Assembly (NCBI GenBank): GCA_902786355.1
Contig: CADABZ010000001.1
Location: forward strand, 62,001-126,000
Direction of reading: 5' to 3'
Length of the DNA stretch: 64,000 nucleotides
Source of the DNA: an uncultured Eubacteriales bacterium
GTDB lineage: Bacteria > Bacillota > Clostridia > Peptostreptococcales > Anaerovoracaceae
Numbering within the stretch: position 1 is the first letter of the stretch; each line of letters opens with the position of its first letter. Under the pieces are notes generated by a model. The model was given only the letters and a program-made list of their open reading frames with translations, made no database searches and had not been told where the DNA came from. Of the stretch, positions 1 to 64,000 are shown piece after piece. A program made the position numbers and the translations under genes.

Positions 1-3000
1 AGGCTGATCCGGATATTCGCCTCTGCATGCCTTAGGGATCTGATTCATGATCTTTCCCCAGAGTCTGGCTGCAACATATGAACGGTCAGACATCTCAACA
101 TTCTGGTCTGTTCCTATCCACAGAGAAGCGGCATAGGTTGGGGTGAAACCGTCGAACCAGATGTCGTACTTGTCATTGGTAGTACCGGTCTTTCCGCCGT
201 GGCTTACTTCGCTTATACCATAGTTGTTGGCTCTTACTACGGACTGAAGCACATCAGTCATGATGAAGGCTACACCTTCGTTGATAGCTTCTGTCTGTGT
301 GGATTTGCCTTCAAGGATAGTTTCACCTTTTCTGTCGACGACCTTGGTATAGCAGATAGGGGTGTTGAGCTTGCCCTTGCCAGGAAATGCTGCATATGCA
401 AGAGCCATCTCGAGCGGCTCCACACCCTGGCACATAGCTCCGAGAGCCAGTGCTGCAGGATTTATGTCATTTGCATATTCGCTTGCGTCATCAACTACTG
501 TTGTAATGCCGAATTTCTTGAGCTGCTGTATCGCATAGTCAGGTCCGATCTGCAGAAGGAGCTTGACTGCGCATGTGTTGATCGACTGCTGTATAGCTGT
601 CGTGAAAGTATTGCTTCCGGAGAAAGATCTGGTAACGTTCTCCGGCCAGTCTTTGCCTTCGATGTGTGTGCGCTCATCGTAGATCGAGGAGTGTACAGTT
701 ACATAATCTCCCCAGCCTTTGACTCCCTGCTGGTCGATATCATAATCGATGTATTTCCATTTCTGGCCTTTTTCTTCGAGCTCATAGCTCTTCTGCAGAG
801 CACAGCCGTATACGGAAAGAGGCTTGATCGAGGATCCCGGCTGACGGGCATTGAGAGATCTGTTGAGAAGCTTCTGTCCTCTGAATGATCTTCCTCCGAC
901 CATTGCCTTGACCTCGCCGGTGCCGACACCTACGATGGTCATCGCTGCCTGTGGCTGCATCGTCCTGGTCGCAAGTGAGTATGCATCAGGAGTGATGATA
1001 AGGCTGTCATCCTCTATGACCATATCTCCTGCATAATCCTTGAAGTAATCAGCAGAGATGATAAGGTTGCCGTCAGAGTCAAGCGACTTATATATGGACG
1101 GAACATTGATGTAGCCGCCCTGGATCGAATACAGCTGCTCATCTTCATCAACGACGTAGAAGTTCTTGAACTCAAGACTGTAGTCAACGCCGTCATCAAC
1201 CTTTGTTTCGTATATGTGCAGATCGTGGCCTTTGAGGATCGTCACAGATCCGTCACTGTTAATTTTCACATCATCCGGAGTGAGTGTGAAATGACCGTCT
1301 TCATCGAAGAAGTGCTCATAGTTGTACAGCGCGATATCGCCGTCGTTGTTGAGCATGTTGCCGTCTTCATCGGTGTTGTATATAGCAGATACAGTAGGAA
1401 AGTTGGATGAATCCTTGAACTCCTCTGCGATGACGTTCTGAGCTGTACTGTCCATTGTGGAGTAGATCTTAAGACCCTTGGTATATACCATTCGCTCAGC
1501 GTCTGCATATTCCATACCGTACTGATCCATAAGATCGCTGATAACTGTATCTACGATGTACTCATGGAAATATGAGTAGTTGCCGTTGCCTGATGTGATA
1601 GTCGGGTTAATGAAGTTGTTCAGAGACTGATCAGCTGCTTCATTGAATTGGGTTTCATCTATATACCCCTGATCCTTCATGAGTCTCAGAGTGAGATCAC
1701 GGCGGGCTCTTGCTGTATCGTTGGTGACGATGGTATCAGGATCCTTCTGTACGATCATGGCATCTTCGCCAGGCTGATAGCCGTCGCCGACATATTTGAG
1801 GAGGGCATAATCTTCAGGAGCCTGAGGCAGGGCAGCGAGGGCTGCACATTCTACAAGGGAAAGATCTTTTACCTCTTTGGAGAAATATGTCCTTGCTGCA
1901 GCATCTACACCGTAGCATCCATACCCGAGATAGATCGAGTTGAGATAAGCTTCTACTATCTCTTCTTTGCTCAGAGCCCGCTCTATCTTGCTGGCGTAGT
2001 ACATCTCGACGATCTTACGCCGTATACTCCTGACACTCTTGATATCTGAAAGGTAGACGTTTCTTGCCAGCTGCTGGGTTATTGTGGATGTACCGCTTAT
2101 CCGGCCGCCTCCGCCAAAAGAGGAGAGTATGGCTCCGAACATACGCGTCCAGTTGAAACCGTGATGCTTCCAGAACGTCTTATCCTCTATAGCTACGAAA
2201 GAATTTATGAGATCCGCAGGCATCTCCTCGTATTTGACGACCTGTCTGTTCTGAGTATAGTAAACGCTGTCTATCTCCTTGCCGGCATCATCGAATATCA
2301 TGGAGGAGGTATCGACTGAAGCATAGATGTCCTTAGGGTCGATGTGAGGAGCGAGAGTGATGCATCCAAGCGCATAGATCATGAAGCAGAGGACCATTGC
2401 GACACCGATCAGAACAAAATCACGGAAAAGCTTGAATATGCTGAATACGTATGGTTTGTTCGATGGAGATACCTTTCTTGAAGGATCGAATTTAGGATTC
2501 TTCTTAAAGAAGAGCTCGCGCTTCAGATCCTTCCTGCCGATGCGTCTGACTTTGTCAGCGACTTTAGCTGCTCCCCCTGAGACTTTGGCACCGGCAGATT
2601 TGATCTCCGCCTCAGCTGCCATGACTGCATCAGGCTCTGACTTTTCTTCCGGCTCAGATTCTGTATCAGACTCTGGTTTTTCTTCCGGCTCAGATTCTGT
2701 ATCAGACTCTGGTTTTTCTTCCGGCTCAGATTCTGCAACAGTCTCTGGTTCTTCTGCCGGTTCAGACTCTGCGGAAGCCGCAGGCTCTTCTGAAGGTGCA
2801 GCTTCTTCAGCAGACTTTTCTGATGCATCAGAAACAGCCGGAACAGATTCTTCCGGAGAAGGAGCTTCTGCAGAACTGTCTGCAGCAGCTGCAGCATCCT
2901 TGAATGCTTCTCCGTAGAAAGTCCGGGCTGCAGTCATCTTGGTGGTATCAGAAGTTTCCAGATAAGAGCTTATGTCCGCGGATAATTCATCAACAGGAGT

Positions 3001-3069
3001 TTCGAACTGTGCGAGAAAATCATCTATTTCCCGCTCTTTGTCAGTTCTTTTATCTCTGTCCGATCTCAT
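1..3069 (-). CDS. Class A penicillin-binding protein (PBP1A-like), C-terminus cut by window edge
   Basis: Bifunctional peptidoglycan glycosyltransferase/transpeptidase; 1023 codons are visible and the frame runs off position 1. In order: an acidic cytoplasmic tail of about 200 residues (Glu/Pro/Ser rich, with a tandem repeat), one membrane helix near residues 205-235, a GT51 glycosyltransferase domain with AIEDKTFWKHHG (about 293) and GTSTITQQLARN (about 325), and a transpeptidase domain with the SxxK serine motif SSIK (about 745), SIN (about 828) and KTGT (960-963). All catalytic motifs are intact. The start ATG at 3069 has GGGAGG eight bases upstream. The long cytoplasmic tail is unusual and could be a docking region for divisome or elongasome partners (inference). 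Confidence 0.95.
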   Translation of the reverse strand, partial: MRSDRDKRTDKEREIDDFLAQFETPVDELSADISSYLETSDTTKMTAARTFYGEAFKDAAAAADSSAEAPSPEESVPAVSDASEKSAEEAAPSEEPAASAESEPAEEPETVAESEPEEKPESDTESEPEEKPESDTESEPEEKSEPDAVMAAEAEIKSAGAKVSGGAAKVADKVRRIGRKDLKRELFFKKNPKFDPSRKVSPSNKPYVFSIFKLFRDFVLIGVAMVLCFMIYALGCITLAPHIDPKDIYASVDTSSMIFDDAGKEIDSVYYTQNRQVVKYEEMPADLINSFVAIEDKTFWKHHGFNWTRMFGAILSSFGGGGRISGTSTITQQLARNVYLSDIKSVRSIRRKIVEMYYASKIERALSKEEIVEAYLNSIYLGYGCYGVDAAARTYFSKEVKDLSLVECAALAALPQAPEDYALLKYVGDGYQPGEDAMIVQKDPDTIVTNDTARARRDLTLRLMKDQGYIDETQFNEAADQSLNNFINPTITSGNGNYSYFHEYIVDTVISDLMDQYGMEYADAERMVYTKGLKIYSTMDSTAQNVIAEEFKDSSNFPTVSAIYNTDEDGNMLNNDGDIALYNYEHFFDEDGHFTLTPDDVKINSDGSVTILKGHDLHIYETKVDDGVDYSLEFKNFYVVDEDEQLYSIQGGYINVPSIYKSLDSDGNLIISADYFKDYAGDMVIEDDSLIITPDAYSLATRTMQPQAAMTIVGVGTGEVKAMVGGRSFRGQKLLNRSLNARQPGSSIKPLSVYGCALQKSYELEEKGQKWKYIDYDIDQQGVKGWGDYVTVHSSIYDERTHIEGKDWPENVTRSFSGSNTFTTAIQQSINTCAVKLLLQIGPDYAIQQLKKFGITTVVDDASEYANDINPAALALGAMCQGVEPLEMALAYAAFPGKGKLNTPICYTKVVDRKGETILEGKSTQTEAINEGVAFIMTDVLQSVVRANNYGISEVSHGGKTGTTNDKYDIWFDGFTPTYAASLWIGTDQNVEMSDRSYVAARLWGKIMNQIPKACRGEYPDQP
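2635..2778 (-). repeat. 36-bp tandem repeat inside the PBP tail
   Basis: Four consecutive 36-base units (2635-2670, 2671-2706, 2707-2742, 2743-2778). The first three are nearly identical and the fourth is diverged. Each encodes a 12-residue acidic block of the form ESEPEEKPESDT, so copy-number change keeps the reading frame. Confidence 0.9.
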
Positions 3070-3113
3070 GTACTATGCCTCCCGTTATTTCAGCTGTGAC
3101 ATACTATCAAATA

Positions 3114-3143
3114 ATTTTAACATAAATCCACGGACGCTCTCAA
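3114..3143 (-). promoter_or_regulatory. Probable promoter of the PBP gene
   Basis: On the minus strand TTGAGA (3138-3143) and TAAAAT (3114-3119) are 18 bases apart, about 45 bases before the PBP start codon. It lies in the short gap after the PepD-like gene, so the PBP may be transcribed both on its own and by read-through. Confidence 0.5.
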
Positions 3144-3159
3144 GAAGACATTGCTATAG

Positions 3160-4629
3160 CTAGAGAATCAGATTGTTGCCTCTGTAGGCAATGTAGCACA
3201 GAATGGTATTGATCATATAATTGGCCTGATCCGAATTCAGACGGATGTGCACGATATCTGCATCCGGGGCTCTTCCTGCCAGATATGAACAAGGTGTGAA
3301 ATAGTTGTCATAATCTGTCTTAAGCGCACCGCCGCCTGCTGAATTCTTATTGATCTGGTAGTAAGTGGATAATATCGTCCTGTACAGAGAATCCTTCTGG
3401 TTGAGGAACCTCGGAAGGGATGACAGCTCCTCAATAGTACAGTCAAACAGCTCAGCTGCAGCTGTGTTGTCGCTCATTATCCTGTCCATATAGGAGTCAT
3501 CGTAAGCCTGACTCAGCAGGTCTATGCATATGTATCCGTCTTCCGCACGGATACCGGTAACAGCGTTGATGCCGCAGATATCGCCGGCCGTGCGGTGTTC
3601 AGGAATATTGTCTTCGTTTTCGTATTTGTACAGACCGCTCTGGATAGTGTACAGAACATTGGTAAGTCTGGCGGTCGCCTTGCGGGAGTAAGTCTCTTCC
3701 GGAAGCTTCTCAGGATCATCGATCACTTCATATGTATATGTAAGATCTTCGTAATCCTTGGCGTAGGCCTTTTCCCATGCTTTGATCCTCTTGTCTATGT
3801 ACTTTGTGAATGAAGGCACTGCATATGAATTGAGCATAATGGTAGCATCTACGGAAACAGGGTACATGTTGCCGTTGTTTCCGATCTCAAAATCAGCAAG
3901 CTGGAATGAGACAGATTTGCTCTTGAGCCTGGTAAGAAGAGTACTGAGTGCTGATACCGGGTCAGGGTGCTTGGATATTCCGGTTCCGATATTCCCCGAA
4001 GTGATGCCTGAGATATGTATCCTGACAGCTGAATCGCATTCAGGCTCATATCTTCCTGCCTTGATGCGAATCTGAGAATTCTTTCTGGTAAAAGAAGACG
4101 TAGAGATATAAGATGAGCTGCCGTAATCAAGATAGATGATCTTGGAATCGCCGCTCAGATACTTCTTGTTTATCTTGCGGTATCCGGTTCCTGTGTTCTG
4201 ATCATCATTGAAAAATATAACACTGCGGCTGCCTGAGTTTATATCGGATGCAGCGATCATCGCAGCACCGGCAAGGAGTCTTGCGTTATCTCCGGCAGTC
4301 TGGTAATTGTAGCTGAGACATACGACAACAGGAGGGAGATTCTTCTTCCTGCTTGTTGCTTCTCTTGAGAATATTATGTTGCCGGAGCCATCCGTCTCAT
4401 ATGTGAGGCCCTGAGAATCTGCCCATCCTGTAATATAGTCAGAGAGAGCAGTCTGATCCCTGAAATAATCCTGTTCGGCTTTATCTTTTATGTCATTGTA
4501 CAGATCGCTGTACGCAGACTTATCAAGAAGTCTGGTGACGGAAGACCTGTATATGGAGAACCCTGCAGATACGGCAACGATCAGAACTGCTGCTGCAATG
4601 ATGACCCAGCGCTTTTTCAGAAAACTCAT
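3160..4629 (-). CDS. Membrane-anchored PepD/M20-like protein, probably catalytically inactive
   Basis: 489 residues: an N-terminal membrane anchor (about residues 9-28), then an extracytoplasmic domain that follows the order of aminoacyl-histidine dipeptidases (PepD, M20 family). It has a YETDGSGNIIF stretch, a GDNARLLAGAA segment like the ADNG metal site, a D-D-Q where the family has the Glu-Glu pair, an IIYLD strand, and a lid-type segment ISGITSGNIGTGISKH in the place of the family's GGHSG region. The family's HxD metal motif reads SYN here and the Glu-Glu pair is altered, so at least three of five zinc ligands look lost. It may be a pseudoenzyme or binding protein. SD AAAGGATC precedes the ATG. 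The alignment is by eye, so the family call is moderate. Confidence 0.6.
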   Translation of the reverse strand: MSFLKKRWVIIAAAVLIVAVSAGFSIYRSSVTRLLDKSAYSDLYNDIKDKAEQDYFRDQTALSDYITGWADSQGLTYETDGSGNIIFSREATSRKKNLPPVVVCLSYNYQTAGDNARLLAGAAMIAASDINSGSRSVIFFNDDQNTGTGYRKINKKYLSGDSKIIYLDYGSSSYISTSSFTRKNSQIRIKAGRYEPECDSAVRIHISGITSGNIGTGISKHPDPVSALSTLLTRLKSKSVSFQLADFEIGNNGNMYPVSVDATIMLNSYAVPSFTKYIDKRIKAWEKAYAKDYEDLTYTYEVIDDPEKLPEETYSRKATARLTNVLYTIQSGLYKYENEDNIPEHRTAGDICGINAVTGIRAEDGYICIDLLSQAYDDSYMDRIMSDNTAAAELFDCTIEELSSLPRFLNQKDSLYRTILSTYYQINKNSAGGGALKTDYDNYFTPCSYLAGRAPDADIVHIRLNSDQANYMINTILCYIAYRGNNLIL

Positions 4630-4663
4630 TTCGGGTTGATCCTTTCAATAATTTTACCGAAGT

Positions 4664-4692
4664 ATTATACTATGCAAATGTGATGAGTTAAA
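4664..4692 (-). promoter_or_regulatory. Probable promoter of the PepD-like gene
   Basis: A perfect TATAAT lies on the minus strand at 4664-4669, 35 bases before the start codon. The -35 is weak (TTTAAC at 4687-4692, spacing 17). It sits back to back with the rpmB promoter. Confidence 0.45.
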
Positions 4693-4706
4693 GAACAAAA
4701 AAGTCC

Positions 4707-4736
4707 TTGCAATAGGACTGCACGTTGTGTTATAGT
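4707..4736 (+). promoter_or_regulatory. rpmB promoter
   Basis: TTGCAA (4707-4712) and TATAGT (4731-4736) are spaced by 18 bases. The expected transcript starts near 4743, directly at a small hairpin (4745-4761: GTGTGA, A5 loop, TCACAC), which would sit at the extreme 5' end of the mRNA. Confidence 0.65.
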
Positions 4737-4792
4737 ATTCGAGCGTGTGAAAAAATCACACTAATAATCCAACAATGAAGGAGGTGCGGCAA

Positions 4793-4984
4793 ATGTCCAG
4801 AAAATGTGAAGTATGCGGTAAAGGTCAGACTTCTGGCAATGCGGTTTCTCACTCTAATATCCATACAAGAAGAAAATGGAACGCTAATATCCAGACCGTA
4901 AGGATCAACGATAACGGCAGAGTAAGAAAAGCATCCGTATGCACAAGCTGCCTCAGATCGGGCAAGGTCAACCGTGCCGTCTGA
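4793..4984 (+). CDS. rpmB: 50S ribosomal protein bL28
   Basis: 63-residue large-subunit protein with the zinc-binding pattern of the Cys-containing L28 type: CEVCGKG near the N-terminus and CTSCLRSGKV near the C-terminus. The start at 4793 is chosen because GAAGGAGGTG lies 5-14 bases upstream; an in-frame ATG at 4775 lies ahead of that SD and would be poorly placed. The gene has its own promoter and terminator, so it is probably monocistronic with some read-through to the Asp23 gene. Confidence 0.97.
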   Translation: MSRKCEVCGKGQTSGNAVSHSNIHTRRKWNANIQTVRINDNGRVRKASVCTSCLRSGKVNRAV

Positions 4985-5002
4985 TAGCATAACTAACCGG
5001 AA

Positions 5003-5032
5003 GTCTTAAGCGAATGCTTAAGGCTTTTTGTT
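5003..5032 (+). terminator. Rho-independent terminator after rpmB
   Basis: Nine-base-pair stem 5003-5011 / 5016-5024 (one G-U pair) with loop GAAT, followed by TTTTTGTTTTG. Confidence 0.8.
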
Positions 5033-5088
5033 TTGCTCTGATAATGGTAGAATTTTCCTGAAGTGATCAGGATAATCAGAGGTGCGAT

Positions 5089-5490
5089 ATGTCTGTCATT
5101 CTAAGAAATGAGCACGGTGCTATAGCCGTCAACAAGAGCGTTATCGAGCGCATGATAATAGAAGATCTTCTTGACATGGGAGAGGACATAATCCTGTGCA
5201 GCAAGAAAGGCAAGCCGATCGGAGAGAAACCATCGCGTTTCATGGATCCGGATTATTTTGATGCGCTTGAGCTCAGCGAGAAGAGAGGAATCGTACGCAT
5301 CAGGATATTTCTCATAACCAGAATAGGCACAAGCATCTCAGATCTGGCTGAACAGATCTTCGATATGATAGAGAATAATTATTCGATCCTGAAGCTCCCG
5401 AGACCTGATTACATATCTGTCAATATCAGGGGTGTCATGTCTGATCAGCTGATCAAGAGGAATATAGAAGTAGTAAGAAGGAATGCCTGA
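5089..5490 (+). CDS. Asp23/Gls24 (YloU-like) family protein
   Basis: 133 residues. The N-terminal GAIAVNKSVIERMI and the central VRIRIFLITRIGTSIS followed by an amphipathic DLAEQIFDMIE helix match the Asp23/Gls24 fold, which in Bacillota is linked to the cell envelope. It sits between rpmB and recG, where Bacillota normally carry yloU and then the fatty-acid kinase gene fakA; here recG follows directly and overlaps by 8 bases. Role in the cell unknown. Confidence 0.75.
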   Translation: MSVILRNEHGAIAVNKSVIERMIIEDLLDMGEDIILCSKKGKPIGEKPSRFMDPDYFDALELSEKRGIVRIRIFLITRIGTSISDLAEQIFDMIENNYSILKLPRPDYISVNIRGVMSDQLIKRNIEVVRRNA

Positions 5491-7522
5491 AAGACTTACG
5501 CTGTACGATGAAGTAAGCGGGATCAGGGGTATAGGAGGCAAAAAACAGCAGATCCTCGCATCCATGGGGATACGCACGGTCGAAGACCTCCTGTCGCATT
5601 TTCCTGTCCGCTACAGGGACAGACGCAGCCTTGTCCCTGCCGCCCGGGCCACGGAGGACCGGGATTCTTTGATATGCGGAGAATTGATCAGGGTCCAGCT
5701 CAGGCCGCTTTCCGGACACAGGACCATCACCGAGTGCGTGATGAGAGATGAGAGCACTGTGTTCAGCGCAGTTTTCTTCAATATGCCTTATCTCAGGAAG
5801 AACCTTCACACCGGAGCAAGATATGTCCTGTTCGGAAGGATGAGGCTCAGAAACGGGATGAGGGTCTGGACCAATCCTGAGATGGCACTTGAGGGAGGAG
5901 ACCGTGATGTGCGAGGGATAATCCCTGTATACAGAACAGCTCCGGGCGTCAGCACAGTTCTTTTCACCAAATGGATCCGTTCAGCTCTTGCCGGCACGGA
6001 TCTGTCGGGTGACTGGATCGACAGCGAGGTTGCTTCAGAGCGGCGGATATGCAGCAGAGAGTTCGCTTTTGACAATATACATTTTCCGGAGAGCGAGCAG
6101 CACTATAAGGCGGCCAGATACAGGCTCATATATGAGCAGCTTCTTACATATCAGCTTGCCATAAGACTGAGCAGAAACGACGTAGAGACATCTGTGGGGG
6201 ACGCATCAGTACCGGATGCTGACACGGCACCTTTCATCGAAGGACTGCCTTTTACACTCACAGACGGCCAGATCAGCTGCATAAGAGAGATAGAAAGCGA
6301 CCTTGTATCGCGAAGACCTATGAACAGGCTCGTGCAGGGAGATGTCGGCTGCGGCAAGACAGTCGTGGCTGAGGCTGCTATATATAAATGTGCAAAAGGT
6401 TCGCTTCAGGCTGCAATGATGGCTCCGACTGAGATACTCGCAAGACAGCATTATGAGAGGCTCAGGACCGATCTTGAACCGTTCGGTATCAGAGTCGTGC
6501 TGCTCATAAGCGGGATGAAGGCTGCTGAAAGGCGTGAAGTCCTCTCAGATATAGCTTCAGGAAAGGCTGATGTTGCGGTCGGAACACACGCTCTTATACA
6601 GAAAGACGTAGAGTTCCGTGATCTGGCTCTTGTCATAACGGATGAGCAGCACAGATTCGGAGTCAACCAGCGCAAAACTCTCATGCAGAAGGGCCGCAGC
6701 GTCAATGTCCTCGTAATGTCAGCGACACCTATACCGAGGACGCTTGCAGCAACAGTCTTCGGAGACATGGATTTCAGCATAATCCGCTCAAGACCTGAAG
6801 GGAGACGCGAGATAATAACAAGAGCCCTTGACAGGACAAGCAGGGAGAGAGCCTACAGGACAGTCAGCGATGAGCTGGCAAGGGGGAATCTCGCATATAT
6901 AATCGCACCGAGCATCGACAGCGAGGACGATGATATGTCGTCTGTCATGCAGCTTTACAGTGAGATCAGGGAAAGATTCCCGCATCAGAAGTCTGCTCTT
7001 CTGCACGGCCGGCTCACCAAGGAGGAAAAGGAAGACATAATGAATGACTTCCGCGATCACAGGATCAGCATCCTTGTTGCGACTGTCGTAATAGAAGTCG
7101 GTATCGATGTACCTGATGCTACTGTGATAGTCATAGAGAACTCTGAACGATTCGGGCTCGCACAGCTCCATCAGCTGAGAGGACGCGTAGGAAGAAGCGA
7201 TAAGCAATCCTACTGCTATCTGATCAATTACAGCAGATCTCAGCAGGCGAAGGAGAGGGCTGAGATAATGGCCAGGACAAACGACGGCTTCGAGATAAGC
7301 GAAGCAGACTACCGCATGAGAGGCCCGGGAGATATAATGGGCACGATGCAGTCCGGCAACTACAGAAGGGATATACTTGCTCTGTGCGGATATACTGATA
7401 TACTTGAAGCTGCAATGGCTGACGCAGACAGGATAATGGCTTCGCCTCAGGGGACAGATCTTGAGCATGTCAGAGCTTATATGAAATCATCAGCAGAGAC
7501 AGATAATTCGGATATTCTGTAG
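5483..7522 (+). CDS. recG: ATP-dependent DNA helicase RecG
   Basis: 679 residues, full length for the family. RecG reverses stalled replication forks and branch-migrates Holliday junctions. N-terminal wedge/OB region (IRGIGGKKQQIL, LLSHFPVRYRDRR), Walker A GDVGCGKTV near residue 286, the RecG-type DEQH box (DEQHRFG, about 386), SATPIPRT motif III, and the helicase C half with ATVVIEVGIDVPDAT and QLRGRVGRS. The start overlaps the Asp23 stop, which suggests coupled translation. Confidence 0.97.
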   Translation: MPERLTLYDEVSGIRGIGGKKQQILASMGIRTVEDLLSHFPVRYRDRRSLVPAARATEDRDSLICGELIRVQLRPLSGHRTITECVMRDESTVFSAVFFNMPYLRKNLHTGARYVLFGRMRLRNGMRVWTNPEMALEGGDRDVRGIIPVYRTAPGVSTVLFTKWIRSALAGTDLSGDWIDSEVASERRICSREFAFDNIHFPESEQHYKAARYRLIYEQLLTYQLAIRLSRNDVETSVGDASVPDADTAPFIEGLPFTLTDGQISCIREIESDLVSRRPMNRLVQGDVGCGKTVVAEAAIYKCAKGSLQAAMMAPTEILARQHYERLRTDLEPFGIRVVLLISGMKAAERREVLSDIASGKADVAVGTHALIQKDVEFRDLALVITDEQHRFGVNQRKTLMQKGRSVNVLVMSATPIPRTLAATVFGDMDFSIIRSRPEGRREIITRALDRTSRERAYRTVSDELARGNLAYIIAPSIDSEDDDMSSVMQLYSEIRERFPHQKSALLHGRLTKEEKEDIMNDFRDHRISILVATVVIEVGIDVPDATVIVIENSERFGLAQLHQLRGRVGRSDKQSYCYLINYSRSQQAKERAEIMARTNDGFEISEADYRMRGPGDIMGTMQSGNYRRDILALCGYTDILEAAMADADRIMASPQGTDLEHVRAYMKSSAETDNSDIL

Positions 7523-7564
7523 AGATCCGGCAGATCATAAGACTGAGAATACAGAGGAATCAAT

Positions 7565-8113
7565 ATGAAAATAACATCAGGTGAATTCAAATACAGGAAC
7601 ATCGAAGTGCCGAAGGGGATCAGACCGACGACGGAAAAGGTCCGCGAGGCTGTATTCAGCATGATAAGAGACTGGCTGCCTGAAGCATGCGTATGCGATC
7701 TCTTCGCGGGAAGCGGAGCTATGGGCCTTGAAGCTATATCCAGAGGAGCGGCAAAATGCTGGTTCTCTGAGTCCAGCCGGCAGAATTTCAGAGTTCTGCT
7801 CGGCAATATAGAAAACTGCAGAGCAGGTGACAGGTCCGTTGTGCTCAATTCGGACTTCCGCTCGGCTATATCGAGGATCACAGACAGGCTGGATATAGTC
7901 ATCATGGATCCGCCATATGATCAGACTGACTATTATGACGAAGCTTTTGCTCTTCTACAGGAGAGAGAGCTTCTCGATGAGGGAAGCATCGTTGTAGCAG
8001 AGCATCTTTACGATAATCCATTATCGCAAACATACGGAAATCTCACACGGATCAAGGAGAAAAAGTACGGATCGATCGGTGTGGATGTATACATTTTTGA
8101 ACAGTCTTATTGA
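7565..8113 (+). CDS. rsmD: 16S rRNA (guanine966-N2)-methyltransferase RsmD
   Basis: 182 residues, SAM-dependent methyltransferase of the small-subunit rRNA. Visible: RPTTEKVREAVF near residue 20, the SAM-binding DLFAGSGAMGLEA, and the catalytic MDPPYD (N/D-PP-Y type for exocyclic amines). SD AGAGGA precedes the ATG. It sits in the usual recG-rsmD-coaD order. Confidence 0.95.
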   Translation: MKITSGEFKYRNIEVPKGIRPTTEKVREAVFSMIRDWLPEACVCDLFAGSGAMGLEAISRGAAKCWFSESSRQNFRVLLGNIENCRAGDRSVVLNSDFRSAISRITDRLDIVIMDPPYDQTDYYDEAFALLQERELLDEGSIVVAEHLYDNPLSQTYGNLTRIKEKKYGSIGVDVYIFEQSY

Positions 8114-8161
8114 TAAAGCACAATATCTTTGTTACACTTAACTCTGTAAGGATTAAATATT

Positions 8162-8650
8162 ATGGAAAGAAAAGCCCTGTATGCCGGTTCTTTTGACCCG
8201 GTCACCAACGGACATCTCAATATCATCGAAAGAGCAGCAGCTATCTTCGACTCGCTGACGATCCTTATAGCCGTCAACGTTAACAAGAAGTACATGTTCG
8301 ATACAGACGAGCGTCTTGAGATCATGAAGAAGGTCACAGGACATCTTTCCAATGTTACAGTTGATACACACAGCGGTCTTCTGGCTGACTACGTCAATGA
8401 AAAAGGTTTTGACGTGTATGTCAGAGGGCTGAGGGGTACTACTGATTTTGAGAGCGAACTGCACATGGCGCAGATGAATGCCAGGTTGTTCAAGGGGGAT
8501 ACTGAAACTATCTTCTTAATGACTGATCCTAAGTATTCATTCATCAGCTCGAGCCTTGTCAAAGAGGTCGCTGCTTTCGGAGGCAGTATCGATGGGCTGG
8601 TACCTGAATGTGTTGTTTCCGGGATCAGATCTAAATCGCAGGAGGTATAA
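8162..8650 (+). CDS. coaD: Phosphopantetheine adenylyltransferase CoaD
   Basis: 162 residues, usual length. It transfers AMP from ATP to 4'-phosphopantetheine in CoA synthesis. N-terminal ALYAGSFDPVTNGH contains the TxGH nucleotidyltransferase motif; YVRGLRGTTDFESE and ISSSLVKEVA match the conserved C-terminal ATP-binding segments. Three bases separate it from the next gene. Confidence 0.97.
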   Translation: MERKALYAGSFDPVTNGHLNIIERAAAIFDSLTILIAVNVNKKYMFDTDERLEIMKKVTGHLSNVTVDTHSGLLADYVNEKGFDVYVRGLRGTTDFESELHMAQMNARLFKGDTETIFLMTDPKYSFISSSLVKEVAAFGGSIDGLVPECVVSGIRSKSQEV

Positions 8651-8653
8651 ATT

Positions 8654-9229
8654 ATGAACGATGACAGCATCAAAATCATGTCGCTGCTTGATGAACTGGA
8701 AGAGCTGATCAAATCTTCCGGCAAAATGCCTTTCTCTGAAAAAGGTATCATCGATCTCGATGTAGCAGAGAAGATCATTGAGGACATGAGACTCAATCTT
8801 CCAAGAGATATCCAGCAGGCAAAATGGCTTGGCCAGGAGAAGGACAGGATCATCAACGATGCCAAGAGAGAATACAACCGCATGATCAATGAAGCCAAGG
8901 ATCAGGTTGAGTATCTTGTCAACAACAACAGCATCTACAAGGATGCTCAGAAGAGAGCTGATGCTATTATCAAGGAAGCTGAGAATCACGCTAACTATAT
9001 GAAGTACAGGTCATATGAGTATATTGACCAGCTTCTGTATGATATGCAGAATGACATAGCTAACGTTGGCAATACATATATCCAGCCGATGACAGAGTAC
9101 TTCGCAGAGATGCTCAGCAACATCAACTCCAGAGTCAACCAGAACAGACAGGAGATGAAGACTCTTGCTGAAAGAGTACAGCTCGGCGAGCCTCCTGCAG
9201 AGCCAGCAGCTGAGACACCTGCTGAATAA
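8654..9229 (+). CDS. Coiled-coil protein encoded beside coaD, function unknown
   Basis: 191 residues, highly charged, almost entirely predicted helix: the stretch from about residue 30 to 130 has heptad character (AKREYNRMINEAKDQVEYL, KRADAIIKEAENHANYM), resembling F0 subunit b or DivIVA-like stalks. The tail is Pro/Ala/Glu rich (EPPAEPAAETPAE). No membrane segment or catalytic motif is visible. GGAGGT lies 8 bases before the ATG. Similar proteins sit between coaD and tmcAL in other Clostridia, often labelled only 'ATPase'; I see no ATPase motif. Confidence 0.8.
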   Translation: MNDDSIKIMSLLDELEELIKSSGKMPFSEKGIIDLDVAEKIIEDMRLNLPRDIQQAKWLGQEKDRIINDAKREYNRMINEAKDQVEYLVNNNSIYKDAQKRADAIIKEAENHANYMKYRSYEYIDQLLYDMQNDIANVGNTYIQPMTEYFAEMLSNINSRVNQNRQEMKTLAERVQLGEPPAEPAAETPAE

Positions 9230-9257
9230 TTCCGCAGAATACAGCATGAACATCGAT

Positions 9258-9288
9258 GGGACCGGCATATTGACCGGTCCCGTTTTTT
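9258..9288 (+). terminator. Rho-independent terminator between the coiled-coil gene and tmcAL
   Basis: GC-rich 8-bp stem GGGACCGG (9258-9265) / CCGGTCCC (9274-9281), then GTTTTTT. It ends only 12 bases before the tmcAL start, so it closes the recG-coaD unit; tmcAL expression must come from read-through or an unseen start. Confidence 0.85.
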
Positions 9289-9300
9289 GGAGACAGATCA

Positions 9301-10515
9301 ATGAAAGCCGTCGGGATAGTTGCCGAATACAATCCGCTTCACAATGGACATATATATCATATGAACAGCGCACGGGACCTTTCAGGTGCCGATGCTGTTG
9401 TTGTGGCGATGAGCGGGAGCTTCGTGCAGAGAGGCATGCCGGCTGTCTTCGACAAATGGACGAGATCTGAGCACGCTCTCAGATCCGGCGCAGACCTTGT
9501 CATAGAGATACCGGTCCTGAGCTGTCTTGGCAATGCCGGACAGTACGCCGGCTGCGGCGTCAGGCTGCTTGAGTCGCTCGGATGCACTCATATCGCTTTT
9601 GGCAGTGAATCAGGCAGGACAGATGAGCTGCGTGCGGCCTCGGATTTTATCAGAGAAAACTCAGAGAAGATGCGTGAAGCGATCAGAAGTGCTGCTACCG
9701 GAGGCCTCAGCTATCCTAAGGCAAGGCAGATAGCATATGAGATGCTCGGAGGACCTGATGCGGGACTTCTGCCTGAGACACCTAACGACATACTTGCTTT
9801 CGAATATATCTCGGCTATGAGAACGGCTGAGCCTCTTGCCGTCATAAGAAAAGGTGCAGGATACCATGAGGGGCAGAGCGAATCGGAATATCAGAGTGCT
9901 TCGGCTCTGAGAGAGATGCTGGGAAAAGGCGTGGACATATCGGCTTACGTTCCTGAATGCACAGCAGATGCCGGCATGGAGACAGGGACCATGCTGAGCG
10001 AAGGCAGCGAAGAGAGACTTTTCGATATGGTCCGGTATGCTGTGATGAGCAGCTCTTCAGAATGGATAGACGACTGTCCGTCGGGCGGAGAAGGCCTCGG
10101 CAATCTTCTCAGAAGCTCGTGCGCCGGAGCAAAGTCTCTGGACGATCTGATAATGTCAGTCAAATCCAGACGGTATACATATACGAGGATATCCAGACTC
10201 TGCATGCAGGTGCTCCTTGGGATCACCAGAGAGAAATACTGCCCTGGAGATTATACAACGGCTGCGGCAGAGCCCGGGTACATAAGAGTTCTCGGCTTTA
10301 ATGACAGGGGAAGGGAGCTACTCTCTGAGACAAGAAAAGGCGGACTTGCTTCGCTTCCTGTCATAACCAATATCAATAAGGAAGGGGATCTTCCGGACGA
10401 AACAGGCCGCAGATCACTTGAACTCGATGTATATGCTTCAGATATATATTCTCTTCTCACAGGAAGGGATATCGGAAGCTTCAGTGATCACAGGCAGAGA
10501 CCAGTCATGATATGA
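9301..10515 (+). CDS. tmcAL: tRNA(Met) cytidine acetate ligase TmcAL
   Basis: 404 residues. The family makes N4-acetylcytidine at the wobble base of elongator tRNA-Met using acetate and ATP. N-terminal VGIVAEYNPLHNGH carries the HxGH nucleotidyltransferase motif; MSGSFVQRGMPA and RSGADLVIEIP are hallmark blocks; GAGYHEG and SASALREML follow in the C-terminal part. The SD is weak (GGAGACAGATC before the ATG). Confidence 0.93.
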   Translation: MKAVGIVAEYNPLHNGHIYHMNSARDLSGADAVVVAMSGSFVQRGMPAVFDKWTRSEHALRSGADLVIEIPVLSCLGNAGQYAGCGVRLLESLGCTHIAFGSESGRTDELRAASDFIRENSEKMREAIRSAATGGLSYPKARQIAYEMLGGPDAGLLPETPNDILAFEYISAMRTAEPLAVIRKGAGYHEGQSESEYQSASALREMLGKGVDISAYVPECTADAGMETGTMLSEGSEERLFDMVRYAVMSSSSEWIDDCPSGGEGLGNLLRSSCAGAKSLDDLIMSVKSRRYTYTRISRLCMQVLLGITREKYCPGDYTTAAAEPGYIRVLGFNDRGRELLSETRKGGLASLPVITNINKEGDLPDETGRRSLELDVYASDIYSLLTGRDIGSFSDHRQRPVMI

Positions 10516-10526
10516 GACAAAAGAAA

Positions 10527-10552
10527 AACGCTGATCGATACTGATCAGCGTT
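10527..10552 (-). terminator. Terminator of tRNA-Pro
   Basis: Stem AACGCTGATC (10527-10536) / GATCAGCGTT (10543-10552). On the minus strand it is followed by TTTCTTTTGTC. It lies 7 bases beyond the tRNA 3' CCA and also separates the convergent tmcAL gene. Confidence 0.75.
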
Positions 10553-10558
10553 CTCACA

Positions 10559-10635
10559 TGGTCGGGGTGACACGATTCGAACGTGCGACCTCTTCGTCCC
10601 GAACGAAGCGCTCTACCAAGCTGAGCCACACCCCG
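10559..10635 (-). tRNA. tRNA-Pro(CGG)
   Basis: Complete 77-nt cloverleaf on the minus strand. Acceptor CGGGGTG pairs with CACCCCG; D arm GCTC..GAGC; anticodon stem CTTCG/CGAAG around loop TTCGGGA (anticodon CGG); T arm with GTTCGAATC; discriminator A; CCA is encoded in the DNA (10559-10561). Confidence 0.95.
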
Positions 10636-10717
10636 GCGCGATTACTAATATAACGCAATGTTATTATGATTGCAAGCCTTTTTTTCTAATGTTTTTTCAA
10701 ATACAAGAATAAAAGCG

Positions 10718-10746
10718 TTGACAAGGCGGATGGTCATGAATATAAT
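10718..10746 (+). promoter_or_regulatory. rpmF promoter (consensus)
   Basis: TTGACA (10718-10723), 17-base spacer, TATAAT (10741-10746): a perfect sigma-70/SigA-type match. The 5' leader is about 75 bases and GC-richer than the flanks, so leader regulation of L32 is possible but not shown. Confidence 0.9.
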
Positions 10747-10826
10747 AATCGAGTGCGTCGGTCAGACACTGCGGCGCATCCATGAATAAGTGACAATCAG
10801 AATTTATATATAAGGAGGTGTCGACA

Positions 10827-11006
10827 GTGGCAGTACCTAAGAGGAAAACATCACAGGCTAAGACAAGCGGCAGAAAGGCTGCTAACATGAAGAAGAGCAT
10901 TACCGGACTTTCGATCTGTCCTCAGTGCCATGAGCCAAAGCTTCCACACAGAGTATGTCCTAACTGCGGTTACTATGACGGAAAAGACGTTGTAAACGCT
11001 GAGTAA
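10827..11006 (+). CDS. rpmF: 50S ribosomal protein bL32
   Basis: 59 residues beginning [15 protein letters not shown], with the zinc-binding [18 protein letters not shown]. The GTG at 10827 is chosen: AAGGAGGTG ends about 7 bases before it, whereas the in-frame GTG at 10818 is part of that SD. The yceD (DUF177) gene that usually precedes rpmF is absent; a tRNA on the other strand lies there instead. Confidence 0.97.
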
Positions 11007-11047
11007 TTATTATCCGGACACGGAAGGTGTAATTATTTGATGGAAGA

Positions 11048-11081
11048 GTGCAGGCCTTATGGTCTGCACATTTATTTTTTG
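11048..11081 (+). terminator. Terminator after rpmF
   Basis: Nine-base-pair stem 11048-11056 / 11061-11069 (one G-U pair) with a 4-base loop, followed by ATTTATTTTTTG. Confidence 0.8.
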
Positions 11082-11107
11082 CAAATGATGACTGATTCAA
11101 GATGTTG

Positions 11108-11116
11108 TGGTATAAT
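11108..11116 (+). promoter_or_regulatory. Extended -10 promoter of ftsK
   Basis: TGG followed directly by TATAAT (11111-11116) forms an extended -10 element; no good -35 is visible. It is the only promoter-like element between the rpmF terminator and ftsK and would drive the ftsK-rimO-pgsA-cinA run. Confidence 0.55.
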
Positions 11117-11183
11117 AAATTGATTTATTATGCGCAGACACACTATGTAGTGAAGCGAGACTGCGTGTTATCAAGGAGAGCTT

Positions 11184-14100
11184 ATGGCATCAGATAATAA
11201 CAATAAGAAAAGAGGACCGGGAAGACCTCCGGGGAGCAAGAACAAGAAGTCCAAATCCCAGTCCTCCGCTAATAATAAGCAGGCTGCACTCGATCCTGAG
11301 CAGGCAAAATACGACAGGATCAAAGCCCTGCAGGAAGAATACGACCGTGAAAGGCGCAATCTGGACGTTATCTGGAGCATCACGCTCACAGCTGTCGGAC
11401 TGTTCCTTCTCTTTACGATCGTAATGAATTCGACCGGCTCATTCGGCAAGTCTGTCCATGACGTATTCCTCGGATTGTTCGGGATCATGGCATATGCACT
11501 TCCGTTCTTCGTGATCATTTTTGCTCTGCTTCTGTTCATGCGGAAGATGCAGCATATAAGTGTCAGGACGGTCGTATTCGGGCTGCTCATATTCATCAAT
11601 ATGTGCGTCCTCAACTCCTACCGCTTTATAGACGAGAATAACCTTGGATTCGGTTTCCTCGACATGGCAGAGAACTACTTCAAAGCGATCGAGGGCGAAG
11701 GCGGCGGTGCGATCGGAATGGAGATCGGATCGATACTGGTCAAATTCTTCGGAAAACCGGGCCTGCTTATAATAGCGTCTGCAGTGCTCATAATATCCGT
11801 TTTCCTTGTAGCCAACACCCCGATATCCCGCTTCATAGACAAAATGTTCAAAAAGCACGAGCAGAAAGTCTATTTCCGGGAACTCGAGGAGGCAGAAAAG
11901 GCCAAGATCCAGATGGCTGTTGCCAGCACAGCTACGCCTGGCGCTGACCCTGAGACGGGAGTCGTCAGCGGCGGTATCCAGCACCAGCATGAGGAAGACA
12001 AGGATAAGGAGCCGCTTTTTGCCGGTTCAGCAAAATCCATATGGAAGTCAATAGTCAACGGTATCATGAGAAATGATGAAGAACCTGATCAGCTTCCTAG
12101 CCAGAGAGAACAGTATCAGGCTCTGAGGCACAGCGGAGAGAAGATCTCGTCAGAACCTGTTTCTTCGTCTTCATCTTCAGGCGGCATAGTTGAGCCTATC
12201 GCTCCTATGAATCCGCTTGCTGCTGAGCAGCCGCATACTGTGTACGATGATAATACATATACTCAGGTATTCGGAAGAGATACCTTTATAGGCCAGATAG
12301 CAAGAAAGATCACAGGCAGGTTCAACATCAGCCAGGAGGATCAGGCTAAGGCCAGGCAGGTCACTTCTGATGACAGGATGCATTATGACGATGTGGACTA
12401 TCTGGATTTCGGATATCCGGGAAGAAGACCTCACAATGAGCAGACTCCGGAAACCACGGATGCGAGGGCGCAGGAAGCTGCAGAGCAGGAAAAGCGGCCG
12501 TACTCTCTTGGCATGAACTGGGATGAGGATGATGCACCTTCTCATGGTGCTTCAGCTGAAACTCCGTCACGCAGCGGAAAGCGCTACGGTCTGGCCCTTG
12601 ATGACGATTACAGACCTTCATCCGGAGTGTTCGGGCTTGACGGCCATCCTAAGGCTGAAAAACTTAAAGAAGCTACTGACGGACTGAGCTTTGCCGGCGG
12701 AAACGCTGCCGGTGCAGGAATGGCTGCAAAAATGCAGGGTATATCCGGAAGCGGTATGGACGGCGGCTACGAGGCTGCCAACAAGCACCGCAGCAGGATC
12801 GCAAACGGAGGTGCTGCGCCTGCAAAGGGACTTGCGGAAGAAGAGCCGAAGCCTGCCAGGAAGAGCAGTGCAAGCAAAGGTCTTAAGGAAGAACCTGAAC
12901 TCACTGATGAAGACAAGGCACTTGCAGACAGCTTCAATGCAGAAGCGTCCGATGCAGCTTATGTACTGCCTCCTGTAAGCCTTCTCAAGAAGAGCACAGG
13001 ATCAAGGCAGATGATGTCGGATTATCAGCTTGAGGAGAGGGCTAATCTGCTCGAGAAGACTCTCAGTGACTTCGGAGTAGATGCCAAGGTCCTCAATGTC
13101 ACACAGGGCTCATCTGTCACAAGATATGAGGTCCAGCCTGCTACAGGAGTCAAGGTAGCAAGCATCACAAGACTTGCTGACGACATAGCTCTCAATCTCA
13201 GAGCCAAGTCGATAAGAATAGAAGCTCCTATACCGGGCAAGGCCGCAGTAGGAATAGAAGTCGAGAACGACAAGCCTTCTCCTGTATATGTTCGTGAGCT
13301 CATCGAATCCGAAGAGTTCCAGTCAGCAGGATCGAAGATAGAGTTCGTAGTCGGCAAGGACATCTCAGGCAACAATATAGTAGCTGACCTTAAGTCGATG
13401 CCTCATCTGCTGATCGCAGGTGCTACAGGCTCGGGAAAATCCGTCTGCATCAACACTATCATCACAAGCTTCCTCTACAAGGCGAAGCCTTCAGAGCTCA
13501 AGCTTATAATGATAGACCCTAAGGTCGTCGAGCTTGCCAACTACAACGGCATACCTCACATGCTCACGCCGGTCGTCACTGATGCGCGCAAGGCGGCAAG
13601 AGCACTGGCTATCGCAGTCGAGGAGATGGACAAGAGATACGAGCTTTTTGCCAAGGAAGGTGTCAAGGATCTCGATTCCTACAACGAGCTGATGAAGGCC
13701 AATCATGAACCTCAGAGATGCAAGCCTCAGGTTGTCATCATCATCGACGAGCTTGCCGATCTCATGATGGCTTCACCTTCAGAGGTAGAGAACTCCATAT
13801 GCAGACTTGCCCAGAAGGCAAGAGCTGCAGGCATGCATCTCATCGTAGCTACACAGAGACCTTCTGTAGATGTAGTCACTGGTCTTATCAAGGCCAACAT
13901 CCCTTCGAGGATCGCATTCAGCGTAGCATCGCAGATAGACTCGAGGACCATCCTCGATATGGCAGGCGCCGAAAAGCTCCTCGGCAAGGGCGACATGCTC
14001 TTCTCGCCGGTAGGTTCGAGCAAGCCATACCGTGTCCAGGGACCTTTTATCTCCGACAGCGAGACAGAGAAGGTGATCAAATTCGTCAAGAAGGAAGGCG

Positions 14101-14618
14101 GAAGTCCTGTGTATGACGAAGATATCCAGCAGGCTATCGAAAGCAATGAGAGGAGAGGCGGCTCAGAACCTCAGGATGAACTGACTGAAGACGCTATCGC
14201 TTTCATCCTCAAGTCCGGACAGGCATCCGTATCCATGCTCCAGAGGAGATTCAGGATCGGATACAACAGAGCTGCAAGGATCATTGATGAGATAGAAGAA
14301 AAAGGCATAATCGGACCTTCCGACGGTTCAAGGCCGAGACAGGTCCTGATCACAGAAGATCAGTATTACAACGGCGGAGCCAATGCTGCCCAGGCTCAGG
14401 AGACTATAGATGAGATATCGCCTCAGGAAAAAGCCGAGCTCAACGCCAAGGTAACCGGAAAGCCTCATATGAATCTCGTATCGCCGAAGCCGGCTGCACA
14501 GGAGGAAGAGGTCATACCGGAGCCGCCTAAGGATACATCACGCGATACAGCAGTCGATTATTTCAATTCGCTGCCGGAGAGCGTGCGCAAGATGATACTC
14601 AACTCAGATAACGAATAG
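11184..14618 (+). CDS. ftsK: DNA translocase FtsK/SpoIIIE
   Basis: 1144 residues, long for a Bacillota FtsK/SpoIIIE. It pumps chromosomal DNA through the closing septum. A basic N-terminal tail carries an AT-hook-like KRGPGRPPGSKNKK; four membrane helices lie between about residues 55 and 215; then a low-complexity acidic/Gln/Pro linker to about 630; the alpha/beta motor with Walker A GATGSGKSV (about 746-753) and Walker B VVIIIDELADLM (about 852); and a C-terminal gamma winged helix (SVSMLQRRFRIGYNRAARI) that reads polar sequences. About 85 residues follow the gamma domain. rimO starts 3 bases after the stop. Confidence 0.96.
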   Translation: MASDNNNKKRGPGRPPGSKNKKSKSQSSANNKQAALDPEQAKYDRIKALQEEYDRERRNLDVIWSITLTAVGLFLLFTIVMNSTGSFGKSVHDVFLGLFGIMAYALPFFVIIFALLLFMRKMQHISVRTVVFGLLIFINMCVLNSYRFIDENNLGFGFLDMAENYFKAIEGEGGGAIGMEIGSILVKFFGKPGLLIIASAVLIISVFLVANTPISRFIDKMFKKHEQKVYFRELEEAEKAKIQMAVASTATPGADPETGVVSGGIQHQHEEDKDKEPLFAGSAKSIWKSIVNGIMRNDEEPDQLPSQREQYQALRHSGEKISSEPVSSSSSSGGIVEPIAPMNPLAAEQPHTVYDDNTYTQVFGRDTFIGQIARKITGRFNISQEDQAKARQVTSDDRMHYDDVDYLDFGYPGRRPHNEQTPETTDARAQEAAEQEKRPYSLGMNWDEDDAPSHGASAETPSRSGKRYGLALDDDYRPSSGVFGLDGHPKAEKLKEATDGLSFAGGNAAGAGMAAKMQGISGSGMDGGYEAANKHRSRIANGGAAPAKGLAEEEPKPARKSSASKGLKEEPELTDEDKALADSFNAEASDAAYVLPPVSLLKKSTGSRQMMSDYQLEERANLLEKTLSDFGVDAKVLNVTQGSSVTRYEVQPATGVKVASITRLADDIALNLRAKSIRIEAPIPGKAAVGIEVENDKPSPVYVRELIESEEFQSAGSKIEFVVGKDISGNNIVADLKSMPHLLIAGATGSGKSVCINTIITSFLYKAKPSELKLIMIDPKVVELANYNGIPHMLTPVVTDARKAARALAIAVEEMDKRYELFAKEGVKDLDSYNELMKANHEPQRCKPQVVIIIDELADLMMASPSEVENSICRLAQKARAAGMHLIVATQRPSVDVVTGLIKANIPSRIAFSVASQIDSRTILDMAGAEKLLGKGDMLFSPVGSSKPYRVQGPFISDSETEKVIKFVKKEGGSPVYDEDIQQAIESNERRGGSEPQDELTEDAIAFILKSGQASVSMLQRRFRIGYNRAARIIDEIEEKGIIGPSDGSRPRQVLITEDQYYNGGANAAQAQETIDEISPQEKAELNAKVTGKPHMNLVSPKPAAQEEEVIPEPPKDTSRDTAVDYFNSLPESVRKMILNSDNE

Positions 14619-14621
14619 AAT

Positions 14622-15938
14622 ATGAAGAAAATCTACATAGACACACTCGGATGTGCCAAGAATGAATACGATTCACAGATGATGGCGGCCTCTCTCACAG
14701 AGCGGGGCTGCATCATTGTGTCTGAACCTGAAGAAGCAGACATAATGATAGTCAACACCTGCGGATTCATTGAAGACGCCAAGAAGGAATCCATTCAGAG
14801 GATCTTTGAGCTTGCAGAAGAGAAGGAAAGAGACATGAAGCTTGTGGTCACAGGCTGCCTTTCCGAGCGCTATCACAGCGAGCTTGCATCAGAGATGCCT
14901 GAGGTCGATATGTTCTTCGGTGTCAATGATTACGATGATATCCCTGACAGGATACTTGCTGAACCTGATGACAGAGATCTCGTAGGTGATGACACTGATG
15001 ATCTCAGGTACAGGAAGAGACTTTTTGATGAGGATGCATATACGGGCTATCTCAAGATAGCAGAAGGCTGCAACAATGCATGCAGCTTCTGTGCGATCCC
15101 TTCGATACGCGGCCACTACAGATCAAAGCGCATCGAAGACTGCATCCGCGAGGCACAGGACATGGCGGATGCAGGGATCAGAGAACTGATCCTGATCGCA
15201 CAGGACACATCCCGCTACGGTATCGACCTGTACGGAAAGCTCTGCCTCCCGGAGCTTCTTAAGAAGCTCTGTGCTGTCGATGGCATTGAATGGATCAGAC
15301 TGATGTACGTATATGACAACGGGATCACTGATGAACTCATCGAAACCATCGCTTCAGAGCCTAAGATCTGCAAGTACATAGATATGCCGATCCAGCACAT
15401 TTCCGACAGAGTCCTCCACAGGATGAGAAGACAGTCCACCGGAGACTCTATAAAAGAAGTGATCGGCAGACTGAGAGACCGCATTCCGGATGTCCACATC
15501 AGGACGACTCTCCTCGTAGGCTTCCCGGGCGAGACAGAAGAAGACATAAGTGAGCTTCTTGATTTTATCGACACTATGAAGATCGACAGGCTCGGAGCAT
15601 TCGCTTTCTCAGACGAAGAAGGAACACCTTCATTCGAGCTTGACGGCAAGCTTGATGAAGAGACTAAGCAGGCAAGAAGAGACCTCGTCATGGAGCATCA
15701 GCTCAGAGTGAGCGAGGAGCTCAATGAGAAGAAGATCGGAAAGGTATACGAAGTCATAGTCGATGAGATCATCGATGACGGAGTCTATTCCGGCAGGACA
15801 AGATACGATTCGCCTGAGATCGACTGCAATGTCACTTTTGAAAGCGAATACGAGCTGTATCCGGGGGATATCGCAGAAGTAGAGATAGTAAATGCCTACG
15901 AGTATGATCTTGAAGGCAGAGCAATATATGTAGATTAG
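14622..15938 (+). CDS. rimO: Ribosomal protein uS12 methylthiotransferase RimO
   Basis: 438 residues, radical-SAM enzyme that methylthiolates a conserved Asp of ribosomal protein S12. N-terminal UPF0004 domain with TLGCAKNEYDSQ and two further cysteines (NTCGF, TGCLSER) for the second Fe-S cluster; radical-SAM CNNACSFC motif near residue 149; IQHISDRVLHRMRR and TTLLVGFPGETEED in the barrel; C-terminal TRAM domain (about 375-438). SIRGHYRSK after the cluster motif fits RimO and MiaB-type enzymes; LGCAKN favours RimO. Confidence 0.94.
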   Translation: MKKIYIDTLGCAKNEYDSQMMAASLTERGCIIVSEPEEADIMIVNTCGFIEDAKKESIQRIFELAEEKERDMKLVVTGCLSERYHSELASEMPEVDMFFGVNDYDDIPDRILAEPDDRDLVGDDTDDLRYRKRLFDEDAYTGYLKIAEGCNNACSFCAIPSIRGHYRSKRIEDCIREAQDMADAGIRELILIAQDTSRYGIDLYGKLCLPELLKKLCAVDGIEWIRLMYVYDNGITDELIETIASEPKICKYIDMPIQHISDRVLHRMRRQSTGDSIKEVIGRLRDRIPDVHIRTTLLVGFPGETEEDISELLDFIDTMKIDRLGAFAFSDEEGTPSFELDGKLDEETKQARRDLVMEHQLRVSEELNEKKIGKVYEVIVDEIIDDGVYSGRTRYDSPEIDCNVTFESEYELYPGDIAEVEIVNAYEYDLEGRAIYVD

Positions 15939-15968
15939 AGTTCACTGAACGGAAAAGGAGAGAAAAAA

Positions 15969-16499
15969 ATGAATCTTCCTAACAAGCTGACAGTTGCCAG
16001 AGCGATAGCTGTACCTTTTTTCATCATCTGTTTCATGAAGGGACTGTATCCTGCGGCACTTGTCATATTCGTCGCAGCATCGTTCACAGATTTTCTTGAC
16101 GGACATATCGCAAGATCACAGAATCTTGTCACCAATTTCGGCAAGATCATGGATCCTCTTGCAGACAAGATCCTCGTATATTCAGCACTGTGCCTCTTCA
16201 TAGAGAACAAGACTATCTCCGCATGGATGCTTATCATCATCCTTGCAAGAGAGTTTGCAGTAGCAGGCATGAGAACTGTTGCAGCATCAGAGGGCAGAGT
16301 CCTTGCTGCAGGTATGTCAGGCAAGATCAAGACCGTGCTTCAGATGATAGCAGTGATACTCATCCTCCTCGCACACTGCCTGCCTGATATTCCACAGATC
16401 ATGGTAGCAGGATATGCGATCTTCATTGCTTCTCTTGTCATGACAGTCTATTCCGGTGCGGAATATGTCTACAAGAACAGAGACGTTTTCTCAATGTAA
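15969..16499 (+). CDS. pgsA: CDP-diacylglycerol-glycerol-3-phosphate 3-phosphatidyltransferase
   Basis: 176 residues, integral membrane enzyme of phosphatidylglycerol synthesis. The CDP-alcohol phosphotransferase signature is complete (DGHIARSQNLVTNFGKIMDP then LADK), with several hydrophobic segments around it. SD AAAAGGAGAG precedes the ATG. It lies between rimO and cinA, the usual Bacillota order. Confidence 0.93.
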   Translation: MNLPNKLTVARAIAVPFFIICFMKGLYPAALVIFVAASFTDFLDGHIARSQNLVTNFGKIMDPLADKILVYSALCLFIENKTISAWMLIIILAREFAVAGMRTVAASEGRVLAAGMSGKIKTVLQMIAVILILLAHCLPDIPQIMVAGYAIFIASLVMTVYSGAEYVYKNRDVFSM

Positions 16500-16514
16500 G
16501 AGAGAGGGAGCCGC

Positions 16515-17753
16515 ATGAAGACTTCTATCATAGCAGTCGGCACCGAGCTTCTGTTCGGTCAGACAGTAAACACCAACGCATCATATCTGTCAGAGAACCT
16601 CAACCTGATGGGCTTTGATGTCATGTACCATTTTGTCGTCGGGGATAATCCGCAGCGTCTCAAAGACAAGCTCGCCGAAGCATTCAGAGACACTGACCTC
16701 GTCATCCTGACAGGAGGTCTCGGCCCGACTCAGGATGACCTGACCAAGGAAATTGTCGCGGAATACATGGGCGCGGATTTCTACAGAGACGAGAAAGTCA
16801 TAGAGGACCTCAAGGCCTTCTTCGAGAGGCGCGGAAGGCATATGGCTGAGAACAACCTCAAGCAGGCATATCTTCCTGTCGGCTGTACGCCGCTGTATAA
16901 CGATTCAGGAACAGCGCCGGGTTTTGCCCTTGAGAAGGATGGCAAAGCAGTGATCTGCTTTCCGGGACCGCCGCGCGAGCTGAAATGGCTATTCGAAAAC
17001 GGTGCCAGGCAGTATCTTGAGAAGTTCATGGAGAAGAAAATGTGCTACAGGGTCATCCGCACTATAGGCATAGGCGAATCCGACCTCGAGACAGCACTTC
17101 TGCCGCTTATCGACGGGCAGACAGATCCTACGATAGCGACATATGCCAAGGAAGGCGAGTGCACGCTTAGAGTAGCTTCCCAGAGAGATACAAATGAAGA
17201 AGCCAGCGCCGCAGTGGATGAGATGACCGCCAGGATCACAGACATCGTCGGCGGATACATTTACAGCTATGATGACGAGGAACTCGATGAAGTAGTCGTA
17301 AGGATACTCAAGGAAAAGCATCTGACGATCTCTGCTGCGGAATCATGCACAGGCGGACTCTTCGCTGCATCCATAACTGACGTTCCGGGAGCTTCTGAAG
17401 TTATCAGAGAATCATACGTCACATACAGCAGCGAGGCGAAGATATCTGTCCTCGGAGTTCCTTCTGAAACTATAGATACATTCGGCGTCGTAAGCCCTGA
17501 GACCGCTGAAGCCATGGCTGAAGGACTGAGCCGCATCTCAGGATCAGATGTCTGTATTTCCGTCACAGGATATGCAGGACCGGATGCAGACGAGGGTCAC
17601 AGCGCAGGCGAGGCTTATATAGGATATGTATATAAGGACAGGAAGGGACATGTTTCCCTGGATACTTCGCGTAATTTCAGGAAATGGAACCGCAACTATT
17701 TTATGCTCAGGATGCTGAGAACTGTATATCTCCTGATCACAGACAGGATGTAA
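16515..17753 (+). CDS. cinA: CinA: competence/damage-inducible protein with nicotinamide-nucleotide amidase domain
   Basis: 412 residues. The N-terminal molybdopterin-binding-like (COG1058) domain has AVGTELLFGQTVNTNA and TGGLGPTQDDLTKE; the C-terminal CinA/PncC amidase domain has SAAESCTGGLFAA and SVTGYAGP. PncC-type domains deamidate NMN to nicotinate mononucleotide. It precedes recA, the classic cinA-recA arrangement, but recA has its own SOS promoter. Confidence 0.94.
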   Translation: MKTSIIAVGTELLFGQTVNTNASYLSENLNLMGFDVMYHFVVGDNPQRLKDKLAEAFRDTDLVILTGGLGPTQDDLTKEIVAEYMGADFYRDEKVIEDLKAFFERRGRHMAENNLKQAYLPVGCTPLYNDSGTAPGFALEKDGKAVICFPGPPRELKWLFENGARQYLEKFMEKKMCYRVIRTIGIGESDLETALLPLIDGQTDPTIATYAKEGECTLRVASQRDTNEEASAAVDEMTARITDIVGGYIYSYDDEELDEVVVRILKEKHLTISAAESCTGGLFAASITDVPGASEVIRESYVTYSSEAKISVLGVPSETIDTFGVVSPETAEAMAEGLSRISGSDVCISVTGYAGPDADEGHSAGEAYIGYVYKDRKGHVSLDTSRNFRKWNRNYFMLRMLRTVYLLITDRM

Positions 17754-17869
17754 GGCTGTCAAAAAAACAATAATAAACTTCGCAGAGTGCGGAAAATGCA
17801 GCATCTCATGCGATAACTGTTCGACAAAAAATCAGGATCTAATATAATTTCAGCAAACGGAAATTATCA

Positions 17870-17917
17870 TTGACATAACAGGGAAAGAAAAGTATTATAT
17901 ATACGAACAAGCGTTCT
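17870..17917 (+). promoter_or_regulatory. recA promoter with LexA/SOS box
   Basis: TTGACA (17870-17875), 17-base spacer, TATTAT (17893-17898). Just downstream lies CGAACAAGCGTTCT (17904-17917), matching 13 of 14 positions of the Gram-positive LexA box CGAACRNRYGTTYC. The box covers the expected transcription start, so LexA would block initiation; DNA damage should induce recA. Confidence 0.88.
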
Positions 17918-17937
17918 TTTATAATTCGGGAGGAAAC

Positions 17938-19017
17938 ATGGCAGCTAATAATACAGACAATGCAGCGAAAGAGAAAGCCCTCAATCAGGCTCTTGAACAG
18001 ATACAGAAGCAGTACGGCAAAGGCGCAATCATGAAGCTCGGAGATGCCGGCCCGGTCACCAATCTCGATGTTATATCCACAGGCTCCATCAGCCTTGACC
18101 TTGCTACAGGTGTAGGCGGATATCCTAAGGGAAGGATCATAGAGATCTACGGACCTGAATCTTCAGGTAAGACCACGCTCACACTCCACGCGATCGCTGA
18201 AGCACAGAAGAAGGGCGGCCAGGCAGCATTCATCGATGCTGAGCACGCTCTTGATCCTGTCTATGCAAGGAACCTCGGAGTCAATGTAGATGAGCTCCTC
18301 GTTTCCCAGCCTGATACAGGTGAGCAGGCTCTTGAGATCTGCGAGATGCTCGCTAGGAGCGGAGCTCTTGATATAATCGTCATCGACTCGGTCGCAGCCC
18401 TCGTACCTAAGGCTGAGATCCAGGGTGAGATGGGTGATTCGCATGTAGGCCTTCAGGCAAGACTCATGTCCCAGGCTCTCCGTAAGATAGCCGGTGCAGT
18501 CAACAAGTCCAACACATGCGTCATATTCATCAACCAGCTCAGAGAGAAGATAGGCATCATGTTCGGCAATCCTGAGACCACGACAGGCGGCAGAGCCCTC
18601 AAGTTTTACGCATCCATGAGGCTCGATGTAAGAAGAGTCGAGACGATCAAGAAGGGCGAAGAGATGCTCGGCAACAGGACGAGAGTCAAGATCGTCAAGA
18701 ACAAGGTAGCTCCTCCGTTCAAGAAGTCTGAATTCGACATAATGTATGGTACAGGCATATCTCTTGCCGGAGATATCCTCGATACAGCTACTGACCTCGG
18801 TATAATCGACAAGGCAGGTTCATGGTACAGCTACAACGGTGAGCGTATCGGCCAGGGCAGAGAGAATGTCAAGACATATCTTGAAGAGCACCGCGATGTC
18901 CTTGAGGAAGTGAGAACTAAGGTCATGGCTTCATTCGAAGAATCGAAGCGCCAGAATGACAAGTCAGCTCAGGCCGGCGGCATTCGTGTAGACGAGGACG
19001 GAGTCGTTATAGAGTAA
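17938..19017 (+). CDS. recA: Recombinase A
   Basis: 359 residues, full length. It forms filaments on single-stranded DNA, exchanges strands and activates LexA self-cleavage. Visible: [12 protein letters not shown], Walker [10 protein letters not shown] (about residue 72), [12 protein letters not shown], the L2 loop region [17 protein letters not shown], and an acidic C-terminus ending [17 protein letters not shown] precedes the ATG. No intein or frameshift. Confidence 0.99.
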
Positions 19018-19036
19018 GCTGATCTGATCAGCTTAC
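19014..19036 (+). terminator. Perfect palindrome at the recA stop codon, no U-tract
   Basis: GTAAGCTGATC and GATCAGCTTAC flank a single T; the left arm contains the recA TAA. No run of T follows, so intrinsic termination is doubtful; it may stabilise the mRNA 3' end. Confidence 0.4.
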
Positions 19037-19098
19037 GGTATGGAGGCCCTCAGAGCCTGAAATACCGCAATTTCAGCGCAAATTCTTTGATATTTTCC

Positions 19099-19127
19099 TT
19101 GACGCAGATACTCGCTTTTGTTATACT
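19099..19127 (+). promoter_or_regulatory. rplU promoter
   Basis: TTGACG (19099-19104), 17-base spacer, TATACT (19122-19127). The leader to the rplU start is about 105 bases, which is the place where Bacillota carry the L21 leader RNA; I can see short complementary segments (CGCGGT/ACCGC, TGCACCCGG) but cannot confirm that fold. Confidence 0.8.
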
Positions 19128-19235
19128 TGAACGCGGTCAACCGCACGTAAAGGGTATTTGCTAAGCATCATTTCATTAATATATCACTATGATGCACCCG
19201 GTTCGGCGAGTCTGGTTTAAGGAGGAAAATATTAA

Positions 19236-19715
19236 ATGTACGCAATTATCAGAACAGGCGGCAAGCAGTACAGAGTACAGGAGAACGATGAGTTCAGAGT
19301 AGAGAAGCTTGACGCAGAAGTTGGCGACAAGGTTATCTTCGACGAAGTCGTAGCAGTTGGCGGAGACGAGCTTGTTGTAGGAACACCGCTTGTAGCAGGA
19401 TACGCAGTTGAGGCTGAGGTTCTCGAGCAGGGCAAGGCTGACAAGGTCATCATCTACAAGTACAAGGCTAAGAAGGACTACAGACGCAAGAACGGCCACA
19501 GACAGCCGTATACACTTGTGAAGGTCACTGGATTCGTAAGTGATCTGAAAGCAGATACTAAGGAAGAAGTCCAGGCTGCAGCAGCTGACGAGAAGGTCAA
19601 GGCTAATGCATCCATGAAGAAGGACGAGCTTCTTGCAATCGCTAAGGAAATGGGCATCGAGGTTGCAGCTAAGGCAACCAAGGCTGACATCCTTGCAGCT
19701 ATCGAGGCTAACTAA
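19236..19715 (+). CDS. rplU: 50S ribosomal protein bL21 with C-terminal extension
   Basis: 159 residues against about 103 for a typical bL21. Residues 1-103 are a normal L21 ([34 protein letters not shown]). The added tail has an acidic/Ala linker and a predicted two-helix unit, [19 protein letters not shown] then [13 protein letters not shown], resembling small SAP/HeH/Rho-N-like helical modules. The tail is in frame with no sign of a frameshift. SD AAGGAGG precedes the ATG. Confidence 0.95.
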
Positions 19716-19738
19716 TAAGGAACAGGAGGTAAGATTCG

Positions 19739-19999
19739 ATGTCAAGTAAAAAGGGAGTAGGAAGTTCCAAGAACGGCAGAGATTCCGAGTCCAAGAGACT
19801 TGGACTTAAGGTAGGTGCCGGTGAATATGTAAGCGCTGGAAGCATCATCATGAGACAGAGAGGCACAAAGCTTCACCCTGGCAACAATGTTGGTATCGGT
19901 GGAGATGACACTCTGTTCGCTAAGATCGACGGAACAGTTAAGTTCGAGAGATACGACAAGAAGAGAAAGAAAGTAAGCGTTTACAGCAAGGAAGCTTAA
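19739..19999 (+). CDS. rpmA: 50S ribosomal protein bL27, no cleavable N-terminal extension
   Basis: 86 residues; the N-terminus [15 protein letters not shown] reaches the peptidyl-transferase centre. Most Bacillota make L27 with an extension ending QFFA that the protease Prp removes. Here the ATG lies directly before the mature N-terminus, and a TAA stop two codons upstream in frame rules out a longer form. The prp gene usually found between rplU and rpmA is missing as well. Confidence 0.97.
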
Positions 20000-20013
20000 T
20001 TACGCAGCTTCAT

Positions 20014-20043
20014 CAGCCCCTACATTGTAGGGGCTGTTTTTTC
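20014..20043 (+). terminator. Terminator after rpmA
   Basis: Ten-base-pair stem CAGCCCCTAC (20014-20023) / GTAGGGGCTG (20027-20036), loop ATT, then TTTTTTCG. Confidence 0.9.
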
Positions 20044-20067
20044 GCTATTAACAGCGGGGAGTGCAAT

Positions 20068-21351
20068 ATGTTCGTAGACAGAGCAGAAATAACAATCAAA
20101 TCAGGAAAAGGCGGCAACGGTGCGGTCACTTTCAGGCGTGATCCGTATGTCCCGGACGGAGGTCCGGACGGCGGAGACGGAGGCGACGGCGGCAGTGTTA
20201 TATTCATCGCTGACCGCAATCTCAGGACTCTCATGGACCTGAAATACAAGAGAAAGTATCAGGCTGAGAACGGCCAGAACGGCATGAAGAGAAACCGCTT
20301 CGGCAAGAAGGGCCAGGATCTGTATATCAAGGTCCCTGTCGGAACACTTATCATTGATAAGGAGACAGGCCACCTAATGAAGGATCTGTGCAATGACGGA
20401 GATACTGTAGTTGCTGCAAAAGGCGGTAAGGGCGGAAGAGGCAATGTCCACTATAAGAGCAGTATCAGACAGGCCCCTAACTTTGCAGAAGCCGGAGGCT
20501 TCGCAAGGGAACGTGAAGTCATCCTTGAGCTCAAGCTCATTGCTGATGTCGGACTTCTGGGATTTCCTAATGTCGGCAAATCCACACTTCTTTCAGTCTG
20601 CACCAATTCAAAGCCTAAGATCGCCGGCTATCATTTCACGACGATAGATCCTAACCTCGGCGTGGTATATCTTCATGACACGAGTTTTGTCATGGCGGAT
20701 ATTGCAGGAATCATCGAGGGAGCTTCGCAGGGCGCAGGTCTCGGCTACAAGTTCCTCAAGCATATCGAGAGGACCAAGGTCCTTATACATGTCGTGGATG
20801 TATCAGGATCTGAAGGACGTGATCCATCCGATGACTACAGGAAGATCCTCGCAGAGCTTGAACAGTATGATCCGAGACTTCTCAGAAAGCCGCAGGTCAT
20901 CGCAGCCAACAAGACTGACATTGTGATGGATGAAGAGAAGTACGATGAATTCATGGAATACATGAAGGCTGAAGGCAGGAAGGTCTTCCCTATAAGCGCT
21001 GCAACAGGCCAGGGAATAACAGAGCTTCTCAATGAGGTGCTTCACGAGATCGAGACATATGAAGAGCCGGATGAAGAGCCGATGCCTATGTACGATTTCG
21101 CAGCTGACGACTATGATGCTGACTACAAGAAGATCAGCGCATACATAGATGAAGACGGAGCATTCGTTCTCGAAGGAAAGCAGCTGACCAAGATATTCAA
21201 TTCAACGAATTTCACAGATTCAGGCTCCATAAGATATCTGTACAACTATATCGAGAAGCAGGGCGGGATCAGACTCCTGCGCCAGCTCGGACTCAAAGAA
21301 GGCGATACAGTGCGCATTCAGGACTTTGAGTTTGAATATACAGAAGACTGA
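20068..21351 (+). CDS. obg: Obg/CgtA GTPase
   Basis: 427 residues, essential GTPase of 50S maturation and stress signalling. Glycine-rich OBG domain (1-158; GGDGGDGGSV, KGGKGGRGN), G domain with GFPNVGKST near residue 164, DIAGIIEGAS and NKTD, and a C-terminal OCT domain (about 350-427), which is the Gram-positive form. It has a normal SD; its position after rplU-rpmA is conserved in bacteria. Confidence 0.97.
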   Translation: MFVDRAEITIKSGKGGNGAVTFRRDPYVPDGGPDGGDGGDGGSVIFIADRNLRTLMDLKYKRKYQAENGQNGMKRNRFGKKGQDLYIKVPVGTLIIDKETGHLMKDLCNDGDTVVAAKGGKGGRGNVHYKSSIRQAPNFAEAGGFAREREVILELKLIADVGLLGFPNVGKSTLLSVCTNSKPKIAGYHFTTIDPNLGVVYLHDTSFVMADIAGIIEGASQGAGLGYKFLKHIERTKVLIHVVDVSGSEGRDPSDDYRKILAELEQYDPRLLRKPQVIAANKTDIVMDEEKYDEFMEYMKAEGRKVFPISAATGQGITELLNEVLHEIETYEEPDEEPMPMYDFAADDYDADYKKISAYIDEDGAFVLEGKQLTKIFNSTNFTDSGSIRYLYNYIEKQGGIRLLRQLGLKEGDTVRIQDFEFEYTED

Positions 21352-21401
21352 TGAAGCCGTAGAATAAGTGATAATTCAGCCATTATGACAATATTTTAAC
21401 G

Positions 21402-21428
21402 AAAAGGAAGATCACATCTTCCTTTTTT
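21402..21428. terminator. Terminator after obg
   Basis: Stem AAAAGGAAGA (21402-21411) / TCTTCCTTTT (21417-21426), running into TTTTTT; symmetrical A and T flanks could let it work in both directions. Confidence 0.75.
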
Positions 21429-21493
21429 CATACAAATTTTTCACGAATCTATACAAAATATAGATGCTGAACCGGCGGTCATTTTCTTAAACG

Positions 21494-21522
21494 TTGAAGT
21501 TTCGCTGAACTGAGGGTATTAT
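21494..21522 (+). promoter_or_regulatory. Possible comEA promoter
   Basis: TTGAAG (21494-21499), 17-base spacer, TATTAT (21517-21522), about 110 bases before comEA. The rest of the 21352-21633 gap holds only the obg terminator and a weak hairpin (ATCTATA/TATAGAT, 21447-21465). Confidence 0.45.
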
Positions 21523-21633
21523 CTGCAGGATCGCGTGGATTTTCGGTAAACATCCGGTCATTTTGAATTAAAGTATAGATGTAATACATTTACAGCGTCA
21601 GAGATATCCTGCAGAACCCCCGGGAGTTTAGAA

Positions 21634-22284
21634 ATGAAAGAAAACGCTGTAAACAGGATCAGATCCTGTATCGAGGATCTGATAAGTGACCGCAAACGTC
21701 TTATAAGGATCTTGCTCATAATCCTCATGATACTGGCTGCGCTGATCCTCCGTATGCATGAGAACAGCAGAAACGATATCACGATCAATGACAGTGAAGC
21801 CTCTTCATCATCAGGTCAGATATGTGTGGACATAGGCGGTGCTGTTGTCAAGCCAGGCGTCTACACTGTAGGACCGGATACGAGACTGTTTGAGGTCATA
21901 GAGATGGCGGGAGGCCTTCTGAGCAACGCAGACACAGATTCGATCAACAGAGCAGAATATGTTGAAGATGGAGAGAAGATAATCATACCGCCGAGAGCAT
22001 ACACGGGTCAGCCGGCGGAAGGTTATACGGAAGAAGGATCACAGGATGAAGGAGACGATCCGGAGGGTCATGAAGACTCTTCGGTATCATCATCCGGGCT
22101 TGTCAATATCAACACAGCTTCTAAGGAAGAACTCAAGACGCTGAGCGGGATAGGAGATGTCAAGGCAGATAAGATAATAGAATACCGCAAATCAGGCAGA
22201 TTCCGAAGCAAGGAAGATATAAAAAAGGTAGAGGGAATAGGAGAAGCAACTTATAACTCTATTAAAGATCTGATTACAGTCTGA
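21634..22284 (+). CDS. comEA: ComEA-type DNA-binding competence protein
   Basis: 216 residues: an N-terminal membrane anchor (about 25-42), an extracellular SLBB domain (VDIGGAVVKPGVYTV), an acidic linker, and a C-terminal helix-hairpin-helix pair (NINTASKEELKTLSGIGDVKADKII, split here as NINTASKEELKTL and SGIGDVKADKII; then KVEGIGEATYNSIKDL). The family holds double-stranded DNA at the cell surface for uptake. No comEB or comEC follows; the next gene, 13 bases on, is a Spo0A-type regulator. Confidence 0.9.
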   Translation: MKENAVNRIRSCIEDLISDRKRLIRILLIILMILAALILRMHENSRNDITINDSEASSSSGQICVDIGGAVVKPGVYTVGPDTRLFEVIEMAGGLLSNADTDSINRAEYVEDGEKIIIPPRAYTGQPAEGYTEEGSQDEGDDPEGHEDSSVSSSGLVNINTASKEELKTLSGIGDVKADKIIEYRKSGRFRSKEDIKKVEGIGEATYNSIKDLITV

Positions 22285-22297
22285 GGAGATGATCACA

Positions 22298-22786
22298 ATG
22301 AAGAAGACACATGAAATCAACACCGATGCACTCGTAGACCTTATCAACCAGCTTGCAGGGATCAGCAGATGGCTTGCCGGAGAATATACGAGCATTGACG
22401 GAGCGTACAGAAGATATCAGTCTTTCTATGTCCCCGTTTCCGATGCTCTCCGTGATTTCGGAATCCGAATGGAGTATAACGGATATGCATACATCCTCGA
22501 AGCAGTCAAGCTGATAATCGAAAGAGACAACTATGATGTAAGGCTCAAGACTGACGTCTATCCGCCTATCGCGAGAAAGTATCATCTCGCGCAGAGCGAA
22601 TGTATCGAGCATAATATAAGGAATGCGATCAATGCAGCATACAGAGACAATCTGAAGAGACCGGGTTCCAACATAATGGGAAAGTTCCACAGAAAACCGA
22701 CCAGCAAACAGTTCATTATGTATATTGCAGACCAGGTGAGAAGATCAATGTACGCAGAAGCTGAAACACTGCCAGAGGTCTGTTGA
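22298..22786 (+). CDS. Stand-alone Spo0A C-terminal DNA-binding domain protein
   Basis: 162 residues. The C-terminal two-thirds match the Spo0A effector domain (YPPIARKYHLAQSECIEHN, RNAINAAYRDN, then KPTSKQFIMYIADQVRR). The phosphoacceptor receiver domain of Spo0A is absent: residues 1-60 lack the acidic pocket and the DxxxP motif. The ATG at 22298 is used because GAGGAG (22283-22288) touches the earlier ATG at 22289. It may read 0A-box-like DNA without phosphorelay input (inference). Its location after comEA hints at a link to competence. Confidence 0.82.
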   Translation: MKKTHEINTDALVDLINQLAGISRWLAGEYTSIDGAYRRYQSFYVPVSDALRDFGIRMEYNGYAYILEAVKLIIERDNYDVRLKTDVYPPIARKYHLAQSECIEHNIRNAINAAYRDNLKRPGSNIMGKFHRKPTSKQFIMYIADQVRRSMYAEAETLPEVC

Positions 22787-22813
22787 TTTGAAGATTCTCT
22801 TATGTTAGCATGG

Positions 22814-22850
22814 TGCTGCAGTCTGTATCAGGACTGCAGCATTATTTTTG
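22814..22850 (+). terminator. Terminator after the Spo0A-like gene
   Basis: Ten-base-pair stem TGCTGCAGTC (22814-22823) / GACTGCAGCA (22832-22841), followed by TTATTTTTG. Confidence 0.85.
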
Positions 22851-22866
22851 ATAAGGGATATATATT

Positions 22867-23046
22867 ATGGAAAAATTCAAACTTGACAGAATCAACGAAC
22901 TGGCACACAAATCCAAGGCAGAAGGGCTGACACTCGAAGAGAAGGAAGAGCAGGCTCTGCTCAGAGCGGAATTCCTTGCAGAGATCCGTGCGGACGTCAA
23001 AGCATCTCTTGAAACGATCGAGATAGTAGATGAAATAAGATCCTGA
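22867..23046 (+). CDS. DUF896 (YnzC-like) small protein
   Basis: 59 residues with the family pattern DRINELAHKSKAEGLTLEE followed by a charged helix (ALLRAEFLAEIRADVKASLE). In B. subtilis the YnzC family is linked to the SOS-related yneA operon; function unknown. It lies alone between the preceding terminator and alaS. SD AAGGGAT is close to the ATG. Confidence 0.9.
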   Translation: MEKFKLDRINELAHKSKAEGLTLEEKEEQALLRAEFLAEIRADVKASLETIEIVDEIRS

Positions 23047-23049
23047 TAG

Positions 23050-23058
23050 TGATATAAT
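23050..23058 (+). promoter_or_regulatory. Extended -10 promoter of alaS
   Basis: TGA followed by TATAAT (23053-23058), just after the DUF896 stop; no clear -35. The 35-base leader is too short for a T-box. Confidence 0.5.
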
Positions 23059-23092
23059 TAGTGGAAGTTTTGTAAAGACAAGGAGATATTTC

Positions 23093-25714
23093 ATGGAGAA
23101 ACTCGGGGTAAATGAATTAAGAGATATGTTCAGAGACTTCTTCGTCAGCAAGGGGCATTATGCAGGCGGAAGCGCGTCCCTGATACCTCGCAATGACAAG
23201 AGCCTTATGATCATCAATTCCGGTATGGCTCCTCTCAAGCCGTATTTTGCCGGAGTTGAGACACCTCCAAGCAAGAGGATGACAACCTGCCAGAAGTGCA
23301 TAAGGACCAATGATATAGATAACGTAGGAAAGACCGCCCGTCACGGTACTTTCTTCGAGATGCTCGGAAACTTCAGCTTCGGTGACTATTTCAAGAAAGA
23401 GTCACTCCAGTGGGGCTGGGAATTCTGCACAGAATGGCTCAAGATGCCTAAGGATAAGCTCTGGGCTACTATATATGAGAATGACGACGAAGCATACGAT
23501 ATATGGAAGAATATCATCGGAATGCCTGAAGAAAGGATCGTCAGACTTGGCAAGGATGATAACTTCTGGGAGATCGGACTCGGTCCGTGCGGGCCTTGCT
23601 CAGAGATCTATTTTGACCGCGGTCCTGAATGGGGATGCGGCAAGCCAGACTGCAAGCCGGGATGTGAGTGCGACAGATATCTTGAGTTCTGGAACCACGT
23701 ATTCACACAGTTCGACAGGCAGGAGGACGGATCATATCCTAAACTCGCTCATCCGAACATCGATACAGGAATGGGTCTTGAGAGACTCGCATGCATCCTC
23801 CAGGGTGTTGATTCCATCTTTGACGTAGACACTGTGAAGTTCATCAGAGATGCGATCACAGACATGGCAGGTGTTGAATACCAGGCAGGCAACCATGATG
23901 TCGATGTAAGTGTCAGGATCGTTACCGACCATCTCAGATCAATGACATTCATGATCGCTGACGGTATCCTTCCTAGCAACGAAGGAAGAGGATATATCCT
24001 CAAGAGGATCATCAGAAGAGCTGCAAGACACTGCAAGCTCCTCGGAATCACTCAGCCGAACCCTCTCGTAGAGCTCGCTGAGAGCGTAGTCAAGACTTCA
24101 GGCGGAGCTTATCCGGAGCTCGTTGAGAAGCATGACTACATCATGAAGATGATCAAGGTCGAGGAAGACAATTTTGCAAGGACTCTTGACAACGGAATGG
24201 ATATCCTCGAAGGCTACATAGCAGATATGGATGCTGCAGGTGAAACTGTCCTAGCAGGAGACCTCACATTCAAGCTCTATGATACATACGGATTCCCGAT
24301 CGAACTCACACAGGAGATCCTCGAAGAGAAGGGCAAGTCCGCAGACGCTGAAGGCTTTGCTAAGTGCATGCAGGCTCAGAAGGATCTCGCAAGAGCCAAT
24401 CAGAGAGATACATCTGAAGATGCATGGAGAGATGCATCCGACTACAGCCATCTCGACCCTACAGTATTCATCGGATATACAGAAGAGTCAGCTGTTTCCA
24501 GGGTGCTGTATGCCGGCAGGTTCGATGAGGAACGCAGATTCATCATCACAGAGGCTACACCGTTCTACGCAACAAGCGGCGGTCAGATCTATGATACAGG
24601 TACGATCACACGCGGTAATGACGTCCTCAGAGTCGTTGATGTAGTCAAGGAGAATGGTATCTATCTGCATGTCATCAATGCTGATGACTCCGGCCTGGCA
24701 GATCAGCTCGAAGCAGGAGAAGAAGTCAGACTCGATATCGATTCTGTCAGAAGACACAAGATCGCAAGACAGCATTCAGCTACACATCTGCTACAGCAGG
24801 CACTCAGAGATGTCCTCGGAGATCATGTCATGCAGGCAGGATCCTATGTCGATGAAAACTATCTGAGATTCGACTTCAACCACTATCAGGCTGTAACACC
24901 TGAAGAGATAGCTAAGATCGAGAAGATCGTCAATGACAAGGTAGATGAATATCTTCCTATCAAAATGGAAGAGATGCCTATCGAGGATGCGAAGAAGCTC
25001 GGCGCTATGGCTCTCTTTGGCGAGAAGTACGGCGATATCGTAAGAGTTGTCAGCATGGGCGACTACAGCGTTGAGTTCTGCGGCGGCACCCATATCGACA
25101 ACACAGGCAAGGTCGGCGGCTTCAAGATCATCAGCGAAGGCGGTATCGCATCAGGCGTAAGACGTATCGAAGCTATAACAGGTTCCAATGTCATAAGCTA
25201 CCTCGCAGACAAGGAATCTACGATCAGCAATGTAGCTCACACTCTCAAGTCAAGCGAATCAGATCTGACACGCAAGGCTGCTCAGGTCATGTCGGATATC
25301 AAGGAACTTGAGAATACTATAAAATCATTCAAATCAGATGAAATCACAGGCCTTCTTGATGATATAATCAAATCAGCTAAGAAGGTTGGTGATGTAGATC
25401 TCATCACAAGAGAATTCAGCGACACCGATGCTGATCAGCTCCGCAGCATATGCGATGCTGTCAAGGAGAAGAAGGACAACACAGTAATGGTATTCGCAGC
25501 TGTCAACGACGGCAAGGTAACATTCATTACTGCAGTTACAGAAGATCTTGTCGGCAAGGGATACAATGCCGGAAAGATCATCAAGGAAGCAGCAAAGGCT
25601 GCCGGCGGCGGTGGCGGCGGCAAAGCCAACATGGCACAGGCAGGCGCCAAGGATCCTTCAAGGATCGGCGATGCTTTTGCAGCAGCTGAAGAGTTTGTAG
25701 CCAATCAGAAGTAA
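23093..25714 (+). CDS. alaS: Alanyl-tRNA synthetase
   Basis: 873 residues, full length. Class II catalytic core at the N-terminus (FVSKGHYAGGSASLIP, MAPLKPYF, ARHGTFFEMLGNFSFGDYF), editing domain with HSATHLL near residue 561 and CGGTH near 662 (zinc ligands), and a C-terminal C-Ala domain with a Gly-rich GGGGGGKANMAQAGAKD. SD AAGGAGA precedes the ATG. alaS-ireB-ruvX is a conserved Bacillota operon. Confidence 0.98.
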   Translation: MEKLGVNELRDMFRDFFVSKGHYAGGSASLIPRNDKSLMIINSGMAPLKPYFAGVETPPSKRMTTCQKCIRTNDIDNVGKTARHGTFFEMLGNFSFGDYFKKESLQWGWEFCTEWLKMPKDKLWATIYENDDEAYDIWKNIIGMPEERIVRLGKDDNFWEIGLGPCGPCSEIYFDRGPEWGCGKPDCKPGCECDRYLEFWNHVFTQFDRQEDGSYPKLAHPNIDTGMGLERLACILQGVDSIFDVDTVKFIRDAITDMAGVEYQAGNHDVDVSVRIVTDHLRSMTFMIADGILPSNEGRGYILKRIIRRAARHCKLLGITQPNPLVELAESVVKTSGGAYPELVEKHDYIMKMIKVEEDNFARTLDNGMDILEGYIADMDAAGETVLAGDLTFKLYDTYGFPIELTQEILEEKGKSADAEGFAKCMQAQKDLARANQRDTSEDAWRDASDYSHLDPTVFIGYTEESAVSRVLYAGRFDEERRFIITEATPFYATSGGQIYDTGTITRGNDVLRVVDVVKENGIYLHVINADDSGLADQLEAGEEVRLDIDSVRRHKIARQHSATHLLQQALRDVLGDHVMQAGSYVDENYLRFDFNHYQAVTPEEIAKIEKIVNDKVDEYLPIKMEEMPIEDAKKLGAMALFGEKYGDIVRVVSMGDYSVEFCGGTHIDNTGKVGGFKIISEGGIASGVRRIEAITGSNVISYLADKESTISNVAHTLKSSESDLTRKAAQVMSDIKELENTIKSFKSDEITGLLDDIIKSAKKVGDVDLITREFSDTDADQLRSICDAVKEKKDNTVMVFAAVNDGKVTFITAVTEDLVGKGYNAGKIIKEAAKAAGGGGGGKANMAQAGAKDPSRIGDAFAAAEEFVANQK

Positions 25715-25747
25715 CATTATTGCTTTTACACTATACGGAGGAGAACA

Positions 25748-25999
25748 ATGAGTAAGAACACTATCATGTTCGAAGGATTCAAGGACAGCCAGCTCGACAA
25801 GAAAGAAGCTCTCGTAGAGATCTATACCGCGCTTACTGACCGCGGCTACAATGCTGTAGATCAGATCGTAGGATACCTGACATCCGGCGATCCTTCATAT
25901 ATCACAAGCCATAACAATGCAAGAAATCTCATCCTCAAGATAGACAGAGACGAGCTCCTCGAGGAGATCCTCATCAGCTATCTCGGAATCAACAAATAG
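25748..25999 (+). CDS. IreB family regulatory phosphoprotein (UPF0297)
   Basis: 83 residues. In Enterococcus IreB is a substrate of the PASTA kinase IreK and influences envelope stress resistance. The sequence is a close family match: the N-terminal threonine region SKNTIMFEG, then VYxALxERGYNP-like IYTALTDRGYNAVDQIVGYL and SGDPSYITSHNNARN. Two bases separate it from ruvX. Confidence 0.95.
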   Translation: MSKNTIMFEGFKDSQLDKKEALVEIYTALTDRGYNAVDQIVGYLTSGDPSYITSHNNARNLILKIDRDELLEEILISYLGINK

Positions 26000-26001
26000 A
26001 G

Positions 26002-26448
26002 ATGCGCATATTAGGTCTGGACGTAGGTGACAGAACAGTGGGGGTCGCGGTCAGCGACCCTCTTGGCATAATTGCGACAGGTGTCACGACCATTGAGAGA
26101 GTCGGCATCCGCAAGGATACGGGCAAAGTCATTGACTATATCAGGGAATATGACTGCCCGCTTGTTGTCATGGGGCTTCCGCTCAATCTCGATGATTCTG
26201 ATTCCGTCCAGACTGAAAAGGTCCGGGAATTCCGTACCATGCTTGAGAATAAACTGAGGAGCCTCGGACCGCTTTCAAAGGTAAAAGTCGTCTGGCAGGA
26301 TGAGAGATATTCGACAGCCGAAGCTGAAGAAGTCCTTATAGAAGCCGGGATGAGCAGGGAAGACCGCAAGAAGATCATAGACCGTCAGGCAGCTATCGTT
26401 ATTCTGCAGAGATATCTCGACAGCATGCCGACAGAGGAGAAGATATGA
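26002..26448 (+). CDS. ruvX: Holliday junction resolvase-like protein RuvX/YqgF
   Basis: 148 residues, RNase H fold; acts in pre-16S rRNA 5' end maturation or as a resolvase. Catalytic acids in the expected places: LGLDVGDRTVGVAVSD, WQDERYSTAEAE, DRQAAIVILQRYLD. Its stop overlaps the start of the LysR gene by 4 bases. Confidence 0.95.
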   Translation: MRILGLDVGDRTVGVAVSDPLGIIATGVTTIERVGIRKDTGKVIDYIREYDCPLVVMGLPLNLDDSDSVQTEKVREFRTMLENKLRSLGPLSKVKVVWQDERYSTAEAEEVLIEAGMSREDRKKIIDRQAAIVILQRYLDSMPTEEKI

Positions 26449-27365
26449 ACGACCTTCAGATAGATTATTTCATGGCAGTCGCCACTAATCTGAGCTTTAC
26501 CAAGACTTCCGAGGAGCTCTATGTCTCTCAGCCGGCGATATCCAGACAGATATCACAGATGGAGAAAGAACTCGGCGTGAGGCTTTTTCGGCGCAACAAC
26601 CAGAAGACAGAGCTGACTGAAGCCGGCAGACTGTATTTTGATCTTTTCAGCAGATATAAGGCTGACATGATAAGGACCAAGATCGAGGTTGACAGGGTTC
26701 TCGGCAGGAAGAAGGGTGTCATAAGAGTAGGTTTCCTTGAAGGCTGGGATCTGTTCGGTATCATACCGCCTCTTACAAAGCGTTTCGCAGAGGTTTATCC
26801 TGAGATCGAACTGATCATCAACTGCTGCGGGATCAAAGAACTGGCAGCTTCGCTTCTCAACGGATCCATGGATATCATCGTGACTATGAACAACTCTGTC
26901 AACATGCACAGAGAGTTCAACTGCACACATGCAGCGACCATAGGCAAGATCCTTCTGTTTTCTGCTGACCATCCGCTGGCAGGGTCTGAGAACATATCCC
27001 TCAAGGATTTCAGCGGAGACACATTTATAGCACCTTATGAGAATGCTGATGATCTGGTCATAGAATCCATCTCATCCTATACAAGACCGTTCGGGTTCAT
27101 ACCGCGTCTGCGTTTTGTAAAGAATCACGAATCCATGATCACCTGTGTCAGAAACAACATGGGCGTTGCGATCGCTGATGAATGGGTATGGGCAAAAGGA
27201 GCTGCAGATCTTCGCTGGATACCGTTCAGTGCAAGAGACATAATTTCTGTCGTCAGGATGTCAGTGAGAGAAAGTGACCCGATACTTATGGTGGAGAGAT
27301 TACTTATTGACATAATCAATGAACAGGAGTCAAATAAATCAGGCGCTGAAACCGTTGATATTTAA
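26445..27365 (+). CDS. LysR-family transcriptional regulator
   Basis: 306 residues: winged HTH at 1-60 (DYFMAVATNLSFTKTSEELY, SQPAISRQISQMEKELG), linker helix, then a periplasmic-binding-protein-like effector domain (GVIRVGFLEGW..., about 90-295). The ATG overlaps the ruvX stop, so it is co-translated with a housekeeping operon rather than divergent from its target as most LysR genes are. The downstream gaps hold many ATAAC/GTTAT half-sites, which suggests it controls the following accessory genes. The ligand cannot be predicted. Confidence 0.93.
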   Translation: MNDLQIDYFMAVATNLSFTKTSEELYVSQPAISRQISQMEKELGVRLFRRNNQKTELTEAGRLYFDLFSRYKADMIRTKIEVDRVLGRKKGVIRVGFLEGWDLFGIIPPLTKRFAEVYPEIELIINCCGIKELAASLLNGSMDIIVTMNNSVNMHREFNCTHAATIGKILLFSADHPLAGSENISLKDFSGDTFIAPYENADDLVIESISSYTRPFGFIPRLRFVKNHESMITCVRNNMGVAIADEWVWAKGAADLRWIPFSARDIISVVRMSVRESDPILMVERLLIDIINEQESNKSGAETVDI

Positions 27366-27370
27366 GGTTT

Positions 27371-27443
27371 ATAACTAATAGGTTATGAACCTCTATGTGA
27401 ATAACAATTATACTATACAGGTTATCTGGGATAAACTATAACC
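27371..27443. promoter_or_regulatory. Cluster of ATAAC/GTTAT half-sites, candidate LysR operator
   Basis: Half-sites at 27371 (ATAAC), 27381 (GGTTAT), 27401 (ATAAC), 27420 (GGTTAT) and 27438 (ATAACC), with inverted pairs ATAAC-N6-GTTAT and GGTTAT-N12-ATAACC. LysR proteins bind imperfect dyads of this kind. The last pair overlaps the terminator. Confidence 0.45.
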
Positions 27444-27466
27444 CAGATAAACCTGTTTCTTTTTTA
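27418..27466 (+). terminator. Terminator after the LysR gene
   Basis: Stem CAGGTTATCTGGG (27418-27430) with CCCAGATAAACCTG (27442-27455; one bulged A), followed by TTTCTTTTTT. Confidence 0.8.
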
Positions 27467-27528
27467 ACAGAATTATTCATCAAAACAAATTTATTTCGGA
27501 AACTTTATTGAAGGGGAGAAAAAGTATT

Positions 27529-28011
27529 ATGAAAAGCAAAAAGCTTACTGCTGTATATGCACTGATCATGGACCTTCCACTTTGCATAGTTGTCACAATC
27601 GTTGCACTTGCACTTGGCGGGAATCTTACACTCAAAGCATTCATTCCTAGCTGCATCCTTGCTTACATCGTTACATTCATCCTTAACTTCCTTCCAGTTG
27701 GAAAATGGGGTGTTGATTTTGCTATGAAGCACGCACAGCCTGGCACACTCAAGTTCGGACTGCTCGTAAATGCAGTTATCGCACTTGTGTTCACTCTGGT
27801 TCTTGACCTCGTTATGACATTCTTCGGCGTAGTAGTAACAGCTCACGCTCCTATGAGTGAGTTCTTGAAGGCTGTTGTAGGAGGATTCATCCCATGCTAC
27901 ATCGCTTCATTTATCGTAGCATTCCTCTGGAATCCTATCGCTGACAAGTGGTCAAGAGCTATCTGCAATGAGCCTGAGCAGCCAATGGGACCTGGACCTG
28001 AGCAGAAGTAA
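27529..28011 (+). CDS. Four-helix membrane protein with internal duplication, function unknown
   Basis: 160 residues with four hydrophobic segments. The two halves are related: FIPSCILAYIVTFILNF and, about 85 residues on, FIPCYIASFIVAFLWNP, each ending in a short GKW/DKW turn. This resembles small DUF2798-type membrane proteins, but I do not assign a family. The ATG at 27529 is used because GGGGAG lies about 11 bases upstream; a TTG at 27508 precedes that SD. Cytosolic Pro/Gly tail. It is the first gene after the LysR regulator. Confidence 0.8.
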   Translation: MKSKKLTAVYALIMDLPLCIVVTIVALALGGNLTLKAFIPSCILAYIVTFILNFLPVGKWGVDFAMKHAQPGTLKFGLLVNAVIALVFTLVLDLVMTFFGVVVTAHAPMSEFLKAVVGGFIPCYIASFIVAFLWNPIADKWSRAICNEPEQPMGPGPEQK

Positions 28012-28062
28012 AACAGACAGCTTCTGTGGTTTTATATCTCAAACTTTTCACCAATCGTTCTT

Positions 28063-28132
28063 ATAACATCCGCCGCAGGATGTTACAATAACAGCAGACT
28101 CATAACTGACCCGCAGTATTGCTGTCAGTTAT
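28063..28132. promoter_or_regulatory. Two dyads before the flavodoxin gene, candidate LysR operators
   Basis: Dyad 1: TAACATCC (28064-28071) / GGATGTTA (28078-28085), overlapping a TACAAT -10-like element (28084-28089). Dyad 2: ATAACTGAC (28102-28110) / GTCAGTTAT (28124-28132). Both start and end in the same ATAAC/GTTA half-sites seen after the LysR gene. Confidence 0.5.
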
Positions 28133-28176
28133 AGATATCAATCAATCTAAGAAACATATTGCAGGAGGGAAACAAT

Positions 28177-29169
28177 ATGAAAATTCTGGGAATCTCTTTC
28201 GGAACCAAGAACGGCAACAATGACACCATGTGCAGAGTAGCACTCGAAGAGTGCCAGAAGCTCGGCGCTGAGATCGAATTCATCCACGCTTTTGACTGGG
28301 ATCTTCAGACATGCACAGGCTGCGTAGCATGCTCAAGAGGACTCGTAATGGGCAAGGGCATGATCTGCACAAGAAAAGACGATTTCAAGGCTCTTTATGA
28401 GAAGATGGTAGAAGCTGACGGCGTACTCATAGTAGATCCTATCTATGAATCCGGCGGCTCCGGTCTCTTCCATATCTGCTGCGACCGTATGGGTCCCGGA
28501 CATGATACAGGTATGCTCTTGATGCTCGACGGAAAACTTAAAGAGCAGGGCAAGGAAGGCCTGAATCCTCGTTACTTCATGCAGAAGGCAATTTCATTCG
28601 TTGGTATCGGCGGTTCTGACTGGGCCTGCCGTGTAGAGACTGACCATGCAATGCTGGCTATGTCCCCGGGCTGGAAAGTTGTCAACAACGATTTCTTCTC
28701 CTGGAGCAAGGATGTTCTCATGCAGGACGATAAGGTAGAGCGCATGAAGGAAATCGGCAGAAACCTTGTTGAAGCTGCTCAGTACATTATCGACAACCAT
28801 GTCATGATTCCGGGATCAGAGAATCTGGATCTCTGGAAGGGCGAGGAAGGCGGATGCCCGCATTGCCACAGCAACAATTTCTACATTTTCCCTGGCACTA
28901 ACCATGCAGTCTGCGAACTCTGCGGTCTTGAAGGCCACCTTGAGATGACAGACAAGGGCGTTAAGCTCGTAAACGATCCTGAGCTTGGCGAAAACGGAAC
29001 TATCGAACACTGCCACGATCTGCTTTCAGGAAAAGCTGCACACGGCAAGGACATCTTCGAAAACGAGGGCAGACTCATGAACCTCTTCAAGGATCCTGAG
29101 TTCAAGGCAAGAAAAGAGCACTACACAAGCGTTGTAGCTCCTACACCATCCCCATCCAAGAGCAAATAA
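28177..29169 (+). CDS. Flavodoxin-fold NAD(P)H/FMN reductase-like protein with C-terminal zinc ribbon
   Basis: 330 residues. Residues 1-215 have the NADPH-dependent FMN reductase (flavodoxin) layout: ILGISFGTKNGNN phosphate loop, CTGCVACSRG, and DGVLIVDPIYESGGSG. After a short linker, CPHCHSNNF...CELCG (about 229-250) forms a rubredoxin-like or zinc-ribbon knuckle, then a Ser/Pro/Lys tail. Such an added metal site could pass electrons or recruit a partner. AGGAGGG lies before the ATG at 28177, which excludes the upstream TTG. Substrate unknown. Confidence 0.8.
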   Translation: MKILGISFGTKNGNNDTMCRVALEECQKLGAEIEFIHAFDWDLQTCTGCVACSRGLVMGKGMICTRKDDFKALYEKMVEADGVLIVDPIYESGGSGLFHICCDRMGPGHDTGMLLMLDGKLKEQGKEGLNPRYFMQKAISFVGIGGSDWACRVETDHAMLAMSPGWKVVNNDFFSWSKDVLMQDDKVERMKEIGRNLVEAAQYIIDNHVMIPGSENLDLWKGEEGGCPHCHSNNFYIFPGTNHAVCELCGLEGHLEMTDKGVKLVNDPELGENGTIEHCHDLLSGKAAHGKDIFENEGRLMNLFKDPEFKARKEHYTSVVAPTPSPSKSK

Positions 29170-29187
29170 TATCGAATAGATAAATCA

Positions 29188-29221
29188 AGGCAGGGGAGCT
29201 ATGGCGACCCTGCCTGTTTTA
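29188..29221 (+). terminator. Possible terminator or attenuator inside the accessory operon
   Basis: Stem AGGCAGGG (29188-29195) / CCCTGCCT (29208-29215), then GTTTTAT. The T run is short, so partial read-through to the EthD-like gene is likely. Confidence 0.6.
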
Positions 29222-29286
29222 TACCACTAATACCTGACGCAGGCAGCTGGGATAATGCCTGATCAGTTGTGAAAGGAGTACATTCA

Positions 29287-30162
29287 ATGAACAGACCTGA
29301 ATTCTATCCGGTAAGAAGTATCATTCTTGTTGACCTCGCTCATGAGGACTACAGGATCAAGCTCGAGAACTGGCTGTACAGATATCATGTTCCAGACAGC
29401 ATCTCACAGTTCGGACCATATGTAAGCAAGTACGCTTTCTATCCGGCACTTCCTACTCCTCCGGGCGGCGCAAGATTCGGAACAGTAAGAATGCAGATGA
29501 CAGAGCACTACTGGCTCGCTAACCCTAACGATGTAGGCTTTGCCAAGGATCATCACAAGATCCTGACTGAGTACTTCCCGACAGATGTACTCGTATGGCA
29601 GAACAACATTCCTGACATGGGACACTCACACTCTGTTGAAAAGTCTGAGGAAGTCAATATCGAAGGCGATGCTGCACGTTCGACAAAGGGCGATGAGGCT
29701 GCAGGAACAGTTCCTTTCATCTTCGCTTTTATCCCTGTATGGTGGGAAGACGACTTCAAGGGCGAAGGACGCACAGTTGAAGACGGACCTAACTACAGAT
29801 GGCAGTTCGTTGTCAGGTATCCTGAAGGCGTAAGCGCTGAAGAAGGCGACAAGTGGCTCAAGGAAGAGTTCATCCCTGCATGGACAGCTCACGACGGATG
29901 CACAAGATGCGTATCCAGCAAGATCAAGAAGGAAGTCAACGGATGTGACTTCGACCGTATCGTTGAGATGTGGTTCGAGTGCCAGTCTGCATGGGTGGAC
30001 GCATGCAAGGAAGCTGCTGAGAAATGCGCTAAGCCTGCATGGGCTGAGACAGAGGATTTCCCGTATCTGAAGAAGTCCTACGGCATCAGCGGCATCTTCC
30101 TGTCAGACTATGCTAGATCAGACAATCTCAACCAGTATCACGGTTACATCACAATGAGATAA
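29287..30162 (+). CDS. Double EthD-like (dimeric alpha/beta-barrel) protein
   Basis: 291 residues, soluble. It appears to hold two ferredoxin-like EthD modules: residues about 5-105 (SIILVDLAHEDYRIKLENWL, ... YWLANPNDVGFAKDHH) and about 150-250 (YPEGVSAEEGDKWLKEEFIP, ... IVEMWFECQSAWVDACKEAA). EthD-type proteins are small partners or enzymes in catabolic and polyketide-like pathways. Start at ATG 29287 with AAAGGAG 8 bases upstream. Role unknown; neighbours suggest small-molecule turnover. Confidence 0.65.
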   Translation: MNRPEFYPVRSIILVDLAHEDYRIKLENWLYRYHVPDSISQFGPYVSKYAFYPALPTPPGGARFGTVRMQMTEHYWLANPNDVGFAKDHHKILTEYFPTDVLVWQNNIPDMGHSHSVEKSEEVNIEGDAARSTKGDEAAGTVPFIFAFIPVWWEDDFKGEGRTVEDGPNYRWQFVVRYPEGVSAEEGDKWLKEEFIPAWTAHDGCTRCVSSKIKKEVNGCDFDRIVEMWFECQSAWVDACKEAAEKCAKPAWAETEDFPYLKKSYGISGIFLSDYARSDNLNQYHGYITMR

Positions 30163-30178
30163 TCGGTATATTGTGAAT

Positions 30179-30664
30179 ATGAGCAGAAAAGAAATTCTGA
30201 CACTCGCTTTACTTATTGCAATACTGCCTCCGGCATGGGCTGTAGTCAGTCCATACCTTGGCAACACTGTCGGTCCTGTAGCACTTATAGCAGCAGGAAT
30301 ATACGGAGCCAACGGCAACAAGTGGGAAGATGCTCACAGGATAGCCCTTGGTTACCTGGCCGGTGATATCTGGGCATATGCAGCCACTGTGATCATGTCT
30401 CTGACACCGATAAATCAGGACCTGACGCTGTTTCTTGTACTGGCAGTACTCGGATTCCTTGCAGTCGTAATATCGCAGTATATGCCGAAATTTTTCTATA
30501 TGCCGTCATGGCTCGCAGGCTGGGCGATAGGCATGCTGGCTATGAATCTTGACCACACAACACCGCTTCTGAGCCTGACTGCTCAGATAGCAGCAGCAAT
30601 GCTGGTCGGAGTGTATTATGTCGGCGCACTTGTAGATAAGCTGCACAGGATGATGAACAGGTAA
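30179..30664 (+). CDS. DUF1097-like integral membrane protein
   Basis: 161 residues, about five hydrophobic helices with Gly/Ala-rich turns (LGNTVGPVALIAAGIYGANGN, YLAGDIWAYAATVI given in parts; MPSWLAGWAIGMLAMNLDHT). Resembles DUF1097 proteins. No strong SD is visible; a GTG at 30173 two codons upstream is equally possible. It lies 16 bases after the EthD-like gene and 25 before the LVIVD gene, so it belongs to the same transcript and may be a transporter-like partner. Confidence 0.7.
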   Translation: MSRKEILTLALLIAILPPAWAVVSPYLGNTVGPVALIAAGIYGANGNKWEDAHRIALGYLAGDIWAYAATVIMSLTPINQDLTLFLVLAVLGFLAVVISQYMPKFFYMPSWLAGWAIGMLAMNLDHTTPLLSLTAQIAAAMLVGVYYVGALVDKLHRMMNR

Positions 30665-30689
30665 AGCTATCAAACAAAGGAGATAATAA

Positions 30690-32081
30690 ATGGGTAAAGG
30701 CAAATATTTCTACTCGAAGGGTGAGGGCAACGACGGTTACATCAAGAACCTCGAAGTGCTTTCATACTGCGATATGGACGGCACATGCGGCATGTTCCAG
30801 ATGGGACTTTATCGTACAGAAGCCGGAAGATATCTGCTCTACGGTGCCTGCTTTGCAGCAGGTCCTGAAGGAGTAGGCATCATGATCAGTGATGTCACTG
30901 ATCCGAGAAATCCGGTCTTCATCAAGAAGTGGCGCCCGTTTGATATCGATGAGTATCCTACAACATCGATCCCTAAGCTCCAGATCGCTGATGACAAGCT
31001 CATCTTCGCTCTGACTTCAGGATCGGGCCCGAGCGTTCTCGTAGGCGACCGCGCCAAGATGAAGAGCCTCCAGGGCATCATGATCTATGACCTCAAGAAT
31101 GATCCTGAGAACCCTGAATACCTCGGATACTGGGACTGCGGAGTTCCTTATTCGATGGGCGTTCACAGATTCATGTACAATGGCGGCGACTATGTTCATC
31201 TGTCATCTGAGGCTGACGAGTTCGAAGGACTCATCTACAGGATAGTAAGCATCAAGGATCCGGCCAATCCGGTCGAGGTAGGCCGCTGGTGGGCTCCTCA
31301 TCAGTACATCTACGGTGTACCTGGAAGAGAAGTAGACCACTCGGCACCGCATAATCCTGACTTCATGGATAAAGGCTGGCTGCACGGCCCTCCGTTCGTA
31401 GTAGGCGACAAGGTTTACTGCGGATACTGTGGCGACGGACTGTATGTCCTCGACATTTCGGACATCACACATCCTAAGGCTCTCGGAAACCTCAAGCTTA
31501 TGCCTGCTTTCTCAAGCAGACTCGCCGGTGCAAGAACACACACAGCTCTTCCTCTTGTCGGCAGAGACCTCGTCGTAGTAACCAACGAAGGCGAGAGATT
31601 CGGCTTTATCAAGGACGGAGTGGTAACACAGGCTCAGTCGATGAACAACCTGCACATGGTAGATGTAAGCGATCCGACCAACCCTGTACTTATAGCTGAG
31701 TTCCCGTATCCTGAAGTTCCTGAGGATTTCCCTGCACCGAACTTCAATACATACATGCTCGCTGAAGGATCAAAGGGCGGACCTTTCGGACCTCACAACG
31801 TTCACGAGCCTATGAGCAACAAGCCATGGCTTGAGCAGAGAAACGATGTAGTCTATGACTGCTATTTCGCAGCCGGACTCAGGATCTATGACGTATCCGA
31901 TCCTTTCTATATCAAGGAGAAGGCATACTTCATTCCTCCGAATCCGACCAAGAAATGCTTCCCGTTCCCTGGCCCTATGATGGCAATGACAGAGGACGTT
32001 GTCGTAGACGACAGAGGCAACATCATCATCGATGCCAACAGCGATGGATTCTACATCCTCCGCAAGACATACGAAGACTGA
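30690..32081 (+). CDS. LVIVD-repeat beta-propeller protein
   Basis: 463 residues with about six repeats of the LVIVD type: GVGIMISDVTDPRNPVFI, GIMIYDLKNDPENPEYLG, YRIVSIKDPANPVEVGRW, GLYVLDISDITHPKALGN, LHMVDVSDPTNPVLIAEF, GLRIYDVSDPFYIKEKAY. No signal peptide or membrane segment, so it is predicted to be cytosolic, unlike many family members. Conserved His-rich patches (DHSAPHNP, GPHNVHEP) could bind metal or substrate. AAAGGAG precedes the ATG. Last gene of the accessory operon, closed by a strong terminator. Confidence 0.8.
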   Translation: MGKGKYFYSKGEGNDGYIKNLEVLSYCDMDGTCGMFQMGLYRTEAGRYLLYGACFAAGPEGVGIMISDVTDPRNPVFIKKWRPFDIDEYPTTSIPKLQIADDKLIFALTSGSGPSVLVGDRAKMKSLQGIMIYDLKNDPENPEYLGYWDCGVPYSMGVHRFMYNGGDYVHLSSEADEFEGLIYRIVSIKDPANPVEVGRWWAPHQYIYGVPGREVDHSAPHNPDFMDKGWLHGPPFVVGDKVYCGYCGDGLYVLDISDITHPKALGNLKLMPAFSSRLAGARTHTALPLVGRDLVVVTNEGERFGFIKDGVVTQAQSMNNLHMVDVSDPTNPVLIAEFPYPEVPEDFPAPNFNTYMLAEGSKGGPFGPHNVHEPMSNKPWLEQRNDVVYDCYFAAGLRIYDVSDPFYIKEKAYFIPPNPTKKCFPFPGPMMAMTEDVVVDDRGNIIIDANSDGFYILRKTYED

Positions 32082-32095
32082 TAACAGAGTTAGTC

Positions 32096-32131
32096 AAAAG
32101 GCCGGCAGTACATCGCTGCCGGCCTTTTTTG
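32096..32131 (+). terminator. Strong terminator after the LVIVD gene
   Basis: Stem AAAAGGCCGGCAG (32096-32108) / CTGCCGGCCTTTT (32116-32128) with loop TACATCG, running into TTTTTTG. Confidence 0.9.
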
Positions 32132-32244
32132 CTGACCGGTGATCATTATATATATTCTATTTTGTAGCGGCTTCTTGCCTTAGGGTGTATACTATAGATT
32201 AACATGCAACCCGCGTGAAACATTCTGATATGTGAACGGAGTAC

Positions 32245-33351
32245 ATGATGAGAATGAGACGACTGATTTCAATAACTATTGCTTTATGCACCATGCTTGC
32301 TGTGATGACCTCCGGCATGACTGTTTTTGGTGCGCAGGAATCCACCGGCAATGCTGCTGATGATTCAAAGCAGTCATCTTTTACATACAAGAAATACAGC
32401 AGCCACGACGATTACTTCAGAGCTCTCAAGTACAAGATGAGAACAGTATCTGTCGGTATTGCTGAACATGTGGATCTGGATAATATCATACCGATCCCGG
32501 GACTTGTAAAGACCTGCATAACATCAAAAGGAGAGGAGACCTCAGCAACGAGCTATGTTCCTCAGGGAATCTGCAGTGCCGGCAAGTACTGGCTTATTAC
32601 GGCATACGATTCCGGAAAGAAGCTGAAAACGGTTATATATATTGTCGATACAGAGAGCAAGGAGCTTGTCTCGACGGTAGGTGTTCCTAACCGTTATCAT
32701 GCAGGCGGAATAGCTTTTGACGGCGAGAATGTATGGATGACCGGTGACACATCGGATAAGTACAAGGGGAATCCTTTCGTACAGTATATCCGCTGGTCTG
32801 ATATTGAGAAAAAGATGTCCGAGCCTGTGTGCAACATCTCAAAGAAAGAGATCTCGGAACCGGTATATATCAAGAATAAACCGTCCTTCCTCGAATATGA
32901 TGATGGTGTGCTGTGGGTCGGAACATATATCGGGCGCAAAGGAACGGCCGAAGGATATCTGAACGGATACACGATTATAAGAGGAGAGAATGACGTTAAG
33001 CTCAATACGACGATATACTCTACGATACAGGGCATAGATGCAAGTGCTCAGGGGGCAGACATAGAAGGCAATAAACTCTATGTTTCCAGCTCTTATAAGG
33101 GCACAGTTTCTGACGTCAGGTCTTCCTTTGTTACGAGTTATGATATAAGCCCTATCAAGAAGAAGGGGGAAGCAGTGCTTCTTGTTACAAAAAGACAGGA
33201 GATGCGTGTCGAAGTTCCTAAGATGAACGAAGAGATCATCGTGGACGACAATAATATTTATATCAACTTCGAATCTGCATCTGAAGAGTGGAAACGGTCT
33301 GTCATCAATACAGACCGCATACTCGCTATAAAACGATCTGTGTGGGGGTGA
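32245..33351 (+). CDS. Secreted beta-propeller-like protein, function unknown
   Basis: 368 residues. An N-terminal signal peptide (basic MRMRR, hydrophobic core, likely cleavage after VFG) is followed by blade-like repeats: YWLITAYDSGKK..VIYIVDTESKEL, GGIAFDGENVWMTGD, FLEYDDGVLWVGTY, GIDASAQGADIEGNKLYVSSS. No anchor is visible. It starts a run of five plus-strand genes with tight spacing. Family not recognised beyond the propeller pattern. Confidence 0.75.
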   Translation: MMRMRRLISITIALCTMLAVMTSGMTVFGAQESTGNAADDSKQSSFTYKKYSSHDDYFRALKYKMRTVSVGIAEHVDLDNIIPIPGLVKTCITSKGEETSATSYVPQGICSAGKYWLITAYDSGKKLKTVIYIVDTESKELVSTVGVPNRYHAGGIAFDGENVWMTGDTSDKYKGNPFVQYIRWSDIEKKMSEPVCNISKKEISEPVYIKNKPSFLEYDDGVLWVGTYIGRKGTAEGYLNGYTIIRGENDVKLNTTIYSTIQGIDASAQGADIEGNKLYVSSSYKGTVSDVRSSFVTSYDISPIKKKGEAVLLVTKRQEMRVEVPKMNEEIIVDDNNIYINFESASEEWKRSVINTDRILAIKRSVWG

Positions 33352-33355
33352 TGAC

Positions 33356-34594
33356 ATGAAGAAAAAAGTGATCATCATTATTATTCTTGCTGCTCTGCTT
33401 ATTGCCGGATATTTACAGGTATATAGACCAGCTCGTTATGATCCTAACTACATCATGAAGCACTCTCTGCGTAATCTGACTCTTGATGAGAGCAAGGACA
33501 TAAAATACACATATAAAAGCGAAACAGTTATCAACAGAAGACCTGTACATGTATATAAATTCAAGCCGGAGGAGAGTGCTTCGTACACCTTCACTATCTC
33601 GGATATAAAGTGCGAAAGTGAGTCTGCAGATCTTGTTCTGAATGTAATGGACCAGGACATGGCAGACTGTATGCAGCTGGATACTTATTATTCATATGAT
33701 GAGGCAGAAGGTTCAGCATCTGACTCAGTGCTTCTCAGCCGCAAAAACACATACTATGTGATCGTGGATGTAATTCCGGGAATAGAGGACGAAAAGTTCA
33801 AAGGTTCTTTCAAACTGACCGTAACCAAAACTCCTGAGGAAGAGAAGGATCCAGAGCTGACATGCGAAGAGCCGGTTGTAATAAAAGCCGGAGCCAATGA
33901 AAATGGTGGTGTCATATTCAAACCTGCCGAGGAAGGCTTCTACAAATTCGAAACAACGATAGTGACTCAGACCGAAACAGGTTTTTCAGACATCTCATCG
34001 GTCACTTCATCTGATGGAAAAGAAGTCGAGCTCTACGAAGGCATAGGCTATCTGTATTCAGGTACCGAATACAATGTAATGGTCAGCGTTGATGATATCA
34101 AGGCAAAAAATACTGATGTAAAAGTCAGCTGCAGGCTGATCAATTCGATGATCGCTGAGAGCAATGCTGATATAGAAACACAGGATGAATCTATAGTTTA
34201 TTACACAGCTGACAGAAGCGGACAGCTTGTGATCTACACTTCATCAGACGGCGATCCTAAAGCCTCGGTATATGACGAAAACGGCTATCCTGTAGGAAAC
34301 GATGACAACTCCGGAGCTGTTCTGTCGGATAATGAAAAAGACTATGCTATAGTCCTGAATGCAGAAAAAGGGAAGCATTACTATATATATACCAGCGGAA
34401 AATTCAGCACATGCACCATCAAATTCGGACTGTATACAGGCGACGGAACGAGCTTCACGACTGATGATATCGCGGAACTCAATGAGCCGGAAGAAATACT
34501 GGATGAAGCAGCAGATGCAATAGGTGAACAGGCAGTGGAAGCTGGAAATGAGGCCGCTGAGAATACTGAGAAAGAGCAGGAGAATCAGCAGTAG
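33356..34594 (+). CDS. Membrane-anchored extracytoplasmic all-beta protein
   Basis: 412 residues: one N-terminal membrane helix (VIIIIILAALLIAGYL), then three beta-rich blocks that resemble pre-peptidase C-terminal (PPC) domains (YKFKPEESASYTFTI, FKPAEEGFYKFET, YYTADRSGQLVIYTS), and an acidic Glu/Ala tail. It starts 5 bases after the propeller gene, so the two are co-expressed. Role unknown; a surface-exposed binding protein is the simplest reading. Confidence 0.7.
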   Translation: MKKKVIIIIILAALLIAGYLQVYRPARYDPNYIMKHSLRNLTLDESKDIKYTYKSETVINRRPVHVYKFKPEESASYTFTISDIKCESESADLVLNVMDQDMADCMQLDTYYSYDEAEGSASDSVLLSRKNTYYVIVDVIPGIEDEKFKGSFKLTVTKTPEEEKDPELTCEEPVVIKAGANENGGVIFKPAEEGFYKFETTIVTQTETGFSDISSVTSSDGKEVELYEGIGYLYSGTEYNVMVSVDDIKAKNTDVKVSCRLINSMIAESNADIETQDESIVYYTADRSGQLVIYTSSDGDPKASVYDENGYPVGNDDNSGAVLSDNEKDYAIVLNAEKGKHYYIYTSGKFSTCTIKFGLYTGDGTSFTTDDIAELNEPEEILDEAADAIGEQAVEAGNEAAENTEKEQENQQ

Positions 34595-34653
34595 AATTCG
34601 ACTGATACTTAAAAAAGACGGATATTTTAATTCTGTTGACCGATAATCATTAT

Positions 34654-35730
34654 ATGAAAGAGCCGAAACAGATCCCAAAACAGAATAATAAGCCGACTGT
34701 TCCGAAGCAGAAAATCAGACCGGACAGGCAGGACCGGATCGGACATATAATCGAAAGAGATATACTGTTCGTGATAATTTCCATGCTGGTTTTCTCACTT
34801 GTCGAAGGCAAACCTAATATCGCGTTCATCATACCTTCGGTAATAGTAACAGTCTGTGGCGAGCTTCTTGCTGCGATGAAAGCAAGAGCTTCGGAGCCTG
34901 ATTCTGTCAGAAATTCGAAGAAGTTCGTAAGCAGTGACAGGCTATTCATGAGACCTTCAGAGCTTTTTCCTGTTTCCGAAGTATCTGAACAGGACGCCTC
35001 TGATATTCAGGCTGCCAGGGTTCAGCATGCCGGGGATATATCTTTAGACGATTTCAGCAAAGCTGCCAGCAGGTTAAAACAGCGATCTTCCACTGCAAGG
35101 AATAATACAACTGTATCAGGTAACAGACACAGGAAATCCGGACCGGGAGTCTTCACGCTCACCACGATAATTTTCGTGATAGCTATGATTATTTCTATCG
35201 GCCTTCCGATCCTTGTCAATTTTATCTCTGATACTGACGTTACAGTTAATGACGAAGATAACGGTTCGTATTCCACCATTGATTTCTATTCCGAAGAATT
35301 TCTCAGTAAGCAGTCTGATGAAGTTTTCAGCAGACTGAGTGCAGGAGACATTGAATGGCTTGAGAGTTTCGGCAAAGGAGATCCTGAAGGCCTTCTTAAA
35401 GTGATGGACTGGGGGAATATAGATATCGACGAAGATACCAGATCGTACAATGATCAGGAATGCTTCATAAGATACAACGTCACAAGCAAGGGCAGCGAAT
35501 ATAAAGTTGCCATCAAATATTCAGGGCCGAACATCTCTGAAGATGATTCCGATGTTACTGTTGAAGGAATTGCCGTCTGTCCGAGAAAGGTATGGGATGA
35601 TTTCTCCGATGCTTACTATAAAGAAGATTCTGAACTTACGTACAATGATCTGTTTGAATCGATAGCAGAAGCAACAGTAAGTGTCGGTGACAACACATAC
35701 TACGACGACTACACTACACTCACATGGTAA
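34654..35730 (+). CDS. Membrane protein of unknown function
   Basis: 358 residues: basic Lys/Pro/Gln tail, two close hydrophobic segments (about 35-75), a cytoplasmic-type loop of about 95 residues, a third helix (TLTTIIFVIAMIISIGLPIL), and an acidic extracytoplasmic domain to the end. No SD is obvious before the ATG; a TTG at 34636 is an alternative start. The last bases overlap the next gene (ATGGTAA), so translation is coupled. Confidence 0.65.
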   Translation: MKEPKQIPKQNNKPTVPKQKIRPDRQDRIGHIIERDILFVIISMLVFSLVEGKPNIAFIIPSVIVTVCGELLAAMKARASEPDSVRNSKKFVSSDRLFMRPSELFPVSEVSEQDASDIQAARVQHAGDISLDDFSKAASRLKQRSSTARNNTTVSGNRHRKSGPGVFTLTTIIFVIAMIISIGLPILVNFISDTDVTVNDEDNGSYSTIDFYSEEFLSKQSDEVFSRLSAGDIEWLESFGKGDPEGLLKVMDWGNIDIDEDTRSYNDQECFIRYNVTSKGSEYKVAIKYSGPNISEDDSDVTVEGIAVCPRKVWDDFSDAYYKEDSELTYNDLFESIAEATVSVGDNTYYDDYTTLTW

Positions 35731-36266
35731 AGAAGAGACGCAGAAGACTTCCGGCAGATTTGCTTGTAATGGTGATAATCTCAGAATTATTTGCCATGGG
35801 CTTTTCGTGTGCTGAGATATTCAATATTTCCACTGAAAGGATAGTCGACAGAAGGACAGCTTCTATAGCTCAGCTAAGCGTCTCTGATCTGTACGATCCG
35901 TCTGATTCAGTCGATGCAGGCGTCAAGGCATATGAGGAATGGTGGGAGGAAGAACACAGGTGGAAAGGACCTGTTCTCTCAGCCGGCAGGGGAGTCAACT
36001 ACGGACCGTCAGGCAAAGAAACATATTACAATCTTGATATGAGTGTGATCGTAAACATCATGAGAGGTATGGGCAACACTGATGAATACTGGGTCCGTGA
36101 GGATGGCTGCAAGATGCTCGGTGACTATATTATGGTGGCAGCCAATCTGGATCTGCATCCGAGAGGGTCGATCGTGGAGACTTCACTTGGTGAAGGGATA
36201 GTCTGCGATACAGGCGGATTCGCTCAGAATAATCCGACTCAGATAGATATAGCAACAACATGGTGA
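35724..36266 (+). CDS. 3D-domain-like cell-wall protein
   Basis: 180 residues: N-terminal anchor or signal (LVMVIISELFAMGFSCAE) and a C-terminal segment with the layout of the 3D (Asp-Asp-Asp) domain found in RpfB/YabE-type wall lytic proteins (NLDLHPRGSIVETSLGEG, IVCDTGGFAQN, QIDIATTW). The two late aspartates are present; the first is not certain. Overlaps its neighbours by 7 bases on both sides. Confidence 0.65.
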   Translation: MVKKRRRRLPADLLVMVIISELFAMGFSCAEIFNISTERIVDRRTASIAQLSVSDLYDPSDSVDAGVKAYEEWWEEEHRWKGPVLSAGRGVNYGPSGKETYYNLDMSVIVNIMRGMGNTDEYWVREDGCKMLGDYIMVAANLDLHPRGSIVETSLGEGIVCDTGGFAQNNPTQIDIATTW

Positions 36267-37348
36267 CAAAACATCAGGATCAACTTAGCTCAATCGCATC
36301 CGCTTTCCGGATCAATGGCACACCTGTGTGCATAAGACCGATAGGAAACGGTCATATCAATGATACATATCTGGTGGAGTGCTCATATGCTGAGACCGGC
36401 ATATCTGAAGGCGCTCCGCTTTTATCTTGCAGCAGATATGTCCTGCAGCGCATCAATGAGAATGTTTTCGGATCTCCTGACGATCTTATGGACAATATAG
36501 TTCGGGTTACAGAATACCTGGGTAAGGGACTAAGGATCATACCGGCACGCAGCGGCTCACCGTACTTAAGGACTGAAAATGGCTGCTGGCGCATGATGAA
36601 CTATATAGAAGGATCTTTTGCCACTGAAACCTGCAGTAATGCGGATCAGTTTATGGAGATAGGAAGAGCTTACGGATCATTCATATCTGATCTGTCGGAC
36701 TTTCCGGCCGGGACTCTTCATGAGACTATTAAATATTTCCACGATACCAGGCAGAGGTTTCAGAGATTCATCACTGCATGCAGAAGGAATATTGCCGGGC
36801 GGGCAGAAAATGCCGCTGAGGAGATCCGTTTTGCTCTGGAGCATGAGAAGCATGTCGACATACTCAATGACAGCCTGAAAGCAGGAGAGATGCCTCTCAG
36901 AGTGACGCACAACGATACCAAGATCAACAATGTGCTGCTTGACAGGGAGACTGAGAAAGCAATATGCGTCATAGATCTTGATACTGTGATGCCGGGTCTG
37001 GCTGTCAATGATTTCGGCGATGCGATAAGATCAGGCGCTGCTACGGGCCGTGAAGATGAGACGAATTCTGATGCCGTAAGGCTTGACCTTGATATGTACA
37101 GGGCGTTCGCAAAAGGATTCATTGAAGGCTTTCCGGACATAACTGAAGCAGAGATAAAAATGATGCCCGCCGGTGCAAGAATGATGACTCTCGAATGCGG
37201 ACTAAGATTTCTGACAGATTACCTGGAAGGAGATCATTACTTCAAGACCGATTATCCGGAACACAATCTCGTAAGATGCAGGACACAGTTCAGTCTTCTC
37301 AGGGATATGGAAGAGAAACAGGAAGAGATGTCAATAACAGGGTGTTAG
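36260..37348 (+). CDS. Aminoglycoside-phosphotransferase-fold kinase, similar to N-acetylhexosamine 1-kinase (NahK)
   Basis: 362 residues, cytosolic. It keeps the phosphotransferase catalytic loop HNDTKINNVLLD and the metal aspartate in IDLDTVMPG, followed by NDFGDAIRSGA, which is close to the NahK-type sugar kinases that phosphorylate the anomeric carbon of GlcNAc or GalNAc. The start overlaps the 3D-domain gene by 7 bases (ATGGTGA). With a wall-lytic-type neighbour, salvage of amino sugars released from the envelope is a reasonable guess. Substrate not proven. Confidence 0.75.
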   Translation: MVTKHQDQLSSIASAFRINGTPVCIRPIGNGHINDTYLVECSYAETGISEGAPLLSCSRYVLQRINENVFGSPDDLMDNIVRVTEYLGKGLRIIPARSGSPYLRTENGCWRMMNYIEGSFATETCSNADQFMEIGRAYGSFISDLSDFPAGTLHETIKYFHDTRQRFQRFITACRRNIAGRAENAAEEIRFALEHEKHVDILNDSLKAGEMPLRVTHNDTKINNVLLDRETEKAICVIDLDTVMPGLAVNDFGDAIRSGAATGREDETNSDAVRLDLDMYRAFAKGFIEGFPDITEAEIKMMPAGARMMTLECGLRFLTDYLEGDHYFKTDYPEHNLVRCRTQFSLLRDMEEKQEEMSITGC

Positions 37349-37362
37349 TTTAAAAGATTGAC

Positions 37363-37396
37363 AACTATTCCTAAAATCATAATTTTCGGAATAGTT
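37363..37396. repeat. Long imperfect hairpin after the kinase gene
   Basis: AACTATTCC (37363-37371) / GGAATAGTT (37388-37396), continued after a T/C mismatch by AAAAT/ATTTT with loop CATA: 14 base pairs. A TTGACA hexamer sits just upstream (37358-37363) without a matching -10. Confidence 0.6.
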
Positions 37397-37405
37397 ATAA
37401 CCCTG

Positions 37406-37443
37406 AAACAGCAGATCATGTATCTGCCGTGATCTGCTGTTTT
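37406..37443 (+). terminator. Terminator of the envelope gene run
   Basis: Stem ACAGCAGATCA (37408-37418) / TGATCTGCTGT (37430-37440) with flanking AA and TTT; the U-tract is short (TTTT then GG). Confidence 0.65.
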
Positions 37444-37573
37444 GGCTGTATCCGTTGATATTACTGCGTTTCACAATATCTGATATTATTTTTATTATTT
37501 CAATTATTATTTCTGTTCCTATTTACTCTGCACTCTATCCTTCTTATTATTTTTCGGATTAATTCTGTGCAAT

Positions 37574-37626
37574 TGAAGATCCGGTACTGTCAGCCGGGAT
37601 GCATAAAACTTACAGTACCGGATTTC
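37574..37626. repeat. 16-bp near-perfect inverted repeat between convergent genes
   Basis: TGAAGATCCGGTACTGT (37574-37590) pairs with ACAGTACCGGATTTCA (37612-37627) with one bulged base and a 21-base loop. No T run on either side. The rest of 37444-37695 is AT-rich, with ATTATT-type low complexity at 37485-37560, and holds no gene I can support. Confidence 0.7.
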
Positions 37627-37695
37627 AAATAAAACACACTATCCTAGAAATATATACCGCGGAGGTACATATATTGCTAGCTTTCGCTATCAGGC

Positions 37696-38001
37696 TCAGT
37701 ACACCGGAACGTACAGAACATCTCCCGGATGTATATCCTCTGAGTCCATATCATTGATCTCGCATATGCTGTAGACGATGTCTCTGTAGCTTAGATCTGT
37801 ATCAGGATTGTACATCTCGGCAAGACCCCAGAGAGTATCACTTTCCTGTACAACTACGCGCTCGTATGTTACTTCTGATGCAGCCTCAGCCTGGCTGACG
37901 TTCAGAAGACTGTATCCTGCGAATATAATGATCATGATGCTGATAAGTACGAATAAGAAGAACCTTACAGGGCTTACAATTCTATAATGACGTGTTTTCA
38001 T
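37696..38001 (-). CDS. yneA: YneA-like LysM cell-division inhibitor, SOS-controlled
   Basis: 101 residues: short basic N-terminus, one membrane helix (FFLFVLISIMIIIFAGYSLL), then a LysM domain (VVVQESDTLWGLAEMYNP ... INDMDSEDIHPGDVLYVPVY). Length, order and topology match B. subtilis YneA (about 105 residues), which halts septation after DNA damage. The ATG at 38001 follows CAGGTG with good spacing; an in-frame GTG at 38010 is part of that SD. The promoter carries two LexA boxes. No lexA gene is adjacent, unlike the usual divergent lexA-yneA pair. Confidence 0.85.
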   Translation of the reverse strand: MKTRHYRIVSPVRFFLFVLISIMIIIFAGYSLLNVSQAEAASEVTYERVVVQESDTLWGLAEMYNPDTDLSYRDIVYSICEINDMDSEDIHPGDVLYVPVY

Positions 38002-38030
38002 GATATACACCTGACTTTCTATATATAAAC

Positions 38031-38047
38031 AGCCGATCAGATCGGCT
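38031..38047 (-). promoter_or_regulatory. Hairpin in the yneA leader
   Basis: AGCCGAT (38031-38037) / ATCGGCT (38041-38047) with a 3-base loop, followed on the minus strand by GTTTATATAT. It could act as an attenuator or RNA stabiliser. Confidence 0.4.
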
Positions 38048-38105
38048 TAAACATCTGTTCGAATTGGTATATCTGAATTATAAACACCTGTTCTGGTAAT
38101 GTCAA
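38048..38105 (-). promoter_or_regulatory. yneA promoter with two LexA boxes
   Basis: Minus strand: TTGACA (38100-38105), 17-base spacer, TATAAT (38077-38082), a perfect promoter. LexA box 1 AGAACAGGTGTTTA (38081-38094) lies between the two hexamers and touches the -10; box 2 CGAACAGATGTTTA (38048-38061) lies just past the start site. They match 12 and 13 of 14 positions of CGAACRNRYGTTYC. Box centres are 33 bp apart, about three helical turns. Confidence 0.88.
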
Positions 38106-38259
38106 TAGAAAATTAAACAAAAGTTCGGAAAATTTGTTCGCGTGTTCTTTTTAATTTTATTCCCATAAAAAGGCAATAAAAACGACAGCTTTTTCCCGTG
38201 TTATTCCGGCCTGATGACCGGAACAGCACAGAAGCAGCTGCCTCAGCAATATTATAAGA

Positions 38260-38396
38260 TCAGAACCAGATAGATTTAAGTATGAATCCTCCGGCATCCT
38301 GACGGCGTCCCCTTCCCTGTATCTGTTCAGATCAGAGTCATACTCTCCGTTGAAGACTTCCTGTTCTTTTCCGTTGATATTTACTACCGGACATCT
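38260..38396 (-). pseudogene. Possible remnant of a DUF3592-type domain after ybaK
   Basis: Immediately after the ybaK stop, in the same frame, the DNA reads CPVVNINGKEQEVFNGEYDS and then LNRYREGDAVRMP; a shift of one frame continues PGGFILKSIWF and stops. The pattern (PVV, NGKE, Y.EGD.V.M.P) recalls the end of DUF3592 membrane proteins. No start codon with an SD is present. The other part of the gap (38106-38259) is AT-rich with one weak hairpin (38204-38223). Confidence 0.3.
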
Positions 38397-38888
38397 CTAA
38401 TCCCTTGTAAGATCTGCGAATTCAGCCCCTATGAATTCAGCAAGAGTGTCAGGCGGGAGTATTATCTGTACACCCCGTTTTCCCGCCGAGAAGTATATCC
38501 TGTCGAAAAGAACAGCTGTTTCATCTATGAATGTAGGGTACTGCTTCTTCATTCCTATAGGAGAACAGCCGCCGCGGATGTAGCCGGTAAGATCGAATAT
38601 CTCTTTGACATGGATCATCTCGATCTTCTTGTTGCCAGATACAGAAGCAGCCTTCTTGAGATCCAGAGTCGCGCCTGAAGGGATGACGAATACGAAGAGC
38701 ATTCCTGCATCGCCCCTGGTCACGAGAGTCTTGAAGACCTCATCCTCAGATACTCCGAGAGCTTCAGCAGCGTGGACGCCGGAGAGATCGCTCTCGTCAT
38801 ATTCATATTCACCCATCTCATACTCGATGCCGGCACTGTCAAGCTGCCTCATCGCATTTGTTTTGTCTACTTTCTGTTTCTTAGCCAT
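38397..38888 (-). CDS. ybaK: YbaK/EbsC-type Cys-tRNA(Pro) deacylase
   Basis: 163 residues. The family hydrolyses misacylated Cys-tRNA(Pro). Visible: VFKTLVTRGDAG, the catalytic-lysine-type DLKKAA, GYIRGGCSPIGMKK and a C-terminal FIGAEFADL. Its start overlaps the 3' end of the upstream TVP38-like gene by 22 bases, so the two are co-translated. Full length. Confidence 0.92.
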   Translation of the reverse strand: MAKKQKVDKTNAMRQLDSAGIEYEMGEYEYDESDLSGVHAAEALGVSEDEVFKTLVTRGDAGMLFVFVIPSGATLDLKKAASVSGNKKIEMIHVKEIFDLTGYIRGGCSPIGMKKQYPTFIDETAVLFDRIYFSAGKRGVQIILPPDTLAEFIGAEFADLTRD

Positions 38889-39610
38889 TCTATCCTCTGT
38901 TTTAATGTGAGCTTATCAGCATTTTCGAGTTCATCGAGAAATGCGAGCATGTCCTTGCGCCTGATGTACAAAACTATCAGAAGAACTGCTGTGATGACTG
39001 CAAGAGCTGCGATAGCATAATAGTTCTTCTGACTGAAGAAATGCCCGAGAAGTATGCTTCCGAGCATGCCCGGAGTCCTTCCGATAGTGGATACTATCAG
39101 GAATGGACGGAATCTCATCTCAGATATACCGGCAGCATATGCCGCAAGATCCTTAGGTATCCCCGGAATGAAATATATAAGGAAGAGAGCCATCAGTCCC
39201 TGTCCGGAATCCAGCTTTCTCCGGTAATAATCGATCTTTTTCTCACCGAACAGTGTGGAAACAGCATCCCGTCCGAGTATTCTGGCGACATGAAAAGTGA
39301 TAGTTACGCCTATTGCAGCCCCAATGACAGATAAAATATATCCGCCAACTATGCCGAAAATATAGCTTGCAGCGAACTGTATAGGCTGACCCGGGATGAT
39401 ACAGACTATCACCTGCAGGATCTGCATACCAAGAAGCACCCCTGCTGCATGTTTTCTGTGTTCCATGAGCATCTGAGGAAGCTGCTTCAGCCATTCGGTG
39501 TTGAACAGAGTGTCCCGGCAGTTGATATACAGCAAGAGAGGCACTCCGATAAGAATGAATGCCAGTATCAGTAATTTAATGACTGCTGATGCCTTGCTGC
39601 GCTTCTCCAT
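38867..39610 (-). CDS. TVP38/TMEM64 (VTT-domain) membrane protein
   Basis: 247 residues with about six hydrophobic segments. The VTT/SNARE-associated core is clear: IIPGQPIQFAASYIFG, a Gly-rich GGYILSVIGAAIGVTITF, and FLIYFIPGIPKDLAAYAAG. DedA-superfamily proteins of this kind have been linked to lipid scrambling or flipping. Basic C-terminus in the cytosol. It lies 16 bases after the PLP-enzyme gene. Confidence 0.9.
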   Translation of the reverse strand: MEKRSKASAVIKLLILAFILIGVPLLLYINCRDTLFNTEWLKQLPQMLMEHRKHAAGVLLGMQILQVIVCIIPGQPIQFAASYIFGIVGGYILSVIGAAIGVTITFHVARILGRDAVSTLFGEKKIDYYRRKLDSGQGLMALFLIYFIPGIPKDLAAYAAGISEMRFRPFLIVSTIGRTPGMLGSILLGHFFSQKNYYAIAALAVITAVLLIVLYIRRKDMLAFLDELENADKLTLKQRIEWLRNRK

Positions 39611-39626
39611 ATTCCGTAGTGATGTT

Positions 39627-40937
39627 CTATAACCGGATCAGACCTTTCTTCAGCATAGTATCAAGACTGCTTACCACGCCGAATCTTGAGTGCTCGTATG
39701 TAAGTCCGCCCTGGAAATAAGCAATGTAAGGCTCACGGAGCGGAGCGTCAGCTGAGAGTTCTATGGATGATCCCTGGACGAATGCTCCTGCAGCCATTAC
39801 TACCTGATCCTGATAGCCCGGCATATCCCATGGCATAGGAGTAACGTATGAATCCACCGGTGAAGCAGCCTGCACAGCCTGGCAGAATGCTACAGTCTTG
39901 TCAGGATCAAGGATTTTGATTGCCTGGATTATATCGCTTCTTGATGCCATCGGGCGGGGCATGACTTCGAAGCCGAGTTCATCGTATATGACGCCTGCGA
40001 GCATCGCGCCTTTTACGGCCGCATTGACGACCTTAGGTGCCATGAAAAGTCCCTGCAGGACATGTCTGTTCTGTCCGTATGTCAGGCCGCATTCAGCGCC
40101 GATCCCGGGACATGTAAGACGGTATGAGATTCTCTCTATTAGATCTTCCCTTCCGACTATATAGCCGCCGGAGAGTGCTATTCCGCCGCCTGGATTCTTG
40201 ATAAGTGATCCTGCCATGACATCCACGCCGAAGTCTGTAGGCTCATTGATGTCTACGAATTCACCGTAGCAGTTGTCGAGCATGACTATGATCGAAGGAT
40301 CGATACTGTGGATCATCTCAGTCAGCCTGCGTATACTCTCTACTGAGATAGCCGGTCTCCAGTCGTAGCCTGTGGATCTCTGCATCGCGACTACTTTTGT
40401 CTTGTCTGTTATGGCAGCCCTGACAGCATCAAAGTCTATATCCAGCTCATCATTAAGAGGGACCTCATTATAGAGGATCCCGTAGTCGAGTATTGTGCCT
40501 TTGAAGCTGCCGTCCGAATGCTTGCCGATGACAGTCTCGAGAGTATCGTAAGGAGCTCCTGTGGCTTCGAGCAGCTCTTCTCCCGGAGCGAGTATCCCGA
40601 AAAGTGTCGTTGCGATGGCATGAGTGCCGTTGACTATGTTAGGTCTGACGAGAGCGGCCTCTGTATTGAATACTGAAGCATATACTTTTTCGACAGCTGC
40701 TCTGCCGGGATCATCGTATCCGTAGCCTGTGCTCCAGTCAAAATGTGTAGCGTTTATATGGTTGTCCTGAAAAGCTCTGAGGACTTTCATCTGGCATATA
40801 GAGCAGACATCGTCAGCCTCAGCGAATCTCTCTTTGAGCTTATTCTCCGCAGCGTCAGTTATATCGAGCACGCGCGGGTCTATATCGAATTCTTTGATAA
40901 GGTAGTCTCTGTATCTGTTGTTAGTTCTTTCCTGCAT
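39627..40937 (-). CDS. Aluminium-resistance / methionine gamma-lyase family PLP protein (YnbB-like)
   Basis: 436 residues, cytosolic fold-type I PLP enzyme. N-terminal helix bundle, then HFDWSTGYGYDDPGR, NGTHAIATTLFG, and the likely PLP lysine in GSLIKNPGGGIA. Family members in Bacillota sit just after miaA/hfq, as here. The biochemical role is poorly defined; some are annotated as methionine gamma-lyase. Gap of 21 bases to the recombinase gene upstream. Confidence 0.88.
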   Translation of the reverse strand: MQERTNNRYRDYLIKEFDIDPRVLDITDAAENKLKERFAEADDVCSICQMKVLRAFQDNHINATHFDWSTGYGYDDPGRAAVEKVYASVFNTEAALVRPNIVNGTHAIATTLFGILAPGEELLEATGAPYDTLETVIGKHSDGSFKGTILDYGILYNEVPLNDELDIDFDAVRAAITDKTKVVAMQRSTGYDWRPAISVESIRRLTEMIHSIDPSIIVMLDNCYGEFVDINEPTDFGVDVMAGSLIKNPGGGIALSGGYIVGREDLIERISYRLTCPGIGAECGLTYGQNRHVLQGLFMAPKVVNAAVKGAMLAGVIYDELGFEVMPRPMASRSDIIQAIKILDPDKTVAFCQAVQAASPVDSYVTPMPWDMPGYQDQVVMAAGAFVQGSSIELSADAPLREPYIAYFQGGLTYEHSRFGVVSSLDTMLKKGLIRL

Positions 40938-40958
40938 GATAATTTCCTGATAGTTATA

Positions 40959-42098
40959 TTATTCTTCTGTTCTTTCGAGCTCCCACTCCATGTCGTTGAC
41001 AAGGTCACGTTTGACATTCATCTTGTGCTGAGCATAGAGCTGAGTAGTTGTGACCTGCTCATGATCGAGAAGTGCTGCTACATCATATATGGAATTGCCG
41101 CGTCCGATCAGAGATGTTGCGGCAGTAGCTCTGAGCTTGTGAGGACTGTAGCCTGTATCCCGTGAAGTGCCGAGCGCGATCGACGTGTATTTCTTGACAA
41201 GCTGTCTTATTGCCCTCTCTGTGATGCGCTTGCCCTGAAGCGACAGGAAGAGAGCGTCCTCAGAGGCGTTATTCTGCGCTGTGACGGTCTTTCTCTCAGT
41301 TGAGAGGTAATCATCCAGAACCATGATAACAGAGCGGTTGAGAGGCATTACAGACTCCTTGCCGCGCTTACGGTATATCTTGAATTCACCTCTTGAGAAG
41401 TTGAAAGACGAAACATTGAGCTGCTGCAGCTCGCTGAGTCTCAGACCGTATGTGACAAAAAGCATGAGTATCGCCTTGTCGCGGAGTTTTGTCTTCTCCC
41501 AGTAGCGCCTCTCGTGATCTGTGAGGCTTGTGCCGTTGGTAACAGCATCGAGCATTATCATGACCTCATCATCCTGGAGAGCCTTGATCTCCCTCTCCCC
41601 CGGCTTAGGAACACGGATAGGATCGAAGCCGTCAGTGATGTTTCGACTGATATGGCCGTCTCTGTACAGCTGTTTGAAGAGCACAGAGATGGATGATTTC
41701 TTTCTGGCGAGGGATTTGTTGTTGTTCTCATACACAGTGACGGTATCACCATCATCTACCATGTATTTGCGGCAGTGATCGATGAAGAGGTTGATATCCG
41801 CCGCTTCTATCTTATCGAGCTCATCCGAAGTGACCTTAGAAGTCGTCTGAGCCTCTGTCAGGTCAGTCTCGCTGATAAGATAATTGAAGAAAAACTTCAC
41901 ATCCCGGAGGTATGCAAGCCTTGTCATCGGCAGCACATTGCCCTTCAGATAAGAGAAATAAGAGCGAAGAAAAGACGGAAGCTCCTTCTGGATCTTCTCG
42001 CACTCGAGATATATATCGTTTTCCTTTTCGACGATATTATCAGGTTTTCCGCTCTTATTGTGGGATTTGAATGTCTTGCTGCTTTCGGTTTTCTTCAT
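40959..42098 (-). CDS. Tyrosine recombinase/integrase (Xer-like)
   Basis: 379 residues. Core-binding SAM-like domain (about 35-150) and catalytic domain with the full set: Arg in GLRLSELQQLN, Lys in KRGKES, HKLR, His in DHEQ, and the nucleophile in TTQLYAQ. An extra basic N-terminus of about 30 residues precedes the core. It lies 3 bases from miaA in the mutS-mutL-miaA unit, in the place where hfq is common, with no integrase-type neighbours, attachment sites or tRNA. It is probably a resident chromosomal recombinase rather than a phage remnant. Confidence 0.88.
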   Translation of the reverse strand: MKKTESSKTFKSHNKSGKPDNIVEKENDIYLECEKIQKELPSFLRSYFSYLKGNVLPMTRLAYLRDVKFFFNYLISETDLTEAQTTSKVTSDELDKIEAADINLFIDHCRKYMVDDGDTVTVYENNNKSLARKKSSISVLFKQLYRDGHISRNITDGFDPIRVPKPGEREIKALQDDEVMIMLDAVTNGTSLTDHERRYWEKTKLRDKAILMLFVTYGLRLSELQQLNVSSFNFSRGEFKIYRKRGKESVMPLNRSVIMVLDDYLSTERKTVTAQNNASEDALFLSLQGKRITERAIRQLVKKYTSIALGTSRDTGYSPHKLRATAATSLIGRGNSIYDVAALLDHEQVTTTQLYAQHKMNVKRDLVNDMEWELERTEE

Positions 42099-42101
42099 CT
42101 A

Positions 42102-43022
42102 TCATTCAGCTGCTGCGGAGATGAGTCTGTCGACGATATCTCCTACAGTATCACCTTTTCTGATCTCTATCCAGCGCACAAAATCATAACGCCTGAGCCA
42201 TGTGAGCTGACGCTTTGCGTAGTGTCTGGTGTTGCGGCGGATTTCCTCGACAGCTGTGTCGAGGTCATATTCGTTCTCAAGATACGGAATGATCTCCTTG
42301 TATCCTATAGCCTTCATTGCCGGAGTATCCTTGGTGTATCCGCGCCTGAGAAGACCTGCGACTTCATTGACAAGACCGTTGCTGACAAGGGCCGATACAC
42401 GTCTGTTGATCCTCTCATACAGCCATTCGCGGTCCATGTTGAGTGCGAAGAATCTGAAATCGTATTTCGGATTGAGCTTGAGATCAGACATTGAACCGAT
42501 CCTCTCGCCCTCTTCGAACGCTTCTATTGCTCTGATGATCTTGCGCGCGTTGTTAGGATGGATCCTCTCAGCGGCCTCAGGGTCAAGTGCCTGCAGGAAC
42601 TGGTGCATGTATTCGCTGCCATTCCTTTCGGCCATGCTTTCCAGCTGGGCTCTTCTGGCGGATGTACCCTTTCCGCCTGCAAAATCCATCTGATAGAGTA
42701 TCGAACTGAGATACAGTCCCGTGCCTCCGCAGATGATAGGCACCTTGCCTCTTTCGAGAATGTCATCAATAACAACACCGGCAAGCTTCTGATATGTAGC
42801 TACCGTCATGTTGTAGTCAGGTTCAACTATTGAATAGAGGTGATGCCTGATCTTGCGCATCTCTTCTTCAGGCGGCTTCGCGCTTCCTACGTCCATGTAC
42901 TTGTATAACTGGACAGAATCGCAGTTGACTATCTCTCCGCCGATCCTTTTTGCCAGGTAGAATGCGATAATGCTCTTGCCTACCGCAGTCGGCCCGGAAA
43001 TAACATATACTGTATTCTTCAT
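42102..43022 (-). CDS. miaA: tRNA dimethylallyltransferase MiaA
   Basis: 306 residues. Adds the isopentenyl group to A37 of tRNAs reading UNN codons. P-loop GPTAVGKSI, NCDSVQLYKYMDVGSAKPP, CGGTGLYLSS and RRNTRHYAKRQLTWLRR are all family hallmarks. It follows mutL with a 26-base gap. Confidence 0.97.
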   Translation of the reverse strand: MKNTVYVISGPTAVGKSIIAFYLAKRIGGEIVNCDSVQLYKYMDVGSAKPPEEEMRKIRHHLYSIVEPDYNMTVATYQKLAGVVIDDILERGKVPIICGGTGLYLSSILYQMDFAGGKGTSARRAQLESMAERNGSEYMHQFLQALDPEAAERIHPNNARKIIRAIEAFEEGERIGSMSDLKLNPKYDFRFFALNMDREWLYERINRRVSALVSNGLVNEVAGLLRRGYTKDTPAMKAIGYKEIIPYLENEYDLDTAVEEIRRNTRHYAKRQLTWLRRYDFVRWIEIRKGDTVGDIVDRLISAAAE

Positions 43023-43048
43023 GTGAATGAATCCTTTTCAGTCCCTGG

Positions 43049-44941
43049 TCATTTCCTTCGGAATGACCTCTCGATGTCATATCTTGTATATCTGATAAAA
43101 GTAGGTCTGCCGTGCGGACAGCAGTACGGATTGCTGCACGCGGCAAGTCTTCGTATGAGGTCATCTATCTCCATGCGGGAGAGATGATCATTGGCTTTGA
43201 CTGCGGCTTTGCACGATCTGAGTATAAGCTTGTCTATGACGATATCGTTTCTGCCTGTGACTTCGTCCAGTCCTTCGAGATATGATCTGGCAAAAGATTC
43301 TGCCTCAGATATATCCATATATGAAGGAATAGCACGCACCATAAACGTCGATGCTCCGAAATCTTCTATCTCAAAGCCCGCGTCTGTCAGAGGCGAAAGC
43401 CAGTCTCTGCTCATATAGTATACATCAGAGCTGACGCTGATTGTGAACGGAGTGAGTACAGGCTGTGAGAATTTCTGTGAACTCATATAGTGGCCTGTGA
43501 ATTCCTCGTAGAATATCCTCTCGTGAGCTGCATGCTGATCGAAGATATACACTGTGTCTTCTGACTGCATCACGATGTAAGTGTCGAACAGATATCCCCT
43601 GTACTGAAGATCGTCAAAACTGAAGAGTCTGTCGGCTGATGCCTCGCGCTCCGGCTCCCACGAAAACTCCTCCGTCTTCTCTTCTTCAGCCGGCTTGTCA
43701 TCTGAACGCCTGAGACTTCCGAGGAATTCTCTTATAGAAGACTGTTCGCCCGTAAAAGACGGCAAATTATCAGCGCTGTAGTCAGAAGCTTCTCTTACAG
43801 CTGCAGGCTCCGGAGTATCAGTTATCTGATCATCAGAACTGTAAATAACAGCCGGAACTTCAGCCACATGAGCAGCAGCCGGAGCTTCTGTCATGCGAGC
43901 ATCAGAAGGACCTTCTGCCTTGTGAAGAGCTGCAGGAGCTTCAGATCTTGAAGGCATAAGTGACGGAACTGATTTCCTGCTCAGCATCGCCTCGCTGATA
44001 GCTGAAGCTATAGCATCAGTCACAGACTGCGCTTTTAAGAATCTTATCTCCCTCTTGCCCGGATGGATATTGACATCTATCTCGGAAGGCTCAGCCTCTA
44101 TGAAGAGGATCGCTACAGGGTAACCCGAGAAGACCCTTCCGCCGTAGCCGGCTTCTATTCCTTTCTCGATAACCTTGCTGTCTACAAGTCTTCCGTTGAC
44201 GAAGAAAAGCTGTCCCTTGCGGTTGTTTCTGGTCGTTCCCGGATCAGATACGAAACCGCTGACATTGTCGCCGTCAACAGCTATGAGACTTGCATGGGCA
44301 GTATCAGGATAGAGACTCTGTATCGTGTGGAGGGTATCTCCGTCTCCTCTTGTAGTGAAGACAGTCTCTCCGTTTCTAATCATCATGAATTTGATGCCCG
44401 GATAGCAGACAGCATACTGCTGTATAAGCTCAATGATGGCGCTGCCTTCGCGGGCATCAGAGCCCATGAATTTCCTTCTTGCCGGGGTGTTGTAGAACAG
44501 ATCCTCGACAACGATGGTAGTGCCCGGATTGGCTCCGGCCGTCTCGCTTGAGATGACCTTTCCGCCGTGCATCATAAGCCTTGTCCCTGCGCTCCGGTCA
44601 GGAGTCCTGGTGACTATCGTAAGCTTGCTTACTGCAGCGATGCTTGCGAGCGCCTCGCCGCGGAATCCGAGCGATCTTATATTGTCAAGGTCTGTTATGC
44701 TCTCGATCTTGCTCGTTGCATGACGGAGAAAAGCAGTCTCTACTTCTTCAGGCGGTATGCCGCATCCGTCATCAGTTACTCTGATATATGACTTGCCCCC
44801 TCCTCTGATCTCAACGATCACAGAGTGAGCTCCCGCATCTACAGAGTTTTCTACGAGTTCCTTGACAGCGGAGACAGGTCTTTCGATGACCTCGCCTGCA
44901 GCTATTTTGTCAGCTATGAATTTATCAAGTACTCTGATCAT
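43049..44941 (-). CDS. mutL: DNA mismatch repair protein MutL
   Basis: 630 residues. N-terminal GHKL ATPase (ELVENSVDAGAH, DDGCGIPPEE, RGFRGEALASI), an Ala/Glu/Pro-rich linker with loosely repeated AEGPSDA/AEVPAV blocks (about 330-420), and a C-terminal endonuclease domain with DQHAAHERIFYEE and CPHGRP, so the nicking type of MutL found in bacteria without MutH. Overlaps mutS by 4 bases. Confidence 0.97.
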   Translation of the reverse strand: MIRVLDKFIADKIAAGEVIERPVSAVKELVENSVDAGAHSVIVEIRGGGKSYIRVTDDGCGIPPEEVETAFLRHATSKIESITDLDNIRSLGFRGEALASIAAVSKLTIVTRTPDRSAGTRLMMHGGKVISSETAGANPGTTIVVEDLFYNTPARRKFMGSDAREGSAIIELIQQYAVCYPGIKFMMIRNGETVFTTRGDGDTLHTIQSLYPDTAHASLIAVDGDNVSGFVSDPGTTRNNRKGQLFFVNGRLVDSKVIEKGIEAGYGGRVFSGYPVAILFIEAEPSEIDVNIHPGKREIRFLKAQSVTDAIASAISEAMLSRKSVPSLMPSRSEAPAALHKAEGPSDARMTEAPAAAHVAEVPAVIYSSDDQITDTPEPAAVREASDYSADNLPSFTGEQSSIREFLGSLRRSDDKPAEEEKTEEFSWEPEREASADRLFSFDDLQYRGYLFDTYIVMQSEDTVYIFDQHAAHERIFYEEFTGHYMSSQKFSQPVLTPFTISVSSDVYYMSRDWLSPLTDAGFEIEDFGASTFMVRAIPSYMDISEAESFARSYLEGLDEVTGRNDIVIDKLILRSCKAAVKANDHLSRMEIDDLIRRLAACSNPYCCPHGRPTFIRYTRYDIERSFRRK

Positions 44942-47586
44942 TGACCGTCTCCTGCGTCATTGACTTCATCTATAAGATCCTGGAGTGTGTTGAGAGCCGA
45001 AAGCGGAGTCATGACGTTGATATCAAGACTGCGAATCCTGTCTATGACCTTTCCGTAGCGGTCCGGCTCCTCTCTCAGATCAGCCATGCTGAATCCTTCA
45101 GGTATGAATGAAAGCTGCTGTCCTGACTGACCGGCTGTCTGAACCGGAATGCTCTGTCCGGATTCAAGTTCTCTCAGCTTGATCCTGGCAGCTTTTCTTA
45201 TCTCTTCAGGCACTCCTGCTATCCTCGCTACATGTATACCGTAGCTCTTGCTCGCCGGGCCTTCAACGATATTATGCAGGAATATGACATCTGATCCGTC
45301 CTCGCTTACTGCTACTGACAGATTGCATATATTGTCGTGAGACTCGGAGAGCTCGGTGAGCTCATGATAGTGAGTCGCGAACATTGTGCGCACTCTGTGC
45401 TCAGGATCCGAGAGGTATTCAACTGTCGACCATGCGATCGAAAGCCCGTCAAAAGTACTCGTGCCTCTTCCTATCTCATCGAGGATTATAAGGCTCCTTG
45501 ATGTAGAGTTTCTTAGTATTCCTGCAAGCTCGCTCATCTCGATATAGAAGGTGGACTGACCATATGACAGGTTGTCAGATGCTCCTATCCTCGTGAAGAT
45601 GCGGTCCACAATGCCTATTTCAGCGGACTCTGCAGGCACGAAGCAGCCTATCTGTGCCATGAGCACGATAACTGCTGTCTGGCGCATGTAAGTCGACTTG
45701 CCGGACATGTTAGGACCGGTGATTATGAGCATGCTGCGCTTTCCCATGTCGATAAGTGTATCGTTGGAAACGAACATGCCGGCACCGAGAAGCTGCTCGA
45801 CAGCAGGATGCCTTCCCTTTCTTATATCGATAACATCCCCGTTGTTGACTACAGGCTTCACATAGCCGTTGTCCTGAGCCACCCGCGCAAAAGCGATCAG
45901 CACATCGAGCATTGCGACTGCGGCCGATGCTTTCTGGAGGTCTGCAATATACGGCTCGATGGATGATCTTATCTTCCGGAATTCTTCGTATTCAAGCTTG
46001 TTGATCTTGGTCTCAGCGCTGAATACGAGGTTTTCTTTTTCCTTGAGCTCCGGTGTGATGTAACGTTCGTTATTGACAAGGGTCTGTTTCCTGACGTAGT
46101 CATCAGGCACCTTGTCTGTCATGCCCTTGCTGACATCTATATAGTAGCCGAACACCTTGTTGTATCCGACCTTAAGAGTCCTGATGCCTGTCCTCTCCTT
46201 TTCGCTGTTCTCAAGGCCTGAGATCCACGCCTTGGCATCAGCTATAGAGTCCTTGAGAGCATCAAGTTCCTCTGAATATCCCTTTCTTATGAGTCCGCCT
46301 TCTGTTATGACGTGAGGCGGCTCTTCGCATATCGATCTGTCTATCATACTGTGCAGATCGTCAAAATCCGCTATATCTGCAGCTATGCTGCGAAGAAGCG
46401 GAGCGTCCATATATCCGAGCTGCTCAGTGATCTCCGGAAGCACTGCAAGGGAATTTCGCAGTGCGATGAGATCGCGTCCGTTGGCTCTTCCGGCAGCTAT
46501 TGCAGCTGTAAGCCTCTGGAAGTCATATATAGACTTAAGTGCATTGGTAAGATTATTGGACGCGACAGGCTCATCCTTGAGAGCTTCCACAGCATCAAGC
46601 CTCTGATTGATCTCATCAGCATCCTTAAGCGGCTCCCTGAGCCATTTTTTGAGGAGTCTACCTCCCATAGCGGTCCTGGTCCTGCCGAGAACTCCCAGCA
46701 GAGATCCCCTGACCTCATGATCATATATCGTCTCGAGAAGCTCGAGATTGCGGAGTGTCGAGCGGTCAAGCTGCATACAGCTTCCGCGCTCCTTTATCCT
46801 TAGACTTCTGATCTGTCCCGGCTCGCTCTTCTGCATATCCATAAGATACATGAGAAGCGATCCGACAGCGCATACCATCTCTTTTCTGCCTTCAAGATCA
46901 AGCGGCACAAGACTTGTCATGCCAAAATGCTTCAGCACGATATTCCTGCATGAATCCTCTCTGTAATAAGACGGATCTACAGGATCAGTGAAAGTTGAGA
47001 TCATGTTCCGGGCAAGAAGCTCGCTGACGTGTCCGGATATATCTTCACTGATAATTAGCTCCTTTATCCCGTTGACAGAGAGTTCATTGGCAAGGATGGA
47101 CATGTTTTCGTCATCATCGAATTCATCTGCAGTAAGCTCGCCTGTCGAGATATCCGCAACGGCGAGAGCACTGTGTCCGTCGATGACGCACAGTGAAGCG
47201 ATATATATGTTGTCTTCGCGCGAAGAAGAATCACTCAGATCGAGCGTTCCCGGCGTGTAGATCCTTGTGATCTCACGCCTTACAATACCCTTTGCTTCAG
47301 CAGGATCTTCCATCTGCTCGCATATAGCGACCTTGTGGCCGTTTTTGACGAGCCTTACGATATATGACTCGACTGAATGATGAGGCACGCCGCACATAGG
47401 CGCCCTCTCCTCCAGGCCGCAGTTCCTGCCTGTAAGAGTCAGCTCCAACTCACGTGATACCAGGATGGCATCATCGAAAAACATCTCATAAAAATCACCA
47501 AGGCGGAACATCAGGATCGTATCCTGATACTCTTCCTTGATCTTGAGATACTGCTGCATCATTGGTGATAGTTTTTCCTGCGCCAA
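44938..47586 (-). CDS. mutS: DNA mismatch repair protein MutS
   Basis: 882 residues. Mismatch-binding domain I with LSPMMQQYLKIKEEY and FRLGDFYEMF (Phe-x-Glu reader), core and clamp domains, and ABC ATPase with GPNMSGKST (about residue 622), DEIGRGTSTFDG and FATHYHEL. The TTG at 47586 is preferred: AGAGGT lies 6 bases upstream and this places the conserved N-terminus four residues in. An upstream TTG at 47607 would add seven residues lacking an SD. Confidence 0.96.
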   Translation of the reverse strand: MAQEKLSPMMQQYLKIKEEYQDTILMFRLGDFYEMFFDDAILVSRELELTLTGRNCGLEERAPMCGVPHHSVESYIVRLVKNGHKVAICEQMEDPAEAKGIVRREITRIYTPGTLDLSDSSSREDNIYIASLCVIDGHSALAVADISTGELTADEFDDDENMSILANELSVNGIKELIISEDISGHVSELLARNMISTFTDPVDPSYYREDSCRNIVLKHFGMTSLVPLDLEGRKEMVCAVGSLLMYLMDMQKSEPGQIRSLRIKERGSCMQLDRSTLRNLELLETIYDHEVRGSLLGVLGRTRTAMGGRLLKKWLREPLKDADEINQRLDAVEALKDEPVASNNLTNALKSIYDFQRLTAAIAAGRANGRDLIALRNSLAVLPEITEQLGYMDAPLLRSIAADIADFDDLHSMIDRSICEEPPHVITEGGLIRKGYSEELDALKDSIADAKAWISGLENSEKERTGIRTLKVGYNKVFGYYIDVSKGMTDKVPDDYVRKQTLVNNERYITPELKEKENLVFSAETKINKLEYEEFRKIRSSIEPYIADLQKASAAVAMLDVLIAFARVAQDNGYVKPVVNNGDVIDIRKGRHPAVEQLLGAGMFVSNDTLIDMGKRSMLIITGPNMSGKSTYMRQTAVIVLMAQIGCFVPAESAEIGIVDRIFTRIGASDNLSYGQSTFYIEMSELAGILRNSTSRSLIILDEIGRGTSTFDGLSIAWSTVEYLSDPEHRVRTMFATHYHELTELSESHDNICNLSVAVSEDGSDVIFLHNIVEGPASKSYGIHVARIAGVPEEIRKAARIKLRELESGQSIPVQTAGQSGQQLSFIPEGFSMADLREEPDRYGKVIDRIRSLDINVMTPLSALNTLQDLIDEVNDAGDGQ

Positions 47587-47637
47587 AACCTGACCTCTTT
47601 GTATCAATACCCGTGAAATACTTTAATAATCAAAACT

Positions 47638-47661
47638 GTAGGGGGATTGAACTCCCCCTAC
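47638..47661 (-). terminator. Terminator of the aminotransferase gene
   Basis: Nine-base-pair stem GTAGGGGGA (47638-47646) / TCCCCCTAC (47653-47661); on the minus strand followed by AGTTTTGATTATT. It separates the aminotransferase from mutS. Confidence 0.75.
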
Positions 47662-47693
47662 GGTTAAGTGTCAGCCGATAAAAGTCGATCTGA

Positions 47694-48887
47694 TTATTTT
47701 GCGTTATATGCTGCAACGCCCATCTTGATGAGCTCGCAAGCTCTTCTCATCTTGTCCGGTGACAGAACGTAAGCGATACGCATCTCATTGCCGCCGAGAC
47801 CCTTTGTTGCATAGAATCCAGGAGCTGGTGCGAACATTGCTGTCTCGCCGTTGTCATCGAATTCCTTGAGCATGAACATCAGGAATGCTTCGATATCATC
47901 AACAGGGAGCTTGCATGTCATATAGAATGCGCCTGCAGGCTTCTGGCAGACAACGCCAGGGATCTTGGAGATCTCTTCATAAGCAGCATCTCTTCTTGCT
48001 TCGTACTCAGCCTTCATCTCATCATAGTAGCTCTTTGGCATTCTGTAGAGTGCAGCAGCACCGACCTGCTCAAGAGTAGGTACGCAGAGTCTGCCCTGTG
48101 CGAGCTTGAGGAGTGCCTGCATGAAGTCCTGATTCTTGGAGATAGCAGCACCGATTCTTGCGCCGCATGCAGACCATCTCTTGGATACGGAGTCAACGAT
48201 GACTACTCTGTCAGCGATGTCAGGGAGCTGTCCGAATGAATGAGCTTCTCTGCCGTCATATACGAATTCTCTGTATACTTCGTCGGAGATGATCCACAGG
48301 TCATGTTCCTTAGCGATGTCGCCGATAAGCTGCATGTCCTCGAGAGTCAGAACTCTTCCTGTCGGGTTTCCAGGTGAGAGGCAGCAGATAGCTTTTGTCT
48401 TAGGTGTGATAGCAGCCTCGATGAGGTCTCTCTTAGCCCAGTTATATCCATCCTCAGCAGATGTTGTAAGAGGAACCAGCTTGCCGCTTACTTCGTTGCA
48501 GAATGTATTGTAGTTGGTGTAGAAAGGCTCTGCGATAAGAGCTTCGTCACCAGGGTTGAGGAGAGCTGTGAAAGCAAGGATAAGAGCTTCGGATCCGCCG
48601 TTTGTAACGAGGATGTCTTTTCTCTCGTATTCCATGTCGTAGTCTCTCTTCATGTAATAGATCATTGCGTCGAGCAGTTCGTTGACACCGCCGGACTCTG
48701 CATATGCGATGACCTTCTTGTCATATGCATTGATAGCTTCCTTGAAGCATGGAGGAGTCTCGATGTCAGGCTGTCCGATATTCAGACGATATACTTTCTT
48801 GCCCTGATCTTCAGCTTCGAATGCGAATACATTGAATCTTCTGATCGGTGAGAACTGCATTCCGGCTACTCTTTCTGATACTTTCAT
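47694..48887 (-). CDS. Class I/II pyridoxal-phosphate aminotransferase (AspC/PatA family)
   Basis: 397 residues, fold-type I. Visible: RLNIGQPDIETP, ILVTNGGSEALILAF, PGNPTGRVL, SDEVYREFVYDG, and the PLP lysine in DSVSKRWSACGARIG, ending with a MRIAYV arginine. Substrate probably an acidic or aromatic amino acid, not resolvable by eye. A -10 (TATAAT, minus, 48911-48916) and AAGGAG precede it; it is a single-gene unit. Confidence 0.9.
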   Translation of the reverse strand: MKVSERVAGMQFSPIRRFNVFAFEAEDQGKKVYRLNIGQPDIETPPCFKEAINAYDKKVIAYAESGGVNELLDAMIYYMKRDYDMEYERKDILVTNGGSEALILAFTALLNPGDEALIAEPFYTNYNTFCNEVSGKLVPLTTSAEDGYNWAKRDLIEAAITPKTKAICCLSPGNPTGRVLTLEDMQLIGDIAKEHDLWIISDEVYREFVYDGREAHSFGQLPDIADRVVIVDSVSKRWSACGARIGAAISKNQDFMQALLKLAQGRLCVPTLEQVGAAALYRMPKSYYDEMKAEYEARRDAAYEEISKIPGVVCQKPAGAFYMTCKLPVDDIEAFLMFMLKEFDDNGETAMFAPAPGFYATKGLGGNEMRIAYVLSPDKMRRACELIKMGVAAYNAK

Positions 48888-48910
48888 TGTTTGATCTCCT
48901 TACATAAAAG

Positions 48911-48916
48911 ATTATA
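48911..48916 (-). promoter_or_regulatory. -10 element of the aminotransferase gene
   Basis: TATAAT on the minus strand, 24 bases before the start codon; no good -35 is seen 16-18 bases away. Confidence 0.4.
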
Positions 48917-48939
48917 TTGGGTTAACATTTTTAAAACGT

Positions 48940-49728
48940 TTAAAGATCTGCGTGCGATTCTGCTACAACATTCCGCACACCTATTTTATTATCGCACTTT
49001 TTTGCGGAAAGTAAAAGCAAATATTCTATGTTTCCTTTTGTTCCTCTTATTGGTGAAAATGTTAACGATTCCGGCCACAGTCCGTTTTTCTCAGCATAAC
49101 CTATGACTTTATTGATAACTTCTTCATGAACAGAAGGATCTCTTACGATACCGCCCTTGCCTACCTGCTCCCTTCCGGCTTCAAACTGAGGCTTTACAAG
49201 GCAGAGGATCCTGCCTTCCGGTGCGAGTATCTCCGCTGCGACCGGGAACATATGGCTGAGGGATATGAAGCTCACATCAATGGAAATAAGATCGACCGGC
49301 TCCTCTATCAGTGAAGTGTCGAGGTACCTGATGTTGGTCTTCTCCATGTTGACGACTCTCGGGTCGATCCTGAGTTTATAATCAAGCTGTCCGTATCCGA
49401 CATCTATGGCATAGACCTTGACAGCCCCGTGCTGGAGCATACAGTCGGTAAAACCTCCTGTTGATGCACCCATGTCGACACATACAGCATTCTCGCAGGA
49501 TACGCCCCACTCCCTGATAGCTTTTTCGAGCTTGAGGCCGCCTCTGCTGACATACGGGCATTCCTTACCATCTACCTGTATGTCTGCTTCAGTGTCAAAA
49601 CGCGAGCCAGGCTTGTCTTCAAGTCTGCCGTCCACACGGACAAGGCCTGCCATGATCGTACGCTTCGCCTTCTCGCGTGACTCTGCAAGGCCGTTATTTA
49701 CCAGCAAAATATCCAATCGTTCTTTCAT
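48940..49728 (-). CDS. TlyA-family rRNA methyltransferase/hemolysin-like protein
   Basis: 262 residues: N-terminal S4 RNA-binding domain (RLDILLVNNGLAESREKAKR) and an FtsJ-like SAM domain (VCVDMGASTGGFTDCML, DVSFISLSHMFP, LVKPQFEAGREQVGKGG). TlyA proteins 2'-O-methylate rRNA in some bacteria. Its 5' end overlaps the end of dxs by 35 bases. The usual argR and recN genes do not follow. Confidence 0.93.
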   Translation of the reverse strand: MKERLDILLVNNGLAESREKAKRTIMAGLVRVDGRLEDKPGSRFDTEADIQVDGKECPYVSRGGLKLEKAIREWGVSCENAVCVDMGASTGGFTDCMLQHGAVKVYAIDVGYGQLDYKLRIDPRVVNMEKTNIRYLDTSLIEEPVDLISIDVSFISLSHMFPVAAEILAPEGRILCLVKPQFEAGREQVGKGGIVRDPSVHEEVINKVIGYAEKNGLWPESLTFSPIRGTKGNIEYLLLLSAKKCDNKIGVRNVVAESHADL

Positions 49729-51547
49729 ATATCGATTCTGCGTCTATCCCGCATTCTCTCCTGAGTGATGGTATGTCTCCGTGTTCTACGAATCTGTCCG
49801 GTATCCCGATGTTGATGATGTCATACGGAGTATCCTTGAAGACAGCGGTGAAGCTTTCACCGAAGCCTCCTCTGAGAACATTGTCCTCTACCGTTACAAC
49901 AAGCCGCGTGTCAAGCTCTGACCACCTTGTATTGAGCGGCTTGACGACTGCTACGTTAGTTACGCCGGCGTCGATGCCGTTGGCTCTAAGCTTCTCTGCT
50001 GCTTCGATGCATTCATCGAGCATGGCTCCTACAGCGAGGATAGTGACATCTTTGCCTTCACTGATGACACTGTTGCCGCCGCGGAAACGTCTGAGTCTCA
50101 GATGCTTTCCTTCACAAGATCCTCTCGGATATCTTATCGCGACAGGTCCATCCATGTCTGCTGCAAATTCAAGCATCTCAGCAAGCTGATAGCCATCGGC
50201 AGGAGCAAGTACTGTCATTCCCGGTATCATCGAGAAGTATGAGAGATCAAATACACCGTGATGTGTCTCTCCGTCTGCTCCTACAAGGCCGGCTCTGTCG
50301 ACTGCGAATATAACATGCAGGTTCTGAAGCGCGACATCCTGTATAAGATAATCGAAAGATCTCTGCAGGAAGGTCGAATAGATAGCAACTACCGGAGTAT
50401 AGCCGGATTTTGCAAGACCTGCTGCAAAGACGACAGCATGCTCTTCAGCGATGCCGACATCGAAGTATCTGTCTTCGTGAGCTTCATAGAAAGGCATCAG
50501 TCCCGTAGCTGTCCCCATAGCGGCAGCTATTGCTATGATCTTGTCGTTTCTGTCAGCAAGCGAAGTTAGCGTCTCTCCGAATACCTTCGAGTATGTAAGC
50601 GAAGATGAAGATGCTGTCTCCCCTGTCTGAGTATCGAAAGGACCTATCCCATGGAATTTGCGCGGATACTTTTCAGACCATTCGTAGCCTTTGCCCTTCT
50701 TGGTTATAACATGGATAAGAGTCGGGCCGTCATACTCCGAGGCAGCCTTGAGTATCTCAGTCATGTTCCGGATATCGTAACCGTCTACCGGTCCGAAATA
50801 CTTGATGCCGAGGTCCTCGATCAGATGCCCCTCCTCACCGATCACTGAGTATTTGATCTTCTGCTTGGAGTTTCTGAGTCCTCTCGACAGAGGTCTTCCG
50901 AATACAGGGAAGCTGTCGAGGGCGGATTTTACGGATGACTTGGCCTGACCATACTTCTGTGATGATCTGACTTTATTGAGGTATTTTGACAGAGCGCCTA
51001 CATTTCTGGATATAGACATGCCGTTGTCATTGAGGATAGTGATGACTTTGGTCTGATTAGCTCCTATATTGTTCAGCGCTTCGAATACTACTCCGTTAGT
51101 AAAAGAACCGTCGCCGATAACAGCAATGACGTTGTAATCGTCTCCGCTTATATCGCGTCCCACTGCCATGCCGTACGCTGCACTTACAGATGTGCTTGAG
51201 TGACCTGTATCGTAGGCGTCATGTACGCTCTCGCGGTGCTTTGGAAAACCGGAAAGGCCTTTGTACTGTCTGAGCGTATCAAAACCGGCAGCCCTGCCTG
51301 TCAGTATCTTGTGGACATAAGACTGATGGCCGACATCGTATATGATGCGGTCGCGCGGGCTGTCAAAAACTCTCATAAGACAGATGCTGAGTTCAACGAT
51401 ACCGAGGTTGGAAGCGAGATGGCCTCCTGTCCTGGATACCTTTTCGACAAGGAACTGCCTTATATCCTCAGACAGTTCTTCAAGCTCCTGAACTGTAGCT
51501 GTCTTGCATATATTGATTAGATCATCGTTGATTAAATCGTACTTCAT
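49694..51547 (-). CDS. dxs: 1-deoxy-D-xylulose-5-phosphate synthase
   Basis: 617 residues, first step of the MEP isoprenoid pathway, TDP-dependent. Visible: GGHLASNLGIVELS, the TDP-binding GDGSFTNGVVFEALNN, DVGIAEEHAVVFAAGLA with the catalytic Glu, and a transketolase C-terminal domain. ATG 51547 is used; a GTG three codons earlier is possible. It lies 48 bases after ispA, consistent with shared isoprenoid function. Confidence 0.97.
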   Translation of the reverse strand: MKYDLINDDLINICKTATVQELEELSEDIRQFLVEKVSRTGGHLASNLGIVELSICLMRVFDSPRDRIIYDVGHQSYVHKILTGRAAGFDTLRQYKGLSGFPKHRESVHDAYDTGHSSTSVSAAYGMAVGRDISGDDYNVIAVIGDGSFTNGVVFEALNNIGANQTKVITILNDNGMSISRNVGALSKYLNKVRSSQKYGQAKSSVKSALDSFPVFGRPLSRGLRNSKQKIKYSVIGEEGHLIEDLGIKYFGPVDGYDIRNMTEILKAASEYDGPTLIHVITKKGKGYEWSEKYPRKFHGIGPFDTQTGETASSSSLTYSKVFGETLTSLADRNDKIIAIAAAMGTATGLMPFYEAHEDRYFDVGIAEEHAVVFAAGLAKSGYTPVVAIYSTFLQRSFDYLIQDVALQNLHVIFAVDRAGLVGADGETHHGVFDLSYFSMIPGMTVLAPADGYQLAEMLEFAADMDGPVAIRYPRGSCEGKHLRLRRFRGGNSVISEGKDVTILAVGAMLDECIEAAEKLRANGIDAGVTNVAVVKPLNTRWSELDTRLVVTVEDNVLRGGFGESFTAVFKDTPYDIINIGIPDRFVEHGDIPSLRRECGIDAESIYERTIGYFAGK

Positions 51548-51595
51548 TACTCTCACAATTTGCCTGAACCGTGTCAGGCTAAAAAAGATTTCTGA

Positions 51596-52486
51596 TCAGT
51601 ATTTTCTGATCTCAAGCTTTGATGCCAGTTCTGTGAAGAAAGAGGCGGATTCACCGTAGCCGGAAACAGCTTTTCTGGCTTCGCCTGTAAGCCTGTGGAG
51701 CTCTTCCTTAGCGGCATCGAGCCCGTGGACGCATACATAGCTGCATTTACCCAGATCCTGATCCTTGCCGACCTTCTTGCCTATGAGCTTCTCATCGCCT
51801 TCGAAGTCGAGAATGTCATCGAGGACCTGGAAGGCTACCCCGACAGCCTGAGCATAAGATGTGAATGCATCAAGCATCTCATCATCTGCACCGGCAAGCA
51901 TGAGACCGGCACGTACAGGAGCTGTCAGAAGATCGGCTGTTTTGTGAAGCTCTATGAACCTGACAAGTTCAGCCGTCGCTTCCATGTATTCGCCCTTTAC
52001 ATCTGCTGTCTGGCCTCCTATCATGCCGCGGATACCCGCTCTTGACATGATCTCGTGCGCTGCTTTTGCATGATTGATCATAGCCTGGTGATCATCAGAA
52101 TGCCTGATGACCTCTCCGGTCATCACCTCGGCTGCAGTGTTCAGAAGGCCGTCACCTGCGAGCACTGCGATATCTTCTCCGTAGACCTTGTGGTTGGTCG
52201 GCTTGCCTCTTCTGAGGTCGTCATTATCCATGGCCGGAAGATCGTCATGGATAAGAGAATACGTGTGTATGTACTCAAGGCAGCATGCATAAGGCAGAGC
52301 CTGATCTATATCGCCGCCTGCAAAATCACATGCCGCAAGAAGAAGCACCGGGCGGAGTCTCTTGCCTCCTACCATGAGGCTGTATTCCATGCTCTCTCTG
52401 AGAACTGCTGCCTCAGGATCAGTTGCCGGAATAAAGTCAGTCAGATGGGAGTTGATAATCTCCCTGTATTCATCAAAGCTAAGCAT
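51596..52486 (-). CDS. ispA: Polyprenyl (farnesyl/geranyl) diphosphate synthase
   Basis: 296 residues, trans-type prenyl synthase. First Asp-rich motif HDDLPAMDND (about residue 85), second DDILDFEGD, with GGKRLRPVLLLAAC and LAGDGLLNTAAE. The two residues before the first Asp motif suggest a short product (FPP). Its start overlaps xseB by 8 bases. Confidence 0.94.
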   Translation of the reverse strand: MLSFDEYREIINSHLTDFIPATDPEAAVLRESMEYSLMVGGKRLRPVLLLAACDFAGGDIDQALPYACCLEYIHTYSLIHDDLPAMDNDDLRRGKPTNHKVYGEDIAVLAGDGLLNTAAEVMTGEVIRHSDDHQAMINHAKAAHEIMSRAGIRGMIGGQTADVKGEYMEATAELVRFIELHKTADLLTAPVRAGLMLAGADDEMLDAFTSYAQAVGVAFQVLDDILDFEGDEKLIGKKVGKDQDLGKCSYVCVHGLDAAKEELHRLTGEARKAVSGYGESASFFTELASKLEIRKY

Positions 52487-52676
52487 CTGCTTCCTCCTTC
52501 TCGAAGACTGTGATCTTCTGATCAGCTTCGTCGAGGATCTTTCTGCAGAATTCAGCTTCCTTCATTCCCTGTTCGAAGAGCTTAAGAGAATCTTCAAGTG
52601 TAGTAGCCTGCTTTCCTATCTCAGAAGCTGCCTTCTGAAGATCGCTGAGAGCCTGTGTAAAAGTCTTATCTGCCAT
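52479..52676 (-). CDS. xseB: Exodeoxyribonuclease VII small subunit
   Basis: 65 residues, with the family pattern TFTQALSDLQKAASEIGK and LEDSLKLFEQGMK. The ATG at 52676 follows AAAGGA by 8 bases; upstream in-frame codons lie within xseA. It overlaps both neighbours, as usual for this operon. Confidence 0.95.
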   Translation of the reverse strand: MADKTFTQALSDLQKAASEIGKQATTLEDSLKLFEQGMKEAEFCRKILDEADQKITVFEKEEADA

Positions 52677-53826
52677 CTGAAGAGTCCTTTCTGCTGATTT
52701 CCGTGACTTCGGCACTGAAGCTTCCGTCTCTCATCTGTATAGTATATGTACTGCCGGCAGTGATTCCTGAAGTATCCGGGATTATCCTGCCGTTTTCATC
52801 TGTTACTGCTGCATAGCCTTTTGCGAAGACGTTCCGCGGATCGTTCTCGCGGATCATTATCATGGCTTTCTCAACAACGCTCCTTGCATCGCTGACCTTG
52901 CTGTGCATGTTGGAATGAAGAAGATCAGTCCTTGAAGATAGAAGCATCCGCTCAGCTTCTATCTTCTGTCTTATGGAGCGAAGAAGGATCCTGCGGTATT
53001 CGCTTATATCCTCTTTCAGCTCGAAGGTATTCATTACAGCCATGTCCGCAGCGGCTGTCGGTGTCTCTGCTCTGACATCTGCGACCATGTCGCTTATAGA
53101 GAAATCAGATTCATGGCCTACTGCGCTTATGACAGGTATGGCTGAAGCGAAAATAGCGCGCGCCACGCCCTCGTCATTGAACGCTGCGAGATCTTCAGGC
53201 GATCCGCCGCCCCTGCCTACGATCAGAGTGTCTATCCTGAGTCCTTCAGCTGCGAGCTTATTGGCAAGTTCGATATTCTCTATGATGCTTGCCGGTGCTC
53301 CTATGCCCTGGACCTGAGTCGGGAATATAAGTATATCAGTCAGATCATTCTTGGATGTGATGATTTTCTTAATATCTTCTATTGCCGCACCTGTAGACGA
53401 GGTAACGATGCCGACTCTGAGCGGGAATTCAGGTATAGGCTTCTTCCATTTTCTGTCAAACAGTCCTTCTTCTTCGAGGAGCTTTTTGATCCTGTTGAAC
53501 TCAGCCATCAGGTCGCCTTCTCCGGCATCCTCCATATGAGTGATGCTGAAGGAATAGCTGCCGCCTTTTGCGTAAGGGCTTATATCGCCGACAGCGATGA
53601 CCTTCCTGCCGTTCTCGAGATAAGACGGGTCTATCTTAGGGATGTTGGAAGCCCATATTGCGCATTTCAGTATGCTCCAGGCATCCTTGAGTGTCAGGTA
53701 GATATGAGATCCGCTCCTGCTGATCGATGATATCTCTCCTTCAACAGGAAGACGCCTGAGATTGTAGTCGTCTCTCAGTTTTTTGGCTATATATTCATTT
53801 ACCTGTGTTACTGTGACTGCTTTCAT
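52666..53826 (-). CDS. xseA: Exodeoxyribonuclease VII large subunit
   Basis: 386 residues, slightly short for the family. OB-fold N-terminus (VNEYIAKKLRDDYNLRRLPVEGEI in parts: VEGEISSISRSGSHIYLTLKD), then the catalytic domain (VGIVTSSTGAAIEDI, IIVGRGGGSPEDLAAFND-type IVGRGGGSPEDLAAFND, SAVGHESDFSISDMVAD), coiled coil and C-terminal strand. Degrades single-stranded DNA with XseB. Confidence 0.95.
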   Translation of the reverse strand: MKAVTVTQVNEYIAKKLRDDYNLRRLPVEGEISSISRSGSHIYLTLKDAWSILKCAIWASNIPKIDPSYLENGRKVIAVGDISPYAKGGSYSFSITHMEDAGEGDLMAEFNRIKKLLEEEGLFDRKWKKPIPEFPLRVGIVTSSTGAAIEDIKKIITSKNDLTDILIFPTQVQGIGAPASIIENIELANKLAAEGLRIDTLIVGRGGGSPEDLAAFNDEGVARAIFASAIPVISAVGHESDFSISDMVADVRAETPTAAADMAVMNTFELKEDISEYRRILLRSIRQKIEAERMLLSSRTDLLHSNMHSKVSDARSVVEKAMIMIRENDPRNVFAKGYAAVTDENGRIIPDTSGITAGSTYTIQMRDGSFSAEVTEISRKDSSDGR

Positions 53827-53843
53827 ATTTAAGTTCGGATCGT

Positions 53844-54854
53844 TCAGCGCTGCATATACAGGCGCCCTGCGAGAAGCGCGATGCCGACAGCATTGTCACC
53901 TGACAGCGCAGGACTGCTGAATCTGATATCAGCAGTTAATGATTTATTATGTGCGCTTATCCTATCAATCTCCTCTGAGATCCTTCTTCTGATAAAAGCG
54001 CTGGCTGACACTCCGCCGGCCATATAGACTGTTCTGATACCGGTCCCGGCACAGATCTCAGACACTGAGACTGCAAGGAGCCGGGCTACCCTGTCGAAGA
54101 GACTGTATGCTATAAACGGATACTCATCCGGAGATGAGCTGTCTATCCATCTGAGGACCTGCGTTTCAGTTCCTGAGAGATTGAATGAACCAGCATCTGT
54201 CCTGACAGGCGATATCGCGCTTCTGCCCTGATCCTGAGGAGAGCTTACATACTCTTCGGCGAGCTTATCAAGATACATTCCTGACGGGAAGCTGAAGCCC
54301 ATGGCCACGCCTGCTCTGTCAATAAGCTGGCCTATGCTTATATCCCTGGTGCCGCCTATGATCTCAAGATCATATCCGGACGCGTCAGAGCGGCATCTCA
54401 GAAACTCGGTAGTGCCGCCGCTGAGATGCATTAGTGCAGTCTCCTCCTGACCTGGATCTTCTACTGCAGGAGTGCCGCAGCTTATCACAGCAGCTGCATG
54501 TCCCTCCTGATGGGAAAACTCATGAAGAGGTATCCCGAGCACAGAGGAGATCTCTCTTGCAGCGTTGACTCCCGCAAGGAAACAAGGCATATATGAGCCT
54601 TCCACACGGCGCGGTCTTGATGACACCCCTGCTGCTTTTATATCGTTGATGCTGATTTCAGAACACACTTCATCGATGAAGTCTGGAAGTATGCAGGAGT
54701 GCCTGAAGAAGCATTCTGACTGCCTGAGGCCTCTTTTTCCCTGAGGCACCGGAAGATATTCAGATCTTTCGAACACCGGATTGCCTGAAGCGTCAGTAAC
54801 TGCTGCAGAAGTCTTGTAGTTGGATGTGTCGATGCCGAGGAAAAGATCAGACAT
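53844..54854 (-). CDS. TsaD/Kae1-like paralogue
   Basis: 336 residues, ASKHA fold. FLGIDTSNYKTSAAV at the N-terminus, the Kae1-type metal motif HQEGHAAA, MHLSGGTTEF, a VYMAGGVSAS block and a late metal aspartate in SGDNAVGIALLAG. It is more divergent than a true TsaD (no GPGL-type motif), so it is probably a paralogue of unknown job rather than the t6A enzyme. It stands between nusB and xseA where folD is common in Bacillota, overlapping nusB by 1 base. Confidence 0.85.
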   Translation of the reverse strand: MSDLFLGIDTSNYKTSAAVTDASGNPVFERSEYLPVPQGKRGLRQSECFFRHSCILPDFIDEVCSEISINDIKAAGVSSRPRRVEGSYMPCFLAGVNAAREISSVLGIPLHEFSHQEGHAAAVISCGTPAVEDPGQEETALMHLSGGTTEFLRCRSDASGYDLEIIGGTRDISIGQLIDRAGVAMGFSFPSGMYLDKLAEEYVSSPQDQGRSAISPVRTDAGSFNLSGTETQVLRWIDSSSPDEYPFIAYSLFDRVARLLAVSVSEICAGTGIRTVYMAGGVSASAFIRRRISEEIDRISAHNKSLTADIRFSSPALSGDNAVGIALLAGRLYMQR

Positions 54855-55273
54855 CAGTCCTGATCTCCCGCATCTGCATTGTCAATGTTCTTTGCGACTT
54901 TGCTGAGTACTGAATTGACAAAAGCATAGGATCTCTCGTCGCTGAATTTCTTCGAAAGATTGACTGCCTCGTTGATGGAGACGCTCGAAGGAATATTCTC
55001 AGCATAGAGCATCTCGGCAACTGCTGTCCTGAGGATAGCAAGGTCAGTACGCGCTACACGCTCAAATGTCCAGTTATCGAGACTTGCCCTGATCATATCA
55101 TCTATCTCGCCGATGTGATCTCTTACAGCCTCCAGCGTAGCGACAGCCTGCTTTTTGTCATAGATGCAGACATCTTCATCTACCGGACTGAGTTTTTCAT
55201 AATCAAACTCGCCGGTGATATCCATCTGGTATATGAGCTGCATTGTCTTTTCTCTGATCTTTTCTCTGTTCAT
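54854..55273 (-). CDS. nusB: Transcription antitermination protein NusB
   Basis: 139 residues, all-helical. N-terminal REKIREKTMQLIYQMDI, central ARTDLAILRTAVAEMLYA and IPSSVSINEAVNLSKKFSDE are family hallmarks. NusB binds boxA RNA with NusE and promotes rRNA transcription. It follows the Asp23 gene with an 11-base gap. Confidence 0.96.
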   Translation of the reverse strand: MNREKIREKTMQLIYQMDITGEFDYEKLSPVDEDVCIYDKKQAVATLEAVRDHIGEIDDMIRASLDNWTFERVARTDLAILRTAVAEMLYAENIPSSVSINEAVNLSKKFSDERSYAFVNSVLSKVAKNIDNADAGDQD

Positions 55274-55284
55274 ATCTCTTCCTG

Positions 55285-55605
55285 TTATTCTTTCGCATCT
55301 ATTCCTACGACAGTTATGTTGACTGCTTTGATCTCGATACCTGTCTGTTCTTCTATGTTCTTCCTTACCTTAGCCTGAATATCGTAGCAGAGCTGAGGGA
55401 TGTTGACACCGTAATATACAATCAGATCGAGCTGTATGGTCATAAGATCGTCATCAGTGCTGACCCGGATACCGGGGTTGATGCTGTCTCTTCCAAGGGC
55501 CGCCTGTATGTTTTCTGTCAGTGAGGCATCCGGAAATCTGCTGACTTCACTGAATGAAAGGACTTCTTTTTCGATCAGTTCATAGATGTTGACATCATCA
55601 TTCAT
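55285..55605 (-). CDS. Asp23/Gls24 (YqhY-like) family protein
   Basis: 106 residues: LDLIVYYGVNIPQLCYDIQAK, KVRKNIEEQTGIEIKAVNI match the Asp23 core (strand-helix ending V.V.I). It stands beside nusB as yqhY does in B. subtilis. It is the second Asp23 protein in the window and overlaps the CNNM gene by 8 bases. Linked to envelope and lipid homeostasis in relatives. Confidence 0.85.
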   Translation of the reverse strand: MNDDVNIYELIEKEVLSFSEVSRFPDASLTENIQAALGRDSINPGIRVSTDDDLMTIQLDLIVYYGVNIPQLCYDIQAKVRKNIEEQTGIEIKAVNITVVGIDAKE

Positions 55606-56938
55606 TGTCGGCGACCTCTTCTTCCTTTCTGATGACTATACGGATTTTCTCTATCCTTCTGTCCTTGACCTTGAGTATGGTGAATTCGTATTTGTCATAG
55701 ATTATCGGCTCGTATTTGACTCTCGCCTTAGGGATCTCTCCCATCTGGTCGATTATGAACCCACCGATAGTCTCGCTTGTTTCAGATTCAAGCTCTACAC
55801 CTGTCTCCTCTTCGAGATCATCGAGGTATACATTGCCGTCGACGATGTAAGTATTATCGTCAACCTTCTCTATCACTCTGTCTTCTTCGTCGAATTCATC
55901 GTCGATATCGCCTACGATCTGCTCAATTATGTCTTCGACAGATACGATCCCGCTGAATCCGCCGTATTCATCGATCAGAATAGCCAGATGCTGCTTCTTG
56001 ATCTGAAGTTCACGGAAAAGCGAGTCGATATTCTTGGTCTCCGGAACGAAATACGCAGGTCTGAGAAGCTTCTTGATCCTGATATTGTCAAAGCCCTTTT
56101 TGGCTCCGTTGTAGAGATAGTCCTTGATATGAAGGATACCCACGATGTTGTCAGGATCTCCGTCATATACCGGGATCCTGGAATGCGTGAGCTCCATCAT
56201 CTCATCGAAGTACTCCGTACGGTCATCGTTGATGTCTATCATGAACACATCCGTTCTCGGGGTCATGATCTCATAAGCGAGCAGATCATCAAACTCGAAG
56301 ATCGAGTCGATCATCTTGCGGCCTTCCTCTTTGATCTCGCCTGACTCCTGTCCTCTGTCGAGCATAGACATGACTTTATCTTCAGAGAAATACGAGTCGT
56401 CAACATCTGTGTTCTTACCCATTAATTTCAGGAATACATTGGCTATCCATTTGCTGATCCAGACGAGAGGAAAAGTCACATAGTATATAAAAGACTGGAA
56501 GCCGATAAGCCCGATGCCTGTTTTCTCGCTTGCCTGTGCGGCCAGCTTCTTAGGCAGGATATCCGAAAGAGCTGTATACACTATGTATAAACCGAGATTC
56601 CAGAGCACAAGCATCAGGATCCCCTTGCTGCCGCTGTACGAGCCGGGATCTTTAACGATCTTTGTCTCATACATCAGGATATTGAAGAGGAAGAAACACA
56701 GAATGATGCTTATGAAGCTGGCTGCGTGATCCGCATAATGATATTTTGACGGCTTTGCCAGAAAAGATGTAACGGCCTGAAGCTTTCTGTTATCCGGCTC
56801 ATCTTCAAGCTTATCCTTGATGACATTGCGGTCTATGTAGTCAAGCGCGCGTTTGCATGCGACTGTAAGACCGTTGATTATCATTATTAAAACTATGAGT
56901 ATTACTAATAAATACGGGGCAATAGTGTCGTCAGACAT
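55598..56938 (-). CDS. CNNM/HlyC-CorC family membrane protein
   Basis: 446 residues: DUF21/CNNM membrane domain with about four helices (to about residue 200), a CBS pair (MTPRTDVFMIDIND, HSRIPVYDGDPDNIVGILH in parts), and a C-terminal CorC_HlyC domain (EETGVELESETSETIGGFI). Family members export or sense Mg2+ and Co2+. AAGGAG precedes the ATG. Confidence 0.92.
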   Translation of the reverse strand: MSDDTIAPYLLVILIVLIMIINGLTVACKRALDYIDRNVIKDKLEDEPDNRKLQAVTSFLAKPSKYHYADHAASFISIILCFFLFNILMYETKIVKDPGSYSGSKGILMLVLWNLGLYIVYTALSDILPKKLAAQASEKTGIGLIGFQSFIYYVTFPLVWISKWIANVFLKLMGKNTDVDDSYFSEDKVMSMLDRGQESGEIKEEGRKMIDSIFEFDDLLAYEIMTPRTDVFMIDINDDRTEYFDEMMELTHSRIPVYDGDPDNIVGILHIKDYLYNGAKKGFDNIRIKKLLRPAYFVPETKNIDSLFRELQIKKQHLAILIDEYGGFSGIVSVEDIIEQIVGDIDDEFDEEDRVIEKVDDNTYIVDGNVYLDDLEEETGVELESETSETIGGFIIDQMGEIPKARVKYEPIIYDKYEFTILKVKDRRIEKIRIVIRKEEEVADNE

Positions 56939-56973
56939 TTCTGTTCTCCTTATACTGATGAAAACGGACTCCG

Positions 56974-58215
56974 CTACTGAGCCTTTTTCTTTCGCATTAT
57001 GAAGCCTTCACCGGGCGTCCTTGCGAATCTGATCCTGAGTATCTGCTGAGGATGCGGAGCACTCTGAACAGGCTCGCCTTCCTCATCATACATCTCCTGT
57101 ATCACTTCTTCATAATACGGAGTGCGCGGTCCGAAGATCTCGATAGTATCGCCAACAGAGAATTTGTTTCTCTGTTCAACAGTGGTAAGCCCTGTTTCAG
57201 GATCGTGCTCTCTGACAAGACCGACGAATGAGTAATCCCTGATATAATCGCTTGTCAGATAATTCTGATCCCTGTCTGTAGGCTTGTTGTAATAGAATCC
57301 GTGCGTGAATTCGCGGTGGCTTGCCTTGCAAAGCTCTTCAAAGTCGGCAGGATCGTATTCGAAGTTCTCAGGATCTGCGAGGTATTTATCGATAGCTGAT
57401 CTGTATGCAGATACTACAGTTGCAACGTAGTACATCGACTTCATTCGTCCTTCTATCTTGAACGAAGTGACTCCGGCATTAACAAGATCCGGAATGCAGT
57501 CTATCATGCACAGATCTCTTGAATTCATGATATAGCTGCCGCGGGCATCCTCTTCTATAGGATAGTATTCGCCCGGACGCTGCTCTTCGACCAGAGAGTA
57601 CTTCCATCTGCACGGATGAGTGCATGCACCTCTGTTGGCATCTCTTCCGGCCATGAAGTTGCTCAGAAGGCATCTTCCGGAATATGAGATGCACATTGCT
57701 CCGTGCATGAATGCTTCTATCTCGATATCATCAGGAAGCTGTCTTCTCATCTCAGTCAGTTCAGCAAGACTCATCTCTCTTGCTGCAACGATGCGCTTAA
57801 CACCCTGACTCACCCAGAATGCGGCTGTCAGATAATTGGTAGTGTTGGCCTGAGTTGAAAGATGTATCTCTGCATCCGGGATCTGTTCTCTGATAAGGCC
57901 CATAACGCCGGGATCAGAGACGAGAAAAGCATCGACGGGAATATCCCTGATTTTGCCGATATAATCTCTCAGAACCGGAATATCGTCGTTGTGAGCATAT
58001 ATATTGAGTGTCATATAGCCCTTGCAGCCGTGTGAATGGATAAAATCCATGGCTTCCCGTATCTCTTCGATGGTCAGATTGCCTGCACCTGCGCGGAGGC
58101 TTCCGATCTGTCCGCCGAAGTAGACTGCGTCAGCACCGTAGAGTATCGCGGTCCTGAGTTTTTCGAGATCACCTGCCGGAGCAAGGAGCTCAAGTGTATT
58201 ATTTCTGTCTGTCAT
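56974..58215 (-). CDS. trhP: U32 peptidase-family tRNA hydroxylation protein TrhP
   Basis: 413 residues. LELLAPAGDLEKL and YFGGQIGSLRAGAGN at the N-terminus, U32 signature EAFMHGAMCISYSGRCLLSN with the Fe-S-type cysteines in GACTHPCRW, and a C-terminal OB-like domain. In B. subtilis the U32 proteins YrrN/YrrO make 5-hydroxyuridine at tRNA position 34, which YrrM (TrmR) then methylates. It overlaps the TrmR-like gene by 17 bases, which supports this role. One U32 gene only. Confidence 0.88.
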   Translation of the reverse strand: MTDRNNTLELLAPAGDLEKLRTAILYGADAVYFGGQIGSLRAGAGNLTIEEIREAMDFIHSHGCKGYMTLNIYAHNDDIPVLRDYIGKIRDIPVDAFLVSDPGVMGLIREQIPDAEIHLSTQANTTNYLTAAFWVSQGVKRIVAAREMSLAELTEMRRQLPDDIEIEAFMHGAMCISYSGRCLLSNFMAGRDANRGACTHPCRWKYSLVEEQRPGEYYPIEEDARGSYIMNSRDLCMIDCIPDLVNAGVTSFKIEGRMKSMYYVATVVSAYRSAIDKYLADPENFEYDPADFEELCKASHREFTHGFYYNKPTDRDQNYLTSDYIRDYSFVGLVREHDPETGLTTVEQRNKFSVGDTIEIFGPRTPYYEEVIQEMYDEEGEPVQSAPHPQQILRIRFARTPGEGFIMRKKKAQ

Positions 58216-58891
58216 TAAGTCTTATGACCGCAAGACCGTCTCCGCTTGAAAGCAGCGAGACAGTCAGGTCTTTCCTTTCGTTGATATATTCAATGAACTG
58301 ACGCATGTATTTGACATTGGTCCTGTGACGCTTTGCGCCTTCATAGGATCTGTCTACCGTCCATCCATGCATCAGGATATTATCGCATACTATAAGAGAG
58401 CCCGGCCCTGCGAGCTGCTCCGCCATGTCGAAAAAAGCTCTGTAATGGCTTTTTCCGGCATCGATAAATACGAAATCATAAGGCGGGTGCCCTTCGGGGT
58501 CAGCTTTCATCTCTTCAACCATTTCTTCAAGGATATTCTCAGCGTCGCCTGTACGGAAATCTATACGGCTGCCTTCAGGTCTGTCTTCAAAGCTACTGTC
58601 TGCAACAGGTATCATGTGGACATTCCTGTCTATGGTAGTGATAACAGCATCCGGAAGCTTCCGTGCAAAAAAGAGCGCTGAATATCCATAGGCTGTTCCG
58701 ATCTCAAGTATCCTCTTCGGACGAGTCATCTCAAGCAGAAGAGACAGAAAAGATTCCGTCTCCTTCAGGATGAGCGGAACATCGTTCTCTTCGTTGAACT
58801 CTCTGAACCTTCCGAGATCTTCATCAAGCGGCCTGTAAAATGAACTGATATAGTCAGTTACCTTGTCACTGGTGAATCCCATAGCGGTCAT
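58199..58891 (-). CDS. trmR: tRNA 5-hydroxyuridine methyltransferase TrmR (YrrM-like O-methyltransferase)
   Basis: 230 residues, class I SAM O-methyltransferase: RILEIGTAYGYSALFFA, DFVFIDAGKSHYRAFFD, VCDNILMHGWTV. Of the catechol-O-methyltransferase-like family; its place between mltG and trhP identifies it as the YrrM type that forms 5-methoxyuridine in tRNA. It overlaps mltG by 4 bases (ATGA). Confidence 0.88.
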   Translation of the reverse strand: MTAMGFTSDKVTDYISSFYRPLDEDLGRFREFNEENDVPLILKETESFLSLLLEMTRPKRILEIGTAYGYSALFFARKLPDAVITTIDRNVHMIPVADSSFEDRPEGSRIDFRTGDAENILEEMVEEMKADPEGHPPYDFVFIDAGKSHYRAFFDMAEQLAGPGSLIVCDNILMHGWTVDRSYEGAKRHRTNVKYMRQFIEYINERKDLTVSLLSSGDGLAVIRLNDRQK

Positions 58892-59934
58892 TCCTCTTCT
58901 GATTCTGAAGGCTGAGGAGTGAGAGATTCGTCTCTTTCAGCTTTTGCAGTATTATACGCTTCGACAAGAGACTTGTACTCAGCTTCATCAGCAGTGAAGA
59001 CATGAGTGCCGTCAAGCTTGTCGCTCAGCACATAATATATGTTTTCGTCTTCTGTAGGATAAAGCGCAGCCTTGATCGATTCTTTTCCGGGTGAACAGAG
59101 CGGGACCTCAGGAACTTCCTCAGCAGGAATAAGGCCCATGTTGATCCGGTTGTGCAATACAGAAGATATCATAGGCTTCTCGCTGTCTATGCTTGTCTCA
59201 TTTTCGATCATCGAAGCGATTACGATGACCTGACGGACACTGAGTCCGAGCTCATCTGCCCTGGCCCTGTAATCATCGTTGAAGAAATTGCTGAAGTTGT
59301 CGAGCATGGTAACGACTATCATTATCTCGTCAGCTTCAGAATCGAGCCTGTATGTTCCCGGCATAAGAAAACCTTCGACCTGCTCAGCTCCCTTGATGTC
59401 AGAGCCGATGAAATCGATGTCTCTCAGGTACGGGTCGCCTGCAGCCTTGATGAAGGCTTTTTCATCACCCAGTCCGTCTCTTGCAAGCGAAGAGAATACC
59501 TGACTCATGGTGAATCCGTCAGGTATGATGAATCCGTCGGTAGTCCTGTTGCCCAGTGTCAGAGCCTTGGCGATCGATACAGAGTCCATTGACGGTGAAA
59601 GATAATACTTTCCCGGCTTTATATCTGACTTGAGCGTAAGAGCCGATGTGATCCTGAATACACTGGCACTTCGGATGATGCCAGCTTTTTCGAGCCCGTC
59701 AGCAACGGTGCTGATGGTATCCTTCTGACCTACTTCGAACAATGAATACGTGCTCTGCGTCTTGTCGAATGGTCTTGTCATTATATTAAAAACAATCAGC
59801 ACAGCAAAAACCACCGCCAGCATCACTGTAATGATCACAAGCGGTTTATGGAATCTCCTGCGGGCACGGGAAGGACCCGCGCCGGCTGCGGTGGCCTTGT
59901 CTGTAAGATCAGTCAGATTACTTGGATCTTCCAA
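58888..59934 (-). CDS. mltG: Endolytic murein transglycosylase MltG
   Basis: 348 residues: cytosolic basic N-terminus, one membrane helix (about 35-55), LysM-like segment, and the YceG domain with the catalytic Glu in [15 protein letters not shown] and [10 protein letters not shown]. It cleaves nascent glycan strands and so ends their growth. The TTG at 59934 is preferred because CAGGAGAG sits 4-6 bases upstream; a GTG at 59973 would overlap efp by 56 bases. The SD lies in the last codons of efp. Confidence 0.92.
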
Positions 59935-60478
59935 GATACTCTCCTGTTCTGGTATCGATCTGGATCTTTTCACCTTCGTTGATGAAGATAGGAACCTGAA
60001 TAACTGCTCCGGTCTCTACTGTAGCAGCCTTAGTAACGTTGGTAGCTGTGTCGCCCTTTACGCCAGGTTCAGTCTCGATGACTTCAAGATCAACAAAGTT
60101 AGGAGCCTCAACTGTGAAAGCGTTGTCTTTGTAGAACTTTACAGTTGCGATATCATTCTCGCGAATGTACTTGATAGCTTCCTCAACTAGCTCTGCAGTC
60201 AGAGGTACCTGATCATAAGTGTCCTGATCCATGAAATAGTAAAGCTCGCCGTCATTGTACAGATACTGCATCTGCTTTGTCTCGATGTGAGCCTTAGGGA
60301 ACTTGTCATTAGGGTTGAATGCTTCTTCTCTTGTAGCACCTGTCAGAATGTTTCTGTACTTGGTTCTGACAAAAGCAGCGCCCTTACCAGGCTTAACATG
60401 CTGGAAGTCGAGAACTACATGAGGTTCGCCATTCATTTCAAATGTGATACCTTTTCTGAAATCGCTAGCATAGATCAT
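59918..60478 (-). CDS. efp: Translation elongation factor P
   Basis: 186 residues, usual length. It relieves stalling at polyproline. KOW-like N-domain ([33 protein letters not shown]), with Lys in KPGKGAA at the modified position, and OB domains ending [22 protein letters not shown] -10 lies 26 bases upstream (minus, 60504-60509). Confidence 0.97.
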
Positions 60479-60503
60479 AATATATACCTTTCCTCTCTTG
60501 AGA

Positions 60504-60509
60504 TTATAA
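60504..60509 (-). promoter_or_regulatory. -10 element of efp
   Basis: TATAAT on the minus strand, directly after the ylbF stop; -35 poor. GAGAGGAAAGG follows as the SD. Confidence 0.4.
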
Positions 60510-60516
60510 AACTGAA

Positions 60517-60846
60517 TTAATTGAGACCGACTGCCTCACCTATTATACCGAACACATCGTTCATCATGATCATGAAAGCACCCTGTGCCTGCATGAATCT
60601 TGCTGCGACAGGTTTTGTTGCGATCATAGTGCTGAGACTCTGGAGCCTGTTCATGATCTCCTGATCAGGCTGGCTGCCGGACATCTGTGCCGTCTGGATC
60701 TGGACCTGCAGCTGCTGGAGCTCTCCGATCATCTCCGAGGCTTCCTTGTCCTGCTCGATCTCTTTTCTCATCCTGTCGAATTCCTTGAATTCTCCTGACT
60801 CTTTTATAGCTTTAGCCAGGCTGTGAGCTTCGTCATATACGTTCAT
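60517..60846 (-). CDS. YlbF/YmcA family regulator
   Basis: 109 residues, all-helical: [40 protein letters not shown]. In B. subtilis YlbF, YmcA and YaaT form a complex that guides RNase Y and affects competence, biofilm and sporulation. Here it lies 8 bases after the RNase J gene. ATG at 60846 follows AGGAGG by 4 bases. Confidence 0.88.
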
Positions 60847-60854
60847 CACGCCTC

Positions 60855-62624
60855 CTAGACATATAGAATTATCGGGATTATCACAGGACTCCTCTTGGTC
60901 ATCCTGTAGATGTATCCTTTCATGTCGGACTTGATCGCCTTCGACAGCGACTGCTCATCGAGGCTGCCCGCTTCTGCACATTTACCTATAGTATTGTAGA
61001 CTATACTGAGCGCTTCATCAAGAAAATCCTTGTGTTCCTGTTCATAAACAAGTCCGATGGTGCGCATTTCAGGCACTGCCATAAGGGATCCTGTCGCAGT
61101 ATCGAGTGCTACAGCGATCGTTACAAGGCCGGACTGAGACAGATTTTTTCTCTCTCTCAGGACAGAATTGCCTATGTCACCGACGCCGTATCCGTCTACC
61201 ATCACATCATCTCCTGATGTGAAGCCCTTGGTCAGACGGGCTTTGCGCCCATTGATCACAAGAGCATCGCCATTGTTCATCACGAAGATGGTGCTGCTCT
61301 GCTGTCCGAGAGACTGTGCCAGCAGCGAATGTTCTACAAGATGTCTCTTCTCGCCGTGGACCGGCATGAAGAACCTCGGCCTTACCAGTGAGTGTATCAG
61401 CTTCAGCTCTTCTGAAGAAGCGTGGCCTGATACATGCACATCCATTGCGCTTGCCAGTACTACCTTGACGTTTTTCTCATACAGCTGATTGACGACCTGG
61501 GAGATGACTTTTTCATTTCCCGGGATCGGTGATGACGAGAAGACCACGACATCGTCCGCCTTGAGTTTTACGGACTTGTGCTGGTCGTTGGCCATACGTG
61601 TAAGAGCTGACATTGGCTCGCCCTGGCTTCCTGTTGTCAGTATAGTCAGGCTCTTGTCCGGTACGTTGCGTATATCGTTGATCCTGATAAACAGTGAATC
61701 AGGGATGTTGTTAAGATATCCGAGTTCGCGGGCAAGTGTCAGTACCTTCTCCATCGACTTTCCCGAGACAGCGATGCATCTGTTGTGCTTCATGGAAGCT
61801 TCCATGAAATACTTGATCCTGTGAACGTTTGACGAGAAAGTCGCAATTATTATTCTCTTGTCTGTGTTGTCGAAAATCTCATCGATGGACTTTCTTACGA
61901 TCGCCTCTGACGGAGTATATCCGTTTCTCATAACATTGGTGCTGTCGCAGAGCAGAAGGTCTACTCCCTCGTCACCAAGCTGTGCGAATCTTCTCAGATC
62001 TATGACCTTGCCGTCAAGCGGCGCAAAGTCTACCTTGAAATCTCCTGTATGGACTATATGTCCGCCCAGGAATCTGATCGAATAAGCCACAGAGTCAGCA
62101 ATGCTGTGATTGGTCTGGATCGCTTCAATTCTGAATGATCCGATGCTGAAGATGTCGCCTGCTCTGATCACATGAGTCTCGCACCACAGCCCGTGTTCTT
62201 CGAGCTTATGATCGATAAGACCCATTGCCAGCGGAGGCGCATATACCGGTACATTCAGTTCTTTGAGAAGATAAGGAATGCCTCCGATATGGTCTTCATG
62301 TCCGTGTGTTATGATCAGGCCTTTGATCTTTTCGCTGTTCTCCTTGAGATAAGTGAAGTCCGGAATGACAAGGTCGATGCCGAACATCTCATATTCAGGA
62401 AAAGCGAATCCGCAGTCTATGATGAGTATTTCGTTGTTGTATTCAATGAGAGTGCAGTTCTTTCCGATCTCATTGAGTCCGCCCAAAGGGATGACCTTAT
62501 ATGGGCCACCCGCTGCAGACGGGATGCTTCTGCGTCTTGCGGAAGCTGCGGGCAAAGCGTCAGAGACGCTTTTGCCCGGATGGTTGTTGTGTCTTCTTCT
62601 GTAGTTGTTTTTTAGTCTAGCCAT
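60855..62624 (-). CDS. rnj: Ribonuclease J with basic N-terminal extension
   Basis: 589 residues. Metallo-beta-lactamase/beta-CASP ribonuclease: IPLGGLNEIGKN, THGHEDHIGGIPYLL (metal site, about residue 111), HTGDFKVD, and a C-terminal domain. 5'-3' exonuclease and endonuclease in mRNA decay. A basic low-complexity tail of about 40 residues (KNNYRRRHNNHPGKS...) precedes the core; B. subtilis RNase J1 lacks it. Only 16 bases separate it from leuS. Confidence 0.95.
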   Translation of the reverse strand: MARLKNNYRRRHNNHPGKSVSDALPAASARRRSIPSAAGGPYKVIPLGGLNEIGKNCTLIEYNNEILIIDCGFAFPEYEMFGIDLVIPDFTYLKENSEKIKGLIITHGHEDHIGGIPYLLKELNVPVYAPPLAMGLIDHKLEEHGLWCETHVIRAGDIFSIGSFRIEAIQTNHSIADSVAYSIRFLGGHIVHTGDFKVDFAPLDGKVIDLRRFAQLGDEGVDLLLCDSTNVMRNGYTPSEAIVRKSIDEIFDNTDKRIIIATFSSNVHRIKYFMEASMKHNRCIAVSGKSMEKVLTLARELGYLNNIPDSLFIRINDIRNVPDKSLTILTTGSQGEPMSALTRMANDQHKSVKLKADDVVVFSSSPIPGNEKVISQVVNQLYEKNVKVVLASAMDVHVSGHASSEELKLIHSLVRPRFFMPVHGEKRHLVEHSLLAQSLGQQSSTIFVMNNGDALVINGRKARLTKGFTSGDDVMVDGYGVGDIGNSVLRERKNLSQSGLVTIAVALDTATGSLMAVPEMRTIGLVYEQEHKDFLDEALSIVYNTIGKCAEAGSLDEQSLSKAIKSDMKGYIYRMTKRSPVIIPIILYV

Positions 62625-62640
62625 ATTGTTAACGGGCCGT

Positions 62641-64000
62641 TTATCTGACTACGAAATTGACGATCTTATTAGGAATAACAATAACCTTAACTATATTCTT
62701 TCCTTCAGTCGCCTCCTTAACCTTTTCGAGTCTTCTGGCGGCCTCTTCTGTTTCCTCCTTGGTTGAATTGTTAGGCATAAGGAATTTATCCTTGAGTTTG
62801 CCGTTGACCTGAACGATGATCTCTATCTCGTCTTTGACGAGTGCTTTTTCATCGTATACCGGCCATGACTGGTTATAAAGTCTGTCTTCATGACCGAGCT
62901 GGCTCCACAGTTCTTCTGTGATATGCGGAGTGAAAGGATTGAGGACTGTAAGAAGAACCTCTATCGCTTTGTTGAAGAGCGGCAGATTCATCTCTGCGTG
63001 CTGCTTATATTTGTACATTTCGTTGACAAGCTCCATGATGCTTGCGATGGCAGTGTTGAAGTTGAATCTGCCGCCTGCATCCTCGCCAACCTTCTTGATG
63101 GTTGCATTGAGCATGAAGTTGAGGGACTTGTCATCTTCGTTCTCGCATACAGGTTCAGGGAACTCTCTCTGATCTCCTCTGATGGACTCAATATACTCGT
63201 ATACCAGTCTGTATACTCTTCCGAGGAATCTGTAGCTTCCTTCTACACCTTCATCTGACCAGTCAAGTTCCTTTTCAGGAGGTGCTGCGAAGAGTATGAA
63301 GAGTCTTGCTGTATCTGATCCGTATTTTGCCTGGATATCAGCAGGGCTGACAACATTGCCGAGGGACTTGGACATCTTGGCTTTCACATAGTTGCCTTCA
63401 GAATCTGTGTATCCCTTGATAACCATTCCCTGTGTGAGCAGGTTGCTGAACGGTTCTTCTGCATCGCAGAGTCCGAGGTCATGAAGAACCATCTGGAAGA
63501 ATCTTGCATACATCAGGTGAAGAATAGCATGCTCTACGCCGCCAATGTACTGATCGACGTTCATCCAGTAATTGACCTTCTCCGGGTCAAAAGCCATCTC
63601 CTCATTGTGAGCGTCGCAGTATCTGAGGAAGTACCAGGATGAATCAAGGAATGTATCCATGGTATCGATCTCTCTCTCAGCATCTCCGCCGCACTTAGGG
63701 CACTTGCAGGCTCTGAAAGTCTTGGATGTTGTCAGAGGGGAATCACCCTTTCCTGTGAACTCTACGTCTGTAGGAAGCAGAACAGGCAGGTTGTGTTCGT
63801 CCTCAGGGACCCATCCGCACTTCTCGCACCAGATCATAGGGATAGGTGTTCCCCAGTATCTCTGTCTGCTGATGAGCCAGTCTCTGAGCTTATAGTTGAC
63901 AGTCTTGTGTCCGAGGCCTTTTGCTTCAAGATCAGCTGTGATCTTAGCGATAGCCTCCTTGTTATTCATTCCGGTGTATTCTCCGGAGTTGATCATTGTT
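62641..64000 (-). CDS. leuS: Leucyl-tRNA synthetase, N-terminus cut by window edge
   Basis: The last 453 or so codons of LeuRS; the start lies beyond position 64000. Visible: the part after the editing insertion ([18 protein letters not shown]), zinc-knuckle cysteines CEKCG and CKCPKCGG, the KMSKS loop (63364-63378), the anticodon-binding helical domain, and a C-terminal VNGKLKDKF domain. It is transcribed ahead of rnj and ylbF. Confidence 0.97.

Follow-up and report, generated by a model that had tools for sequence, protein, structure and literature searches.

An LVIVD beta-propeller linked to flavone reductase and chalcone isomerase genes is a candidate auronol C-C hydrolase

Introduction

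The question raised by the locus described here is which enzyme cleaves the auronol in bacterial flavonol breakdown. Gut bacteria convert quercetin, a common dietary flavonol, to 3,4-dihydroxyphenylacetate, and the relevant passages of a 2025 paper call the enzyme that cleaves the auronol alphitonin unknown (PMC12203004). The window, a 64,000-nucleotide stretch of DNA from a gut or rumen bacterium with flavonoid-breakdown genes, offers one concrete candidate gene for auronol cleavage, together with a substrate and products. Judged from its sequence, the locus is one for flavone and flavonol degradation. Its flavone reductase (FLR) and chalcone isomerase (CHI) are already known enzymes; the new element is an LVIVD beta-propeller, a good candidate for the step that splits a flavonoid between its two aromatic parts. 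The initial annotation had proposed reductive turnover of a small, perhaps aromatic, compound, which was right in direction and appears to be flavonoid breakdown by FLR and CHI; its claim that no role is known for any of these genes in combination fails, since FLR and CHI carry neighbouring locus tags in F. plautii in the part of PMC7862272 that covers them.

Results

Six co-directional genes on the forward strand were found where the initial annotation had placed them: a LysR-type regulator (26445..27365; Pfam HTH_1 4.9e-21, LysR_substrate 2.3e-20), a small membrane protein, TM4 (27529..28011; no Pfam family above cut-off), FLR (28177..29169), CHI (29287..30162), a DUF1097 membrane protein that may be a transporter (30179..30664) and the LVIVD propeller (30690..32081). 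Pfam supports the names given to the last two (1.3e-18 and 5.4e-10). The intergenic gaps, described as short, measure 163, 165, 117, 16 and 25 bases, so that the description suits only the last two. The first 4 bases of LysR are shared with the end of ruvX, so the regulator might be co-transcribed with ruvX rather than with the five genes, and a terminator-like hairpin with a T-run on the forward strand 3' of LysR (about 27417..27466, inverted repeat 27422-27450; fold z -4.81, 0/200 shuffles equally stable) argues against simple co-transcription of LysR with them. Regulation of all five genes by LysR is possible; a LysR-family match occurs in 29 of 32 related CHI stretches, the exceptions being L038, L051 and L063. 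Two further forward-strand hairpins lie in the FLR-CHI gap (29188..29215, z -4.0), perhaps a partial terminator, and 3' of LVIVD (about 32096..32130), the latter strong and terminator-like (fold z -6.87, 0/200 shuffles equally stable). A simple terminator scan, which returned 4 sites against 4.6 expected, listed none of the three. TM4 adjoins CHI in most Mogibacterium-like loci, including four that contain neither FLR nor LVIVD, and DUF1097 lies close to CHI in many loci; a comparison of the two membrane proteins gave no support for a relationship between them.

The protein read initially as a zinc-ribbon flavoprotein does have a Cys4 zinc-ribbon-like segment, but the name misleads, as its match is a solved flavone reductase. 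Residues 1-323 of 330 align to residues 1-305 of 310 of the 7d38 chain (phmmer 2e-77), a near full-length match that takes in the C-terminal tail, which is required for FLR activity according to PMC7862272. Mapped by eye, G106, W149, H289 and I293 (FLR G106, W149, H271 and I275) are invariant in 11 aligned sequences, and the FMN-contact residues Asn15, Ile89, Glu91, Asp103, Gly146 and Ser147 are kept. Three other FMN contacts of the F. plautii enzyme, Met10, Ser14 and Lys92, are replaced in the window by Thr10, Asn14 and Ser92; these contacts have not been shown to define the FLR family, and none of them belongs to the four mutants that PMC7862272 picks out for strong impairment. Assignment of this protein as FLR, an FMN-dependent ene-reductase, is well supported by homology.

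Equally well supported by its similarity is the assignment of the next protein as a bacterial CHI, which replaces an earlier reading as a double EthD-like protein. Pfam lists no EthD family up to E = 1 and instead gives Chalcone_N (4.9e-49; 165.4 bits against a curated cut-off of 25), and residues 5-291, nearly the full length, match the E. ramulus CHI (phmmer 1.5e-92). The catalytic His33 and the pocket residues Tyr48, Thr71 and Gln101 described for bacterial CHI in part of PMC8361940 correspond by eye to H34, Y49, T72 and Q105, which are invariant in 14 sequences. A search of viral contigs gave no CHI relatives.

Several observations link the LVIVD gene to these two enzymes. In a family sample of 296 genomes, LVIVD is encoded in all 31 genomes with CHI and in 5 of the 265 without (Fisher p 3.9e-37, with relatedness ignored), and the 10 of 92 genera that have CHI all fall within the 13 that have LVIVD. 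The initial annotation had itself suggested checking whether the genes stay together elsewhere, and they largely do: among 32 CHI loci in other members of the family, the same stretch holds LVIVD in 27 and FLR in 26. LVIVD and FLR are present but away from CHI in four genomes (G032, G060, G124 and G160), whose LVIVD is a more divergent form (567-581 bits). We also considered that LVIVD tracks FLR rather than CHI, given four genomes whose CHI loci lack FLR, and dropped this reading because those four have FLR elsewhere. Among 35 genomes with an LVIVD stretch lacking CHI, 27 nevertheless encode CHI (26 over cut-off); E. ramulus, E. oxidoreducens, C. puniceum and P. paucivorans have CHI outside the LVIVD stretch. 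Against the linkage, the other 8 of the 35, of unstated completeness, show no CHI, and CHI (weak in G518) occurs with FLR but no LVIVD in G455 and G518. Overall, the linkage of LVIVD to FLR and CHI, and with it the tie to flavonoid breakdown, is well supported.

The LVIVD protein scores 38.9 bits against a cut-off of 20.2 (PF08309), and its AF2 model is confident and mostly beta (pLDDT 84.2, pTM 0.89). The best Foldseek matches of the model are propellers, the top match having a TM of 0.60 and an rmsd of 7.7. Compared with solved structures, the single sequence gives a best E of 0.025 and a profile the stronger value of 6.7e-9 (5hrm); no flavonoid substrate was found among the solved homologues recovered by sequence, Foldseek and profile searches. 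In the alignment, H159, H284, H369, E300 and D436 are conserved in 91/91 sequences, E302 in 90/91 and H232 in 83/91. Such invariant His and acidic residues hint at an enzyme, and from conservation we infer a possible metal site at the conserved His; H159, H284 and H369 fall in predicted strands.

Phloretin hydrolase (Phy), like DAPG hydrolase, cuts the C-C bond of acyl-phloroglucinols. Pfam gives no match of LVIVD to its family (PF18089), and a search of the window genome for Phy found none, the same search finding matches in other genomes. Phy is missing from 31 of the 33 genomes with both CHI and LVIVD, among them the window genome and all but two of the other 32, and is present as full genes in both CHI genomes without LVIVD, G455 and G518; as counter-evidence, two genomes with CHI and LVIVD also have Phy, one of them in four copies. 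The CHI-FLR locus of G455 and G518 holds a small, distant Phy relative (hhalign probability 92.9, E 3.8e-7). We dropped a strict either/or between this protein and LVIVD because C. puniceum has both, side by side. The small Phy-like pair shows no relation to LVIVD (hhalign probability 0.1) and has no significant match among solved structures (best E 0.42).

Genes that may handle 2-oxoacids adjoin LVIVD in a few loci. A 2-oxoacid:ferredoxin oxidoreductase (POR or IOR) occurs in 7 of 141 loci and is absent from 134; a phosphotransbutyrylase-like gene (PTB) or butyrate kinase (BUK) occurs in 8 and is absent from 133. The close relative L083 has the order LysR-TM4-FLR-CHI-LVIVD-C25-POR alpha-beta-gamma, L111 and L128 combine POR, PTB, BUK and LVIVD with FLR and CHI, and L177/L186 carry POR alpha/beta, PTB and BUK; in L083, L111, L128 and L177 these genes form an unbroken, co-directional run with LVIVD. 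POR is accompanied by a CoA-transferase in L053, L142 has the order CHI-CHI-2-hydroxyacid dehydrogenase-LVIVD, and IorA and IorB both score over curated cut-offs in G455 and C. puniceum. The names POR, PTB, CoA-transferase and 2-hydroxyacid dehydrogenase are loose: the alpha subunit is over the VorB-model cut-off, the beta and gamma subunits, phosphotransbutyrylase and CoA-transferase are below theirs, and the L142 dehydrogenase best fits phosphoglycerate dehydrogenase, below cut-off. The window has no adjacent 2-oxoacid oxidoreductase, IorA being found elsewhere in the genome. Loci with CHI or FLR exceed LVIVD-only loci in PTB/BUK (7/90 vs 1/43) and POR/IOR (7/90 vs 0/43), counts that are statistically weak because the same contigs recur among loci and the ORF filter misses genes: it put L045 and L054, where tblastn finds CHI, and L085, where a profile finds CHI, in the 'neither' group (n=8). 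The 2-oxoacid argument rests on the contiguity of the genes, not on locus counts.

Discussion

We propose that FLR would yield flavanones or flavanonols by reducing the C2-C3 bond, and that CHI would open the C-ring, taking flavanonols by way of the chalcone and its 1,2-diketone tautomer to the auronol (taxifolin to alphitonin); a diketone tautomer in CHI action is described in part of PMC9694015. LVIVD, with a metal probably bound by the conserved His at the propeller axis, would then hydrolyse the bond joining the phloroglucinol ring to the carbonyl, in either the auronol or the corresponding diketone, releasing phloroglucinol and an arylpyruvate. The arylpyruvate could go to arylacetate with a gain of ATP through a 2-oxoacid:ferredoxin oxidoreductase and phosphotransbutyrylase/butyrate kinase or CoA-transferase, or alternatively to aryllactate through a 2-hydroxyacid dehydrogenase; LysR is the probable regulator, and both membrane proteins may act in transport. 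PMC11170127, in its account of quercetin, has arylacetate or aryllactate as products and arylpyruvate as a hypothetical intermediate. Aryllactate formation in C. scindens without a recognised CHI counts against the model, and the available part of PMC12940152 contains nothing on alphitonin or gene clusters. We put the probability of the whole model at roughly 0.5, and auronol hydrolysis as the LVIVD reaction has about even odds. That CHI/FLR-linked LVIVD proteins form a new C-C hydrolase family, without kinship to phloretin hydrolase, coupling anaerobic flavonol breakdown to ATP through a dedicated POR-PTB-kinase module is a more tentative proposal, somewhat on the doubtful side.

The absence of Phy from nearly all genomes with CHI and LVIVD would also be expected if LVIVD simply took the place of Phy on dihydrochalcones, splitting phloretin into phloroglucinol and a 3-arylpropionate after an enoate reductase had acted on the chalcone. 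Four OYE-family matches elsewhere in the window genome could supply such a reductase, but a search of the window's own contig for OYE gave no match, and this route yields no 2-oxo acid and so leaves the POR/IOR neighbours unexplained; we consider it unlikely. We hold it similarly improbable that LVIVD performs some other flavonoid step, such as an isomerisation or tautomerisation, auronol ring opening, a step before FLR or non-catalytic binding. Beta-propellers have many functions and the solved homologues found have no flavonoid substrate, yet the fully conserved His, Glu and Asp residues are suggestive of catalysis, and C-C hydrolysis is suggested by the Phy-like protein that occurs in the setting of LVIVD.

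The neighbours bear on the product of LVIVD only if they are not there by chance. POR, PTB and BUK might serve general fermentation or phloroglucinol use, as their presence in so few of the 141 loci would allow, and a VorB-type subunit is by name not specific for arylpyruvates. Their contiguity and co-direction with LVIVD in four loci, and the indolepyruvate-type IorAB found instead in two CHI-FLR loci, make such coincidence quite improbable. If auronol hydrolysis by LVIVD is correct, the protein represents a new enzyme class, flavonol-degrading species could be predicted from genomes, and the appearance of both arylacetates and aryllactates would be accounted for.

In F. plautii, as in the window, FLR and CHI are neighbours (A4U99_05915 and A4U99_05920) with the important residues kept; compared with that system as described in PMC7862272, the window adds LVIVD, DUF1097 and TM4. 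That paper, in the portion available, makes no mention of an LVIVD gene, and it describes the discovery of FLR through a partner search begun from CHI and phloretin hydrolase. The E. ramulus pathway (CHI, Fcr/ERED and Phy) has a CHI homologous to that of the window, and E. ramulus also encodes an LVIVD (L127) and two CHI-FLR pairs (L213 and L214); its LVIVD lies outside the CHI stretch, and the window genome shows no Phy. The FLR-Fcr-Phy pathway of C. butyricum likewise starts with FLR, and the window has CHI and LVIVD in place of Fcr and Phy; CHI-type ring contraction was not observed in C. butyricum in the experiments covered by the part of PMC11868195 available. The bond that LVIVD is proposed to cut is the one cut by the phloretin/DAPG hydrolase family (PF18089), to which we saw no sequence relation. 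The nearest fold is the LVIVD-like propeller of the Sphingobium TCM1 phosphotriesterase (5hrm; Foldseek E 7.3e-18, profile match 6.7e-9), a remote relative acting on another substrate class, which we take to have a binuclear metal site.

Enzyme identities and gene order

Downstream of two genes that, judging from their translations, are probably alaS and ruvX lie six co-directional genes encoding a LysR-family regulator (26445-27365), a small membrane protein (TM4, 27529-28011), a flavoprotein (28177-29169), a protein initially annotated as EthD-like (29287-30162), a DUF1097 membrane protein (30179-30664) and an LVIVD beta-propeller (30690-32081). The supposed EthD-like protein is in fact a bacterial chalcone isomerase (CHI), matching Chalcone_N of Pfam at 4.9e-49 and Eubacterium ramulus CHI in the PDB at 1.5e-92. 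The zinc-ribbon flavoprotein is indeed a flavoprotein, which we re-identify as a flavone reductase (FLR; PDB 7d38, 2e-77). Residues named as important in PMC8361940 for CHI (H34, Y49, T72, Q105) and in PMC7862272 for FLR (G106, W149, H289, I293) are kept, as mapped by eye, and are invariant in the respective alignments. The FMN contacts Met10, Ser14 and Lys92 of F. plautii FLR are replaced in the window by Thr, Asn and Ser. We regard both identities as near certain.

The idea of a LysR-controlled operon survives in part. Simple co-transcription of LysR with the other five genes is doubtful because a T-run and a stable hairpin follow LysR and because LysR starts within the 3' end of ruvX; regulation of the locus by LysR is still likely, since, among the matches listed, a LysR-family gene was found in 29/32 related stretches. 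Folding of the window sequence also gave a hairpin in the FLR-CHI gap and a strong terminator-like hairpin 3' of LVIVD; a consensus terminator scan of the window flagged neither these nor the hairpin after LysR. The TM4-FLR gap (28057-28132) holds two further hairpins, one with arms ATAACTGAC/GTCAGTTAT, which are possible regulator sites. PrpR-like sigma-54 activators occur in the CHI-FLR clusters of four other stretches (L177, L184, L185, L216), and control may therefore not always be by LysR alone.

Conservation of the CHI-FLR-LVIVD association

Across a family sample of 296 genomes from 92 genera, CHI was found in 31 and LVIVD in 36, including all 31 CHI genomes (Fisher p 3.9e-37, for genomes that are related, 16 of the 31 belonging to one genus); counted by genus, CHI is present in 10/92 and LVIVD in 13/92. 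The five genomes with LVIVD and without CHI are G277, in which the gene is partial at a contig end, G104, a weak match, G013, G108 and G167. In a class sample of 391 genomes, six matched CHI, strongly in every case but the weak match of G518; five matched LVIVD, of which four were strong matches in genomes that also have CHI and the fifth was G306 at 3.3e-4. G455 and G518 have CHI without LVIVD. FLR matches were obtained in 73 of the 75 genomes having CHI or LVIVD (exceptions G030 and G167), with a profile that also picks up paralogues and gives some weak matches (e.g. G013, G108, G109, G703).

The expectation that the genes stay together elsewhere was largely borne out, LVIVD sharing the stretch in 27 and FLR in 26 of 32 CHI loci. 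Genomes G032, G060, G124 and G160 have a CHI locus lacking both, which lie elsewhere in the genome, with a more divergent LVIVD. Stretches L040, L041, L042 and L045 carry CHI and TM4, and DUF1097 is matched in three of these four; FLR and LVIVD are elsewhere in those genomes. Among the best 80 of 193 LVIVD loci from named genomes, 42 stretches contain CHI and FLR, three CHI only (in two of which the CHI match is just 66 bits), one FLR only and 34 neither. Thus in 35 genomes the LVIVD stretch shows no CHI, yet 27 of them encode it elsewhere, 26 over cut-off. The nearest named relatives among these best 80 loci are Mogibacterium-labelled sheep and goat gut MAGs and "uncultured Clostridiales" RUG genomes, RUG presumably standing for rumen; the window probably comes from an organism of this sort.

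Other genes were also seen around LVIVD. Very divergent CHI-like genes (66-100 bits) are close by in L065 (5156-5923), L131 (7505-8260) and L132; a fumarate-reductase-like flavoprotein adjoins it in L175 (8369-10213) and L065 (7550-9346). A PLP-dependent Orn/DAP/Arg-type decarboxylase cluster occurs in the LVIVD-scan loci L121, L123, L126, L127 and L133, and adjoins LVIVD in E. ramulus.

A proposed role for LVIVD

We consider it very likely (about 0.9) that LVIVD takes part in flavonoid breakdown. Four lines of evidence bear on its function: the distribution of phloretin hydrolase (Phy, PF18089), a small Phy-like protein, 2-oxo-acid-related neighbours and a gap in the literature. Phy had no match in the window genome and none in 31 of 33 genomes with CHI and LVIVD, in a search that does find copies elsewhere (four in G258); it is present in both CHI genomes lacking LVIVD. 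The CHI-FLR locus of these two, G455 and G518, encodes a 206- or 225-residue distant Phy relative, scoring below cut-off against Pfam Phy (0.0015 and 0.00026) and aligning by hhalign with probability 92.9 (E 3.8e-7); the motifs W-x-P-x-x-H and HxxxE...LPxLY, read by eye, are shared by this relative and Phy. LVIVD and the small protein are not strict substitutes, because in C. puniceum they are adjacent.

A 2-oxo acid is suggested by some of the neighbouring genes. The stretch L083, a close relative of the window (LVIVD 89% identical), has a three-subunit 2-oxoacid:ferredoxin oxidoreductase (POR) after LVIVD in the same direction, and L111 and L128 unite an oxidoreductase, a phosphotransbutyrylase (PTB)-like protein and butyrate kinase with LVIVD, FLR and CHI. 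L177 and its continuation L186 encode oxidoreductase alpha and beta subunits, a PTB-like protein and a kinase; L053 has an oxidoreductase and, on the opposite strand, a CoA-transferase. An indolepyruvate-type oxidoreductase (IOR) exceeds its curated cut-off in G455 (L184) and C. puniceum (L216, continuing into L101 on the same contig). PTB-like and kinase genes lie beside CHI and FLR in L217 and L220 and near LVIVD in L175, a stretch without CHI or FLR, and a 2-hydroxyacid dehydrogenase gene separates CHI from LVIVD in L142. Several of the proteins in this paragraph score under the curated cut-offs of their naming models. POR or IOR was found in 7 and PTB or butyrate kinase in 8 of 141 loci, some contigs being repeated; the majority of loci, that of the window among them, carry no gene of either kind. 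A protein of ~230 residues is encoded 5' of POR alpha in L083 (9413-10111), L053, L111, L128 and L177, the L128 copy weakly matching CbiA.

The AF2 model of LVIVD is confident (pLDDT 84.2, pTM 0.89), and the closest fold found by Foldseek is that of a phosphotriesterase propeller (7.3e-18, TM 0.60, rmsd 7.7), also matched by the LVIVD profile at 6.7e-9, in short pieces. In 91 distinct propellers H159, H284, H369, E300 and D436 are invariant and H232 is His in 83, being invariant in a 19-row alignment; H159, H284 and H369 fall within predicted strands and E435/D436 immediately precede one. This pattern suggests a candidate metal site at the propeller axis.

Comparison with known flavonoid pathways

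A 2025 paper, PMC12203004, describes the enzyme that cleaves alphitonin as unknown. According to PMC11170127, C. decagia forms arylacetate, whereas C. scindens, in which no CHI was recognised, forms aryllactate; the paper puts forward a hypothetical route in which alphitonin gives rise to arylpyruvate. A diketone tautomer is described in PMC9694015. LVIVD would hydrolyse the diketone at the phloroglucinol ring to phloroglucinol and arylpyruvate, which neighbouring enzymes could convert to arylacetate with ATP gain, or to aryllactate. We put the odds that LVIVD is such an auronol (alphitonin) or diketone C-C hydrolase at about even. The arylpyruvate idea belongs to PMC11170127, and the assignment of the LVIVD, oxidoreductase and kinase genes is our own. 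Among the open-licence PMC papers listed by full-text searches, none, judged by its title and the opening of its abstract, links an LVIVD protein to flavonoids or names an alphitonin-cleaving enzyme. FLR and CHI are already known enzymes; what is new, as far as the literature searched shows, is the place of LVIVD in this pathway, together with the energy-conserving module.
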